Position numbers and translations under genes: made by a program
Notes under the pieces: model-generated
Databases searched by the model: none
Told to the model about the DNA's origin: nothing
What the model saw: only the letters and a program-made list of their open reading frames with translations
Source of the DNA: Perkinsus olseni
Lineage: Eukaryota; Perkinsozoa; Perkinsida; Perkinsidae
Assembly (NCBI GenBank): GCA_013115135.1
Contig: JABANP010000044.1
Location: 62,001 to 126,000 of the forward strand
Reading direction: 5' to 3'
DNA: 64,000 nt
Shown here: positions 1-64,000 of the stretch, one piece after another
Layout of the letters: each line of letters opens with the position of its first letter
How positions within the stretch are numbered: position 1 is the first letter of the stretch

Positions 1-1045
1 CCAGGAGGGCACCGTACAAGCGGAATGGCAGCGACTTCGCATAGCGGCGGTCAATCGCATACGGGGCCATCTCTACCAGCGCTGCTCGCTCTCGCTCAGC
101 CATAGGCCCTCGCAGGAACTGGTTCGTCCACCAGGTCAACCCATAGCCTAGGGGGTCACCTGAGGGTGGCGCACGCGAAGATCTTGGGAACAATGAGCTA
201 CGTTGCCTATCCGACTTACTCGACACATGCTGATCCGCCACTTGCAAGTAAGCTCGGAAGGGTCCTGTCAAGTCCGCTATTTCTTTATCGACCTGTCCTG
301 GACGAAGACCGTCCAGAACGTTGTAGATGATGTACGCAGTCTCAGCGTCATGATTTGGATGGGCCTCCTCAAGACCAGCGATCGGCTTCATGTCGGCATT
401 CAGCTTCCAACGTACACCCTGGCCAGGGACGCAGAAATACGGATGAACGTTCGTAACAAGTCTGAGAGCATCATCAAGAGCTTCTGCCGACCTTGTCGCT
501 TGGTGGTAGCGGATAAGTGCAAATAGCCACTTGTCGACGTAGTGCCAGTACATTCCGTCGAACTTCATGCCAGCATCACTGCTCGCGCGTGCGTGCAACT
601 TGCCAATTCTCAGGCCTTTATAGTAGCCAGGACGATCAGGGTCGGTAAGCATGGGGAGCTCAATGCTCCGGGGAGTCCCTAAAGTCTCATGAACAGTCTT
701 GATGAGTTTCCCCGCTGCGCCAAGGAATTCGCTCGATCTTCCGGGAAAGCCTTTCGACAGGCTAATGAAGTTGAGAACGCCGAATGCATCAGTCCAAAGA
801 TACCTGAGAAATCGCCAGAGCATTCCTAGCGGGAGTAACGAGTTGGCGCATTGTCATAAGAGCACCCTCAGGACAGCGGTCAAGTACTACCTCCTCTGGT
901 GACCATCATGCCCTCCCGGACCGGCCTCGTCAGGTGGCAAGGGTTTTGGAAAGGACTCAGTCTTCCAGTCACCGTAAACGTCTACCATGAGAGCTTCCGC
1001 TACTGCCGAATATCTTGAACACACAGTTGAAGAGCTGCTAGCCAT
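1..1045 (-). CDS. Six-hairpin-glycosidase-like protein, C-terminus cut by window edge
   Basis: Three exons: 1045-891, 803-220 and 159-1 (continuing off the window), with introns 804-890 and 160-219, both GT..AG and phase-consistent. The start ATG at 1045 opens with MASSSSTVC. The assembled protein (about 300 residues visible) has short motifs HDG, YLWTDAFGVLNF, MYWHYVDKWLFAL, GVRWKLNAD and LTWWTNQFLRGP. This Trp/His-rich helical pattern is like uncharacterised bacterial and fungal proteins of the six-hairpin (alpha/alpha-barrel) glycosidase superfamily; that match is from memory. No catalytic residue can be assigned with confidence. No signal peptide is seen. The next gene upstream ends about 30 bp before this start. 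Confidence is high that it codes, moderate for the family. Confidence 0.75.
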
Positions 1046-1072
1046 TACATATGTCGAAATCAACTTGGAGGC

Positions 1073-1517
1073 TCAGAGAAGGGCTCCGTGCAGGAGCGTC
1101 CGATCGCGCCAAACGAGGTCAGTGAGAATCGCCCTAACATAATATTCAGCGTTTGTCCAAAATTTATCGTTCACTAGCCACTCGTCCCCGCATATTCATC
1201 GCGGACCTCGTCGTTCAGCCCCATAGAGAAGCACCACTTCCACAGTCTCAGCATACTAGTGACAGCTGTGGAATGCTCTACTATTCCAATTCTTGGCAAA
1301 ATCACCTACCGGTCTCAGACATCGTTGATTCAATACCGAACCGTCCGAAAAGTCTATTCGCTACCCTTGAATTCTTTCGAAGAACGTTCCCTGACCCAGT
1401 TTGTCCCTGTCGAAACCTTCATTTTCATCTGTCACACGCCCACGCCAATCCACTTAGATGCAACAGGCTCACCAAAGTGACGTCGCGTACGGGAGACTTA
1501 CGCTTATGCTTGACCAT
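1073..1517 (-). CDS. Small unknown protein, Trp-rich C-terminus
   Basis: Exon 1 starts at ATG 1517 (MVKHKH), followed by an intron with GTAAGT donor and GACAG acceptor. Exon 2 contains FDRDKLGQGTFFERIQ. A second intron ends in GAATAG, and exon 3 contains VEHSTAVTSMLRLWKW and FSMGLNDE. From there two readings exist. Read straight through, the frame stops at 1174-1176. If 26 nt bounded by GT and AG are removed, it continues as WLVNDKFWTNAEYYV to a stop at 1073, and this extension looks like real protein. I do not recognise the family. It lies between the RNF185-like gene and the six-hairpin-like gene, all on one strand. Confidence 0.6.
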
Positions 1518-1558
1518 AACGCGGCGACATGCATGAAAGGAGAAATGTGCAAGGTGTT

Positions 1559-2951
1559 TCAGTTGGTGAGAATAACCCAGAGTAAAATGGCTGCAAGAAT
1601 AAGGAAGAATCGCGAAGCAGCCTGCGCCGAGTCCTCAGCCCCCACTCGTCCCATGTCCATACGACTGCCTAACAAAGTTCTTTTCGTCAGATAAAACCCC
1701 GGAGCGCGTACCTTGCTCATGCCTGCTGTTGTAGCCCGCATATACAAAAGGAAAGAACGGGAATCCGGTTCCAAAATGGAAATGAAATTGTGGTCCCTCA
1801 GTTTCTGAAAAGAAACGCAACATGAAACACTCCGCTCCGCTGAGGGCCGACCATTGCATGACCTTCTGAGTCGCCTCCCCAGCCGAACCAGTTTCTGCGT
1901 TGTTGCACAGGTGGTCTCTCTCCCTTCGGCCGAGCCCGCGGTTTCTTCCGAGGGTCTACAGGGTGCTCCTCGCTGCCTCCACGTCCATACAAGGGAATTA
2001 CGTTCTCCCTGAACGAAAGGGAAACCCTTTCGCAGATACTGTTCGCAACGGCATTGTCAGACCCGTCTTGAAACCATGGAAGATAGCCAAGGAAAGAATG
2101 CTCTATCGGTTGACTGAGCTTAAGGGACGAACAAGAAGTCGATACGCTTTGCCACCGTCCCGGAGACACCCCACGAGGTGCTGGCAGCGCACCGAATGAG
2201 GAGCAATGGCATCAACTCTATCAATTTGATGCAATCCCAACGGGAGAAAGGTCGGGTAACTCTCTCTATCGCGCGCTGGGACCCTTCCTGCACTCACGAG
2301 GCTCGAGATTTGCAAGCTTGCTAGGCCGTAATGTGTTTGACATTCTTTTCCTTGTAGCGAAGCTCAGTTATACTCGAGTCGTCGAGTTCAGCCGAGGTTT
2401 GTATCGCACATCCCGCCCTTTATAGTAACTACCTTGTCACTCCGGCTTTGCACACGGGGCATTCTCCAGAACGGTCAAGCCATTGGTCGAGACACGACCA
2501 GCAAAACTGCAGAGGAAGCAGACCAATAAATCAGGTCCAGACGAGAATCCGGCATTCTGCTCGATTTATAATGAAGTCTCTCCGATATTCCGTTCTTGTG
2601 GAGAGATGACGCGAGCTCGAATACATATCGGAAATGCCTCGAAGCGGGGTGGCAATGGAATACATGCGTGGAATCTAGAATACAGAATATTCACTCAATC
2701 CAGGTGTAATTTGAGATTCACGAGAAGAAGAACAGCGGAAAGAACGCCAGAATGTTTCCTTCAAGACATCACAGAATTTCGCTTTATACACTCACCAGAT
2801 GGCCGCATCTTGTGACAACAGGATCGGTGGCTTGGTCAAAACATATGTTACACTCGAAGTTAGACGAACCGTTGCGGGAACCGCTGCTTTCGGTCTTCTT
2901 GTCAGGGTCTGGTGGAGGTGATGAACTCGATGATGATGATGACGATGACAT
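1559..2951 (-). CDS. RNF5/RNF185-type membrane RING E3 ubiquitin ligase
   Basis: Exons 2951-2796, 2506-2433, 2008-1863, 1804-1712 and 1668-1559 join in phase. The protein has an N-terminal Ser/Pro-rich stretch, then a C3HC4 RING: FECNICFDQATDPVVTRCGH continues over the first splice into LFCWSCLDQWL and ECPVCKAGV. It is followed by the family signature RENVIPLYGRGG, a basic/proline linker, an aromatic Gly stretch and a C-terminal hydrophobic anchor (FFLILAAILLWVIL) just before the stop. Order and length match RNF5/RNF185, ER or mitochondrial E3 ligases acting in membrane-protein degradation. The ATG at 2951 is chosen because the frame upstream has no family similarity, although it stays open to 3158. 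Introns are 43-424 nt; the largest (2009-2432) has no evident gene. Confidence 0.93.
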
Positions 2952-3400
2952 AAAAAAGACTGTATCGATGATGAGCATGATTTCCTCTGCTGTGGCATTT
3001 TCATCTTTTTCGCTGCTTGTACTTTCCTTATGAGCAGGTAAGAACGCCGATATCATCTTACTGGTAATCACTGCTCGCTTCAATAGCGAGCGTCCCCCAG
3101 CACAATCAAGACCGCGTAGGATCACCTGAGTCACATCACCGCCATGAACACTTATCAACTCAACAATACCATCTTTACTATGATCACAGGATAGCTTGGA
3201 GTGTCAGTAAGAGGTCGCAATGGACTCGACAAAGTGTACACGGAGTACCTTCTGGACCCCTGCTCAGATCAGCATTAAAGCCACCGACTAAGCACGCGAT
3301 GAAGCTCATAAAAAATACAAAAGAGTATCAGGTGAAGTCGTACAGTACTAACTTGTTGGTATCTTTTGAGCATATGAAATGCATGGATGTAACCGTCACC

Positions 3401-4411
3401 CTAGACCTCGTAGCAATCTGGTCCATACTGGGTGGCAGCGTCGGCAGCATCGGTTGCAACATCCATCGCATTGCTGAATAATCCACCATTGGACGTGAAA
3501 TCTGGCCACTCGCTATCGAGGTGGCGGAACATGAAGTCGACCATTGAACCGAAGATACTCAAGAATATCTTCTCACCGAGACCTGAGATCGAACAAACAA
3601 TATCGGATGCTTCTCAATCATACACAGGGGAAGCATGCTAAGCACCGTTGATCGAGAAGGAGATCTTCGAATACGAATTCACACCACACATGGATACGGT
3701 ATCGCCTCATATGTTGGCCACTATGCTATGCCAGGAAACTGCCTGGGGTGTTGTACGGACGAGAAGACACCAACTATTCCGACCTCGAAATCGCCAGGCA
3801 CATTCATTCCGAAGTATGTGCAGCTATCATTGCTCACAATAGTGACTTCGAAAGACGCGTCCCAGATCTCAAGAGCAACCCGGTGAAATCAAAGGTCCAG
3901 ATCAACCCCCATCGTGCTGGTGTATTTCACTCTGAATACGAAGTTCTCCTCACATGCGTATCTAACTATGGTCAAGAGATCTACATTTTCAGTTCAATAT
4001 TCAATCACTAGGAACCCGCGAGCATTGCATAGAATAGCAGCTTAGCCCGTGCTAAGCCACTGGTCCAGTGGCAAGAAGTAAAGCACTTTCTTCACTTCAC
4101 AGTTAATGAGAGAAGGACGCTCTCCGCAGTTGAGCCTCCACTACCTGGTTTGGTCTGCTCCACAACGATCGTTTCATGCGGTGTATCGGGATGCCCATGC
4201 AACAAATTCATGAAGTGATGAACTGGATGGTGTTCGTCGAGTGAGCTCGATGACGACCGTACAGTAGCCTTGCCCACTGGACGGCCCACCTCGTCAACGA
4301 CGGGGAAGGCGTCGGTCTGATCATTCGATTAAGATTCAAAGCTGTGGTAGCTGTGGCCTTCGAACTTCCTAGATTCCTCGAAGCGATAACCAAGATCCAA
4401 CCTTCAAGCAT
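3401..4411 (-). CDS. Unknown protein, six or more exons
   Basis: Minus-strand exons that join in phase include DAFPVVDEVGRPVGK followed by a Ser-rich/His stretch (4290-4092), ENFVFRVKYTSTMG, IWDASFEVTIVSNDS with VPGDFEVGIV, GDTVSMCGVNSYSKISFSI, and a last exon LGEKIFLSIFGSM with MFRHLDSEWPDF, ending ..QYGPDCYEV at 3401. Introns are 39-170 nt. The beta-rich Cys-poor middle and acidic end match no family I know. The start at 4411 is tentative, since the first exon could lie further upstream. Strand choice rests on chained splice phases; plus-strand ORFs here are shadows. Confidence 0.6.
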
Positions 4412-4429
4412 CGTATAGAAAAGACCACC

Positions 4430-5215
4430 CCTTTTTACCTGAGTGTTGCTCGACTCTGCTGAGCCATCGCCCGCATCACCAGGAGCCGCGAAGAGTGGTG
4501 ACCACTGCTGCGGACCGCTACTCTCGGTACGGGTTGATTCGACCTAACGCGGGATAGCGTACGATCTTCCGATGATGCTCTGAGCGCCCGACGCTGTCAC
4601 CTGTTCCATCGGTCCGCCCGGCCGCGTCTGCCTGAACAAGCGACGAATCTTCTCGCATCGCGTCTCACCTGAGATAGGAATAAAATCTATTCAATAGATC
4701 TGTTCAATCTATTCAATAGATGCCTCTAAGCTTCCTGCATATCTTAACCAAACACCATAATCTTATGACAAAGTCAGTCTAACGTCTACTTCTAGGCTTC
4801 TCCGCAGAAAGTACTCTCTCTTCTTGATTTAATACAGCCCGTTGGAACGCATAGCCGAAAACTTACGAAGGGATGCGCCATTAACGGTCAACTGTTTAAC
4901 CCAAGAGTCTCGAACCTCCGTTTCGACAGATCTACAGTTCAACAAAGCCCTGAATGTCTAGTCTTTGGAACTAAATATCCCTTGTCGGAAACTTACTCTT
5001 TGCGTGGAACGCAAGTAACGGCTTGAGCACGATTTGTCATTTCATTCCGCCTAATGCGTGACGCAAGAACCAATATCAAAGTCCGCGGTAATTTATTCAC
5101 GCGAAGTAAATACGGAGCTCGTAATCAATCGCTACATGTGAGATGCCCGGTATCAACCAGAGATTCTCAGCAGTGGACTCGGGAAGGACTCTACTCATGA
5201 GCCCCCAGAACAGCA
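4430..5215. other. Intergenic stretch, no gene seen
   Basis: No chain of phase-consistent exons is visible on either strand. It is more AT-rich than its surroundings. Around 4680-4730 there is a short local repeat of the words ctattcaataga and tctattcaa. It may hold promoters for flanking genes, but no motif can be named. Confidence 0.4.
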
Positions 5216-5219
5216 AAGA

Positions 5220-5517
5220 TTAGACCACGGCCGCCGCATACATGAAATATAAATTGGAATTTCTCGATGTGGTTTTCATTATCATGTCAATAAGGCGAAT
5301 ATCGCACAGAGCGCATTCTCCCCTTATTACCCGTGCTAGGGTCCGTTCTGCATCGCTCTTCAGTGACGGTTTTCGTGGCTCCTTTGAATGCAGTGCCCTG
5401 AGCATCTGAGGCACCGCTGTCGGGATCGGTAGTATTAGTGGCAGTAGTAGTATCGTCATCGGATCCCCAGGTAGTTGACCATGAATTTGACGATGATGAA
5501 CTCCACATTATAAGCAA
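5220..5517 (-). CDS. Possible small Ser/Thr-rich protein
   Basis: ORF beginning MLIMWSSSSSNSWSTTWG, then a low-complexity Asp/Thr stretch and a basic tail. It may be one exon of a longer gene: upstream on the same strand (about 5700-5630) the frame MYMVDASTRMLLRFDLW followed by ELVDET and a GT donor also looks coding. No family recognised. Confidence 0.3.
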
Positions 5518-5859
5518 ACAAAACGGGTAGGTGGTGAACTGTGATGAACGTCATGAAGTAGAGCTTCAATGGACTGAACTCATTCTATACGAAAGTTTCT
5601 CATTACTCACCCCATTAAGCATATCTTAACGGGTTTCATCCACTAACTCAAAACACCAAAGGTCGAACCGAAGCAGCATCCGAGTGGAAGCATCAACCAT
5701 ATACATGGATGAGATGTAGCAGTACTTTCGCGTTTGTGTGAGCCGCGAACACGGGGTGTTCGAGCTGAATCTTCAGCCGGACCGACAGCTTATAAGATTA
5801 TAAGTGCTGCAAAGTGTGAAGTGCCAACTGCTGTATTACCGTTGCAATTAACCTATACA

Positions 5860-6165
5860 CTATTCGAAAACTAGCCATCTTCGAGCACTGCAATATTGTA
5901 CAAGCTCGTCCACAGTATGGTACTCATGATAAAGCGACAGAAAACATTTAAACAGCAATGAACCCTTATCTAGAGCTTCGGCACCGAGGGTAGTCGCTGC
6001 TCCTAGTAATACAGGGCCCGAGCGGGCGCACACCTTCTCATCCTCTAGCAAAAGGATACATTTTACTTCGATGAGTCTACAGTAGTATGTCGTGGTAAAG
6101 GGTCGAAAACCCGGGGTCCTTTCGATATCACCAAGTTTGCAGCCTTCTAGCTCGGTTTCAAGCAC
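5860..6165 (-). CDS. Unknown protein exon(s)
   Basis: A 101-codon minus-strand frame with natural-looking composition (ELEGCKLGDIER, LLLEDEKVCARSG, FLSLYHEYHTVDELV). The right-hand part could include a retained intron beginning with GTAAAATG near 6065. It may form one gene with the exons at 5220-5700. No homologue comes to mind. Confidence 0.35.
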   Translation of the reverse strand: MLETELEGCKLGDIERTPGFRPFTTTYYCRLIEVKCILLLEDEKVCARSGPVLLGAATTLGAEALDKGSLLFKCFLSLYHEYHTVDELVQYCSARRWLVFE

Positions 6166-6260
6166 TTACGTCAAAGCTTGAGCGCAGAAAAATGTATCGC
6201 GCGCACTCAACAGCAATTCTTTGGTTCCCGAAAAATTTTTGGAGTGCCTGGTACAAAACG

Positions 6261-6302
6261 GTGTAAAAGTGCCGCTGCAGGGATTCGAACCGGATACTCT
6301 TG
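6261..6302 (+). repeat. tRNA T-arm-like remnant
   Basis: The text GGGATTCGAACC lies in a 41-nt stretch beginning GT and ending in CAG. On the minus strand it reads GGTTCGAATCCC, the invariant tRNA T-loop/B-box core, but the T-stem pairs poorly and no full cloverleaf can be drawn. It is therefore a tRNA-derived remnant or intron element, not a tRNA gene. Confidence 0.45.
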
Positions 6303-6449
6303 TTGACAGCTCCGTGAGAGTAAAACTTTTACAAGGTTTCGACTAACACAAGCGAAGAGAACCTCACATCCGTATAATCTCACACCATCAGTCGCGAGGG
6401 TCGCCCTTCTATTCAGCCGCAAACTCTTGCATGAAGTTTTGCCTCAACA

Positions 6450-6525
6450 AATCCTATCACTGATTCGAACTCACAACCCCGAGCTTGTCAGCCAGTACAT
6501 CACACGACCAGGCCAAAATAGATGT
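6450..6525 (-). repeat. tRNA-like remnant with A- and B-box-like motifs
   Basis: On the minus strand an A-box-like TGGCCTGGTCG is followed about 40 nt later by GAGTTCGAATC. The spacing and the intervening CTGACAAGC look like a degenerate tRNA (anticodon arm and T arm), but acceptor and T stems do not pair. It could be the head of a tRNA-derived SINE or an old tRNA pseudogene. Confidence 0.4.
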
Positions 6526-6961
6526 CCGACAGCAACCGTATGATCACGATGACTGTCTCGCACGGATCTGTGGTCATCCTAAAACAGATCGAGCATCACC
6601 CCCACGTCAAGTTGAACCTGTATTGAATAATAGACAGCGTTCAACAGTTGCTGTTGCCTAAAGGCGCTCGTCCCGCAAGACGAAAGTGCAGGGGTGGGAC
6701 GAATGGGTGGGACACACTTGTTGTTTCTTCAGAAAAATGATTCATATAGGAAATTACGCGCCATTGGGGCCACCATAAAGAACTCAATACACCCATCCGC
6801 TGAGGTGGATTAGTAGAAATACAAAATCCAACCGCATACAAACTCCCGTATCACCGAAATTACTAATTGAACTCAACATGCAATCGTATCGTTTTAGCCG
6901 CGAAACCAAATCACGACACTACCGGCAGCTGCTGCGAGTGGCAATCAACACCATCGGTTGC

Positions 6962-7778
6962 TTACTCCTCATCATCATCACCACCAGCGTTGGCGGCGTT
7001 GCGCCTCTTTACGCGGCCAGGGCGTCCGCCACCGAAGGGCGAGGTGAGGGCGAAGTCGATGTGCTTCTCAGAGTCGAGACGGACCATGAAGGAAGGAACA
7101 TCGCAGATCTGCTTGCCGACCCTAACAATACACACGAGTGAATGAACTCAAACGAAGCGACCTCGGACTACCTGATGTGCCTCTGCTTGATAAGGACACG
7201 AGCGTGATGGACGCTCTTGGCGAGACCGAGCTTGAACACCTTAGTCTGGAGACGCCTCTCGAGCATCTTGTTGACGGTCAAGGCAAGGACGTAATCGAGC
7301 TTACGCTCATCCTCACCGAGAAGGCCCAAGCGAACCAAACGGCGAAGCAAAGCCTCACCCTGGAAAACGCGGGTCTCGTCATTCTCCTCGAGGGTCAACA
7401 AATGCCTGAAATAGGAGAGTTCTCCAATCAATTACCGAGGGCGCGATCCAAGTTGAGCTATTTTGTATCTTTCACGACCGACTTCCCGGATACTACCTAG
7501 CGGCGGCACGGATCTTAGAAAGAGTGTACTGCACACGCCAGAGCTCACGCTTGTTCTTCAAGCCGTACTCGCCGACGATCTGAAGCTCAGAGTCGATACG
7601 AGCCTTCTCGAAGGGGCGACGAGGAGTCTTGGCAGTCTTTGAGTCTGAGAAATCGGAGATACTCCCAACCTGGACCTTCGCAAATCCCGAAGATACGCTC
7701 GAGGTACGAAAATACACATCCATGCAACAATCATCAGCTCCATCCCTTATTACAGTTTCGGTAGGATTTGATTCCCAT
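6962..7778 (-). CDS. 40S ribosomal protein uS4 (S9)
   Basis: Exons 7778-7754, 7644-7497, 7405-7172 and 7121-6962 give 188 residues, the normal length for eukaryotic S9. The first exon (ATG at 7778) encodes only MGIKSYRN before the conserved [16 protein letters not shown]. Further conserved motifs are [51 protein letters not shown] and HIRVGKQI; the end is [14 protein letters not shown] with an acidic tail and stop at 6962. Introns are 50-109 nt and none disturbs the frame. uS4 is an early-binding small-subunit protein needed for decoding-site assembly and fidelity. It supports nuclear, cytosolic-type eukaryotic DNA. Confidence 0.97.
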
Positions 7779-8070
7779 GGCTGCTGCGGCGTGAAGTCGG
7801 CCTTTCCGAGGTTTCGAGCCGGCTATCGATCGGCCGATCGACGCAAATTTCGTGTTCGCGCGCGCCAGAGTGATCGATATTCACGTGATACGGTGAAGCA
7901 TCTTCCTGGTTAGCGGAGAGGTTGGACGGAAGCTATCAGCGCGAATGAGGCACTACCGTGTTGGCGTGGAGGCTGTGACACACAGAAGGCGGAAGGCGCA
8001 AAAAACAAGGTTATCGCCACCTTAGTCGTGGCTTCAGTCATCTTTTTTGTGTTTTACTTTACTTACAACC

Positions 8071-8950
8071 ATGAGCGACGAGTTCCGCAACGCCCAAAGC
8101 GAGCTGAACGCCAAAGTCGAGAAGATGACTGATCTCATCCAAACCCGCCTTCTTAAGGTTGGTCGTAAAGTAGCCGCACAAACCGTTAAATGTAATACGA
8201 CAATACTCCAGCCGATTTCACATGCTCAAGCATTCAGGTTTCGACACTAACGGTGACGACTACAAGGCCGTCGAACGATGTCAACAAGACGCCGCTCAGC
8301 CTGCGATGAAGTAACCTCTATGGATGATATTATTGTCGTCATTGCGATGATCAGGTTGCAACAGGAACTTCAACACGACTCTCAGGCTGTCAGCAACATG
8401 ATACAGTCATGTGTCAACGCCTGCATGCCAGCTAGCGGCAGCAATTCTGAGGTGAATTGCGGGTCTCAATCGTGTTCGTCTCGCGCCGAATTACGTATCA
8501 ATACATGAGGATCTGCCATTTCACGATGACCTTTCGGCCTTGAAGGCTGTACACCTAGCGTGCGGAAGCGGAGAGTGGGCGTTCTTCCGGATTTCCGCCA
8601 GTTGCAGGATGTGGAAGTGTTCTCTGCAAAGTTCTGGTTGCATGTCTCATTCTAGTTAGAGCTTTTTCCCCAATCTCGCATGGTCGCGCGCTGAGTCTGA
8701 TGGGTCTCTCATTTGTTTTGAATAGTTCGCAATGTCATTTCTTCCTTCGTACGAGCGGCCCATTCTAGCGGTGATGTCCTGCGTACGGTTTGCCTCCTCT
8801 CTTCAGTTGATGTCTAACCCAGACACACGTAAGGCTATTGAAGCAGAGTTCGACCGCTGTGCCGCGAAGTGCGTCCGCGATGCAATGCCGAAGTTTGATC
8901 AGCTCGAGAAGACTAGTCTAGCCAGCATCGATCGCGTGGCTAAGGAGTAA
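8071..8950 (+). CDS. FAM136A-like mitochondrial protein
   Basis: Exons 8071-8161, 8238-8310, 8355-8451 and 8807-8950, all in phase. The protein starts MSDEFRNAQSELN and contains an ERC..AAQPAM stretch, then QSCVNACMP, and ends with FDRCAAKCVRDAMPKF and a helical tail. FAM136A proteins are small helical proteins with spaced CxxxC pairs that sit in the mitochondrial intermembrane space; here CVNAC and CAAKC fit that pattern, and order and length agree. The third intron (8452-8806, 355 nt) is long for this locus and holds no convincing gene. The assignment is from the CxxxC spacing and C-terminal pattern. Confidence 0.8.
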
Positions 8951-9044
8951 GAGGCATCGTTCCGCCTTATACCGAAGATTGTTTGGATGCTTTTAAGGTT
9001 ATTGTTAGTCAATGGGCGCTAGTACGGCCATTTTTGGAGGCCCA

Positions 9045-9660
9045 TCAGCCGTAGAAATCAGTTCTGAGCGGTAAAACTTCATCTACGATGAATTTAGTGC
9101 CGAGAACATCCATCGGTCGTTGTTTCGTCAGTGTCGATGCCCTGAGTACAAGTCCGTTATCCCCGCGTTTTTCTGTTAATCTTCGCAAAGAGCGAGCAGG
9201 CAGGTCGATGGTGCTCAGGCGTTGACGTGAAGGCACTATTCTGCACTGGGTTCGGCCGGATGTCAGACCCCACTGTCCTGTGCTGCATCGAGTGAGATAT
9301 GATACAGTAACCAAGACTCTTCACATTAAAAGGTGAGGAATGTTAGCTCGCTGTTGTCAGCGGCCGAGGCCGAGTCTTGGTGAGTTTAACGTTGAGGACT
9401 TAGTGGAACAGACGCCCATCGTGTGCCATATTTCGGATCCGAGTCCCCACCGCAGCACAGGCGACATGGCGAATTTGACGCAGAAAGCTTCTTTTCCCGA
9501 GGTCCTCCAGTTGTGCTGAAGTACCTTCCACAGTGGCGTGCCCTGTGATCTCGGGTCAAGGTACCTCGTACGGCAAACAAGGAGCGAGGGAGGCAGATGT
9601 TCGGCGAAACGCTCATGGCGTCATCTCCGACGTCAGCTGACTGCCGTGTTGCTTTCATTG
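9045..9660 (-). CDS. Unknown gene fragments
   Basis: Two minus-strand stretches look coding. Near 9545-9420 the frame LWKVLQHNWRTSGKEAFCV with LRWGLGSEIWHTMGV is Trp-rich and natural. At 9200-9045 the frame TIDLPARSLRRLTEKRGDN with TKFIVDEVLPLRTDF ends in a stop. I could not find splice sites that join them in phase, so this may be one spliced gene, two genes or a decayed gene. Confidence 0.3.
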
Positions 9661-9699
9661 TTCGCGTCAGAGATCCCGAGAAACCTCCAGCCTGAAAGT

Positions 9700-10440
9700 T
9701 TCAGGGATATATATGGATTCTCAGGATGCGGTCTCGTGGTGTCTCTAATCCGTTCTGTCACTGCGAGTTCAGACGATTAGCAGTGTCGAGCACAGTGCAG
9801 CGACAAGTATGAGAATCACATCCCAATTCCCGTGAGTGGATTGATGAGGTTATGACCGGTCTTAGCAGACTATCTACAAGTTGAATCACAACGCTGAATG
9901 GCCACCATTCGATGTTAGTCCGGAACCGTGAAGTACTCCACCGGGAACTGTGTCAACCACGGGTTCGCCAAGCCAGGTCAGTCGAACCAGTTTCACGGAG
10001 GTACATACCTCTTCGCATGTTACCGGGTGTGACAGGGAGACCCGTAACGGGACGACTGCCGTCCTGCAGAGTCCCAGTAACCAAGAAATGTTGCGAGTAG
10101 GAGTTGCGTCAGGGGTGACGGAAGAGGGTCCTTGTCGAGCATACGAAACACGGTCTACGTTTGACCTTGAGGCTGGTTTCTCACTTCAGCGTGTTGAGGG
10201 TACGGCCATGATAGCCATGAGAGAGTCCACAAACTCTTGTGGTCTCCACTTCGCGGCTCGTGTCGTGATGATGGTACTGAACCTCTCTCGCGTAGCACGT
10301 GCCGGGCATGACTACTCGACATAGTGATATTCGTGACTATTCGACATGAGCGCCTGAGCCTGGGCATGACCTGGGATGATATAAGTCGACGGATGCCCTG
10401 CACCTGCCTCTGCACTGGCCCCTTGCGCGACTCACAGCAC
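9700..10440. other. Region without a clear gene
   Basis: Open frames exist on both strands but none shows a convincing exon chain. A minus-strand frame ending SNSHEYHYVE (about 10410-10320) could be a terminal exon. Composition is like intergenic DNA with scattered intron-like GT..AG segments. Confidence 0.25.
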
Positions 10441-10491
10441 AAAGCCCTCTCCAGTGAACATCAACATCAAGATGAGCATGCCGAGGACACT

Positions 10492-11315
10492 CTAACGAAC
10501 CTTCTTCGTATATTCTGGATGCTCGTGGGCTAGCTTCAGAACTTGTTTCGCTTTGTCAGCAAGGAATTTTCCGATCCAGTTCCTTACACCCCTGTATTCA
10601 CCGGGAGGGGTGTCTTTGATCCTCTTGACCAATTTCCCGCATAGATTCTGCGCTTCGTATTCCCCCATACCCTTTCTGAGAGCTCCACTCGTGCCGTGCT
10701 TGATCACACCGAACAGATGGCCGAAAGGGTTGATTGGCGCTAAGACTTGCTGCATTTCCTCCAGCGGCCCTTCGAATTTTACAGGCACTTCTTCGCCGTT
10801 CTCAAATTCCAGTCCCATCATATTATTTCTTATCCTGAGAGTGATACAGAACTCGCCAAGAGTAGGTTGATGACCAATTTTTCACCAGGTGGTGACGGAA
10901 TGATGCGGCAACTCTGCAGATTTCCACCAAACATAATATTCATCGAAGTGCACAACCATCTCACCGTTCAGATCATCAACTACGCAGCTTGGAGTGCTAA
11001 CCGTTACCTAGAACGGGTTCATTCGCGTGTTGGCGATATCCCAGTAGGCTACCTCGTAGGTGAGGAGCGACAACCTCGACATTTGATCCTTCAGTGTGCG
11101 CACTTCCAAGGCTAAGGCAGACATTTCCGCGCTCAGTGTGTCGAACTTCGCCGCTTCCGGACTCTGCACCTGATAAGCATTGCTCATTGCTTATCAGGGA
11201 TCGGCTGATGAGGCTACACCACGTTGTTTACCTCCGGCCTTGCAGCAGCCCGCAAGGAATTCGCCGTGGCCAGGACCGACACCAAGAAGATGATCCTGTG
11301 GGCGGAGGCGACCAT
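10492..11315 (-). CDS. Secreted protein, four-exon family member
   Basis: Exons 11315-11232, 11169-11053, 11007-10886 and 10834-10492 join in phase into 221 residues. Exon 1 is a signal peptide (MVASAHRIIFLVSVLATANS). Exon 2 is a coiled coil (LALEVRTLKDQMSRLSLL). Exon 3 contains CVVDDLNGEMVVHFDEYYVW. Exon 4 starts IRNNMMGLEFENGEE and ends in helices (WIGKFLADKAKQVLKLA). The neighbour at 17.9-18.5 kb has the same exon order and similar words, so this is a family. Intron 1 (11170-11231) contains a perfect 10-bp inverted repeat whose 3' arm includes the acceptor AG. Function is unknown; export or surface location is inferred from the signal peptide. Confidence 0.8.
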
Positions 11316-11450
11316 GAGACAGAGACGGGGAAATGCGGAGGAAAGGATGTATGCATCACCTATTAATGAAGGCTCGAAATGTCTGAGAGCGCGACGGCTA
11401 GCGGCTCTCGCTCCAATGCTTGCGTTCGATAAGTGACGTAACGCGCGTGT

Positions 11451-11490
11451 ACTTCAAGGGAGAGTCCTCCTGAGGTTGGACCCTTGAAGG
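11451..11490. repeat. 9-bp inverted repeat
   Basis: CTTCAAGGG at 11452-11460 and CCCTTGAAG at 11481-11489, 20-nt loop, between the secreted gene (start 11315) and the 11.55-12.0 kb gene, both minus. It could be a 3'-end hairpin or part of an intron. Confidence 0.6.
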
Positions 11491-11549
11491 AGTATGAATG
11501 AAGGAGACTTCGCTGCAGTTAAGTCGCATTCAGCTCTTGCTCGATTAGA

Positions 11550-12014
11550 TCACTTTCTGTGGTCCTGCGTGATCCCCCTGCCCTCTTCGGTTTCCCAACT
11601 AACTTCCGTCACGGCTCCCCAAACCTTGGGGCCCAAGGGACTCGTCCGCCATTCAGCTACACGCATCAGGCGTAGGCTGCGCCGCATTGACACATAATTG
11701 TTCGCCTCCCGAGACGAGACGTCCGCCGCCTTCGAGATATGAACCGTCACCTCGCTCGCCCAGTTCAGGCTCACTGTTGTCCGTCGCCGCGCGGCGATAT
11801 CCTCTCCGCCCGGTACTGGCACCTGGTAGGTGTCACCTACAGCATACTCAGTCCGGCTCCTCCCATGCAGCTTCATGCATTCTAGCCCGTAGAGCGTGCA
11901 GTTCATTCTCAGCGGACTTTTCAAATATGAACGAACGAGTCGTTCAGATGTTATTTCATACAATGGGTAGCACATCGTCATCCTCTCTTTTTCCTTTATC
12001 ATCGCCGCGCGCAT
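11550..12014 (-). CDS. Unknown 154-residue protein
   Basis: A long minus-strand frame with natural composition (CYPLYEITSERLVRSYLK, GDTYQVPVPGGEDIAARR, VSLNWASEVTVHISKAAD, LGPKVWGAVTEVSWE). Internal GT..AG pairs exist, so part may be intron. The start at 12014 is the first ATG in frame. An upstream frame (HFWIISRLNRRAIQCII) may be an earlier exon. No family recognised. Confidence 0.45.
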   Translation of the reverse strand: MRAAMIKEKERMTMCYPLYEITSERLVRSYLKSPLRMNCTLYGLECMKLHGRSRTEYAVGDTYQVPVPGGEDIAARRRTTVSLNWASEVTVHISKAADVSSREANNYVSMRRSLRLMRVAEWRTSPLGPKVWGAVTEVSWETEEGRGITQDHRK

Positions 12015-12451
12015 GTAGACTTGGTGTTCCGTGCCACACGATGATGCACTGGATAGCTCTCCGGTTCAATCTTGAAATGATCCAAAAATGTGTGCCGGCG
12101 TGAGCACAGACGGGGATTATAGTCGGCACCGCTTCCGCACACCGGACCACTCGAGTCACAGTACCCCTTCATATATTTATTAGACTATGAGCGACGATAC
12201 TCCTGCTACTATCATAGCAGACTCATCGCGAGGCAGTGCCTTATTAAGCCCAGGACGCCCTTGCGTACCCTTCTCCATGATATATCGAAGGATGGGCCTG
12301 ATACGCTCCGGTATCGGTCTAATCGCTCGCGAGTGGAACATCGACGGCGGTTGAAACTCACGCGTCACACCCCAACTGCAACAACACGACAACACAAATG
12401 TCTGAGCATGCTTTATTTTCTTCATCAGCATCATTTTAGTGATTAATTCTA

Positions 12452-15400
12452 TTAATCCATTGCAGCGTAGGTTCCAACCAAGATAATGAACTTCCTCATC
12501 AAAATCGAAGAACTCGTCAGATTTTTGTCCGCCACCGGGCTCTCATTCCTCACGCAAAAGTATTGCAGCGTCAGCTTCCAGTTCACCAACGTCTTCTTCA
12601 GGTACTCCTAAATCAACTCCGCAGTGGCTGGGAAAGTATAAAACACGTTTCCCCTCACCTGCAGTTCGTTGGCCTTCTTGATACCATCCTCTATTAAGGG
12701 GATAACCTCTGATTCGTAGTTAGGTTGTTGCCTATATAATCGATCACGAGGGCGACTTCTTCCACCAAACCCACCGCAAGCATTCCAATAGAGACTTGGC
12801 TTCCCTCGACAGTGCGGCTATACGTTTCACGTCGCTATCGACCTCCTTGATATCCGGAATCTAAGGAGCGGGGTCAGAGATCAAGAATCATACGCATCCG
12901 AGCTTGAACCATGGTAGATACGAACTGGGTCAGGCTAGAGCGTGCTGCTCGTACCTTGGTACTCGGATGAGTGACTGGCTTGAGCAACTTGGTGAACATC
13001 GATACCATGCTCGGAGATCGGCCTGATACAGGTCATGCAAGCATATCCTCTTTGGTCTGGGCTCAGCTCTCAATGATTCGCTCGCGATCACCATCGAGAA
13101 AGTATCCAGCTGGGAAGAACGACTACCCAAAATTTTCCTAAACGCACCGCTTTGCTTGCCTACTGTTCTTTTTCTTCCATTTCTGCACACAGTACCTCAG
13201 CAGCGTCATACTAGAGTCGCACGGGCTGCGGACATTGTCGAACTTGAGAAGGGAGTCGATACTGAGGATCTGAAAAAAGGGAGACATTCTAGTTAATACT
13301 TGATCGAGTTCAGACCTCCGCTCCGCCTCGCGCTGTATTGGCATTTACTCTGTTCCCAATCGACAGCATCACTCTGAAACAATCCATCAAGCAAGCCATG
13401 CCATCGAGAACCTTTGATCTCCAGGTTTTCGCTCGAATATTGGCCAACAGAAGCTCACTCACCTTCCAAGGTCCACCAGCTCTTTCGATTCTCTCAACGC
13501 ATTGCAAGCGGCGTTGAGAGCATCCAGCCGCTTATTGGGATCTCCCAACAGGCCATCTCTGACAGCGACGAGAAGAAGCACCATTGCGAGATGGGAACAG
13601 AATTGCATGACAGCTCGACTCACCGAACATGCGCGCCAAAAGCCCATGCAGTAAGCACGCTCTTCGCATTCTCGGCAGTTGACAGAGCAACGAGGTACTG
13701 CTCCGGCGTGTCCCATTGAGCTAGTGACTGAGCAAGATGTTGAGGAAACTATTCCTATTTCGACCGGCCCACCCCTTCTTGCTGGCTCCTGGTCTCCATC
13801 GCATGCAACTCCTCGATGAAGTCCTGCTCTGGTACTTCGTCGGCGAGCATGCTGAGCTGAGCTCCTGGCACAGGTGTAGCATCAATATCAGTGAATCTTG
13901 CAATCTTGAGATCAATCGAGCCATTTCTTACCAGTTAGTGCCGCTACGTTCCCAGACGCAATTATTTTAACCAGATCATCCGGTTGCGGCAGTGGCCGAA
14001 ACGCGATCGCGAGGAGCTGCCAAACAATCGCAACTACTGGGATCCGGATCTCTCGAGTGTAGGAGCGAGAATTGAGGGAGGATTATTGAGAACCACATCG
14101 ATAGATTCTATAATTTAACCACCCGACCTCCGGTTTCAAACACTAAACGAGCTGAAGCATCGCTACGCGCTTACAATGCTATACAGAATACAATGGACAA
14201 TAGCGGATCGGCCTACATGCGATTTCTTGTCCTCCAACAGCTTCAGAACCTTCCGGCTGTGACGAGCCGGTGCGTTACCCGATCGACTGCCGCCCGACTT
14301 CCCAGGTACTTTCGTAGCATTTTGACCGAAACTGAACGAATACGTTGGTGGGATGGATGTACTTATCGCTCGCCCGACAGAATATGCAATATGTCTCACA
14401 TATTTTGCAACTCATCCTCATTCACGAACTCCGCGCACCATGGTACAGTGTCTTCATCGATAAGCTTACAATTCTGAAACGTGACAGAAGGTACTCAAGC
14501 TTCTTGAGAGTTTCAACGCGCTCCAAAATAGTTATTAAAAGGGAGCAAAAAACACCATACCTGTTTGACATTCTTCCAGAAGTTGTTTTCAAGTCGCTCT
14601 CGTGGACCTGAACGCAGAATGAAATTCGCTACGAATAATCCCAAGGGTGGGAGGAAACTGAATGATACAGAAAAATTTGAACGTTTCTATTCGAGATTTT
14701 GTGTCAATTCTTGAGTTTGTGCGAAGATCAGGAGAAATATGATACCGTCCGTGACACTTACCCATCGGAACGCTTGTCCAGAACAGCGGCCGAAGGGGTG
14801 CGACGGGTGGACCCATTCTTACAGGAGCCTTGAAAGGTAGCGGCGACTTACCTACCAAAAGGCCCCCGATTCGACCCTCGGCCGAGGAACTCGCATAAAA
14901 CTACCACTTTTCCCCGGTGGGCTAGGAAAAGGTGCCTTGCCTTTCCCTAGTAGTAGTGGGGGCGGTGGGGTGCCTACAGAAATCTCGGGTTCTATCCCCA
15001 GCAAGAAGGCTCTACCTTCCCTTTTCCTGCAGGTAATGGCAGGGCTATCGGGGGAGAGCCCTTGGCAGATGGGACCGGTGGAGGTGGGGAAGGACCATCT
15101 GAAAGACGCAAAAGATCGTCACGGATACAAACGAAATTACTGAGGAGATAGTGTTCTTGTCACGAAAAGCGCGCTAAAAACCATTGACTGTATGCAGGAA
15201 ATTCGGAAGCCATCCATGAACTTACGCTGCGGCAGGGTAGCTTCGGGCTTAGGTGGGGAAGGTTCCACGGTCTGAGATGCTTGCGTCGCTCCGCCCTGTA
15301 TATCTTCATGTTTGACTTCTTCCGTTTTCTCCTGTGGTGCCCCAGATTGTTCCGGCTGCTCGTTACCAACCTGCATTGACTCTATCCCAGATTCACTTCG

Positions 15401-15700
15401 CACCGACGCCATCAAGAACTCCGAGCCAAAAGACTGACCAAAAATACTCACTTCGCTCTGCTCGACCTCCCTCAGAGTATCTTCTCTATACACATGGCCG
15501 AAACTGTGATATGCTTCCATTGCTCTCGCTAACGTCAAGGAAGGTCGGAAATCTTCATCGACCTCGGCATCAACACAGCTTAGAGGCCTGCGACCTGAGA
15601 TGCAATCTTCCGAATTTCACAGAGAAAAGCACAGACGATTGCTTTTGCTCAATGTGTTGTCGCTCCCAGTCATTCACAGATTCCACATGAATACTGATGT
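12452..15700 (-). CDS. Formin (FH1-FH2 protein), N-terminus unresolved
   Basis: A multi-exon minus-strand gene. The upstream part (about 15700-15240) is an acidic, coiled-coil-prone stretch (REVEQSEVSIFGQSF, EQSGAPQEKTEEV). Next comes a proline-rich FH1 with GPSPPPPVPSAKG and TPPPPLLLGKGK. The FH2 domain opens with PLRPLFWTSVPM, the position of the conserved Leu-Phe-Trp-Thr motif. Later exons carry KLLEDKKS, QWDTPEQYLVALSTAENAKS, NKRLDALNAACNALRESKEL, VMLSIGNRVNANTARGG and SIDSLLKFDNVRSP, the core FH2 actin-nucleation region, and the stop is at 12452. Formins nucleate and elongate unbranched actin filaments. Introns are 40-170 nt; one FH1 intron (14974-15015) contains a tRNA T-arm-like motif, and one splice phase there could not be reconciled. 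Confidence 0.88.
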
Positions 15701-16068
15701 ATTTCGAATATATCGATCCAGGTGATGAACGGTGGATATGTCAGAATTATCAAACGTAACTGTTCATGATGAAGATATGCCTCGGATCGCTCTTGTCCCA
15801 AACGAGAATTTCTGTTGCATCGGCGGGGAAGAGAGAACTTATCACAACCACTCAACGAGGAGAAAGACGTCGGCGGTTCCCAGCATTGCAGCAATGCCAT
15901 TGCGCGAATTCTTAGCTCCGCCCGACCCCACATCTTCCTTCTTTTCGCTTCGAGTCCATCATCCTCCGCGGTAAACCGGCTCGGTCGATTAGCTATGATA
16001 CTCGCAAGTGACTCTGTGAGACAAACATTCACATGAGAATCTTCAAATGAGAAGAATACACCGTACAT
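15670..16068 (-). CDS. Possible exon upstream of formin
   Basis: A 132-codon frame (LASIIANRPSRFTAEDDG, KRRKMWGRAELRIRAMALL) that could belong to the formin N-terminal region or be a separate gene. An overlapping frame (GGAKNSRNGIAAMLGTAD) is also plausible, so the true reading is not settled. Confidence 0.25.
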   Translation of the reverse strand: MYGVFFSFEDSHVNVCLTESLASIIANRPSRFTAEDDGLEAKRRKMWGRAELRIRAMALLQCWEPPTSFSSLSGCDKFSLPRRCNRNSRLGQERSEAYLHHEQLRLIILTYPPFITWIDIFEIHQYSCGICE

Positions 16069-16145
16069 TATATACGACTACCCACTGATCAGAAATAAGG
16101 AAGATGACGAAAAGTACCGAAGTCGCACATCTTCACGAACGATGC

Positions 16146-16600
16146 TAGCCCATTAAATCTTCTGCGATGATGGCAGTGCGATCCGGATTTGCCAAGCACA
16201 TCGAACCTACCACGATCGATCCGATTCCCCAAGGGACCGGCGTCATTGCTCGTCGGAGGCGCTATTGGCAGCTGACCAGGGAGACTCATTATCTGACACC
16301 ATGTGTATGCGTGCATACCGCACCTTCCCCAAATTCTCTACACTGCATCGACTGCCACACTCAATTCCGTCAATGCCTCCCGCCAGATCCTCCGATTCCG
16401 CAATCGACGACCGCCAAGGCTCCACTGGAGCGCCCGAATTTCCACTCTGAGCAATGGATTAAGCGAGCTTCGACCAAAGATACCCACCATCTCGTGAGCT
16501 GAGCCCCGGGAATCCTCCTGCCCTTCTTCAATAGTCTCTAAGCCTCCCAACCCGCCGACGCGGATTCGCTCTTTCGGACTCACGTCGACATCAGAGAACC
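16146..16600 (-). CDS. Unknown small acidic protein
   Basis: Exons joined in phase: GGLETIEEGQEDSRGSAHEM, then an exon with GNSGAPVEPWRSSIAESEDL and CSVENLGK, then LPIAPPTSNDAGPLGN, ending DLMG with a stop at about 16146. Introns are 40-52 nt. The start codon is not identified. No family recognised. Confidence 0.4.
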
Positions 16601-16742
16601 TCGGCCCTTGAGTCGTTATGGACTGAGTCGCAGGGCAAAAAAGTTTTTTCTAGCAGTATCTTGTTGATCTAGTCATTGGTGCACGACGACCAGCATCGTA
16701 CGTCTATCCGGTGCGCCAAGAAATTAAGAAGAAGCGAGAAAC

Positions 16743-17300
16743 CTACATATCGCCCCTCCATCGTGTCGCGTCGAATTGCAGCCTGACAACCACAGTGCGA
16801 GTGCGCCCATACCACTCTCCTACATTCAACAACTGGCTGTTGTTATTTTCGTCATTCTGTACGGTAGCTGATATTGTGTAAACCGAGTCCCGAGTGAAGT
16901 CAATCTTCTCTCCCATAGCGAAACTCTGCTCTCGATAGGCCAACGGATTATCTGAAAGACACGCCGGGTCTCTCGAGGGGCTGAGTAGACCAGCAATGAT
17001 AATCGAAAATTCGGACTGGGTGCAAAAACAGATCACAACCTTCAGGGGTATTTTTGAGCCCTGGAAAGGAGCGAGTCGCTCCGAACGACCAGCCATTCCA
17101 TAATCCACAACTACCATCAACTACATCACCTGCAATGGCGGTGAGAAAAAGGATGAATCGCTCCGCCGTGATGAGGAGTGCTACCCTGTTATCGCTGATA
17201 CTCGATACTACGGACCTCAGTCACTTACAACAACCAACAAGTCGACTCACTAGTACCTTCTGGGATAGATATTGGTGCGGCCATGGCGACCTTTGGCCGA
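16743..17300 (-). CDS. Unknown protein, beta-rich C-terminus
   Basis: The first exon (about 17340-17270) includes VAMAAPISIPEG. After an intron with CATTGCAG acceptor comes VVDGSCGLWNGWSFGATR, and a last exon (about 16940-16743) contains NPLAYREQSFAMGEKIDF, DSVYTISATVQNDE and YGRTRTVVVRLQFDATRW with the stop at 16743. The frame between middle and last exon is ambiguous. Repeated beta-strand-like segments suggest a small extracellular or C2-like fold, but this is a guess. Confidence 0.45.
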
Positions 17301-17499
17301 GGAGTACGGCGCGTCCTCGATGCAGACGGAAGCGACATTAAGACAATGCACGCCCTTCCGAACAACATGAAGGCAACGTCCACACACGATGCCCTCGAGA
17401 GAGCGCGCTGACTGCCGCCATCCCAGCCCGGATTTTTCGCAGAAAAATCACAATTATTTCACCTCATCTTACCACACTGAGAAAAAATGAATGATACGC

Positions 17500-17660
17500 G
17501 GAACGCCCAAGCGAATCGATGCCGCCAGAGTTATGGGTCCCATATGTCACACTGAAAACGAGTTCCGGTTCGGATTTGAGGCTCGTAAGTCAAATCTGAG
17601 CACTTCGCCAACCTCACGCGATGCAACCTGTATCATACAGGCAGCCAAATCCGCCGCATC
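17500..17660 (-). CDS. Possible terminal exon, unknown
   Basis: A minus-strand frame LGDAADLAACMIQVASREVG and EVLRFDLRASNPNRNSF ending in a stop reads like protein but stands alone. Just upstream (17735-17765) a GGATTAGAACC motif recalls the tRNA T-arm remnants found elsewhere in this window. Confidence 0.25.
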
Positions 17661-17908
17661 GCCCAGAGTTGGAAGCAACTAGACGAACCGAGGTGCTCCG
17701 TTGAGGCTACCCCGCTTACTTCGGTCGGATTAGAACCTACTCCACTCAACAGCGGGGTGCCGGTAGTCAGACATCACCCACAGTGTGGTTACCACACAGT
17801 TACATTGGACAGTGAACGCAGTGCTGGACCCGCTTCGTACATCCCATTAAATTCACTGTTCACAACCGTACCCTGTACGAACATCGACATCACAATCAGC
17901 ATGGCATC

Positions 17909-18523
17909 TCATAGCCCACTTTTCTTCCTATCATCATCTGCTAATTCCATCGCTTCATTCATCTTGTCATGAACAAATTTCCTGACCCAATCGGCGCTAT
18001 CCTTGTAGTCCCTAGTCGGATGTCTTTCAATGTAATCAATCAAAGCGAAGCACTTGCTGCCATCCATACCCCCCTCAAACGCTGCCTTGAGTTCACTCAT
18101 CAAACTAGCGAAGGGATTGACACGAGAACATTTGTCCCGAATCATTTCCAAAAGTCCTGTGACCTTTTCGATACGGCCCCCGTCCACGAACTTGAATGAC
18201 ATCATTTTATTACCGTAAATCCTGCAAAATGACGTTCGACCAACTATAGTCCAGTACCCATTGAAAAGGAGCAGCTGTCACCAGAGGGAGAAGCCTTTTC
18301 GGTGTTTCAGGTTCTTCCCAAGTGGCGAAATAGTGATCCGCCGCCCGGGCCAGAATCATCCTACTGTCTAGATATTCAACTTTGCACTGCGGACCGAGAG
18401 CATTCACCTACGAAACAAAATGGTAGTTCCAATTCGACACCGCAGAAGTACCTTCTTAGCTGCATAAGCGAGCCTGGACGTTCTACCGAGCAGCTTCGAT
18501 ATTTGGCTGATAACCGTAGTCAT
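17909..18523 (-). CDS. Paralogue of the four-exon secreted family, possibly disrupted
   Basis: The last exon (about 18217-17909) starts IYGNKMMSFKFVDGG and ends in WVRKFVHDKMNEAMELA, parallel to the 10.5-11.3 kb gene (IRNNMMGLEFENG and WIGKFLADKAKQVLKLA). Upstream, exon 18407-18210 has CKVEYLDSRMILARAADHYF, matching CVVDDLNGEMVVHFDEYY of the paralogue. Before it, after a 44-nt intron (18408-18451), lies SQISKLLGRTSRLAYAAKK from an ATG at 18523. The splice between the last two exons is off by one base in my reading, and no signal-peptide exon was found, so the copy may be damaged or the splice site misread. Confidence 0.55.
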
Positions 18524-18529
18524 TTGACC

Positions 18530-19165
18530 TTTCCAGTCGGTCAAGCCTATCCGTCACTGAAGGTTCATTCTGACCAGCATGCGGTATGAGTACGTTCATA
18601 CGGCACACGCAAGTTACCATAGATCCGTTGACGGATCAGACGTCAATGATCAGTTACGCTCCGTTGACGAGGAGCGTATCGCTGTACCTCCCCGCAACCG
18701 GTCCATGCTTGGTGTTTCCGACATTTTTCGTCCAACAAGGTTCTCACCGCGTCTCGCGTACATAGCTTACAACACACGTGTTCGCATGCTGGAAGCTTGG
18801 CGCATGCGAAGTCGCTCCGCTTACCCAAGGATTCTCCATATATCGCTCGCCCACCGTTTGTAGACACTCTGTATGCCCACTGATGAACTAGGATAGGAGT
18901 GCCCTCTGGCTCCATCTTGTGCTATTGCGTTGATCATGGCCAACCGCTGTGAACAACACGTGAACATCGTGTCACGATGATCGTGATGCAATTTTTCCTG
19001 TCAGTTACACCCTTTCCCTATGAGGATACCAAACCGGTCTCAGGCCGCTATTGACACACCTTAACATACACCAGCTTATCCGGAGAAGCAAATGATACGA
19101 AAATTACATGACAAAAATCGGCGATAAATCCGATAAAATCGTTAGTCGACCGACGGAGATCTTGA
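18530..19165. other. Region without a clear gene; short palindromes
   Basis: Contains GATCCGTTGACGGATC (about 18615-18630) and GCTCCGTTGACGAGGAGC (about 18658-18676), two short near-palindromes with the same TTGACG centre. Open frames on both strands are not supported by splice chains. Confidence 0.3.
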
Positions 19166-19169
19166 ACCA

Positions 19170-20445
19170 CTAGCCGATGCTCGTTGCCTCACAGAGGACA
19201 ACCGAGACGATCTCCGTGGGCCTGAGCAAAACTCGCTTGGGTTTCCTCAACGCGAGCAGCAGCCTACCTCGCTTTACAATCTTGGAGACCTCATCAGCAC
19301 TGTTTTTCTCTGTAGTAATCTCGCCCGAATTCTCGCGCTCTTGCATTTTCTCAATAGGCATTCCATCACCCTCGTCCACCGCAGCTGAGTTCTCTGCAGC
19401 AGTATCCACTGGCGACGCAGTCGTGCTCTTTCGCTCCAGCTCAACCTCCTCCGTATCCTCCGGGTTCAATGTCTTGATTCTCTCCTGCAGACCGCTTGTG
19501 GCCTGAGCGCTCTCAACACCTCCGAAGCGTTTCTTGGGCCCTGTAGTCTTGCTTCCTTGCCGTTTTTCAACGGCGCTCGGAACCAACTTCGCAGACATCA
19601 ATACGTAGAATTTCCCACAAGAGTCGAGGATAAATTCTCCGAAATACTTCAAGCCGAAAACCTGAGAAGAACCAGGAAAATCAGCACTTCGACTCGAAGT
19701 CTTCGAGGCAAAGCGCTTTTGCGGTTCGTTGCTGAACAGGACGCAACCTCAACTTATTTTGCATCTTGCGTGATGAACCCGAGGATACTACTTACAATGG
19801 GCATGTGCGCCATGTTGAACAATGCTGAGAAGGGGAAGATCAGCCGCGGGGCGACCAGCAGCTCCGTCGAGAGGAATAGCAAGGAGAACGCCAGGCAGGG
19901 CCTGAGGAGACCAATCCCAGCTACTCCATCTGACGACTCCTTCCGCTGAACGACGGGAAAACACCTCCGGAAATAAAGATTGTGGCCTTCCCGTGCGTGA
20001 AAAGCACCGCGTGAAACTCGATGGGGGACCGAAGCTTCTGCACCACGTATTTTCCGCAGCCACCGGCGTAACCTACCGATAATCCCAGTAAGCCTTTCGC
20101 GATACTGTTTTGCCAGTCTCTACCATGTACCACGGCCATACAGCGAACGCAAAGAGCCGCATCAACACCTGATCAGCGACCGGTGCCGGGATCACTACCC
20201 ACATTTTGTATCATTTGCCGACGGAATCCAGAGGACGCCCAAGGAAACGATGCGAGTAAACGGATTTCTCACGCGCCACGAAATCGAGAACACACCCCCA
20301 GACCTGAATACCGAGTAAGCATAGTACAGCAGGAGCACCACGACCAAAGCAATGACTCCAATCTTGTAAACAAAGCCGACCGTGCGAGAGTTGGCAGTGA
20401 TGATACGCTGGAACTTCGACCAGTACAAGCCGATCTTCCATAGTG
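19170..20445 (-). CDS. Multi-pass membrane protein with charged C-terminal tail
   Basis: Exons on the minus strand encode hydrophobic segments: GFVYKIGVIALVVVLLLYYA (about 20390-20290), IAKGLLGLSVGYAGGCGK with SPIEFHAVLF, and GIGLLRPCLAFSLLFLSTEL with PFSALFNMAHMPI, which ends at a GTAAGT donor. The last exon (to 19170) starts VFGLKYFGEFILD and has a long Glu/Lys/Ser-rich cytosolic tail. The YAGGCGK loop followed by helices faintly recalls TRIC (TMEM38) cation channels, but similarity is weak. Between 20.0 and 20.2 kb all three minus frames are open, so exon borders are uncertain. Confidence 0.5.
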
Positions 20446-20655
20446 CACCTACAAATCAGGAGAAGCTCATGTCAACCCCAAGCAGAACCACAGTCTGAGG
20501 GTCACTACAATCGGTCAGTTGCGCATCTGCTGATGAAAAACTCATTTCCAGATAGCCCGTTTCTGTCCTCAACTCAACCTCAGAGCATTCCTCCACAATC
20601 CCATCATCTCACCACATCGCGTCAAAGTCCCATCTACGCCAACAACCGTGCCCCA

Positions 20656-21060
20656 TCATTTATTACCATGCTCATCAACTTTTTCCTTCAGATATTTGCT
20701 CCCAGCTGAGCACAATACCCACATCTGTTGACCCATCAACGTCCACAGCACCCGTCTTGCAAATTCAAAAGCCGCTACTATCCCGCCATAACCAACCAAC
20801 CATATCAACAACACCTGAGAAATCAATTTCGTGGCGCGCGAAAACATCTCCATCCCGACAAGGCGAGACCCTACCAGGCAACCAGCATTGTAGCCATAAT
20901 TGACCCTCGTCGCTGCGTCGTGATCAGCTAGAGTTGTCAAGAAAGTCACGAAGGTGTAATCGGCAGCAAGCATGACGGGGAAGAGGGCCCAGTAGCAAAG
21001 ATAAGATCTCAACGAAGCCCGCTGATCTTGTGACACTTTCGAAGAGTCACTACTGGTGCT
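20656..21060 (-). CDS. TB2/DP1/HVA22 (REEP)-like membrane protein
   Basis: Minus-strand frame starting near SSDSSKVSQDQRASLRSYL, with hydrophobic YLCYWALFPVMLAADYTFV, then KLISQVLLIWLVGYGGIV, FEFARRVLWTLMG and a hydrophilic end KYLKEKVDEHGN. In REEP/HVA22 proteins the order is a short Tyr/Trp-rich hairpin pair, LLWL, then a conserved helix before the tail; the layout here agrees, but identity is low. Such proteins shape tubular ER. The stretch between the hydrophobic segments may contain an unrecognised intron. Confidence 0.45.
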   Translation of the reverse strand, partial: STSSDSSKVSQDQRASLRSYLCYWALFPVMLAADYTFVTFLTTLADHDAATRVNYGYNAGCLVGSRLVGMEMFSRATKLISQVLLIWLVGYGGIVAAFEFARRVLWTLMGQQMWVLCSAGSKYLKEKVDEHGNK

Positions 21061-21110
21061 GAAGTATCTGCCGAAGAGAATGTGGGCTCAGCCGGATGTA
21101 AGCTTCCACA

Positions 21111-21326
21111 CTACATTCTCAAGCTCGCCAACAATGGAAGTACTGTCCCACAGACAATGAGCGGAACTCTAACGTACTTTTCGGGCAACTGAGCAAGCAC
21201 TTCGCTTTTCAACCGAAAGGTCCCCGGTACGACACCACTTACCAGATAATAGTATCCCCGCCATATGAACCAAGCAATTGGCAAAATCGTGAGATGCTTA
21301 GCCTTTGGATAAAATTTCCTCAACAT
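21111..21326 (-). CDS. Small membrane protein, paralogue of the 22-kb gene
   Basis: Exon from ATG 21326: MLRKFYPKAKHLTILPIAWF and IWRGYYYL, intron 21189-21242 (GTAAGT..CTCAG), then LPEKYVRVPLIVCGTVLPLL and the stop at 21111. The gene at 21.9-22.5 kb has a matching segment (YYGALYRL, intron, LPEGFGVTVGLLSGRFIVG) with an intron at the same place, so the two are probably tandem paralogues. More N-terminal exons probably lie upstream. Function unknown. Confidence 0.5.
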   Translation of the reverse strand: MLRKFYPKAKHLTILPIAWFIWRGYYYLVSGVVPGTFRLKSEVLAQLPEKYVRVPLIVCGTVLPLLASLRM

Positions 21327-21559
21327 CAGAACTCCAAAGATCTGAGATTGGCGTTCATGCGAGACGTCGCCGGTTCAATGCTGGCTCCTAGCATATTACC
21401 CACAACAACGCCACGCGGAGATCCAGAGGCAGTTTTTCCACGAGTGGCCAGACTGTTCCGACGAGGAATGGCCAGACGTAGTCCCGAGCCACTGGAACAA
21501 CGTATCTGAGGTCACATCTAGTGGAACGGGCGTTTGAGACGATGGAAGAATGATTGATA

Positions 21560-21875
21560 TACCAATAAGAAATGAGTGCTAAGTGCTACCAATAAATGCT
21601 GGCTGTACTCGAACGATATATAAATGAGGATTCCAATCGATATGTCAATCAGACCCATTATACTACGCTGTAGTAACTACAATGTACATAGGCCTTTTGA
21701 TCCGTAGCCTACTTCTTGAAGATTGGGAAAATAGTTCTCTTCAAAAACGGCCAAGTGACTTCCGTTACGAGACTCCATAAGTCCATGAAGAATGGTGCCA
21801 CCACGAACCTGAAGATATCCTAGCATACCCACACCGTCGAGATCTAAATTCAACCTAAGATACGACTAACTCGTA
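21560..21875. other. AT-rich spacer, nothing recognised
   Basis: Lower GC content than flanking exons and frequent stops in all frames. It probably holds the 3' end and promoter signals of neighbouring minus-strand genes. Confidence 0.35.
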
Positions 21876-21877
21876 TA

Positions 21878-22478
21878 CTATGTAGGAAGCTCAGCAGGTC
21901 GAGCCCTCATACCCATGATTAGTATCAAGTACATCACAATCGAGTAGAATTCGAGGAGCTCGCCAACGATGAATCTTCCACTCAGTAGGCCAACGGTCAC
22001 TCCGAAACCTTCGGGGAGAACTCCGAGGCGGGGCGCGCACAACAAGACCGCATGAATGACACCCGATTTCGATGTCAACAGCCGGTAAAGTGCCCCGTAA
22101 TACAGCCACAGTCGTCCAACTCTGGCGTATTCCCTCATCAGCAACCACGTTTCCGATGCCAAATGCCGGCTCTCAGTGATAGCGAGCGAGGTTCGCTCCA
22201 GTAGCTGCCGTATCTGAGCGCAAAAGGCAGCACGTGAAGTGGAGAACTCGACAAACTGAGAAACGAAGCAAAAAATTCGGTTATCGTTCCTCGTCTTATT
22301 ATTTTTGGACACTCCTTACCACGTCCCTTGAGAAGAGGAGCTGGCATATGATCCATATCCACCATGCCGTTAGGACAACCGCAAAGAGCAGGCGAAAAGA
22401 TGAGCCGATTCTCGACCACGATGACGAGGAGCTCGCCGATGACTGCCGCGTTCTCCCCCGTGGAGATGATGAATGCAT
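21878..22478 (-). CDS. Multi-pass membrane protein of a tandem pair
   Basis: Exon 1 from ATG 22478: MHSSSPRGRTRQSSAS, then a hydrophobic segment LLFAVVLTAWWIWIICQLLF before a GTAAGG donor. After the intron: FVEFSTSRAAFCAQIRQLLE, SLAITESRHLASETWLLMRE and YARVGRLWLYYGALYRL. A second intron (about 22085-22015) then leads to LPEGFGVTVGLLSGRFIVG, LEFYSIVMYLILIMGM and the stop at 21878. About three to four helices. The helix LAITESRHLASETWLLMRE loosely recalls peroxisome-shaping proteins, but this is not enough for an assignment. Confidence 0.55.
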
Positions 22479-22779
22479 GCGAGGAAGGGCGAAAAGTTGC
22501 TGAGAAGATTTTCCCGATTTAGCAACTGAACTTGAAGAATTGCATTTGAATGTACACCATCTTGAGAACATGTCTATTAAGGAGGCGACGTGTAAGTTGT
22601 TGTCGCAACATAATTCCTATTAGACACCGGATCATGTAGCACAGGCGATTGAACATAGGCAAAAGCATCCTGAAGCAATTCAGTCTCAGACAAGCGGAAC
22701 ATTAGGCACTCACTTTCATGTTAGCGGACGGAGGTCCACCCGGACGGAATGTAGGCTGTGATGACTGTACGGTCTCCCC

Positions 22780-22800
22780 TCCTACAGGAGCACCTGTAGG
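22780..22800. repeat. Perfect 8-bp inverted repeat
   Basis: CCTACAGG at 22781-22788 and CCTGTAGG at 22793-22800 with a 4-nt loop. It lies in a stretch that reads like an intron (preceded by GGTCTCCC, followed by CTCAG). It belongs with the other intronic hairpins of this window. Confidence 0.5.
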
Positions 22801-22918
22801 AAAATCTCCAAGAGCTCAGAAACTGAGGCGTGCTGGCAACCAATAAGTTTATGGCCTGACGTAACCGTAAATGGAGAGGACATCAGCAAGTAGTGTGACG
22901 CAATACACACTACTTCTA

Positions 22919-23137
22919 TCAGACGCACCAGCAGCACCCGAAGGCAATATACAATCGAAACTCAGTTGAAGGGGTATTGCGCAGCATTGAAGAGCGCATG
23001 GATGTGTGCAACTGTGACAGTGTCTCTCCCTTCCTACTACTCCCGCTTTCTCGGTGCTGTTGAATCTTGGCGAACAGTTGCCCCTGTAAGAGAGTGAGGT
23101 TCTTGCACAAGTCATTATTACGCATCTCCAACTCCAT
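22919..23137 (-). CDS. Short coiled-coil protein or exon
   Basis: Minus-strand frame from ATG 23137: MELEMRNNDLCKNLTLLQGQ, AKIQQHRESGSSRKGETLS and HTSMRSSMLRNTPSTEF. Heptad-like leucines suggest a coiled coil. It ends in a stop but may be spliced further. No family recognised. Confidence 0.4.
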   Translation of the reverse strand: MELEMRNNDLCKNLTLLQGQLFAKIQQHRESGSSRKGETLSQLHTSMRSSMLRNTPSTEFRLYIAFGCCWCV

Positions 23138-23344
23138 TATACGCCGGTCCTTACCTGAGAACCCGTAGATCGGTCGAATACAACTCCGTCAGGGGCTGAG
23201 CTCACTGCTATTCTCATGAGAGGTCATTTCGACGCGCAAAGGATACAATTTTGATAATGAAGAACGAGTTAGTCGGTGAAGCGAATACTCTGTCTCCACG
23301 ATATAACAAGCTCGACGAAGTTCGGAAAGAACAGGGCTAAGGAA

Positions 23345-23880
23345 TCCCTGACGATTTAGCGAATTGAGACCGATAACGTGATAACCACGCGTGAAATCCT
23401 CCGAAACCGCCCATTACTTTCACAACGCTGGCAGTAGATGTCGTAACATTCGAAGCACCCTGGGGCACCGCAGACTTTATCACTCTTGGGTATGAATTTA
23501 TACCCGACAGGCGGCAGCATCAACGCGTGACTCGCGGCCCCTTGCTGGGGGCGCCGTGACATTATCAAATGACGGTAGGGCACTGACGGCAAACGCTCAA
23601 ATGGCGGCCGTGACGCCCCCGAGTCGGCTCTGAACTACATCATGGCGATTGGCGTTGTTCGGCCTATTCAAGTCAACCGCGCGCTTACCCGCACGCTTCG
23701 CGTAAACTTCGGCATTCCGATGATCCAATACACAGCGATTACGCCGTATCCAATCGCGCGTACTTGCGTAATCGACTGCTGGAACAATCTCTCGGCACCC
23801 CCTCAGCATTCAAAGCAACTCGGGAATAATGTCGGATGTTGAAACGCTAAGATACCAGCATGCCGCAGAAAAACTCTAGA
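23345..23880 (-). CDS. Cys-rich protein, exons uncertain
   Basis: The clearest part (23592-23345) reads SRRPQQGAASHALMLPPVG, then KVCGAPGCFECYDIYCQRC, a tight cluster of five cysteines (C-x4-C-x2-C-x5-C-x2-C) that could bind zinc. Upstream (23800-23640) two minus frames are open: one hydrophobic (AIGYGVIAVYWIIGMPKF) and one polar. A GTAAGC donor and a GTTCAG acceptor lie between the two parts, but the phase is unsettled. Confidence 0.35.
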
Positions 23881-24016
23881 ATCCCTCATTTCAATTTCAG
23901 CAATTTACGCATGCCCATCTCTGCCTCATGCCTGCGGAAAAAGCAGCATTCTTTTCTTGGTGATCACTCGACGGAAGCGAGGCGCTGAATTGAGGAATAC
24001 TGACTCTGAAATTTCC

Positions 24017-24476
24017 TCACTTATATCCAGCCTTGGCAGCCTTCTCGATCAACCTAGTCAATTCTTCGGCCGTAGCAGCACCTCGCAGTTCCCTTCTTAG
24101 TTTAGCTCCATCGTCCTCAACCATCGGGGCCTTCAACGATAAATACAAGCACCCTCTGCTAACAACTGCACCTTCTTCACTAGTCTTCTGTTATTGCTTC
24201 GCTCCGCTTGCAAAATCGTCCATGCTTCCTTTCCGACAATGTTTCTAGTCTTATCGTTCCATCCACAGTGCTCAACTAGACGTTGGAGAGCCGACAGAAC
24301 AGTAGCGGCGTCAACCGCAGAGGCTGGCATCTGAGATCGATCTTTAGGAAATGAAGCGTAAGATGAGGTGAGTCCTCCTGTGTTCTCCGAACACTCGCCC
24401 CGAGCAGAAAGTGAGTCCGAAGAGGGTCGCCATCAGAAATCTCTGTATTATCGAATATACATTTTGTTGCTACCAT
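24017..24476 (-). CDS. Unknown helical protein
   Basis: The first part (24476-24360) has ISDGDPLRTHFLLGASVRR. After a probable intron: MPASAVDAATVLSALQRLVE, HCGWNDKTRNIVGKEAW and LQAERSNNRRLVKK. A 41-nt intron (24131-24171) leads to APMVEDDGAKLRRELRGAA and ELTRLIEKAAKAGYK with the stop at 24017. The joins are in phase. The ..ELTRLIEKAAKAGY.. end resembles a helical or ankyrin-like cap, but no repeat is established. Confidence 0.55.
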
Positions 24477-24499
24477 ATGTAATCTGCTAAGGGTGATAT

Positions 24500-25840
24500 G
24501 TACCCCAAATGTAGTACACCATCATGCGAAGAGCATCGTCAGAGGGCCTCTCCCACGCGCCTTAATTCCTGGCCAAGAAATTTCCCATATCGTCAATAAC
24601 AAGAACCCTCTACCGTTGAAAGAGTAGTATGCGCTACAATGGTGATCCAACAGTCACCGGATCAGCACTGAGCTGTTGTATCTCGTTAACCATCGATCAA
24701 CCCGGAGAAAGAATCAATGCCTTGTGAGCCCGCCCCACGCCGATACTACGAACAGGATACTCCAAATTATACCTCTACGCCTTGATTATTCAGCGCTCAA
24801 CTCCTAGCACAATATGAATCTATCATGGTTTCCCCTCCGTCTTGTTCGCACGCGCAATTCTTCGTCAAGAAGACTTCTTGGGACAATTTAACGCGAACGA
24901 CGCAGTGCTTCGGAAGCAGTACTACAGAGAAACTCGCCTTACCAGTTTGACTCTCGGCTCCTGTGACCCGTGGTCCGCCTTGGTATAGGAATTGGCAAGC
25001 GCCTGATGGAGAATATCATCCACAGGGATCGAACTTAGGCCATACCTTCTGTGACCTGCGGCCTCGACGGAATCGGCGGCTCTCTCTCCTCCTCGACGAG
25101 GAATCCGACACGCCTGAGAGAATGCTAGTAAAAAATCTCTCCCGCGCGCAAAGATACAGTACGAAACGAATCCACTCTGCCGTGTCCTCGTTACGGAGCT
25201 TACCTGTAGTATTGCCGCTCTTGGTGCCCTGGAGTGCTGATAGGGCTCACTTCGATCACTGGAACAACTCTAACCACCCCTCTCTCCATACGGTTTGGCG
25301 AAAACATCGCGAGATCGGAGCACAAAGATGATACCTGCGAAGGACATCATGCAGAGCCTCGTTGCGATACACCCTAGGTCAAAGAGCTTCGCACACCACG
25401 GAGATTCTCCTAGAAGTACCAACCGTATTTCTTGACGACAGCTCATCACAAGACGTCGAGAGATATATCTACTCTCAGTGATTCTGAGTTCGAAACCTGG
25501 CCAACCACCTCGTAGCCTGAGAAAAGCGAATCCGACTATAGTTTCGGTTGCCAAGATACTCCACGGCCGACCGCACCGCGCAGATATTGAAAGGCGGCAA
25601 ATGGCTAAGGCACGGAAGGCTAGGCACCTCTACTAGCAGTGAGAATGGGTCTAACGAGAATGGGAACACAACATTTTCACTCTACTCTCTTTACGAGGAA
25701 GAAAGTCTCTGAAGAGCCTTTACGGCGGCAATAACGGTGTAAAAGATACTAAACCTGCGCCTACCCGACAAAACTGAAGAAACACGAGGTGACGTAAGAG
25801 AGCAAGATTTATACCTCCGGTGCAAAGTGGCACAAACATC
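24500..25840. other. Gene-poor stretch with tRNA-like remnants
   Basis: No supported gene. CAGGGATCGAACTTAG near 25020-25040 and TGAGTTCGAAACCTGG near 25480-25500 are T-arm-like motifs in GT..AG-bounded contexts. A minus frame (MATETIVGFAFLRLRGGW, 25554) may be an exon interrupted by the second motif. Confidence 0.3.
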
Positions 25841-25845
25841 GGCTG

Positions 25846-26519
25846 TCACTAAATTCTCTGTCCTAATCACTAAATCTAGCGCGCGCCCAACTGATCGATA
25901 TCTGCGCGCTTTCCTACTGCTGCCGCCTCTTCCGGACTCCGGAATCCGGAGCCGATTAAAGTGCCCTGGGGTAACCCTTTGGATTTATGGTTGCCTTGGG
26001 TAACCAGAAACGGTTTCTGATTGCCTTGGGTAACCGTTCGGGTTCCTGGTTGCGCGCGCCCAACTGATCGATACCTGCGCGCTTTCTCACTGCTGCCGAT
26101 TCCTCCGGACTCCGGAGCCGATTACATTGCCCCTTCCGGTTTCTGGTTGCCTTGGGTGAGCCCTCGGGTTTCTGGCTGCCTCGGGTAACTCTTCCGGTTT
26201 CGGGTTGCCTTAGGTAACTCTTCCGGTTTCGGGTTGCCTTGGGTAACCCTTCCGGTTTCGGGTTGCCTTGGGTAACCCTTCCGGTTTCGGGTTGCCTTGG
26301 GTAACCCTTCGGGTTTCTGGTGGCAATTCTTTTGTTTTTCTGCTGAGAGCCACCTTCATCACCATGCCGTGAGCGGAACATGTTCGCTGGTTGTATACGA
26401 TGGGCCATGTGCGCTATGAGCAGTGCAAAACGCAACACGTGCCCGGGGAAAGCGGCGCGCAGATATCGATCAGTTGGGCGCGCGCTACTTTTAGTGATTA
26501 GGACAGAGAATTTAGTGAC
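25846..26519. mobile_element. Fold-back / MITE-like element with long terminal inverted repeats
   Basis: The left arm (about 25846-25915) begins GTCACTAAATTC and contains CCAACTGATCGATATCTGCGC. The right arm (about 26450-26519) is its near-perfect reverse complement and ends GAATTTAGTGAC. Arms are about 65 bp. A further direct copy of the inner arm (CCAACTGATCGATACCTGCGC) lies at 26056-26085. The interior is a minisatellite and no transposase is present. No clear target-site duplication was found. It is best read as a non-autonomous fold-back element; the long minus ORF across it is an artefact of the repeats. Confidence 0.7.
26185..26325. repeat. 29-bp tandem repeat inside the fold-back element
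   Basis: About five copies of a 29-bp unit built around GGTAACCCTTCCGGTTTCGG plus GTTGCCTTG, with more degenerate copies on both sides (25970-26055 and 26145-26185). As 29 is not a multiple of three, a coding role is unlikely. Confidence 0.8.
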
Positions 26520-27149
26520 GTGCCGTGCAAAGTCCAAAGCTAGTTGGCACCAACTCCTCACCTGCCTTTGATGGTGCAGGGTCGAACTAGCATGATGCAT
26601 GCTGGCTAAATTTATAGTGGACGCTCAGGATTCTCTGCTAGTGTATGGCCAACATGCGGGATTCGGCTGGTTTGAGCGAGGAACTGCTCACCGGTGCCAA
26701 GCAGCAACTGCAGGCCACATTCGGCCAAAATCCCGGTACGAGGATCCTGGTTACGGAATACCAGGTAGTATGAGAGGTGCTGGCAGTAGCTCTTGGTGGT
26801 ACTCTTCCCCTGTGCGCTCATATGAATCGCTATGTTAATGGGTTATTGGTAATACGGTATTGCCATTGGTAGTAGTAGATCCCGGAGGGACAGCTGTACT
26901 GGTTGTAAAATGTTATTCTCCACTGTTACTTCTCAATGCTGCGCAGGATCGGAAAGCCCTTACTCAGGCTATTGTGAGTGTGTAGCACCTCCTCTTAGGC
27001 TGGTCTACTAAGCGAAAGCCAGTTCGATCAAGCATATGATTGTCAACTCGAGCATGATAACGGCAAATACAAGGATGGCCAGAGTCGGATGGAAGTCAAA
27101 GATGCGGTCTACGCTCTTGTCTGTAATACTTCAACCTGTACCCCTTACA

Positions 27150-30075
27150 CCATTTCAGTGGTCTTCGTCGATCACCGTCAACTCAGTTTTATTCAGGCAC
27201 GGCTATTGGGGCCGGCGTTCTCACTCTACCCTACGCCTTAGCTCAAAGCGGGCTGATCGCAGGTGAGAGGCTGATCAAGACGTTATCTACGAACCTCCGG
27301 TCAGGGTTTCAGCTCTGATGATGCGTTGTACGTGGGTTTTCATGAAACTTACGCTCGTTCGTCAGAACTCTGGCTCCACCAGGGAAATATCAGGAAGTTT
27401 GCTTCCTCTAGCCGCGGGGATTACGTCGTATGTGTCGCCCCGCCGTCGGCCAGCCTCGAACTCTCAAGTATCTTTCTCAGGAACTTTAATCTTGCTTGGC
27501 ATTGGAGTGCTGAGCTCTTACGCTGGCGAGTTGCTCGTAGCAGCATCCAAACGTAGGTCTATAGCAGTAGGATTTCGCGCTTCACCACGTGCTCTAGGTA
27601 CTGGAATGACGAGCTACGGGACGCTTGCCCGCGCAACCTGCGGGAAATGGGCGGAGTTACTTACGTCCGCCTGTATCGCTATAAGTAAGAACCTCTCGCC
27701 GGGGATCGAACCTGAGACCTTCAGTGTTCAGCAACATGGCTGGTTATGGGCTCTTACATGATCGTCATGGCGGATATGATGGTGCCTGTTCTGGAATGGA
27801 TCATTCCTGGCATCACGGGGTTCGCCGGCGGCTATTCGGCTCTCCGCCTCTGGGTAGTGTTAATGACGCCGCGTTGTAGTCCGTGGAAAATTACTGCGCG
27901 ACTGGACGTTTTTGGTGAGACCTAAGTGCCATTCACGTGGTTCGCGCATGATGAGGGCATGAGTCTTTTCCCTTGCACCCGGAAGATAGATATATCTCTG
28001 CTCTCCGCGAAGAATTTTTCTGCTGTTAGTCTGTCTATCGAAGGCTTCTGAGTCAGAAGTCAGAAGTTCTGACCTGAGTAGATCATCTACTGTAGATGTC
28101 TGCCTACCAATTTCAAAGTCGTTCGTACTGGACTGTGATGGTTTGATCCTCTTATTCACTTCCTCTTCCCTCTGCTGAACGGATTGCTGTTCTGCATCGT
28201 TTCCGTGGCTGAAATCAGCTGAGAAAGATTTGGAGCGGTCATCCGACGGAATTTTCGGAATTCAGGTCGGAAGATTTGCCACGAGGTTCATTCTTTGCAG
28301 GTCCAAGTTCTCTCCCTAGTCGTGGTGTTCCCATATTGTCTGCGGGATAATATGAGCGGTTTCAAATGGATTGCTGTTCTCTCGATCGTTGCTATGCTGG
28401 TATGTGGGTGATCGATAGGTCCCTGGTTCGAATCCGGCTGCTGTGTTATTTCAGGCACTTACAGCAGCTGTTGTTATTCTGTCAATAATTCGCATTATAG
28501 AAAAACCCTGTTCAATGGGTCCCCCCTGCGGAGCCCTCGGAGACAGTGAGTAGATATTCGCCATCCAGTGTACCACGCCGGGATCGAACCTTCGCCTTCT
28601 TCAGGTTTCTGCTGTCTCGATTAAATACTTCAGTGGCACTTCATCATTCCTCGCCATATCAATAAGTAGCGTTAGTTATCTGTGCCACTTCAATGTAAGG
28701 ATAACTTTCTGTCTATGACTTACCAGTTTTGGCAGATCCTCCCAGTCGTCGTAGAGGAAATGCACGCGCCCACAAAGAGCCGTTCGAACGAGGTAGCCTC
28801 TCTCCCCGAATTGTTCCCCAGGTTTACTGCAACTTCAGGCCATACGGTGGACCATGGTTTCGGTCGCCATCATGTATGTGGCATTTGCAGTGTTCGGGTA
28901 AGTCACGATGAGGTGGTACCCATCACCTGCCCTTGCCGCTGCTGATGGTATCGAGCATACGCGTTGCTGATTTTTCAGGTACCTGTACGCCTATGACATG
29001 CCAGGTGGCGTCAGTGGCGATATTCTCCTCAATTTCCCTAGTGACAGTACTATTCTCACTCGGGTTCGACTCCGCGTTGAAGCATTTCTTTCCCAGGTAT
29101 TCTAGTTAATATAGTGAGGATTGGCCTCTTCCTCACCTTGGACCTGAGCTATCCCCTTTTGGTCCTACCCTGTTATCAGTCTCTCGAGAGTTTGGTGGCA
29201 GAGCTGCGGGGATATGAGGTTGGTCATTCAAGGAGGAGCTTCAGCAGCAAACTTTGGAGTAAGGGGAAGCAGTTTGATTGTGCGGTTTCAATTGTAACTG
29301 CCTGATATTATCGTCGATCTGGTCGGCTTTGGTGTCGTGATGAAATCACGCTTGAAATTGGCGGGCATAATCTGCTGAGTCAAGTTTACGCTTCTTTGGT
29401 GTGCGGAGGCTCATTCCGAGAGCCTCAGAATGAGAGTGCTCTTGCTCTCATGATAGTGGTTCTCCCCTGCCTTGCTCGTTCCGTTGTACTGCATGTGTCT
29501 CTGTATTAACCACGTCATGCAAATCCCCCACACTCTTTCGAGAAGTTGACGTAGGACCACCTCGGACTCGAACCTGATATCACTCGTTATCCTGTTAATC
29601 CCTCGATGTCGCGCGAGAGAGTCTCGTCTGGCTTGTATGAACTACTGCCTTCAGATGTAGCAGAGATTTTGCTATTGTGCGTTACATCGCTGGCCTGTGC
29701 TATCGCAGTGCCTCACATCCAGGTGAGTGCGGACCCACTGTTCACCGGGCTTACAAACTTTTGCCTGTCAGGTCGTTTTCGCCTTCCTCGGCTCCACTGT
29801 TTGCAATATCATCGCATTCGTCCTGCCACCGTTGTTTTTCGTCAATGTAACTTCATGAGTGCCTCTATGCTTCTATCTTGCTTCATTTCTCAGTCAAGAC
29901 CCGCCGGATCTGCTCTGTGGAACAGGAGGAACGCCTCGGCCGTGCTACTCTTCGCTCTGGGAGTTTTTCTCGTCATCACTTGTACAGGGGTAAGCATGAT
30001 CTCCACCACCATGCTTTTCATGGGAGGTTGCCTCAGGTTCAGATAGCAAATATCAACCAATTATTGAGCAAGTGA
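27150..30075 (+). CDS. AAAP (SLC38/AVT-type) amino-acid transporter, 12 or more exons
   Basis: Well-supported exons: about 27200-27262, 27481-27552, 27598-27684, 27732-27853, 28301-28399, 28455-28545, 28605-28693, then about 28740-28800, 28838-28900, 28980-29040 and 29097 onward, with last exons near 29680-30075. Helices in order: GTAIGAGVLTLPYALAQSG (the AAAP TM1 signature), TLILLGIGVLSSYAGELL, TWLVMGSYMIVMADMMVPV, VQVLSLVVVFPYCLRDN, LTAAVVILSIIRIIEK, SSVSYLCHFN, AIRWTMVSVAIMYVAFAVFG, ILLNFPSILVNIVRIGLFL, EILLLCVTSLACAIAVPHIQ, VVFAFLGSTVCNIIAFVLPP and SAVLLFALGVFLVITCTG, with the stop at 30075. It probably moves amino acids with H+ or Na+. The first exon is unknown and one phase (28545/28605) is unreconciled. 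Several introns carry tRNA-like motifs. Confidence 0.9.
27685..27731 (+). other. 47-nt intron containing an antisense tRNA T-arm motif
   Basis: The borders are fixed by phase: CIAI ends before GTAAGAACC, and TTWLVMGSYMIV resumes after TGTTCAG. Inside is GCCGGGGATCGAACCTGAGA followed by CCTTCAGTGTTCAG; its complement reads like the anticodon-to-T-arm half of a tRNA. Confidence 0.75.
28400..28454 (+). other. 55-nt intron containing a sense tRNA T-arm motif
   Basis: The intron starts GTATGTGGG and ends TATTTCAG. It contains CCTGGTTCGAATCCGGC, a T-stem/loop with four pairs around TTCGAAT. No complete cloverleaf fits. Confidence 0.7.
28546..28604 (+). other. 59-nt intron containing an antisense T-arm motif
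   Basis: The intron runs from GTGAGTAG to TTCTTCAG and holds CGCCGGGATCGAACCTTCGC, the same arrangement as the intron at 27685-27731. The upstream and downstream exon phases did not match in my reading, so one border may be shifted. Confidence 0.5.
29041..29096 (+). other. 56-nt intron containing a sense T-arm motif
   Basis: Phase-fixed: the exon ends LLNFPS and resumes ILVNIVRIG. The intron GTGACAG..TTTCCCAG contains CTCGGGTTCGACTCCG. Confidence 0.7.
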
Positions 30076-30444
30076 TGCATTTCTTTGTTTTTTTCTTTTT
30101 TCCTAGTATTTTTCTGAACGCCTTACCAATTCTGTCCGCAGCAGTCGCGACAGCGTTCAAACCGTATAATTGCGTTTCTGGGGACGGCAGTGGCTGTCGC
30201 TGAGCCCATCGGTGTGTTACTGTTAGTCGTAGGTGTAAATTATGAATGATGCTTTAAGGATAGAATAAAGAGTTGAGCAAGTGGGCGGAGCGGTCAACTT
30301 CTGTAGTGAAAGAATGGTGCCCACCGCCTGTTGCGCATTATTCTCTTTCTGGCCACTTGGCTGACCTCCACTCTGCAAGGCGAATTTTCGCGCCTTCTCA
30401 CTGGTAAAGCGATGGGTGATGTGATGGCTCGTCGATCGCGGTGA

Positions 30445-30708
30445 ATGAGCCAGGCGATTCACTCTCTCGGGCTAGAAACTTTCGAGCCTCAGTTAGGGAA
30501 CGGCTCGCCTTTTGGTACGCGGTACATGCGAGAGCATGCCCGCATAAGCCTCGAGAGAACACCACCTGTTCTATCGATACCGTGCGTTCACGGTTCTACC
30601 AATATCTTCCGTGCATCGGACACACTGAAGGTGTTGGTAGTACTGTCGGCGAACGGGTCGCGCCATCTTGACTTGAGAGACATCGAATCTGGTCCTTCGG
30701 GATCTTAG
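30445..30708 (+). CDS. Possible unknown exon or small gene
   Basis: An 87-codon plus-strand frame (LETFEPQLGNGSPFGTRYM, VLSIPCVHGSTNIFRASDT, LKVLVVLSANGSRHLDLRD). The region is also open on the minus strand (ARKFALQSGGQPSGQKENN, 30462-30223), and nothing decides the strand. Confidence 0.25.
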   Translation: MSQAIHSLGLETFEPQLGNGSPFGTRYMREHARISLERTPPVLSIPCVHGSTNIFRASDTLKVLVVLSANGSRHLDLRDIESGPSGS

Positions 30709-30709
30709 A

Positions 30710-31290
30710 ACGAGGGGTGAATGAACTTAAGATAAGTGCTGCCCTTATCTGACCATGACTGTTCCAATGCCTCTACATATCACTGCATAGTATTTGACTG
30801 ATGCATTCGATAGTGCGTAGCTCATCAAGGTTCAAAGTCTGCAGGTAGCTTCGCGAAGCTGTTAAACTACATTTCCTGAACTTTCTCCTGACTCAACACG
30901 AAGCGGCATCAGTTAGTCATAGGCTTCCACCGAGCATACAGATCCAGAACCAAGACTTACTGTTGCTCTGATCGAATAGCACCGGAAGATCGCTACGATT
31001 GATCATTTCTGTGCTTGCAACAATAGGTTGTTGGCCTCACAGAAAAAGGCGTACGCATGCGAAATGATAGACAATTCAACTGGAGTGATTTAATCAAAAT
31101 TCTCTCACGAGGACAATAGCGGGAGCTAGGAGCTCTCCTTCACGGAGATAGCTCCCCGCTATCATATCCTCCATGTAGACGTAGCACCAATCGAGAAAAA
31201 AATTGGAAAAAAGTGAAGGAGTGTGGCTAAGAGACTTGTAAAAGTACAAGGATATAAAAAGTTCAACGGTTCATACGACTGAGTGCATCT
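30710..31290. other. Spacer with a large hairpin
   Basis: No gene seen. At about 31116-31163 an imperfect inverted repeat (AATAGCGGGAGCTA.. paired with ..TAGCTCCCCGCTAT) could form a long hairpin, lying 3' of the CCCH gene. It may mark a 3' end or be another hairpin element. Confidence 0.4.
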
Positions 31291-31300
31291 GAGATGCTTC

Positions 31301-31953
31301 TCAAGTTAACATCGGACCAAAACTACGGAGTGCTCTACTGATGATCTTTCGCTCGAAGCGAGCAGCAAGTCTAAGCTCATCTGCCATCGCCTTGTTGTGG
31401 GCCAGCAGGCAATCGCCATCATTACACTGCCCTCGAAGATAAGCTTGACAAGGAAACAGTTCCGAGCGCATGGGCGGATCTCGAAGTTCATAGATAGAAT
31501 GGGCGAAGGGGCAAGAATCGTCTGTGCAATCCAACTTGTTACAAATCCTTGTTTTACGCAAATCCGGCCTCGGCTGCAGCTCGTCACTCCAATGAGCGTA
31601 AGTGCATTTGTCACCAAACTTGCACCGGCCTTTGATGAAGTAACGGCACACCTGAAGAACAGATCGGAGAGATCTCCTCGATCTCGAGGCGCCGTTAACC
31701 CTTCGTTAATCACCTTGGTCTTGAAAAGACGCTGTCGAACCCATTTGCTCCCTTGGTGAGTGCTCAAGCGATCGGTCGAGGAAGGCACAGGAGATGGAAG
31801 GGAATCCAGGGGTAAGTCCGGCGGGTCCAGAAGACCCGGTCTCAAGGAGGGTTCTGGAGGCGGCAATAAGAACGGCTCCGAAGGGCTTTGGAAGGGAAAA
31901 TTCGAAGGTTCCCCCTCACCCTGCTGATTAAGCCTTCTACGGGAGAGCCACAT
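31301..31953 (-). CDS. CCCH zinc-finger RNA-binding protein
   Basis: Exon 1 (31953-31714) encodes a Pro/Ser-rich N-terminus (MWLSRRRLNQQGEGEP, LLPPPEPSLRPGLLDPP) and ends VRQRLFKTK. After a 62-nt intron (31652-31713), exon 2 encodes three CCCH units: CRYFIKGRCKFGDKCTYAH (C-x7-C-x5-C-x3-H), CNKLDCTDDSCPFAH (C-x4-C-x4-C-x3-H) and CQAYLRGQCNDGDCLLAH. The combination of a canonical finger with the TRICNK.. and ..ELRDP segments is common in alveolate CCCH proteins. Such proteins bind mRNA and influence its stability or translation. The spliced protein is about 196 residues. Confidence 0.88.
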
Positions 31954-31959
31954 TCTCAA

Positions 31960-32540
31960 ACAGAAAGAAGGGAGCGCTGGCTGGTATAAAGGTGTGGAAG
32001 AGGCGGCGGCTCACTCTCCTACTACATCTCAAGAGGAACTAGCCGGCTGTGCGTTCCACGGAACGTAAAGAAGCGTGTGTGCGTAGTACGCGATCACGCG
32101 CACACAATGTTCAAAGTCCGTCCGTGCTCAGTTGCTCAGCAGATGTGGGTGTTGGGGTGCGAGGTAGGCGAGCTCCGTGGTCTAGCTGAACAACTGTAGG
32201 CTATAGTCTATAGCTTTGTGGGCAGGGAGGGTGGGCCAAAGCGCCCTAGTGCGGCGAGACGTGTCAGGTCGGCGGACCGTCTCTCAGGATCGGTGTTCTT
32301 CAGTGCGTTAGCTATAGAAGAGCGCGAGCACGCGCCTTCAGAGGTGTGCGCGGTTGGTGGGAAAGGTGTCTTGCACGCGGGGTGTCCTTTGAACACGTCC
32401 AATAAATTGAACTATGATTACACGCTAGCACGCAAACCCTTATGGCTCAATTCCGCACTGTGCTACTTCCCGACTCGGGAATCCCGAGGCATCACGGTAC
32501 GTTATTCGAAATCATCGGAGATAACAAAAGGGAGCGTTGA
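31960..32540. other. Intergenic stretch, no gene seen
   Basis: Upstream of the CCCH gene. Open frames overlap on both strands at 32208-32577 without splice support. The promoter of the CCCH gene is expected here; no motif is identified. Confidence 0.3.
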
Positions 32541-32541
32541 A

Positions 32542-33074
32542 TCACCACTGATGATAACGTCCCCACTCAGTCAGTAAGCCCGAATCTCGAAAGAATGCAA
32601 AAGATAGAATTGTCCTAAGATTCTTGTCTGTTGTGAGGAGATACAGGTAGCAAAGACTACCGCTTATTGCGGCTTCTGCGAAGAGCAACACTAATACGCG
32701 ACGCGGCCTTGGATATCTTACTCGATTGTTTCTTAGCAGCGCCATCGTCATTATCTCATCTCGTATTCAAAACAGTTTAATTTATTGAGCCGCTGGAAAT
32801 GGAGAGTCAGGCGACATCGGTAGTGCTGCCCACAGAGGCCCAGTGGTCGCGGGTAGCCACAAACATTGAAACCCTCATGAGCAAACTGAGTTGTGCCAAA
32901 GAGCGGAGAGGTAGGTGACCTACCGTAGGTTTGGGAGGTACAACTGTACATGGCACTTTCGTAAAATTTAGTGGTGGATCTTACGGCTGTGATACTGACG
33001 CCAGCAGAGGGCTGTCTTCTGCACTCATTGTCTGCAGATATCTCCGCACATCTCGCCAATTTTGTGAATGCCAA
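32542..33074 (-). CDS. Unknown gene(s) with a hydrophobic N-terminus
   Basis: Minus frames in two parts: 33074-32751 (MYSCTSQTYGRSPTSPLFG, HEGFNVCGYPRPLGLCGQHY) and 32751-32542, whose start MTMALLRNNRVRYPRPRR precedes a hydrophobic LVLLFAEAAISGSLCYLYLL. They could be one spliced gene or two. A short palindrome GGTAGGTGACCTACC lies at about 32911-32925. Confidence 0.35.
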
Positions 33075-33239
33075 CGACAGTATCTTTCGTCCTTCTACGA
33101 GGTGAGAGATGCTACCTCGTTTGGAAGGACCTGCTTCGAATCAAAATTTTCCAATCTCTCCGCCAGTTGAACCGGCTCAGTTGCCGCCTTGAACGTTTTT
33201 TCCGATAGGAGTTCTGAGAAGTCGCAGCAGCGCCGTTAC

Positions 33240-33552
33240 CGTTGATTCTCTCTCAGCAGTCGTTGTCGAGCTCTCGCCAACGCAGTGGAACGTGTTTTCT
33301 CCAAGAATCAGGAGAAATTCATCAACACCATCAGCAGCGTGCTACAAGCGGTCACAGAGGTCAGTACTGAATCGTGGCAACTGTAATAGCTGAGCTCATT
33401 ATAGTCGAGATGAGCTATTATAGCTCATCTTGACTATAATGAGGCAGTGACCGACTTGAATCGCGATTTGCGTGAGCTTACCGCGCCACACAGTACCGAC
33501 CAAAGATCTACGGTTCAGGAGCGGCTGCTCATCCAGAATCGACCATAAGTTA
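33240..33552 (+). CDS. Small coiled-coil protein, last two exons
   Basis: The exon ending at 33359 reads ANAVERVFSKNQEKFINTI and SSVLQAVTE. Intron 33360-33443 contains a 20-bp inverted repeat. The exon from 33444 reads AVTDLNRDLRELTAPHSTD, VQERLLIQNRP and the stop. Earlier exons (about 33050-33180) may include QLNRLSCRLERFFR. Helical and charged, possibly a subunit of a coiled-coil complex; no family assigned. Confidence 0.5.
33360..33443 (+). repeat. Intronic hairpin, 20-bp arms
   Basis: The arms are 33397-33416 (CATTATAGTCGAGATGAGCT) and 33422-33441 (AGCTCATCTTGACTATAATG), complementary at all but one position (a G-T pair), with a 5-nt loop. They almost fill an 84-nt GT..AG intron. Confidence 0.8.
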
Positions 33553-33554
33553 GG

Positions 33555-34060
33555 CAGGAGGGTGTAGTTCTAGAACCTTAAGACTGAAGGCTTGAAAGAG
33601 AACCAGGCAGCACTCATGGATTTGGACCCAAACTGTCTGTCGCGCTCGAAAACAACTCCGGTATCCCTTTCGTCGTGTTCGTCTCAGCAGGAAGTACGGA
33701 TTTCTGACTTTCGTTCCAGCTGCAAGGTTCCGACATCCCACTGATGCCAGCATGTCGATCTGAAGGGGCCTTCAAGGAAATGATTCTCAGCAGATATCAG
33801 GTCCGGCAGGAATACAGGCTCTCTGTTATCGTAGAAGTACCGCGCATAAATTGCAATCTCCGCACCCGAGTCGAATAGTTGGCGACCGCATCGAGGTCGA
33901 GGATCAGCTCTGCAAGTGTGTAGAATGAGCAGCAAGTAGGTACAACTCTCGTTTACAAGAAATGTAAGTGGGCCGACTCGAAAAAAAGTGTATACCAGGC
34001 GTTGCGTGATTCTCGTGCGAAGATGGATATAGTGGAGCCACAATGACTTTCTGCCGATCT
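33555..34060 (-). CDS. Possible unknown minus-strand gene
   Basis: Frames such as GAEIAIYARYFYDNREPVF and PDLISAENHFLEGPF read naturally, but a second frame in the same place is also open and the overlap with the PARG N-terminal region is unresolved. Treated as tentative. Confidence 0.25.
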
Positions 34061-34073
34061 TTCTGGCTGAGAT

Positions 34074-36542
<2,469 letters not shown>

Positions 36543-36559
36543 TTTCTGCACTCGTGGTG

Positions 36560-37520
36560 GGGTCGTGTTTCGAGCAGGTTATACTCATCGAGTACGCCGC
36601 GCGCATCGTATTCAGTGATCAGCTTCTACACACGGTTCGCGAATTACTCGTAAGTCTGGCGTGCATCGTTTTACCTGGCCAGAGCCGCAACTGTTCTCTA
36701 TCCGTGCTTCGTCCAGTTTGTATGTAAGATAACCAATAACACTACAACCAGTTTATAGTTGAGACTTCGTAACAAAGGGGTTACAGAAGTATATGTAGTA
36801 TGAGTATCTACAACTATGAATGGTGCTATAGCTGAGCATAGCTCGGAGCTAAGATATGGGACTGATGCAACACACAACACAGCGCATCCTACTTCACTCC
36901 TCATGTCACAACTCAATGGGATGAAGCCTTTCTCGGAAAAAACCGTCGAAATGCAAGGACAAGTGAGCCTATCCCCAAGAGGACGACGGTCACATCGTAG
37001 TCCCTACAGATCGAAGGCAAGCTGCCGCCGCCATCGAGAATCATATATGTTGACAGAGCGGGGAACCAAGCTGTATGAAAAGAGTCTTTTGTCGAGTCGG
37101 AAATTTCTACTCGCTTCGTTTTACTCATTTGGCTTTTTTATTTCATCGCGTCGAGCAGGTTCATTCGATGAAGCTCCTGGCCTAACTCAAGGCCTCGTAT
37201 TTCAGGTTTTCGGCCCTTCTCCTACTGGCTATATAAGGATTGTGGACGATGATCGAAACGTGAACCAGGAATTCGTAAGCTCCTGAGCGTACTTATTATC
37301 GGCGTATATCTACGCGTCTTCCAGGTCGAGCCGGTCGTGAGCATGGAAACCCATAGAAACAACAGCGTCCAAGCCGGGGATCCTCTATGGCCGCGGCAGA
37401 GTTGTTAACAAGATTGCCAGAAGTGCGAATTCAAATTATTACTTCCAAATTCACCATGTTTAATCTTACTGTATTCTGAACGTTTCTGAGTTGCTAGTGG
37501 CTGCGAATTCTCCATGACGG
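36560..37520. other. Region with overlapping open frames, no supported gene
   Basis: A plus frame 36816-37286 and a minus frame 37128-36913 overlap. The minus one is attractive: STYMILDGGGSLPSICRDYD followed by a hydrophobic VTVVLLGIGSLVLAF and a basic end, as in a tail-anchored protein. No splice evidence decides between them. Confidence 0.3.
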
Positions 37521-37523
37521 AGA

Positions 37524-38300
37524 ATGTTCATGGCGCGTCAAGATTCGCGCGGAGTTAGTAGGCGCGATAGAAGAATAAATCCATGGCTTGACGAAAACAG
37601 CGTTCGTAGTACGACGGTCTTCAATACCACGGCTATAATGATTCGTTTCTTAACGCTACAGCTGAAAAGGAGCGCGAGAATTGTAGCCGATATTGCAGCG
37701 GTTTTCAGTGCTTTGTAGGGAGTCATCCGCAGCAGCCGCTAATCGAAAGAAGGGTACCACTTGCGTCCTTCATCGTACCAGACACGAATATCATGCTAAT
37801 AGAGCAAGCAGAGTGGTTTTGTTCGTTGACTAAGTTTACGCTCGCGCAAGACACAGCGGCACTTATCGTTACACGTTTCAACTCAACAGGAGCTTACGGA
37901 TGCGTCATCTCGTACTCACGACAACCGGTGGCGTCCGGGGAAACAAATCGTCGTATGACACCTGGGCTCGGAACTTTCGAGTCGGAACATGTTTTCATTT
38001 TCCACGTCGATTGTGACATAATGGCTCCGAGAAGTTCTCATCACTCTCATCGTGATACAGCGCTTCAAGAGAGGGCACCACCACGGCACGCCCCGCCCAC
38101 TGAGCTTAGCAGAGGTGGCGGGAGCAGGACAGAAGGATGGGCTGGGAAAAGAAGCCCGAGGAGGGAGCTGAAGAGCTCAGGGAAGCGCCAGTCCGTGAAA
38201 CTGAGAGGGAGGAGGATGACGTTACATCGTGAGTTGACGTGAGCCACGAGCTGGTCATCATCTCTCCGCCATACAGCAGACTATGAATTTAAAAGGCTTG
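37524..38300. other. Region with overlapping open frames
   Basis: Plus frame 37793-38242 (MLIEQAEWFCSLTKFTLAQD, then a basic Ser/Arg-rich tail) and minus frames 37726-37538 and 38247-38065 (hydrophobic starts) are all open. None has splice or family support. Confidence 0.25.
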
Positions 38301-38640
38301 CATTTCAGAACAGAGGCCGCCGCAATAGGCAACTGTGGCTAGCAGAAGTAGGCTAGCGGATATTCCGTCTCATAATTAGTTCTTAACAACCTAGATTAAA
38401 TCATGCATGTAAAACCTATGAGAAAATGTTCTTCTTGGCCAAACCCGGTTGAGATTCTCGCAGAGGTACATCCTGTAATGGAACTTGTGGTACATGCGTA
38501 TTCAGATGGTGAGTACTGCCGTCACGACGGTAGTCGACTAACCGATGTTCCGCGGAATCTACTGCGATTGAAGTATTCAACGTGTGCCCTCTCGGCGCTG
38601 CAGTGGCTCTGCCGGTGGCAGTAGAGCGGGAATCCAGCTG

Positions 38641-38986
38641 TCAGAAAAGTATGCTGATTTCGGAGCATTCAATTCTATTCTTCTCCATTAAGCTCTTCTT
38701 TACATAATAGCGCGATAACGGCGTGATGTTTTTCAGTCCTCCTCCACTCACGAAACCACCAACGAGACCCGTGTCTCGACCCTTCACTGCACAAGTGAGG
38801 AAGCCACCATTTTCTGGCAGAGTTTTGACTTCCTTCACCTGAGCACCTTCTTGAGCTGGCTGCGCATTCGGTATTATTTCTCAGTGCCCTCCACCGCCAC
38901 CGGCAACTTACCCAACCCCCCTGCAGGATACCATCGGTAGGGCGCTCGTCAAACATCCTGTTGACTAGGACCCTCCTGGCTCTCAT
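38641..38986 (-). CDS. Unknown small protein, two exons
   Basis: Exon 1 from ATG 38986 reads MRARRVLVNRMFDERPTDG and ILQGGW. Intron 38839-38911 (GTAAGT..GCTCAG, 73 nt) is phase 0. Exon 2 reads VKEVKTLPENGGFLTCAVK, TGLVGGFVSGGGLKN and YYVKKSLMEKNRIECSEIS to the stop at 38641. The clean splice and composition make it a real gene of about 91 residues; no family recognised. Confidence 0.6.
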
Positions 38987-39293
38987 CGTCGCCGTCGCGA
39001 TGATATCGACTCAATTCGCTACTCTCTCGGGCAGCTCCAACGCTTGTCGAGGATATTTGCCTATTCGCCAGCGAGAATACATCGACCGACGCCTTTTATT
39101 CTGGGAGTATTCGTAAAGGCCGCACCATCTTCAGGTTCCCGAGCTCCACAACGCCTGACCGGATCATCAGAGCCGCTAAAGTAGGCTGCATGAGCTCCAT
39201 GGTTTCGTAGGGTCTCGTCCTCGTGCAGGCTGGGATCTAATACCGGACTTCGTCCACGGTCGAAAGCGTTCGAGATCAGAAGTGCTGACTCTC

Positions 39294-39649
39294 TCAAAGT
39301 GAGAAAAAGGCTCTCCGTCTCGGGAGATAGTCGGATTTCAACCGCAGCATGAAAGGCTGTTCGTCGAAACGGAGGTTCCCCTGCTGCTGCGAGCTCTTTG
39401 GTTGGATCTGATAGGCTACAATTTTTCTGATGTCAATGTGACAGGGTGCGCAGTGCCCGCGGATTCCTTCCAGGCGTCGCAGCTTCCCCCGGCGCCCAGT
39501 GTCCCGAAAGATGCGACCCCGATGCACCCTCCGAAGCCGCCGATGGCACCACCTCCGGGAAAGAGGGCGGCAGAAATTGTACGGTGCTCTACCGGACTGC
39601 TCGCGCATATCGCTTTTTCAGGCGCGACCTGTTTCGAGGTCATCGTCAT
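39294..39649 (-). CDS. Possible Gly-rich protein
   Basis: Minus frames AALFPGGGAIGGFGGCIGV with FGTLGAGGSCDAWKE, then IDIRKIVAYQIQPKSSQQQG and FMLRLKSDYLPRRRAFF, could be two exons. The complementary plus strand encodes a proline-rich frame (LPPAPSVPKDATPMHPPKPP), so strand choice is uncertain. Confidence 0.3.
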
Positions 39650-40139
39650 TGTCCGTGGAAGAGCCTGGTAGGATACTTCGAACTCACATTAAGAAATTTC
39701 ATTTTTCCCATTCGCATTGAAATGAAAACTGATTCTGTCATCCGTGTGCCTCTTACGAATGCATTGATGGGAGCAGTCTGTGAACAAGTTCGTGGCTCGG
39801 TTTTTCGAGTTTCTATGGAATTCGAAACTGTTTGAACGTGACGGAATGGGGCCAAGTGATTCAGTGGATGATCGTTCACGTTGAGGAGCGTCCCGTGTCA
39901 CTACCGGTTTGAATTCGCATCGCCGGTAGGAGAGAAAATGACGCGCGCAATGGTCACGTTATGGTTACACAGTGTTCTTGTAACGGTACAACCCCGATAC
40001 CGAGTGCACCCTGATGAGTTTAACTACGGCGGAAATCGTATTGAACTAAAAACTCTAACACACATGCACGCCGTGTTGCTTAGTCCAATGGGGGAACGTC
40101 GAGATTCTGGGCGAGTTCACACGATCGATCTTCGGCCCT

Positions 40140-41583
40140 GACATGACGAGCGGTGAGATTGTTAGAGCACTAAAGGATTACTTTAAAAAGTGTGGAACGG
40201 ACGGTTCCTGCACGAATTTCAGCCGTGCTCCCGGACGTCAGGCTGGCGTCTCTTCGATCCTCGACACAGCTAAAATCCGGGCCGGGCGAGGAAGTGACCC
40301 CTGACTCGGAGTGGTTGATGAATCATCGAGACTTAATGAAGATAACCGAGGGCGAATGCCGATGTACTTATTCTCTCCAGCTAGATATCTCTCTAGATTC
40401 TTTCCCTGCAATTGTAGCATTGGAGAGCACAAGGAAGACGGACTCAGTCCGCGCGCTTATTAGGCTGCATCGGGGGGCATCTTCGTGCAGCACTGAGGGC
40501 CAGCTCCCCTGGCAGGTTCTGAGGAGCTTTTTACACGCGCTGCAAAACATTTCGGTGTGAAGCCATCAGCTGGGGAATGGTCGATAGACTTCAGGCTATG
40601 GGTAGGAAGATAGCTCATGGCTTTGCGCACAGTTACCCTTTCAGGTCGTCGCGTGTCTGTCGGTGATGACGCAAATTCCTCGGCTGGAGCAGGCATTCTC
40701 TAAACTTCGATCGATCGTACATCAGCGAATTCTTACAGATTAAATTTGCATACCTGATTTTCGCCGACTCCCAGAGCAGTATTCCCCCTGGTCAACTCAG
40801 ATTGATGCTGAGATCCCTGATTATCCGATGGTCGGTGATGAAGGAGCTTGTTCTTAGCAATCGGCTGATGGCATGATGCAGGTACACCCCGACAGAGCGC
40901 GAGATCACTGAACGACTGGAGGCAATTCTCTCACTCGAGGAGATACCCAATCCCACTCTGCAAAGTCTGATAGACGCGTATGAACAGAACGCTGCCCTTT
41001 TCGACCCGAGGCCACAGGAAGTAAAGTCGGTGCCTCAGAACGCCGAGTGAGTATTCGCGTTGGCAGAGCAGCGGCAGGCCGGACTAAGTCGGCAGACCGA
41101 ACCAGAGTCTGGATTCTTGAATTTTAGAGTTGGGATCTGCCTTACTAACGACTCCGTCGTGAGTTGATCGCTCAATCTTTCAGACATTTGAGGGAGGGTA
41201 ACATCACGTGTTTCAGGACGCCGCGCGGCCTAGAGAGAAATCCAACTGTGGCTGCGAAACATAAACTGAGGTGAGTGTTCGCCATGCGTGAATGAATCAT
41301 CGGCACGTGGCAATAATGGTTGGAAGGTTCCTATTTGATTCTCAAGCAAAAAACGCAATGAGCGTAACACCTTGTCATCTTAATTTCCCACGGTAGGTGC
41401 CGCATTGATGAACTGCTAGAAGACTTGGAGAGTAAATGCCTTGCCACAACCACCCAGGAGAAGAGGGAGAAGACTGGTGAAGATAGTTCTGGTGGATCGC
41501 CGTCAGTCGCACCGCTCAGGTTTGGAGATGAAGAGGAAACGGAGAAGAAAGAAAGCCAGACGCGTCAGAGACAAATATATGAT
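40140..41583 (+). CDS. Unknown multi-exon protein, acidic helical C-terminus
   Basis: Plus-strand exons that read as protein: FTRSIFGPDMTSGEIVRALK with DYFKKCGTDGSCTNFSR (about 40115-40240), ELFTRAAKHFGVKPSAGEW with SIDFRLWVGR (about 40525-40610), YTPTEREITERLEAILSLEE with ALFDPRPQEVKSVPQNAE ending at a GTGAGT donor (40880-41047), HLREGNITCFRTPRGLERN (about 41186-41270), and CRIDELLEDLESKCLATTT with RFGDEEETEKKESQTRQRQ, stop at 41583. Introns between the first parts are not fully resolved. No domain recognised; the charged helical end suggests a scaffold or complex subunit. Confidence 0.55.
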
Positions 41584-41894
41584 TAATGACATGATCAACC
41601 ACGGAAGAAGGTGCCACAGATTCACAAGTATTTCACGCTTTCTCCTCACTGCACGAAGATCCCTGTTTTATCAGACCGTCACGCCGGGGGTTTTTGGTCG
41701 GCCAAGCGGAGAAAATAGGCGGAGCTCCCCGGAGTAAGACGATACACTTACTCTTTCCTGGAAACGCGGGGAAAATTAAAAACCCCTATGCTCCCTAAAG
41801 GCACAGCTGTAATGTCCCCGCAGTCAACCGAGAGCGAGTGCGACATTTCTGCACCGCATTCGGAAGCTCCCTGAGATCGAACTTGCATCTTGCT

Positions 41895-42187
41895 ATGACC
41901 ACACTGGTAACTTCGAAGGTAGGTCTAACGTCCTAATAGTTTTCTGTTATCAGGTTCTTGCCGGTTTGGGTTGTGTCTGCATTGCAGTCCCTTCCACCGA
42001 TCTGGGATCTCTTCTCCACATTTGCGCGGCGTTTTCATTTTTCGGAGCCTCAGTTACGCTACTACTATGTTGCACAGTCGTAAGGTGAACAGCGTCTGAT
42101 CGTCATTCACGCTTTGCTTCTCAGGTTTCCCGGGAAATGCAGAATCGGTCTTTCGAGCAATTGCATGACAGTATCACCGATTTCTGA
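41895..42187 (+). CDS. Small two-helix membrane protein
   Basis: Three exons in phase 0: MTTLVTSK from ATG 41895, intron (GTAGGT..TTATCAG), VLAGLGCVCIAVPSTDLGS with LLHICAAFSFFGASVTLLLC, intron (GTAAGG..TTCTCAG), then SREMQNRSFEQLHDSITDF and the stop at 42187. About 70 residues with two hydrophobic helices. Family unknown. Confidence 0.6.
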
Positions 42188-42189
42188 AT

Positions 42190-42625
42190 GGTACTCTACC
42201 GCTTTGGTTTTTACAAGTCCGCGGCCCATTCAGTAGTGGCAATCAGCAGAGCTCATATGACGGATAGCATCGCCCGGACGAACGGGCAAGCTTCAACCAT
42301 CTCCTGAGGCCCATTGCAGCTGGAGAGGTTCTTAAGTTCACTCAGCTGGGGGATCTATAATACTGGCGATTACCTCAGTTTTCGACAGGCTTCAAACCAG
42401 AAGTTGCTCCCACTGCTTGATGCTGAGATTTCCTAAGATCCTTGTCCGGATGGTCCATATCAGTTTACCTGCGACCGAGGTATAGCCAACCCGAGGGAAG
42501 TCATCTAAACATTTATGCGCGACACGCCCCACCGGACAGTCGCTTCCTTCACATCATGAGCACCGCCATCAAGTACAGGCCTTGAAGAAATTTCGAACTC
42601 TTGTGCAACGTAGTCTCATACATCT
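42190..42625. other. Spacer, nothing recognised
   Basis: Between a plus gene and a minus gene, both ending here. No exon chain; probably two 3' regions. Confidence 0.35.
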
Positions 42626-42639
42626 TCGCTCAGGGAAAA

Positions 42640-44301
42640 AATCTCAATTTGCCGATGTCTGAGTCGTCTGAAGGGAGTGTCGGGGTGGCGTATTGCTCAT
42701 GTTCTGCACGAGACATGTGATTTCGCCTGCAGTGGTACGCCATAGGGCCGACCAGACAACATAGAGGGCCCTCGATATTCGGACACAAGTGAACTCTGAA
42801 ACGTTAAGCCACTCATTCGATCGGTTCAGGCTTTGCAGCACCCGTGCCAAGGCTCTGTCATAAGCCTCTTCATCTGGAGGCATAACTGCTTTTGATGCGT
42901 CATGATAGACCCATCGAGTTCTTTTCTCATTTCATTCATCCCGTGCTCGCCAGGATGAATCCCTCTCGAATGACCAAAATACGAGATAACTGGGAAGCAC
43001 GTTGGATTCCCGCGGCGGTATTGATGAACTTGTAACCCTCCAGTCTGACCTCGTAGATATGGCAAGAGCTGCACTTACTTAAACTCGAGATCAATATGTT
43101 AAAGCACAGGACAACGTATAAACATCTGCATCAACAACTTTGAACACTTCAACATTCTAAATCACCTTACTTGCTTCCCACCCACCAAGCTCCTCGCAAA
43201 TGAAGTCGACGAGAACTTTTCCCATTCTTTCGCTGCTCCTCCCAGGAGCATTGGCGAATTCGCTCAGCTCTCCTTCCGCGGCCCAGTACAAAGCCTCATA
43301 AAAGGAAAAAAGTGATTCTGCACATTTTTGTGAATCCGTTGTGGCCGAGGCGAAATTCTTCCTGTAATCGTTGAGCTGCTTGGGGGAAAGCGCGATTTGA
43401 TGAGACGCGTCAGAACTGAAAGACAACTTATACGGTAATTGCAGAGCTGTGAATCCTACAAATCTCGAGCTTTATTCTCCCCGCACTGAGCCCAAGTGAG
43501 AGTGAAGTTTCTATGGTCCTTGGATGGGTAGAATTCGAAAGCGTGGTTGTTATCACCCACAAGTCTGGCGTGACAGAGAACTTTCCCGGGTTCAGTTGGA
43601 GTGGGCAGTCTGGTGGCTTCGATCCCCTGAGAGAGCGATGCGATAATCCCTATTACTGTAGGGTAGATAAGCCTACTGGCAAACCAGGAAGCTCCCAGTT
43701 CCTAGCAGCTAGATCTCCGAGATAGCTGAGCAGTGTACTGACCGGAATCGGCCCTTCAGACGCTTCCGTGAGTTCAGCGAAAATACGATCGCTTTCAAGA
43801 AGGCCTTGGAATAGCAAGTCAACCGCGCCTCCGCAAGTTCGAACATCTGCCTGGTGAATCGAGGATGGAAGCCTGCCGGCGAATAAATCAGCTGCGCCCG
43901 ATCTGAAACAAGCAATACATTAATCCAGATGGCAAGTGCAAGTGAACAACTTACGCTACGACACCGTCTTGGCTCAGAAAGGTAAGGCTCAAGCGGTCTT
44001 TGGACTTCTGAAGCTCAAAGGAGTCGTCATTATTAATATCCCTGACCCGGCAAATCAGCGAGTCGCCCTGAGTTTTCCTGAACTCGGTTCTAGTTTTCTG
44101 CTTCGCCTGCTTGCCCTTGCGATACAAAGTGCTTACTGCGTACGTCTGAGAGGAAGCCAACAGTGTCTACGAACAATACGCGGACCGTACTCTGTGATCG
44201 AGGGTGAGGGCCTTGCGGGTTTCCGAGCGGACAGTACTCAGAGTCGCAACCACCAGTTCTAGGCCGAAGAGAGCTGCGGCTACTCGAAGGCGTAGGCACA
44301 T
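42640..44301 (-). CDS. Secreted protein with tandem copies of a novel domain
   Basis: Exon 1 (44301-44191): signal peptide MCLRLRVAAALFGLELVVAT. Exon 2 (44145-43955) and exon 3 (43902-43657) hold domain 1: SLICRVRDINNDDSFEL, LTFLSQDG, CGGAVDLLFQGLLESDRIF and LGDLAARNWE. Exon 4 (43609-43460) and exon 5 (43415-43157) hold domain 2, which aligns word for word: VLCHARLVGDNNHAFEF, LTWAQCGE, CAESLFSFYEALYWAAEG and CEELGGWE. All joins are in phase. A stop can be read at 43157, but a GTAAGG donor precedes it, and further exons to 42640 (LEGYKFINTAAGIQRASQL, DEEAYDRALARVLQSLNRS) look like a third copy. Domains are about 140 residues: a beta-like half, then a helical half starting with a fixed Cys. Function unknown. 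Confidence 0.75.
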
Positions 44302-44457
44302 GATGAGGAGGTGAGAATCTTTACTCCAGGAAACTGGCGTCGCGGATGAGAGTGCTCCGCTAATCATACACGCAAGCTCTCCTCGCGCTTTCAGGTGTTG
44401 TGTTACGCAACACCAATTTCCATCACGGACTATCACTGCTAGCCGCGGTACATCGTC

Positions 44458-45130
44458 ATGAACAGCGTCAAATTCTCAGTCGAAGTTCTTATCCGTTTTT
44501 ACTTAGAAAAGTTCTACTCTCAAGCTTTCAATTTCAGACCGTATGGTCGCCAGCCTGAAGGGAAAATTCATCCCTGGGAATCCTGGGTCCGGATGCAGAG
44601 AGGAATTCTCCCTACTCACCGTCGTTTCCGCCACTGGCTCGGTGTTCCTGAAACGATAGGCCATTCATGGCAGAAGCACATTGACAGATTTCACTTTTAT
44701 ATCTGCTTCTTTCGGGGGCATAGTCTCAACGCTGTGTTGTGAAGTTTCATTCGCAGGTGGGGCCGCTGTCGTTGATTCCCTATAGTTCTGACCAACAGGC
44801 TGGGGCTCTTCGTATGAGGCTGTTTCCTGAGGATCGCGACTGGATGGACATCAACAATTGGCCGGCTATAATCATTACGAGCGCATGATCAACAACGAAC
44901 CAGTGATCTCACTGAGGCATCTACCCTCGCAGGGAACCACTAAGGTTATTGGATCCCGATCGCGTAGCAACCTACTCCCTTCTCTGTCACGGCTTCAGCC
45001 TCCTCCGCCAACTCAGGACTGAATTTACCGGCGCGAACGGCCACCTGACGATGCGCAAACTCGAGCCACGTTACGTGCAACATGCGGAAGGAGTATTTCT
45101 GATCCCAAACTACATCGATCGGCCGTGACG
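44458..45130 (+). CDS. Unknown multi-exon protein
   Basis: Plus exons reading as protein: MVASLKGKFIPGNPGSGCRE (about 44545), VGPLSLIPYSSDQQAGALRM with LFPEDRDWMDINNWPAIII (44755-44885), HLPSQGTTKVIGSRSRSNLL (about 44920-44985) and TEFTGANGHLTMRKLEPRYV with GVFLIPNYIDRP and a stop at about 45128. Joins are plausible but not all phases were checked. No family recognised. Confidence 0.45.
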
Positions 45131-45153
45131 ACCTGCGGTCTCACGGATAACAG

Positions 45154-45874
45154 TTACGACGTGAGACTTGTAAATCTCCGCTCTCTTGTTAGAAAAGTAG
45201 AACATGCCTCCGCATCGTTCTCGATACATGTTACAATTCCTATAAACTCGCGCATGTCATTATTCCACAGAACCCTCAGGAGACGAGTGCTCAAGTTCGA
45301 AATGCTTTCATGATCGCACGATATTAACCCACGTACCCTCTGCACTTGTCCGGTAAATTTCAGCATCAGAGACTCTGCGTGTTCGCGATTGTTACACATG
45401 ATCATAGCTCGATTTCCTGACAGCGTGTAGCCAGATACGGTGTCGCCTCGAATTTCTAAACTGTCGAAGAGAAGATGAACCTGAACAAACCTCGGAATCC
45501 ACCTTCGCGGTATGGAAATTATCGCCAACCTCATGCAGGCGCATTTTCTCTTCGACTGTCGGGAACGTCGGCATTTCCTTCAAAACGTTAGAGCCGCCAT
45601 GACGAAGGATCTCGACTCCCAGATATTCGGGCAGAGGTGGCCCTGACACCAACTGCGATTCGGAGGACACAGAGATGGGCCACTATCTGAGCCCTTCATG
45701 GGCCGAGAGTGAATGCAAAACGCAAACAGGAGTTACCACAAGTGAGTCCGCCGGTCCAGACGGAACACGATGACAAACTTGAGAATGCTCATATTCAAGG
45801 AAACGGTTCACGCCGAATTCTTCGAGACTTTTCCCAATAGAGAACGAGAATTCCCGCGAGACCGACGGGAACAT
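45154..45874 (-). CDS. Unknown protein, three exons
   Basis: Exons 45874-45737, 45682-45530 and 45480-45154; both introns (54 and 49 nt) are phase 0. It starts MFPSVSREFSFSIGKSLEEF; the middle has GPPLPEYLGVEILRHGGSN and EMPTFPTVEEKMRLHE; the last exon has DSLEIRGDTVSGYTLSGNR, REHAESLMLKFTGQVQRVR and NDMREFIGIVTCIEND. About 205 residues. The phase-consistent structure makes it a confident gene of unknown function. Confidence 0.7.
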
Positions 45875-45959
45875 AGAGTTTATCCGTCAAGGAGGAGCCA
45901 CAAATAAAGCTTTAGAGTCAAAAGACCAATTGGTGCATTCTGCCCACAGAAACTTACTC

Positions 45960-46353
45960 GTGGGGGCAACAGCTCCTGTTGTTACCGGCTCGGGTGTCGT
46001 TGTAGTTGTCGTGAACTCCTGCGTTACCGGAGTCTGCAGTAACAATCATGGACAGAGGTCGCGGCATCAACAACCTTCACCTCAAACCCCAGATTCCACG
46101 CCTTGCGGATATGGTCAGCGTCCTTCTTGGAATCACAGCGAAGCTTGAACACCTCAGGCACGCCCTCCGTGTTCCCGAGGCAACTGTGAGACAGGTCCAA
46201 TGAGAAGGATCGGGGGCGAGGGAGGCTGGGGAAGGGGTGACCCCTACTCTCGATTTGAAGTACGTTACGGGCCGTAACGTAACGTAATTTTTGCCGCAAC
46301 TTACGGCACCTTGAGACCCTCGTATGGCCGTAGCGTGAGGAATTTCTTCCCAA
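45960..46353 (-). CDS. Unknown protein with Thr-rich tail
   Basis: A minus frame with GVPEVFKLRCDSKKDADHIR and KAWNLGFEVKVVDAATSVHD, then after a possible ACTGCAG acceptor a Thr-rich run (TPVTQEFTTTTTTPEPVTT). Upstream there is a short Pro/Ser stretch and a perfect palindrome (46261-46281). Could be secreted or mucin-like; the start is not found. Confidence 0.4.
46261..46281. repeat. 10-bp palindrome
   Basis: TACGTTACGG at 46261-46270 and CCGTAACGTA at 46272-46281 separated by one base; a further CGTAAC/GTTACG word follows. It probably lies in an intron or 5' region of the 46-kb minus gene. Confidence 0.6.
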
Positions 46354-46448
46354 CCCTTCTAGGTCACGAGAAAATGAAATTTCAGCGTTTCTTTCCGTAG
46401 AGCTGTCAGGGCGTTACAGGTGATACAGACGAGTAGAGAGACGCCATA

Positions 46449-47460
46449 CTACTCAATCTCCATCAAGTAGTCGTCCACCTCTGAAGCGTAAGAAGGCTCT
46501 TCCCATGATGGCTGGGCAAACCATGACCGTATCATCCTCGCCAGGATTACGTAACTAAGTGGTAACGCTGGTAGGCCTACACTCTGCGAAAATATGCGTT
46601 GACTACCCACCTTGAATGCGTGACCCTCAACGTTGACAGACTCGACGAATGCCGACCTGATGGCGGTCTCAATGCCACCCCGAGGCTTCAGAACCAATAC
46701 TTCTCGGCATGTACCATAAACGACCTAGACGAAAAGAATATAGTCACTACACGACCGGAATGACCCTACCCATCCGCCAGGGATATTCGTCTCGGGTACC
46801 TGAAGGACAGACAGCGACTTCTCTTACACGTCGCGCGAATTACACAATCCGGAAAACGATCTTCCACTGAAAACGGGTTCGCTTCACTTACAGCATTGCT
46901 ATCATCACCCGCCTCAGTGACGCGGTTCTCGGTCTCGGAAGTTTGATCATCATTATCATCGGTCACTTCATCGTCGTTTTTTCTAGCAACCGCACGCATC
47001 TGGTCCAAGTCTCCCGAACCTTCATCCGAAATGTCATTGTCATCTCCAGTCAATTCATAGTTTGCATCATCCAGAGCTCGAGTGTCGATATCGCGCGGCT
47101 CTGGTGACTCGATGATGCTCGCCGAGAGTCCCTCATCTCCGGTAGCGAACGCCCCACCGACAAGCGCTTCGCGATCGTCGTCATTATCTTCAAGATCCGC
47201 TTCATCGCCACTCACCGCTTGCGGGTCGAAATCCGCTGGATTATACGGTGTCTGAGAAGCATCACCCAGTTAATAAAAGAGCAGCGACCGTCTCGGCCTG
47301 ACCGCGGACCAGGAAGGGAGCAATCTTCGTCGCGACGAAGCACGATTGCCAGCTGCCCCACTCTTTCAAGAGCGTCAGTAACCCCGCGGACACTCACTTG
47401 CGTAGGACGAGTTTCGCGCCGGCTGATCTCATGCTCAACAGGGCCTGGTGCTACCTGAGG
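46449..47460 (-). CDS. Unknown protein with long acidic region
   Basis: Minus exons: VAPGPVEHEISRRETRPTQ (about 47455-47398, ending at GTGAGT), LAIVLRRDEDCSLP, then TPYNPADFDPQAVSGDEADL running into a long Asp/Glu-rich segment (LEDNDDDREALVGGAF, DIDTRALDDANYELTGDDND) to about 46800. The last exon (46697-46449) has RSAFVESVNVEGHAFKVGS, LPALPLSYVILARMIRSWF and the end ASEVDDYLMEIE. The first joins are not all in phase. It could be a chaperone-like or nuclear acidic protein; no family claimed. Confidence 0.45.
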
Positions 47461-47469
47461 CGAAACTTG

Positions 47470-47825
47470 TGAAGTGGGAAAGAATCAAGGATGCGAATTG
47501 CGCGAGAACGACACGGGCACTACCATAACCTTACGTGACGATATGCTCCAGCACGGCGGTAATCATTACACGATAATCGCCCTATCCGGCGGCAATCGCA
47601 CAATCTCAATTTTGGTTCAAACTTTGAGGGAACATTCGCCTCCATTCTGAGATGGATTCTCTACAGGACCAATGCCGAAGAGTAACGTCAGAATAGCGCA
47701 CGAGTTCTGTTATCCAAGAATACCACTCCGACGTAAAGGAGAAACCATACAGGATGAACCGCTCCAATAGTGAGCCTACAATAAGTTATTACTAGCGAGT
47801 TAGTAGTTAGAAATAGTGAGTTTTT
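47470..47825. other. AT-rich spacer
   Basis: Stops in all frames. Contains repeated ATAAGTTATT and GAGTTATTAA-like words near 47775-47840 that could fold. No gene seen. Confidence 0.4.
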
Positions 47826-47826
47826 A

Positions 47827-48750
47827 TTAATAACTCACCACGCCCGGTAACAAGTCTTCTTCACGAGGCCCGTGGTAATCATCGAAACTCGGCGATGAGG
47901 CATCACGATTATCTTCGCCATAATTCTGGGCTGACTCGAACGAGGGCAAATCGGGAATATCAGAAGGAGGTGCTGGCTCGGATAGCTGAAGAGAGAAACG
48001 GGAACGCTGAGGGATGAGCCAAAGCAAAGTGCAGAGCGGCTCAGGCGGCAAGCATGCCTGACGAGGGGTGTAGCGAATATCAATGGGAACGGCAATGAGG
48101 AATGCGCGACAGGAGCCTTTACTTCTTGGGATGGGAAGTAGGACGCGGCGAAAGTGGCTTCGCTCGGAGATAGACTGTGAACCTGCGGGCCGCACTGAGC
48201 AGGCGCGAAAATCGTAGGCAGCCGTACCAGGAGAATGCCTGGTGAGGGCGATGGGGTTGAGAACCATAGAGACAAGAATTCTCCCAGCCACCTCGACGCG
48301 GTTAGGGAGACGAGCGCGTTACAACACGCGTTTTTCAGGCACTTTGCAGTGAAATCACACTTGCGGACGCCCGCATCATCGATATCAAAGGTCACTGATC
48401 GAGCCGAAACGGATGAGCTGGGCAGGAACACCCACCAGTTTGGCTGTTGGCTGGCGGCCACATGGCTCTGTAGTAACTCAGTCACCTGGAAGGTAGGAAG
48501 GCAAGAAAATTGTACCTTTCTTGATCGTCACGAACGCACCAACATCGAACAACGATCTCGTTAAGTCAACTTCAAGTCGGGTCGATTCAACTCAACTCGG
48601 ACATTCGTCTTCGGGTCCCCTGACCCTTGGGCTTCCTCCTCGGTGTTTCGTGTGGTTTTCCGTGGTACTTTTGTTACGAAAGTTTCGTATGCGACAACCT
48701 TCGAAATCTGATGCCTCTGAATGAAACGGTCTTGCCGGTTTCTGCGCACA
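47827..48750 (-). CDS. Unknown protein, Pro/Asp-rich C-terminus
   Basis: The last exon ends at 47827 and contains VAGRILVSMVLNPIALTRHS, GTAAYDFRACSVRP, ISERSHFRRVLLPIPRSKG, PIDIRYTPRQACLPPEPL, LWLIPQRSRFSLQLSEPAPP and an acidic end. Upstream, after a TTCCAG acceptor: VTELLQSHVAASQQPNWWVF and VTFDIDDAGVRKCDF; further upstream (48749-48561) a polar exon ISKVVAYETFVTKVPRKTT. The last join is ambiguous in phase. No family recognised. Confidence 0.45.
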
Positions 48751-49055
48751 GTTCATAATCGCGATGAAAGTGGTTAATACCCAACACTATCCGCCAACAC
48801 GACCTGCAGTAAGTTTATAAGTGCTGAATCACCAGACACAGTATCATCTGATTATTCGCGATAAGTAGAAACTCACTCATATCCCCGTGTGAACTCTCTA
48901 CTGAAGCACTGTCCGCGTAAGTTCAATGTTTCCCTGACTGTCCGTTGCACTGCCATTCCTCTGAATCGTAAGGTCATTTGCGTGAAGTGAAGCTGTGTGA
49001 ATTTGCCTCCTGTGAGAATGACGTCCTCAGCTTGCAGTTTGTATCACCGCTTCCC

Positions 49056-50846
49056 ATGTATAAGGTCTTCGGCGTGGGTCGGGGCAAAAGGGCGGAGCAG
49101 CAGTCCCCGGGGGGCGCCAACGGTACGTCAACAAAACCGAAGCAGCAGCCTGGCGAAATCAGATTGCAAAAAGGTACTAGTAGGAGCTAGCATGTCAGGG
49201 AGCGCGGTGGTACGCAGTCCTCTGATTAATCACCGTTCGCAACAGTATAATTTTCTTGTGGGTTTGGTAGCATGAAACAGCGCTGAAGTGCCGAATCCCG
49301 TTGAAGATTCGCAATTTTCAAGAATTTTCGAATTGAAAATCCCCAGGAAAGCCGTCATCTGTCAGAACCCGCCACTTATCTCACCTCTCTGACTCTGCCT
49401 GAATGAGTGTAACATTACTGCAATATTGTAGGAGACGGTTGGACCCTGCAGCAGCATTGCGCTTGTTTAGGCGTTTTACCGTGCCCCTGGGTTTTTCGAA
49501 GGTCCCGGCGTCGAATTTTGTCGTAACAAGCGGTGGTGTTGTGACGCCGAGTATGGGCCTCAAAGAGTCTTTAGCGTGCGATTTCTGATAGCCACGTCCG
49601 CGATCTTTGAGAGACCCTATCGCAGAGTAGATTCGCTGACGACTGAGCAATATAGGCAATTACCACAGATTGGACTCTGACCAGCAATGGGCTAAGAGTG
49701 CCTCACGGCACGGCGGAACATGCACCTTTCCCAGGCCTAGTACTATGCAGCACTACGGAATTACGACACAAAAGGACCGCCGGGTCATCTCGGACGACTG
49801 AGATTCGTTCGAACTTTCGTGCAAGCTTTATCCCACCTGTAGTCATGCACGAGCTTTTTCGTTCCCTCGTCCTGCCTGCATGCGGTTCCCTCAGAATAGT
49901 ATATTGAGAATATGCTGTTCCTGGCTGAGCAGATCGTGGTTAATAAATGATCAATGATGATTATTTCTCTGCTGATTTTGTTTTCCTCTGTACGCTGCTA
50001 GTTAGACAACTCTCGACTGCGGGGTGAAGCTGTGGAGCTGGTTGTAGTACTATTTTCTTGCTCGAAGCTCTTACCGAGTATGAGAAGAAAATTGAATCGT
50101 CCCTCTTCTCTCCGACTTAGTCAATTTTGCAGCATCGTCCGACGCCCCTCGTTCCCTGTGAAGGAAGAAACGTATCTTTTTGTCGTCAGAATTGGACGAG
50201 TTGGAGTTGCCTTCACAGTGCCGTATTGAGTTCCCCAACAGCAATAATCTGATGCATTTCTTTATAACTATTTCCCCGGACGAGGGATTCTGGAAAGGAG
50301 GTGAGGATCTGTGTGAGCCATACCGCTCCCTCGCTAAATCTACAGCAGTTGTGCGTTCTGTTCTGAATATTCACAGCTGCCTCGGGGTGATCATGCTCGT
50401 CTCTTTCTCAGCAAAGTACCGATTCTCCTTCAACATCAAGCCTTTATACCCACACGACGCCCCCAAAGTAACGAGGTTCGCGAGGATTCGCTTCTGACCA
50501 GTTCTTCGCGTGGCATTTGATCATCAGGTAAAGTGCGAAACGAAGATTTATCATCCCAATATCGATCTCGACGGCAACGTCTGCCTCAACATTTTACGTG
50601 AGGACTGGAAACCAATTCTGAGTATCTCTTCTGTTGTGTAACGTTCCGTGACTGTCGCGTTGCTTCCAACAACTCTCGTCTGCAGTTACGGTCTCCTCTA
50701 TCTCTTTCTCGAACCCAACCCGAATGACCCGTTAAACAAGGAGGCAGCCGAGGTGAGAAGAGGAAGGTCTTCTTTTGTTTCTCTAGGATGATTCGCGAGA
50801 ACAACTCAGGTTCTACGGACGGACCGTCGGCAATTCGGTTTCGTAG
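49056..50846 (+). CDS. UBC12-type E2, NEDD8-conjugating enzyme
   Basis: Six exons: 49056-49173, 50190-50300, 50412-50467, 50528-50637, 50686-50752 and 50787-50846, all in phase, giving 173 residues. The N-terminal extension [16 protein letters not shown] and PGEIRLQK is the UBE2M/UBC12-type tail that docks on the NEDD8 E1. The core has [33 protein letters not shown], then [19 protein letters not shown] with the catalytic Cys and upstream HPN motif, and [23 protein letters not shown]8 conjugation activates cullin-RING ligases. Intron 1 is unusual at 1,016 nt, while the others are 34-111 nt. Confidence 0.96.
49174..50189 (+). other. 1-kb first intron of the UBC12-type gene
   Basis: It is about ten times longer than typical introns here. 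It contains open frames on both strands (49403-49588 plus; 49659-49381 minus), none supported. It might host a nested gene or regulatory DNA. Confidence 0.5.
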
Positions 50847-50979
50847 TGCAACGATCGCTCCGAGGTGGAGTAGTAGGCGGTGAAACTTTCCCAAGGCTTG
50901 TTTGAGGGCGAAAGATTGGTTAAGTAACTGGACACATTTTCTGTCTTCTGCTGAGCTTGCGTTGAGTAACCTCAAGTCA

Positions 50980-51740
50980 CGGAAGCTTACGTGGTGGTCT
51001 TAAGAAGCGCGGACACAGCGTCCGGCAGGCCGTTTGACCCCGCCGCTCACCGCACTCAACACCTTCGCTTCACCGAAACGTTATGTGCTCAGCTGAACGA
51101 GACCTGTTGAGGGTAACTTGTTGTGACACTGTCTTGAATTCGCAGCTATTTTCAGGACTTTTCCACGCTCAGCATCTCCCAGAGGACTCCTTCCTGAAGC
51201 GACCTGCAGAAAGCCGCGGAGACTCTAAGCCTTGTGTGCGGTATGATATAACGAGATTGCTGATTGTTGCACAGTTGGAGCTACCGTGACGGTGGCCTAT
51301 GCAGCTCAATTGCACTCACGAAACTTCGAGAAAAGAACGGCCGAGTCCAACATTTCCGCGGGGAAGTCCACACATGGGCGGGGTGACTGCTCGCCCTTGG
51401 TGAAGTCTTCGATGCACGGAACACTGATGAACACTGATGAACACAGATCGTACGCAGAAATCAGAGAAAAGGTGTTTTCCCTTTGAAGTCCGTGAAAGCC
51501 GGCTGGAACAAGAAGAGACGACGATCAACAGCACTCTTGATGATAATGAAAATGGTACTAAGCCATCAACGGGATCTTCCAATCTGTACTCGGAGGACAA
51601 TCTAATGAAATGCTTCCATTCTGGAGTACGTTTGGCCGTGGACCTGACTCAGGTCACCTGAGGCATGTCACTCGGCCGGGGGAAATGATCATGAGCGATT
51701 TTTAGCAAGATCCACCAGTCATTGATCCGGAGCCATAGCT
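50980..51740 (+). CDS. Possible unknown gene
   Basis: Plus frames at 51083-51289 and 51437-51661; the latter (FEVRESRLEQEETTINSTLD, NENGTKPSTGSSNLYSEDN) reads like a polar exon, and KPCVRYDITRLLIVAQLELP precedes. Exon joins are not established. Confidence 0.3.
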
Positions 51741-51743
51741 TCT

Positions 51744-52526
51744 CTAATAACCACCTCCGAAAACGGGATGTCTCTTCTCGTAGTATACGAGTAGGCCGTT
51801 CTTCATGGCAGAGATTTGCACGTCAATGAAGGCGTAGAAATCATAACGGGTGGGACTTATAGCATAGTTGAAGAAGTCGTAACTCACCGTGGACGTAATG
51901 GTACCAGCGCGGCCTGATGCAGTTGTATGAGATATGAGGTGATGGTTCTGGCTTTTCAAGTCCACATAACCACTCAAATTCCCATACCCCACAGTTGACA
52001 CTGTCCCGATATCAGGGATCGTAGTTTTAGTAGTCAAAATCGTTGTGGCATTGATCTGCTTCCCAGAGTATACGTCATAGCCTCCCATCTTGAGACATGG
52101 AGGGATGCTGAATTGGACGGACAGCTTTATACCCATGGGAAGATCGATGTCATGCGCGTTGACGCCTTCTCCCCATATCCCGACATCCACTGGGTACGCA
52201 GAGGTCTTGGAGAATATCATAAACAGCTCGAGGGCGGCCATCGCCTGAACTTGCGCACCGGGGTTGGGGATGATGAGGATCCCAGCGTTGAGCAAAGTAG
52301 CATTCCTCCGAAGGTAGAAGCAGTAGTTTGGGGGAGGCGGATCCCACTTCGGCACCTTGAAACACCCAGGCGGCTTGTAACCAACGACATCCAAAGGATA
52401 TGGACCAGGAATAGGTTCGATGCATTCGTTGCTGAACATATCCTTCCTTTCGGGAACACCAGCAGAAACCATGAGTTGATAGACGCCAACAAGAGCGATG
52501 AGCACGAGAATTTTCAGCACCGGCAT
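51744..52526 (-). CDS. Single-exon secreted protein, 260 residues
   Basis: Uninterrupted frame from ATG 52526: signal peptide MPVLKILVLIALVGVYQLMV ending near SAG, then ECIEPIPGPYPLDVVGYKPP, GCFKVPKWDPPPPNYCFYLR, alternating hydrophobic beta-like segments (AGILIIPNPGAQVQAMAAL, GIKLSVQFSIPPCLKMGGY) and repeated Thr/Ser strands. Five cysteines in the mature part. It has no introns in an otherwise intron-dense region, which could reflect retroposition. No membrane anchor is seen at the C-terminus (HPVFGGGY). Family unknown. Confidence 0.75.
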   Translation of the reverse strand: MPVLKILVLIALVGVYQLMVSAGVPERKDMFSNECIEPIPGPYPLDVVGYKPPGCFKVPKWDPPPPNYCFYLRRNATLLNAGILIIPNPGAQVQAMAALELFMIFSKTSAYPVDVGIWGEGVNAHDIDLPMGIKLSVQFSIPPCLKMGGYDVYSGKQINATTILTTKTTIPDIGTVSTVGYGNLSGYVDLKSQNHHLISHTTASGRAGTITSTVSYDFFNYAISPTRYDFYAFIDVQISAMKNGLLVYYEKRHPVFGGGY

Positions 52527-52599
52527 AGACGACCCTGCGGAAATTGATGACTCGGATGCAGCCAGCGTTGGCCGAACTCTGACGACAAAGTAGACAGGC

Positions 52600-53480
52600 C
52601 CTCAACAGATGCTTGGTTCGGCGCACAAGGTTAACATCTGAAGATGGATAGCCGTTCCTGGCTTGCTATGCTCATCGTCGAATGCGCAGGGCCTGCGCCG
52701 CAGGCTAAGCTGGTTCTTCGTCACGCCAATAAATTGCGGGCTATCCATGGGGTTTACCCCTGACTGTACTGTGTACCGAACTGAGAGCCTTGTGCGGATG
52801 AGAGGGGCGTCCCGAAGCATGCGTGCAGAACCACTCGCAGCCTAGAGTAATGTGGAACCTAGCTCCAGAAGCGTGGAATTGCAGGCTGAGAGGCCGCCAG
52901 TGACCACGGGGTGGTGGCTGAACTCTGAGAGGCTCTACCATGCACGCGGGAACCAAATATGAAAAATATCAAACCTCGTGCTGTGGAGCACAGGGAGAAG
53001 GCTATCTGCGGGTCATGCGATATCTAAATGAGAATTATTTTCCGAGATTCCGCACGAGAACTGTGGGTAGGAACGAACCCTTCACGACGAGCAGGTGGGA
53101 GTGGATAATAGTGACGCTGAGGATCTCTCCTCCTCGAGGGTTCGAAACCGTCGCCGGCATCGGTGATGACCCCGAAGAGTATAGTGAGGCGAAACGAGTT
53201 GAAGACTATCTCCATATCATCGTGACCTCTCTGCCGATCTTTTTTCGGGGTAGAAGCGCGCCCCCCGAGGTCTGTGTGATGCAGTGATCAACTAGTAATT
53301 ACTGGTACTAGTAATCAACTAGTCCTGTAATGGCTCTCTCTCAGCAGTGCTACCCACTACATAATGGACCCATAAGTTTCACCTTGGACCAACTCGTTCA
53401 GCCAACTTTCGTTCGATCTGAGCAAGCCGGGGCCAGTGGGAGCGCTTCATCGCCACTCGTTGAATCATATCCTCCCTAAA
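52600..53480. other. Spacer with repeat-like motifs
   Basis: No supported gene. CGAGGGTTCGAAACCGTCGC at about 53137-53156 is another T-arm-like motif, and CTAGTAATTACTGGTACTAG at about 53291-53311 forms a short hairpin. GCAGGGCCTGCGCCGCAGGC near 52685 is also self-complementary. Confidence 0.35.
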
Positions 53481-53521
53481 CTCAACCAGTGTGGCTCGCA
53501 CGCGGCACATCATCAACAAGC

Positions 53522-53985
53522 TCATTTCTTCTTTTTGCCTTTCTTTTTCTTCGCGGCGGCAGCAGCCGCTTCTTCCTCAAGCTGTTTCTTCTCCGAGAAA
53601 AGACGATGAAGGTTCTGAGAAAATACTACGTAACCCGGGCAAGAGATCAAGCCAGGAATGAAGCGAAACCTTCGCATCGAATAAGTGAGTTCTTTACGGA
53701 AATAGTCTGACCCTTTGACAGATGGACGCACTCATGATTGCCAGCTATTAGCTGGCAGCTAATGCCGGGGAGAAGGCAGAGATCACACAGCATGGGATCA
53801 AAAAGCTCCGTTTCCGTCATGAGTCCGTTGACGAAGACCCTGCAGTGTCAGGTGCTAGCGAAATCATGCGACATGAAGCTGTGGAGACGAGAACGCGCTT
53901 CCTGACTCACATCCGATGCGATTCTCCACTCCGCGAAAGTTTCGGGATCGAAGAGAGCCTCGTCCGTTCCTACGGAGTCTGAGCG
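53522..53985 (-). CDS. Unknown protein with Lys-rich C-terminus
   Basis: The last exon (about 53606-53522, after a TTTTCTCAG acceptor) reads NLHRLFSEKKQLEEEAAAAA followed by a run of lysines and the stop. Upstream minus exons include DSVGTDEALFDPETFAEWR (53980-53910, ending at a GTGAGT donor) and GLMTETELFDPMLCDLCLL (about 53830-53770). The basic Ala/Lys tail is typical of ribosome- or RNA-associated proteins, but no family is assigned. A perfect 7-bp hairpin (GCCAGCT/AGCTGGC, 53740-53756) lies between exons. Confidence 0.45.
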
Positions 53986-54059
53986 ACACAGAAAAATACT
54001 GCGGGGTTCGGAGAGGGGTTTTCCGGCAGAATTTTTTTGACAAATACTCTATGATTTAT

Positions 54060-54400
54060 CCTAGTTGATCCTATCCTTCCTATCAGGGGCCCTCATCAGG
54101 TAATGATGAATATACACTGGACAGCCCACGTGACTGGCGACCGACCTCCTTCCGGCGCTACAAGGCTGGCTGCCTCGTCCACTGTGGCAGCAAAGTCGTC
54201 CACCATAGAGAGGAACCTGATAGGGCGTTCGAAGGGAGAGCTTGAACAACGTGGAACCACTTTTCGCTGTCTTTCGCCCACTCCGGCAGAGAGTTCATGA
54301 GCTCCTCTTCGAGCCCACGAAGGGACGTGATCCCCACCATTGGTTCGACCGATGCCAAGTGGCGCCTGCACATGATCAGACGAGTTTCACTCAGCTAGAT
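54060..54400 (-). CDS. Unknown exon(s)
   Basis: Minus frames RRHLASVEPMVGITSLRGLE with LMNSLPEWAKDSEKWFHVV and FLSMVDDFAATVDEAASLVA with the end TWAVQCIFIIT, possibly joined through a 31-nt GT..CAG segment. Phase not confirmed. Confidence 0.35.
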
Positions 54401-54639
54401 CTGCCCACGCGGCTCGGCATGCCCGGGGATACAGGGGCTCAACGCGAGCCGGCCTACCCACAAGTTGTCAACAGGCCCTATTGAATAGGGCATGCTTTCA
54501 TAACCTCTTTGGAGGGCGGCTATATTATACTCTGCGCAGGTCAGTGACACCAAGTGAGTCGACCGAAGCAGCCCCCACTCACGACATGCGATCTTCGACT
54601 TCCAGCTTCTTTCGGAGGCGTTGGCCCTTCGCGATCAAA

Positions 54640-55960
54640 CGAGGATTGGCCGATTCCTGTCTACAGGGATGAATTCATGTCTTTTAGCTGGCCAGGGTCT
54701 CACCCGTTCGGACGCACCGATTGCCTTGTGCAATGCATCCAGACGAGCGGCCGTGCCCCTGCAACACGAAACTCGAGACGAACGGAGTGGTCAACCCACT
54801 TGGTGGTGTCTTCGATGGCCCGGAGGAGTGCCAAATCACACAGGGCTCGAGTACGGACTAAACTGAGGAAAGAGTCGGCGCTAAGGCCAAAAACAGACGA
54901 TTTGGACGGCCGAGGCCCTCAGCTCGAGAGATAATGCAGGATTGAAGCTATTGAGAGACGGGAGGTGATTCAGTTTCAACGCTGCAGGCGGCCACTTTAC
55001 CTACTCCAACTCGTCGCGAATATTTCAGCACTCTTCAACGGACGTAGCCCCCGATTCGCTCTACCGGGCTCGTTTGATATCCCCAGGAGCCACTCCTGTC
55101 TGCGCTCCCGCATCGAGAGCCGAAGCCAGCTCATCCACAATCGTGACAAGCGACGATTGCTCTGGGGTTTCTTCATAAGTGCCCTTTAGCTCCGCTTTCT
55201 GCCGTCCAAGCGAATCGAACGCTGTTCAGAGTAGATTAACCACTCACGCGAAGGGCTATACTGCTAGCAATTTTCGTTCCGAAGATCTCCGCTTCGTGAA
55301 GGACTTTAACGTCGCACGGCCACTGCGTCGACTCAGTCCTGGCTTCCTCGAGCTGAAGAAAGGTCTCTGTATGGGAGGGAACAGGTGCAGTCACTTCTTC
55401 CTGTAGCTTTTCAAGGTCCTCCAAGTTCGCGCTGTGCCGTTGCATCAGTTTGTTCAGACGATTATCGCAAGCGTTGGCGTTGTCAGCAACTTCCTCGCAA
55501 TAGGTAAACGGCCTCTCGGGGACCTATGATGGGACGACTCGCTTAACGGGCCGTCTCATGGAGCGGTTGGCCCGCATCAATCATGCTCCACAGCAATAGC
55601 CGCAGATCTGCAACGCGCCTCGATAGCTGGGAAGCGTAGAGATTCTTCTGAGCTGCTGCTAAAGTAACTCACTTTGTCCGAGTGATTGTTGTATGCGTAG
55701 CCCCGAACCACCTCGGAGTCGCAGAAGAAGTTACGAGTCCATTCGCACAGGAATCGCCTCTTTTTCGCGGAGAATTGCGTTCCTGCAAAACGGCCCTTGC
55801 GGCTTCTTCAAACAAACCGGCCAATTCCACATCACTACGGTGGATTCAGTATCAACATCAATGGACTACAACGACTTGAAAAACAAAATGGAAGAAAATG
55901 TTACCGAGACCCCGAGGACAAACTCGGTGAGGCGTAGGGCGCGAGCAAACCTGTTGCGTA
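54640..55960 (-). CDS. Coiled-coil protein, several exons
   Basis: Minus exons in order: VELAGLFEEAARAVLQERN with a Ser/Thr-rich end (55830-55685), AAQKNLYASQLSRRVADLR with LLWSMIDAGQPLHETA (55660-55545), YCEEVADNANACDNRLNKLM and QRHSANLEDLEKLQEEV (55505-55250), KGTYEETPEQSSLVTIVDEL with LDAGAQTGVAPGDIK (55185-55065), CDLALLRAIEDTTKWVDHS (about 54850-54790) and LDALHKAIGASERVRPWPAK, stop near 54643. Hydrophobic heptads are frequent. It may be a tether or cytoskeletal protein; no specific family. Exon borders are approximate. Confidence 0.5.
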
Positions 55961-55984
55961 ACAAACGTGAGCACTCATCGCCCT

Positions 55985-57236
55985 CTTCAGCATAGCCCGA
56001 GATCTCTCCTGAGATGGCAAGCTTCCCGCAGCTCGGAAGATCGTCAGCCTACCGCTGTGCACAAGGCGATAGGTTCGTGACCGCGAACATTCTTGGCCGC
56101 TACGTCACAGCCTTGTGCTAGCAGACAAGAGACGACCTCCGCTGAGCCGCCCGCGGCAGCCTGACGCGTGGTTACTGAGGATATCTCGCCCGACCCTCCC
56201 GAAGTGCGACTAATGATAACGTAGAGAAGTGCAGAAGCATGACGATTGCACTAAGAGGGGGAGAGGCTATAGAAATCGGAGATTCGCTTCACCTGGTGGA
56301 GAACCGTGTTCCCCAAATGGTCCACATCGTATGGGCTCATACCATCCTTGAGAAGAAGCCACACAATCTGCGGAGGCAAGACGAGTGAGAAGGTCGCTCG
56401 TACACGCGACGTACCTTCAAATGACCTTTGAATGCTGCCCAGTGCAGTGGTGTGTGTTTCATAGTCTTGGCTGGCGCCTGACAGAACGAGCGCAGACTAC
56501 TCCGAGTACACCAGCTTGTGTTTACGAGGCAGCCTCTCGTGGAAAACAGCAGACTGCTGGACGCCCGAGTGGCCAGGCACACGCCTTAGAATTGTACGAC
56601 AAGAGGAGATGATTCGTCCTACGTCTGTGAGACTCTCTCGGGCGGTGCGGAAGATGACGCCCCCACCTCGAGATAAAAGGGACCTGAACTCGGTCAGGGT
56701 ATCGAGGATCCTGAGCGGTAATCACCTCGTCACGGTCTCGTTGCCATTGGATGCCGCCCAGGTAAGAGGCGTCCACACCTTGGCGTCACGGCAAGTAGGA
56801 TCCTAAGCAGGACTCGGCGTCAGACTGAACCGCTGTAGAAGTGGCCAAAAGACTGAAGACCTCCGGTTTCCGAATCGCTATCCCTGAATACCGCTCGTTT
56901 GGCCAGAAGACTTGAACACTGGGCTGTATCATCTTCAGCGCTTGCTTCCAGTAGCATCTTGTTCGCAGCATGCACATCTAGGACCTCCTCGGTGACAGCG
57001 GCCGGGTCGCCTTCAGCGTCCGTCTCCTGAGAGATCGTGCGTGGAGAGAAAGCGGGTTCGAAAATCGCGTGAGAAGTCAGGGCCGCAAAGTGAAAAGGTT
57101 CGCTTTTGTTACGACTTGCCCGAAATGTCTGGAGCGTACTTTCCCAGTTGACCAGTAGACTGGTTCTGTGCGACTCCGACTGGACTGTCTCAAGGATGTC
57201 TTTTGATGAGAGTGATTCAATCACTCACTTCAACCA
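55985..57236 (-). CDS. Ankyrin-repeat protein
   Basis: The start ATG at 57236 (MVE) is followed by an intron GTGAGT..GTCCAG. The next exon (to about 56850) reads SESHRTSLLVNWESTLQTF, EPFHFAALTSHAIFEPAF, NKMLLEASAEDDTAQCSSLL. Later exons carry ankyrin signatures: WTPLTWAASNGNETVTR (56770-56710, ending at a GTGATT donor), HTPLHWAAFKGHLKV (56440-56400) and AGGSAEVVSCLLAQGCDVAA with NVRGHEPIALCTA ending near 56035. The TPLHWAA and LL.(Q)G.DV motifs are diagnostic. Role: protein-protein interaction; partner unknown. Confidence 0.75.
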
Positions 57237-57297
57237 TAAACCATCAGTAAATTTATAAACTGATGACCAGCAGAGATGGCGATTCAGCCATGAAGCA

Positions 57298-57801
57298 ATG
57301 CCTGCTCACGAAACGAAGCCTAGGAAGTACTACCGAGTACTAACGAAACCGAAGGCTAGTGTCGAAGCGAACTTGAGAGGTCTTCAATCCATACCCTACC
57401 ATTATAGCAGCCAAGCTAGTCCTCATGATGGTAGCGGCCATGCCGGAAAAGCAATGATAAATCGCTCAACAAAAAGGATGGAAAATACGTCCAGAGTTGT
57501 CTTTTCCTGCGGGCGTTTGAACATCGTAAATCGTCGGAAGGTACGCTCGGTAGCGAGCGAGATCGCTGATAAAGCGAAATTGTGTGCTCGATGCGCTGCA
57601 CTTACCGGCTTGATTGAACAGAAAGCCAAATCGTCGAATCTTCCGCCCTTGGAAATTGACAAACTACAACTCGTGGACGATATCTCGAATGACAGAGGAA
57701 TGGTGCAACAAAACTCGCTGAGAGTATCAATCAACTCAGAACTGCAAGCATATCTTTCTATCACGGAAGGGAAGACATCGTCCTCGGGATATGCATTCTG
57801 A
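57298..57801 (+). CDS. Unknown single-exon protein, basic N-terminus
   Basis: ATG at 57298, 167 residues without intron: MPAHETKPRKYYRVLTKPKA, a central basic MINRSTKRMENTSRVVFSCG, then ASEIADKAKLCARCAALTGL and EIDKLQLVDDISNDRGMV. It is divergently oriented from the ankyrin gene, with about 60 bp between starts containing a short hairpin (57242-57265). The opposite strand is also open, but this strand has a true ATG and more natural composition. No family recognised. Confidence 0.5.
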   Translation: MPAHETKPRKYYRVLTKPKASVEANLRGLQSIPYHYSSQASPHDGSGHAGKAMINRSTKRMENTSRVVFSCGRLNIVNRRKVRSVASEIADKAKLCARCAALTGLIEQKAKSSNLPPLEIDKLQLVDDISNDRGMVQQNSLRVSINSELQAYLSITEGKTSSSGYAF

Positions 57802-57897
57802 CCCAGAATTAAACAGAGTGACATGAACAAGACAATCGATCATCTATTAACAATTATACACACCCGAACTAAGGCAGCAATCTCAGTATCAACCGCT

Positions 57898-58917
57898 TCA
57901 AGACCGTGACCGATGGCCGCCATAATGAGGAGCCTTCCTTGTGTGCTGTGTGGGACCGGGGAAGGGCATCTCTTTGCCCTCTACGAACCATAAGGGACGA
58001 TACTCCGGTATCGACACGTAGTTTACGGGGGAGTTGCGGTAGTGGTTAATGTTCGCATCGAGACCTTGGATGCGGGAGAAGCCCGTCTGGCAGACTTTAA
58101 GAGAATTAAATCCCTCAAGCTTGTAGCCCTCGAAGGCGTTCATAAACTCCATCGCCGCGTCATGGTTCATGAAGTTGACAAATGCGTACCCCATGTTGCA
58201 GCGGTTTCGGAAGTCGATCGGGAGGTAGAAGAAATTGAATTTTGTATCGAAACCTCGCGCCCGGATGACGTCCAGGAGCATCCTCTGAGTGTACTTGTTG
58301 GGGATGTTCCGGAGCATCACTGTCGTCTTCTTTTCTGCAGGCATGTGACGGGTAGAGTAGTGATCTCTATCTTCCATTTTAGATCGTTGTCGCCGCCCGC
58401 TCCGATCGACTTCAGGCGTTTCACGTGGATCCTCTTCAACGACCATCACCAACTCCTCTTCCCCCTCTTCCTCAACTCTCGGTGGAGGGTCCTCCTCGAC
58501 AACCAAAACCAGGTCATCGGCAGCGTCGGGGCTTCGGGGATGAGAAAAACCGAAGGCTTCGTCAACCGCGACGCTTTCTTCTCGCCCGCCGAGACTGCCA
58601 AGCCGCACTCGCATACGATTGCTCAGCTCAAGACACTCGCTCTGAGACCGATAACGCGGGCTCATGAGCACCGAAGCCTCGTCGGACTCGTTAGCAGAAT
58701 AAACGCTTGCAGCCAATCTCGGAGATCCAGTGAAGAACTCGTCCTCAACGGTGAAGTGCAAAAAGGTGTTGAAGTTCTCCACGCGGACAGAGGACGGCGA
58801 AACGTCGGATGCCTGGTCGAAGCTGCCCGGGGAAAGGCATCTGATCGGCGGTAGAGTCGGCGGTCGCCGAGGACTAGACTGGCCTGCTGACGTGGTTGAC
58901 GGGGATCTGCTGCTCAT
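57898..58917 (-). CDS. Mei2-type RRM RNA-binding protein
   Basis: ATG at 58917 (MSSRSPSTTSAGQSSPRR) gives about 339 residues in one exon. The first half is low-complexity and acidic (LVLVVEEDPPPRVEEE). The C-terminal half is the Mei2 RRM3 (RRM_2) domain: KKTTVMLRNIPNKYTQRMLL, FDTKFNFFYLPIDFRNRCN, MGYAFVNFMNHDAAMEF and LKVCQTGFSRIQGLDANINH. The RNIPNK and NMGYAFVNF words are the RNP2- and RNP1-like motifs of this subfamily. In fission yeast and plants Mei2 proteins control meiosis and differentiation through RNA binding. The frame stays open upstream to 59247, so an earlier start or first exon is possible. Confidence 0.93.
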   Translation of the reverse strand: MSSRSPSTTSAGQSSPRRPPTLPPIRCLSPGSFDQASDVSPSSVRVENFNTFLHFTVEDEFFTGSPRLAASVYSANESDEASVLMSPRYRSQSECLELSNRMRVRLGSLGGREESVAVDEAFGFSHPRSPDAADDLVLVVEEDPPPRVEEEGEEELVMVVEEDPRETPEVDRSGRRQRSKMEDRDHYSTRHMPAEKKTTVMLRNIPNKYTQRMLLDVIRARGFDTKFNFFYLPIDFRNRCNMGYAFVNFMNHDAAMEFMNAFEGYKLEGFNSLKVCQTGFSRIQGLDANINHYRNSPVNYVSIPEYRPLWFVEGKEMPFPGPTQHTRKAPHYGGHRSRS

Positions 58918-59614
58918 CACTAGCAAAATCGCGGGAGCCTCAAATAACACTGAAATGGTGAGAATAGGATCGTTACAAATCGTGACTAAGTCGGAAGCCA
59001 ACTCAGTGGAAACTCCGTAAAGTCCATGAGAGACGATCGACGCATCGAAGCCTGAATCAGAACTTCGAACTCCATCCAAACCGATACGCTCGTTTAAGCC
59101 GATGATTAACACTCGAAAAGAATTTCGAAGAGCGATGCAAATTTTCGGAAAAACTCTTTCCGTTTCGAACCTGACCGGAGAAATCGTCCGCAGCAACTTG
59201 AGTTCGAACCTTCTCGTAATACCGTTGGAAGTCGCAGTAATATACACCGTTGAACTACTGGAAATTAAGAAATTCCTGGCTGTCCGTTTCCGTCGAAAAC
59301 CTACGCAGATGAGGTAGTATCACAGTAGATTTATAATTATCTTCGAAGCAATCATCGCGAGAGGTTTCGAGAGTTCAGAATACGGGCACCGAACACTCCT
59401 GAAGAAGGGAAAGAGAAGTGACGCCGGTATTCTCCTTCGTCGTCGGGTCAGAGACAACTCAAAGAAGAACTTGAAATCTTGCTCTCTTGAGATTCCTTAC
59501 GTGGATCGATTTTGGCTGAGCCGGCTATTCATTTTCCTTCTTCAACGCGCTAGATACGGGATGTAGGATATATAGCATTCATCTCAGTTAAGAGTTATCT
59601 AGCTTCATCCCAGT

Positions 59615-59890
59615 ATGGCTGTCGACCCTAAGATCATGAAGGCCGCCAAGAAGGAGGGCACCAAGGCCGGTCACGATATCGCCGGTATGTCCGCTATGGG
59701 CGGCATGCAGTAAGTCGACACGCACGTAGACAAGCTCGAAGTATCAAGTTTTGATGTCAGGTTCTTCGTGAAGGCTCTCTCATCCGCTGAGGGAGATATG
59801 GAGGCTCTTCAGGCTGCCGTCGCTGAGATGAACAACGAGACTGCTGACCTCGGAATGTACATTGTTGAAAAGGCATACGTCGGTGTTTAA
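59615..59890 (+). CDS. Small unknown protein, first of two adjacent ORFs
   Basis: Exons 59615-59709 and 59761-59890 (51-nt intron, phase 2). The protein starts MAVDPKIMKAAKKEGTKAGH and continues MSAMGGMQFFVKALSSAEGD, MEALQAAVAEMNNETADLG, ending at TAA 59890. Codons are strongly C/G-ending (GAC, GAG, AAG, CTC, GCC), suggesting high expression. The ATG is preceded by CAGT, as in the next ORF. No family recognised. Confidence 0.7.
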
Positions 59891-59909
59891 TTCTTATTTC
59901 CAATTCAGT

Positions 59910-60274
59910 ATGTCCATCTCTGATGGCCCTAAGCAGTTGGCCATCCACTGCCGTATTCCCGCCAGCAAGGCCGAGACCGTCTCTGCGAAGGACTGGGTAA
60001 CGTCGCTATTAGTCCGATCGGCTAATAGTCTAAGATCCGTTTCGTTTAGGTTGAGGCTTCGATCAAGTCTCTTGGTTTTGAGGTCGCCCCCGAGGCCACT
60101 GCCGAGCTTGTCGAGATGACTCTTATCCCCAAGGAGGGCCAGTTCCCCATCAAGATGAAGGACGAGATCATCGGCCAGGCCTTCGAGTTCCTCAAGTCTA
60201 AGGGACTCTTCCTCGACGATGACGAGTCTGATGATGACTTCGTTTTCGGCGATGATGATCTCGGATCTTTCTAA
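59910..60274 (+). CDS. Small unknown protein with acidic tail, second ORF
   Basis: Exons 59910-59996 and 60050-60274 (53-nt intron). It starts MSISDGPKQLAIHCRIPASK and continues VEASIKSLGFEVAPEATAEL, EMTLIPKEGQFPIKMKDEI, then a tail rich in Asp (FLDDDESDDDFVFGDDDLG). The start lies 19 nt after the stop of the previous ORF, with TTCTTATTTCCAATTCAG between: a pyrimidine tract and AG directly before T-ATG. The same strong codon bias as its neighbour suggests co-expression. Intron 59997-60049 carries the inverted repeat CTATTAG..CTAATAG. Confidence 0.75.
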
Positions 60275-60385
60275 ACGTCAACTGGATATTTACCTGGCAA
60301 AATTGCTAAGTCGATTTCCATCGTTTACTGCAAGAGCGCTCTGCGTTAGTTGCAATTAACTTAGCTAGGGGATAGTTCTGCGCGT

Positions 60386-60420
60386 CACAGTGTCACGGTT
60401 TCCGGGACCGTGACACTGTG
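60386..60420. repeat. Perfect 14-bp hairpin
   Basis: CACAGTGTCACGGT at 60386-60399 and ACCGTGACACTGTG at 60407-60420 with a 7-nt loop TTCCGGG. It lies 3' of the second small ORF and upstream of the tandem membrane genes. Confidence 0.85.
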
Positions 60421-60577
60421 AACCGGGTTCCGGCATGACGGGGGCCGATAGCCGGGAGGGAGCGTAAATCCCGTCGATGAAGTGTTCGGTCCTACAACCC
60501 ATTCTGGATTCGCGTAACGATGCTGCGCATGGGAAGCAGAGAGACAGCCGATTGTTTCTCCAGTATTTTGTTAACTC

Positions 60578-61514
60578 ATGAGCACAGATCAAGACGAATA
60601 TGGCTCGTTGACTCTCTTTCACCACAAATTCAAGGCCCTGCTCTCCATGCCATTGTGGTTCTACCTCGTAGTCTCTGCTACCTCGTCTTGCATCTCGATG
60701 TGCTGCTTCTCTCAGTCGATGGTGAGCGTTATGTCCGTGGTCATCGCTGCTGGCATTAATGTTTGGGTGGCTCATGCTATCTATCCGCCCGACATCGCCG
60801 TACAAGCTGGTAAGGAAGTTTGCATTAGGCTTCCTCTTTTCCCTCGTTGCGCACAGTCTGGTTGCCTGGATATTTCTGTACCGCAAAAATGCGTAAAATC
60901 TCCTTGGGGAGATTATACTACGGTCACCCGGAACGTGCTCGTTACATCGTCGCCATATGTTTTGGAGGTTGAACAAGTTTAAGTGCACGAAATTCGCGAG
61001 TCCTGAGTGGATGTCGTCTTTCTTCCTAGGCGTCTGGGCTTGGCCGCACACGATTTGCGGCGATTTGGTCATCACCGCGGCCGCCTCCTTCTTCGGGACA
61101 TGGATGATGGCTCCGACGATGTCGTTAAATTTGATCATCACGGGGTGAGTCGTACTTCGAGGAGAAGAGCTCCGATTTAGCCGGAATTTCGGATGTCTTG
61201 TGGACAGATTTCCGGCCGAGGTGAAACCTTCGAGTTTCCCTAGAGTGTCTATGAAGATCCCCCGGTGGCTGAAGATCAACCCCGTTTTCGGGAAAGATCC
61301 AGAGAATCCGATGTCGATTTGTAGTGAGGGTGAGGACGTCTGTTATTCCGCGGGATGGCACAATCTGCCACTGTTACGTCCGCGAAGTCTTATCGGTAAA
61401 TACGAGTCCGCAATTGGGTTTTTTCTTGATCGTAGCGTACACGGTGAGTTATTAGTGCAACTCCGGAGGAAATGGTGCGTGGGCTTCGGATATTCCCGGA
61501 TCTACCGCTTTTGA
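60578..61514 (+). CDS. Tandem membrane protein, copy 1
   Basis: Exon 1 from ATG 60578: MSTDQDEYGSLTLFHHKFK, then PLWFYLVVSATSSCISMCCF and VVIAAGINVWVAHAIYPPDI, ending AGG|GTAAGG. A middle segment in another frame encodes GFLFSLVAHSLVAWIFLYRK. The third part (60975-61145) reads SSFFLGVWAWPHTICGDLV and TAAASFFGTWMMAPTMSL, ending before GTGAGT. The last exon from about 61209 reads FPAEVKPSSFPRVSMKIPRW and INPVFGKDPENPMSICSEG with a long tail to the stop at 61514. About four to five helices. Copy 2 at 62.8-63.8 kb matches all three clear exons. Family unknown. Confidence 0.7.
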
Positions 61515-61806
61515 TTCGACCGCGTTGGAGCCGGCAGAGTTTCTTCTTGTTCTCATCGCTTTTCGCGGTATCTGCACGTCATTCGGATACGGCAACTGAA
61601 CTAAGTCGGGATATTTATATTGATGAAATGGTTGTCATAATTAGTAATATCTCGATAAAGTAGTATATTTCATATAAAAAGTCATATTAGTAATACGCGT
61701 GAGTGGTCTTTGTAGGATATTTTCACTCCGTATCCTGCGACTTTCGCGGATAAGCGCTCTGCCTCGATGAGCTAGTCCACTTCGAGTCTCAAGATATCTT
61801 GCTCGA

Positions 61807-62489
61807 ATGAACGGTGGGTGTATTTACCAAGCTTGCCCGAGCGACTGTTCAGAATTTGGGGGCTGCCATTTCGCTCTGTTTGAAAGCATTCCTGGAAGTT
61901 TACAAAATCTGGGAGCGCTTTTCGGACGTCCTCGAGTGAGTTTGTCGTTCGTAAGGTACGGCCGCAGTCCGACAGGTCATCGTGGCTGGCATCGGGGCCG
62001 CGATCATGGCAGGGGTGAGCTGCACTGACAGGGTGTGCTGGATGTCGATAAAGTTAATCTCAGACCTGGGGGATCATCTTGTCGCTGTTTATGATGCTGC
62101 ATCCTATACCGTGGTGCCGGGGTGACCTGGTGAGTGTCAGGCAGTTTCCAGGGGATCGTATATTCGAGATCTGGAAGAGACGCCGTATCTTCCAGTCCAG
62201 ATCGGTCATTGATTGTTCTTCCTCCAATATGCTTGTGCTTCTGAAGGAACCCCTTCTTGCACCTTCGATGGGCACAATGACTACTAGCTTGTCTAAATCG
62301 GTTGGATCGATTCTTTTCAGATGCTCCTTAAAGGACTCTACGGAGCGGTAACTGAGGCGATATGCAATTCACTCGCAATGGCTGTTCGTAGTCATCCAAG
62401 TCTCTCCTCGGATGAACTCGTTGGCTGCGCAGGAGCGTTCACCCCCATCAGATCGTGCACGGCTACCCGAGCCGTAATTCGTCAGTAGT
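61807..62489 (+). CDS. Unknown gene between the tandem copies
   Basis: Plus exons reading as protein: LARATVQNLGAAISLCLKAF with LEVYKIWERFSDVLE (61825-61940), VIVAGIGAAIMAG (61975-62015), VCWMSIKLISDLGDHLVAVY (62035-62120) and, after a TTTTCAG acceptor, LLKGLYGAVTEAICNSLAMA with VGCAGAFTPIRSCTATRAV to the stop near 62489. Amphipathic helical character. Joins between the middle exons are not fully in phase. Family unknown. Confidence 0.4.
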
Positions 62490-62809
62490 ACCCTATAGTA
62501 CTGGTTTTGCATCCGCCTTTAAGTAGCAGACATCGAAAATTCTTACCTCCAGTATATTATCTTACTGAATAGAAGTCCAGTAATCGTGTATTCTCTTCTT
62601 ACTTTTCTCATTGAGCCGCTATCAGAACTGACCAGGATACCGTTAGACTTTGTCAATTGGGTGAAGAGACACGGCTTTCATCTTCACCGGTTCCGCCGGA
62701 GACCGTATCCGCGTTGGTATCTCCTAGATGTGGAGCAGCAGATCTTGAGGTTGACCCTCCGCTTCCGTGCGCAGAAGTGCATCATTCTATGCAGTATTTT
62801 GTTTTATCA

Positions 62810-63764
62810 TGAGCGCTAATCTCGCCGAAGATGGCTCGGAGACGCCGGTGATCAACGACAGGAAGAAGCCTTTGTTGCGAATACCTTTATGGTTCTACTT
62901 TGTAGCATCAGCGTGTTCAAGAGTCGTCTTGATGTGCTGTTTGTCTCAGTCATCAGCTTGCGCGATTTCAATAATCATCGCCACTGCCATTAATGTTGGG
63001 GTGGCCTACGCTATGTACACGCCGGAGATAGCTGCGCAAACGGGTAGGGATGGTCCTCTTGGGCTTGCGCGCCGGTTGAATTTTTGAATCGTTGTTGAGG
63101 GAGCTTTGTTGAGATGATACTCGAGTATTAGATGGCGTCAGCACGTGGAATTCGTCTCACTGGCGGACGAATTTTGTGTTGTTCAGTCAGTTTCCTCATG
63201 AAATGCCCATGAGTTTCGAGTCTTAGATAGCATTGGATGCGCTGTGGCTCTTCGTGGCCGTTCGTAGCCGTTCGTAAAGTCTAATTTGATAGTGTCACGA
63301 GCTGTGTGTCTGAATTGCTCGCGTGTTACCGCCTTGCTCCACCAGAAGATACGCGACGTCACAGGAACTTGGTTTCTTGTGGAGAGGATAGCATTTCGAA
63401 TAACAAGCGAGTTGCGGGGACTTTTTCACTCAAGTCAATGTCGTCTCTCTTGTCAGCTGTGTGGGCATGGCCGTACACGATTTGCGGGGATCTGGTCATC
63501 ACTGCTGCTGCTTCCTTTCTCGTAACATGGATGCTCACACCAACGATAGGATTAAACGATTTTATCGGAGGGTGATATCATTATCGAGATGTAGCGACGA
63601 TGCTCACTGCGATTCCTCTCAGGTTCCCGGTCGAGACAAAAGCCTCGACTTTCCCTCGTGTGAACAGGAAGTTGCCCTGGACGTGGCTGGAGATCAACCC
63701 GTTATTCGGAAGGGACCCAGAGAATCCGATCCCTAAATGTACTTACCGTTCTCGGAAGCTTTAA
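62810..63764 (+). CDS. Tandem membrane protein, copy 2
   Basis: Exon 1 from ATG 62810: MSANLAEDGSETPVINDRK, then PLWFYFVASACSRVVLMCCL and IIIATAINVGVAYAMYTPEI, ending at a GTAGGG donor. The third part (63400-63575) reads SLLSAVWAWPYTICGDLVI and TAAASFLVTWMLTPTIGLN, ending GG|GTGATA. The last exon (63634-63764) reads FPVETKASTFPRVNRKLPW and INPLFGRDPENPIPKCTYRS with a stop after RKL. It lacks the long tail of copy 1. The middle helix seen in copy 1 was not found here, so exon 2 is unresolved. Similarity to copy 1 is high at protein level and low in introns, so the duplication is not recent. Confidence 0.7.
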
Positions 63765-63900
63765 ACCTTCCCGAATGACCTTGTTTGCTCTACGCTGGTT
63801 TCGCATGAGAATAAGCGCGCCGCCTCTGGAGTTGAGCCGCAGGGCCACGTTGAATCCTGATTCTGGATGTGTGCGAAAATTGACTCTGTTCATCGTGGAT
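63700..63900 (-). CDS. Possible unknown exon
   Basis: A minus frame MNRVNFRTHPESGFNVALRL with GGALILMRNQRRANKVIREG reads naturally but overlaps the last exon of tandem copy 2 at its 3' end and has no splice support. Confidence 0.25.
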
Positions 63901-64000
63901 GGGGGGGGCGCGTCGTGTCCGAGCTGTGATGGATTTCATGCGTGACGTGCGTTGAGGAGTGCGCACTGTGTGACAGCATCTCGCCTACATTCGGACCTTG

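What the first reader, a model, noticed from the sequence alone, without database searches (positions are those of the whole stretch)
27685..29096. Introns of the amino-acid transporter gene contain tRNA T-arm-like motifs
At least four short introns of one gene (27685-27731, 28400-28454, 28546-28604, 29041-29096) each hold a TTCGANNC core or its complement with partial T-stem. Two carry it in sense, two in antisense. Three introns have borders fixed by reading phase and family similarity, so the motif is truly intronic. In the antisense cases the tRNA-like segment runs straight into the acceptor AG, as if the element supplied the 3' splice site. This suggests introns created or colonised by tRNA-derived (SINE- or introner-like) elements.
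Basis: partly seen in the sequence, partly recalled or inferred. Interest (0 to 1): 0.8.

Follow-up and report, generated by a model that had tools for sequence, protein, structure and literature searches.

The report
Tiny introns built from tRNA-like ends
In this Perkinsus parasite genome a 35-base sequence resembling the last third of a tRNA gene occurs thousands of times, and some short introns consist of little else, which may be an undescribed way of making new introns.

Summary
The window is from a 61.5-Mb genome close to Perkinsus olseni. Genome-wide the core far exceeds its reversed control (4458 versus 602, true tRNA genes included).

The repeated unit is about 35 nt, laid out like tRNA positions 44-73 plus a T-run. 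It is not a folded T-arm: the three outer T-stem pairs all form in 9 of 113 copies, against 9 of 9 tRNA genes. A-box, TSD and TIR are lacking, so it is not a SINE or MITE.

Module introns have a median of 53 nt; in 34 of 37 analysed, at most 35 bases lie outside the module, too few for an older intron that received an insert. Homology supports ten such introns. Most dynein paralogues lack dynein's.

Best reading: an introner-like element of a new, B-box kind. Against it: only 5 of 383 predicted introns carry it, recent movement was not seen, and copies are as dense in unannotated DNA. The halves either side of the core show no detectable linkage, unexplained.

The parts
27059..30075 (+). Amino-acid transporter gene (AAAP type, PF01490), aligned part to the stop codon: 16 exons, 15 introns; further 5' exon(s) not modelled; a one-base frame shift relative to P0001 in the exon before 28546
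   Evidence: stop codon read
27685..27731 (+). Intron, 47 nt; module antisense
   Evidence: spliced alignment; core GGTTCGATCCC at 27702-27712 on - strand
27686..27720 (-). 35-nt tRNA-3'-end-like module; the GTAAGAA donor is the reverse complement of its TTCTTAC end
28400..28454 (+). Intron, 55 nt; module sense
28417..28451 (+). Module with core GGTTCGAATCC at 28425
28546..28604 (+). Intron, 59 nt; module antisense
   Evidence: (boundary read by hand against P0001)
28564..28598 (-). Module with core GGTTCGATCCC at 28580-28590
29047..29096 (+). Intron, 50 nt; module sense (reader gave 29041)
29055..29089 (+). Module with core GGTTCGACTCC at 29063, ending GCA-TTTCTTT just before the CCCAG acceptor
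29259..29654 (+). Longer intron, 396 nt, with a fifth core, antisense
29548..29582 (-). Fifth core GGTTCGAGTCC at 29564-29574 with module-length surroundings
6265..6299 (-). Another module copy (GGTTCGAATCC ... GGCACTTTT), not in a predicted gene

Best explanation
A family of very short dispersed elements (about 35 nt) has the layout of the 3' end of a tRNA gene: variable loop AGGTC, B-box/T-loop GGTTCGANNCC, eleven more bases ending in A, then a T-run. When such an element lands in coding sequence of a transcribed gene, the insertion survives where it is spliced out, so the element becomes a new intron of about 50 nt. In sense orientation a GT at or upstream of AGGTC serves as donor, and the T-run serves as pyrimidine tract ahead of an AG. 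In antisense orientation the complement of the acceptor/T-run end supplies or adjoins the donor. It is therefore an introner-like element with a tRNA-3'-end (Pol III B-box) sequence. Shown: dispersion, module borders, real introns (by homology), intron size, no high-scoring copies in predicted exons. Inferred: insertion as the origin, splicing use of the T-run, tRNA ancestry.
For: Genome-wide excess of the core over its reversed control. A sharply bounded consensus at -8..+26 with near-random sequence outside, in 97 non-tRNA copies. A T-run (4 or more T of 5) exactly at +22..26 in 39 of 96 copies against 3.7% background; 48 of 113 with later copies. Real introns: five in the transporter; reading frames run through Pfam domains across the junction in kinesin (L024), dynein AAA_6 (L082), HATPase_c (L095), SNF2 (L096) and SYF2 (L067), which is 5 of 15 joined products tested. 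Gene-finder test: 39 of 97 copies in introns against 76 of 600 random positions (relaxed), 26 of 97 against 53 of 600 (strict). Profile score 16 or more in 264 kb: 0 hits in 82.6 kb of predicted exon, 4 in 31.4 kb of predicted intron, 16 in 149.9 kb of the rest. Intron size: module introns median 53 nt, other predicted introns 50; 34 of 37 have at most 35 bases outside the module, whereas the 5th percentile of predicted introns is 40 nt and P. marinus introns are reported from 39 bp up (PMC3101222, passage). In L082's dynein the site lies within one match stretch in 12 of 14 paralogues (two of them, C889 and C46, read as sequence).
Against: No excess of direct or inverted repeats around 113 copies, and repeats at the splice junctions little longer than in other introns (mean 2.51 against 2.09 bases, difference not tested). 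No presence/absence difference in 11 allele or duplicate pairs covering 10 copies. No burst of near-identical copies; best pair 22 of 27 non-core positions. Copies are about as dense outside predicted genes as in predicted introns (10.7 and 12.7 per 100 kb), though the gene finder missed 14 of 15 transporter introns. At lower profile scores (10 or more) exons too hold more hits than shuffles, 11 against 3.4. In kinesin, paralogue C745 has, as I read it, an intron at the very position of the L024 module intron but without the core, so that intron may be older. The 37 introns analysed leave out four predicted ones over 130 nt and the 396-nt transporter intron. Introns are predicted or homology-based; no RNA data.
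Confidence: 0.5

Rival explanations
1. Functional B-box sites: the modules are binding sites (TFIIIC, like ETC/COC sites) or minimal Pol III signals, kept or evolved in place by selection in introns and intergenic DNA, not inserted copies.
For: In 11 allele or duplicate pairs the 11-base core has 0 of 121 differences, against 15 of 263 in the module's flanks and 180 of 4267 in the rest. The two halves of the module show no detectable linkage while each half is internally linked, as for a two-part binding motif. Copies are about as dense outside predicted genes as in predicted introns.
Against: Copies were chosen for an intact core, which by my estimate halves the expected differences in the core to about 3, so 0 is only suggestive. 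The whole-genome count with one mismatch (4791 in all, control 751) is compatible with moderate decay of the core. A binding site does not need AGGTC, the GGCA end and a T-run at exact tRNA spacing.
Confidence: 0.22
2. Colonisation: modules inserted into introns that already existed, where insertions are tolerated.
For: No high-scoring copy in predicted exons, but copies in introns and elsewhere. A kinesin paralogue has an intron at the same place without the core. A few long introns hold modules (29259-29654; four predicted introns over 130 nt).
Against: In 34 of 37 analysed module introns the bases left after removing the module (11-35) are too few for an ordinary intron of this genome.
Confidence: 0.15
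3. Decayed tRNA genes or classical tRNA-derived SINEs.
For: tRNA-like layout; a few copies have an A-box (L079 by pattern; L021 and L031 by eye); 7 of the first 104 copies lie in ARAGORN tRNA predictions and 5 of 22 later ones are tRNA genes.
Against: A-box-like sequence at the right distance is near background in 96 copies. T-stem pairs are at chance. RF00005 not reported in any of 20 loci even at E up to 1. No excess of flanking direct repeats.
Confidence: 0.08
4. Chance: TTCGANNC is short and this genome is rich in it.
For: The bare motif is only mildly enriched in the window.
Against: A 38- to 44-fold excess of the two commonest cores genome-wide over the reversed pattern and a 35-nt consensus around it.
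Confidence: 0.01

Closest known systems
Introners (Gozashti et al. 2022, PMC9860276; passages read)
   Same: Dispersed related sequences that make up whole introns, at many unrelated genes, in an aquatic protist; families with a median length from 30 nt and families without TSD or TIR are described there.
   Different: tRNA-3'-end/B-box sequence (that paper's main text has no 'tRNA', 'SINE' or 'Perkins'); copies diverged; similarity does not reach a fixed splice border; also frequent outside predicted introns; both orientations used.
Amoebophrya introners (PMC7789003; passages read)
   Same: Relative in Alveolata; repeated introns.
   Different: There: inverted repeats of 8-20 nt, direct repeats of 3-5 nt at the borders, and non-canonical splice motifs. 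Here: no excess of such repeats; borders GT-AG by construction of the search.
tRNA-derived SINEs (general knowledge; only a listing)
   Same: B-box GGTTCGANNCC, Pol III-type T-run.
   Different: No A-box in most copies, no body or tail, no TSD excess, 35 nt only, T-run directly after position 73.
tRNA-derived repeats in Alexandrium ostenfeldii (PMC3229502; passages read)
   Same: About 15% of a dinoflagellate's sampled genomic sequence was masked as tRNA-derived.
   Different: There named after Pro, Ala and Phe tRNAs by RepeatMasker; no link to introns in the passages read.
Extra TFIIIC (ETC/COC) sites of yeasts (recalled, from no call)
   Same: Isolated B-boxes without an A-box.
   Different: Those are few and not introns; here thousands with AGGTC and T-run in tRNA spacing.

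Membership tests
Introner | Introns at unrelated genes share sequence | tested here: met
   37 analysed module introns; 10 supported by homology in 6 genes
Introner | Similarity extends to near both splice borders | tested here: inconclusive
   11-35 bases outside the module in 34 of 37; near, but not at fixed distance
Introner | Intron gain: absent in relatives or paralogues | tested here: inconclusive
   Dynein L082: site inside one match stretch in 12 of 14 other AAA_6 copies (C292's has 16 extra codons and a stop, so an intron in it is not excluded), one intron 1 nt away (C59), one six codons upstream (C298); kinesin L024: same position used in C745
Introner | Presence/absence polymorphism | tested here: not met
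   0 of 11 allele/duplicate pairs, 10 copies; small sample
Introner of DNA-transposon type | TSD or TIR | tested here: not met
   113 copies: direct repeats of 6 nt or more in 8 vs 7.9 expected, inverted 10 vs 8.7
tRNA-derived SINE | A-box at tRNA distance | tested here: not met
   96 copies; one clear case (L079)
tRNA-derived SINE | B-box | tested here: met
   by construction of the search; excess over control
tRNA-derived SINE | TSD | tested here: not met
tRNA gene or intact T-arm | T-stem pairs kept | tested here: not met
   All three outer pairs in 9 of 113 copies; 9 of 9 true tRNAs
ETC-type TFIIIC site | TFIIIC occupancy | not testable with these tools
   needs ChIP data
Any of these | Splicing confirmed by RNA | not testable with these tools
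   no transcriptome held

The most novel reading that the evidence does not exclude
The modules are chimeras made by reverse transcription. The sequence on the 5' side of the core (tRNA 44-51) and on the 3' side (63-73) are each internally linked but show no detectable linkage to each other across the core. Position 58 of that core is the m1A58 of eukaryotic tRNAs, a known reverse-transcriptase stop (recalled). A reverse transcriptase copying pre-tRNAs from the U-trailer, stalling at m1A58 and switching to another tRNA at the shared GGTTCGA, would join 3' and 5' pieces at random; the products, inserted into exons in either orientation, become introns. This would be an RNA-templated way of intron gain without any dedicated transposon sequence.
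Probability: 0.12. Interest if true: 0.88.

Novelty: new variant of a known kind. Interest (0 to 1): 0.7.

Why it matters
Where new spliceosomal introns come from is a long-standing question. Most known introner families show signs of DNA-based propagation (PMC9860276, passages). A 35-nt module with a tRNA-3'-end layout that makes up most of an intron in either orientation would be among the smallest and simplest intron-making units, and would link Pol III signals (B-box, T-run) to splicing signals (pyrimidine tract). With about 3,900 cores above background in one 61-Mb genome (true tRNA genes included), and proteins of more than one P. olseni strain plus P. marinus and P. chesapeaki in public databases, its age, gain and loss could be tested directly. 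The lack of detectable linkage between its two halves is a specific, checkable oddity.

Tried and rejected
Rejected: tRNA pseudogenes with intact T-arm; a hairpin between upstream flank and 3' strand (3 of 96 with 6 bp or more, 5.5 expected); TSD/TIR; the idea that most introns carry a decayed module (5 of 383 at score 11 or more, few intermediate scores). Weak or failed: first gene-finder training; gene finder found only 1 of 15 transporter introns in whole-window mode and 2 of the 5 module introns in local mode, so the fraction of copies in introns is uncertain; the k-mer table counted words more than once and is not used; Rfam at E up to 1 in 20 of the loci gave 6 hits, all miRNA-like or a plastid UTR; of 15 joined products Pfam gave no family for 8 (L101, L074, L057, L018, L109, L037, L094, L064) and for 2 (L045, L073) a hit that reaches only a residue or two past the junction. 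RF00005 in the whole genome scored only 63 of 7618 candidates, so the number of tRNA genes is unknown.

Linkage test details: the first test (96 copies) was repeated with new loci; the first run of the repeat contained five tRNA genes and showed 5'-3' linkage (z 3.6); without them 17 new copies gave z 0.4 and all 113 gave z 1.1 (137 of 1000 shuffles reach it). Core positions 59-60 link to the 3' half (z 5.5) and more weakly to the 5' half (z 3.4), so a sharp break at position 58 is not established. Simulation: with 20% of copies truly paired the block test would still miss it, but the pair counts would rise (67 against 54.9 expected for pair 49-65; observed 55 against 52.9).

Literature: the listings showed no paper on tRNA-like introns in Perkinsus or tRNA-3'-end introners; passages were read in four papers only (PMC3101222, PMC7789003, PMC9860276, PMC3229502). 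The library lacks most subscription papers, and a P. olseni/P. chesapeaki genome paper that I recall was not seen.

Full report
WHAT THE WINDOW IS. The window is G000:C379:62001-126000 of a 61.48-Mb, 968-contig genome. The transporter exons match predicted proteins of Perkinsus olseni (P0003, 98% over 40% of the query; P0001, 87% over 84%), P. marinus (75% over 84%) and P. chesapeaki. Some regions are present twice at 90-98% identity, for example C8 and C134, so the assembly holds unmerged alleles or duplicates.

THE GENE. A spliced alignment of P0001 gives GT-AG introns with one artefact: the program split 28546-28604 in two because the frame shifts by one base shortly before it. Corrected by hand there are 15 introns totalling 1.7 kb. 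The window has 7 such cores in total.

GENOME-WIDE. The core exceeds its reversed (not complemented) control: GGTTCGAATCC 988 to 26, GGTTCGATCCC 1189 to 27, GGTTCGANNCC 4458 to 602. With one mismatch allowed GGTTCGATCCC rises to 4791 against 751, so intact cores are probably a lower bound. True tRNA genes are among the matches.

THE MODULE. I collected 104 distinct copies from fetched loci, most of them listed places of the pattern searches, which list places from the first contigs on; 7 lie in ARAGORN tRNA predictions (three doubtful). The other 97, aligned on the core with no further fitting, show a consensus from -8 to +26 and near-random composition outside it: A-G-G-T-C, C/G, C, G/A, then GGTTCGA(T/A)(C/T)CC, then C, G/A, C/G, three to four free positions, then (C)GGCA and TTTTT. 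In tRNA numbering this is 44-73 followed by a terminator-like T-run. The T-run (4 or more T in +22..26) is in 39 of 96 copies against 3.7% in nearby windows. A-box-like sequence at tRNA distance is not above background. (One of the 97, L075, duplicates L074 and was dropped, giving 96.)

NOT A T-ARM. Pairs 49-65, 50-64 and 51-63 form in 55, 55 and 36 of 113 copies; independence predicts 52.9, 54.7 and 45.3. All three form together in 9 of 113 copies, but in 9 of 9 tRNA genes. No other hairpin between the two sides is in excess. Mutual information is strong within the 5' half (z 20.9) and the 3' half (z 7.6), and not detectable between them (z 1.1, reached by 137 of 1000 row shuffles). The 113 copies are the 96 plus 17 new ones, after removing five tRNA genes.

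REAL INTRONS. Besides the transporter, joined reading frames pass through Pfam domains across the removed intron in kinesin (P-loop), dynein AAA_6 (86 of 86 residues), HATPase_c, SNF2 and SYF2. Fifteen joined products were tested: 5 cross, 2 have a family hit that only touches the junction, 8 have none. A self-trained gene finder on 480-nt stretches puts 39 of 97 copies in introns against 76 of 600 random positions (relaxed settings), and 26 of 97 against 53 of 600 (strict). It finds only two of the five transporter module introns, so the true fraction is unknown. In an unbiased 264 kb (window plus C1:1-200000) a profile built from 86 other copies scores 16 or more at 4 places in 31.4 kb of predicted introns, 0 in 82.6 kb of predicted exons and 16 in 149.9 kb of the rest; at 10 or more the counts are 6, 11 and 26 against 1.0, 3.4 and 8.4 in shuffles; 5 of 383 predicted introns have a hit of 11 or more. 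So high-scoring copies are absent from predicted exons, about 1% of predicted introns carry one, and they are no denser in predicted introns than in unannotated DNA, which itself contains missed introns such as the transporter's.

INTRON ANATOMY. For 37 module introns (33 predicted, 130 nt or shorter, plus four transporter introns; four longer predicted ones and the 396-nt transporter intron left out) the median length is 53 nt against 50 in 318 other predicted introns. Outside the module lie 11-35 bases in 34 of 37, and 57-88 in three. Since the 5th percentile of predicted introns is 40 nt, and P. marinus introns are reported from 39 bp up (PMC3101222, passage), these are hard to read as ordinary introns that simply received a 35-nt insert. 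Donors in sense orientation lie at -9 to -45 of the core start and acceptors at +23 to +102; in antisense the donor lies at +13 to +45, in 12 of 14 at +32 or less, that is inside or next to the module's end. Of the 37, 23 are sense and 14 antisense.

GAIN. For L082, the dynein paralogues in C889 and C46 run uninterrupted through the site. In the AAA_6 match table I count 12 of 14 other copies with one match stretch across it; of these C292's stretch has 16 extra codons and a stop and C501's two stops, so they are less certain. C59 has an intron one base away and C298 one six codons upstream. For kinesin the picture is mixed: as I read the sequences, C745 has an intron at the same position without the core, and C813 and C423 have introns two codons downstream. 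The P-loop may be a recurrent site, or L024's intron may be older than its module.

AGE AND SELECTION. All 11 allele/duplicate comparisons made (10 copies) keep the element. In them the core shows 0 of 121 differences, the module's flanks 15 of 263, and the rest 180 of 4267. Because copies were chosen for an intact core, about half the expected core changes are hidden, so this hints at, but does not prove, selection on the B-box. Copies share weak family structure (23 pairs alike at 19 or more of 27 positions, 4 expected), without a recent burst.

INTERPRETATION. Shown: a dispersed 35-nt tRNA-3'-end-like module, with no high-scoring copy in predicted exons, forming the bulk of short introns in both orientations, ten of them supported by homology. 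Inferred: that insertion of the module created the introns, with host or element sequence supplying the splice sites and the T-run the pyrimidine tract. The best-fitting kind is the introner; the sequence type is new to what I could read (and the searches listed under Tried and rejected). The chief rival is a selected B-box site. The lack of linkage across the core remains unexplained; reverse transcription with template switching at m1A58 is my boldest reading, untested, and the core positions 59-60 do not cleanly side with one half.

Noticed in passing
exon before window 28546: The transporter reading frame shifts by one base relative to P. olseni and P. marinus proteins; assembly error or a real frame shift.
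   Followed up: no
G000:C25:60011-73489: Eleven GGTTCGAATCC copies spaced roughly 0.8-2.3 kb apart, like a tandem array.
   Followed up: no
G000:C778:264811-265975 and 307743-310471; C823:79646-81382: Clusters of similar tRNA genes, many at regular spacing of about 166-184 nt; the three fetched from C778 are tRNA-Ile(TAT) and the one from C823 is tRNA-Arg(TCT).
   Followed up: partly
L079 (G000:C14:71770-72270), 136-204: A long near-perfect hairpin beside an A-box plus B-box tRNA-like copy; Rfam lists it as mir-5595 far below threshold on both strands; perhaps a foldback element.
   Followed up: no
G000:C8 versus C134; C10 versus C658; C13 versus C790: Regions present twice at 90-98% identity, so the assembly keeps alleles or recent duplicates.
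   Followed up: partly
L010 and L102; L098 and L106: Pairs of module copies whose upstream flanks are also alike, so some modules sit in larger repeats.
   Followed up: no
G000:C813, C745, C423 kinesins: Kinesin P-loop codons are interrupted by introns at two neighbouring positions in several paralogues.
   Followed up: partly
window 25956-26600, - strand: ORF with repeated motifs of the kind RNPKGYPRQPETGRVTQG.
   Followed up: no
window 57898-59247, - strand: 449-aa ORF with a region that looks, from memory, like the C-terminal RRM of Mei2-type proteins.
   Followed up: no
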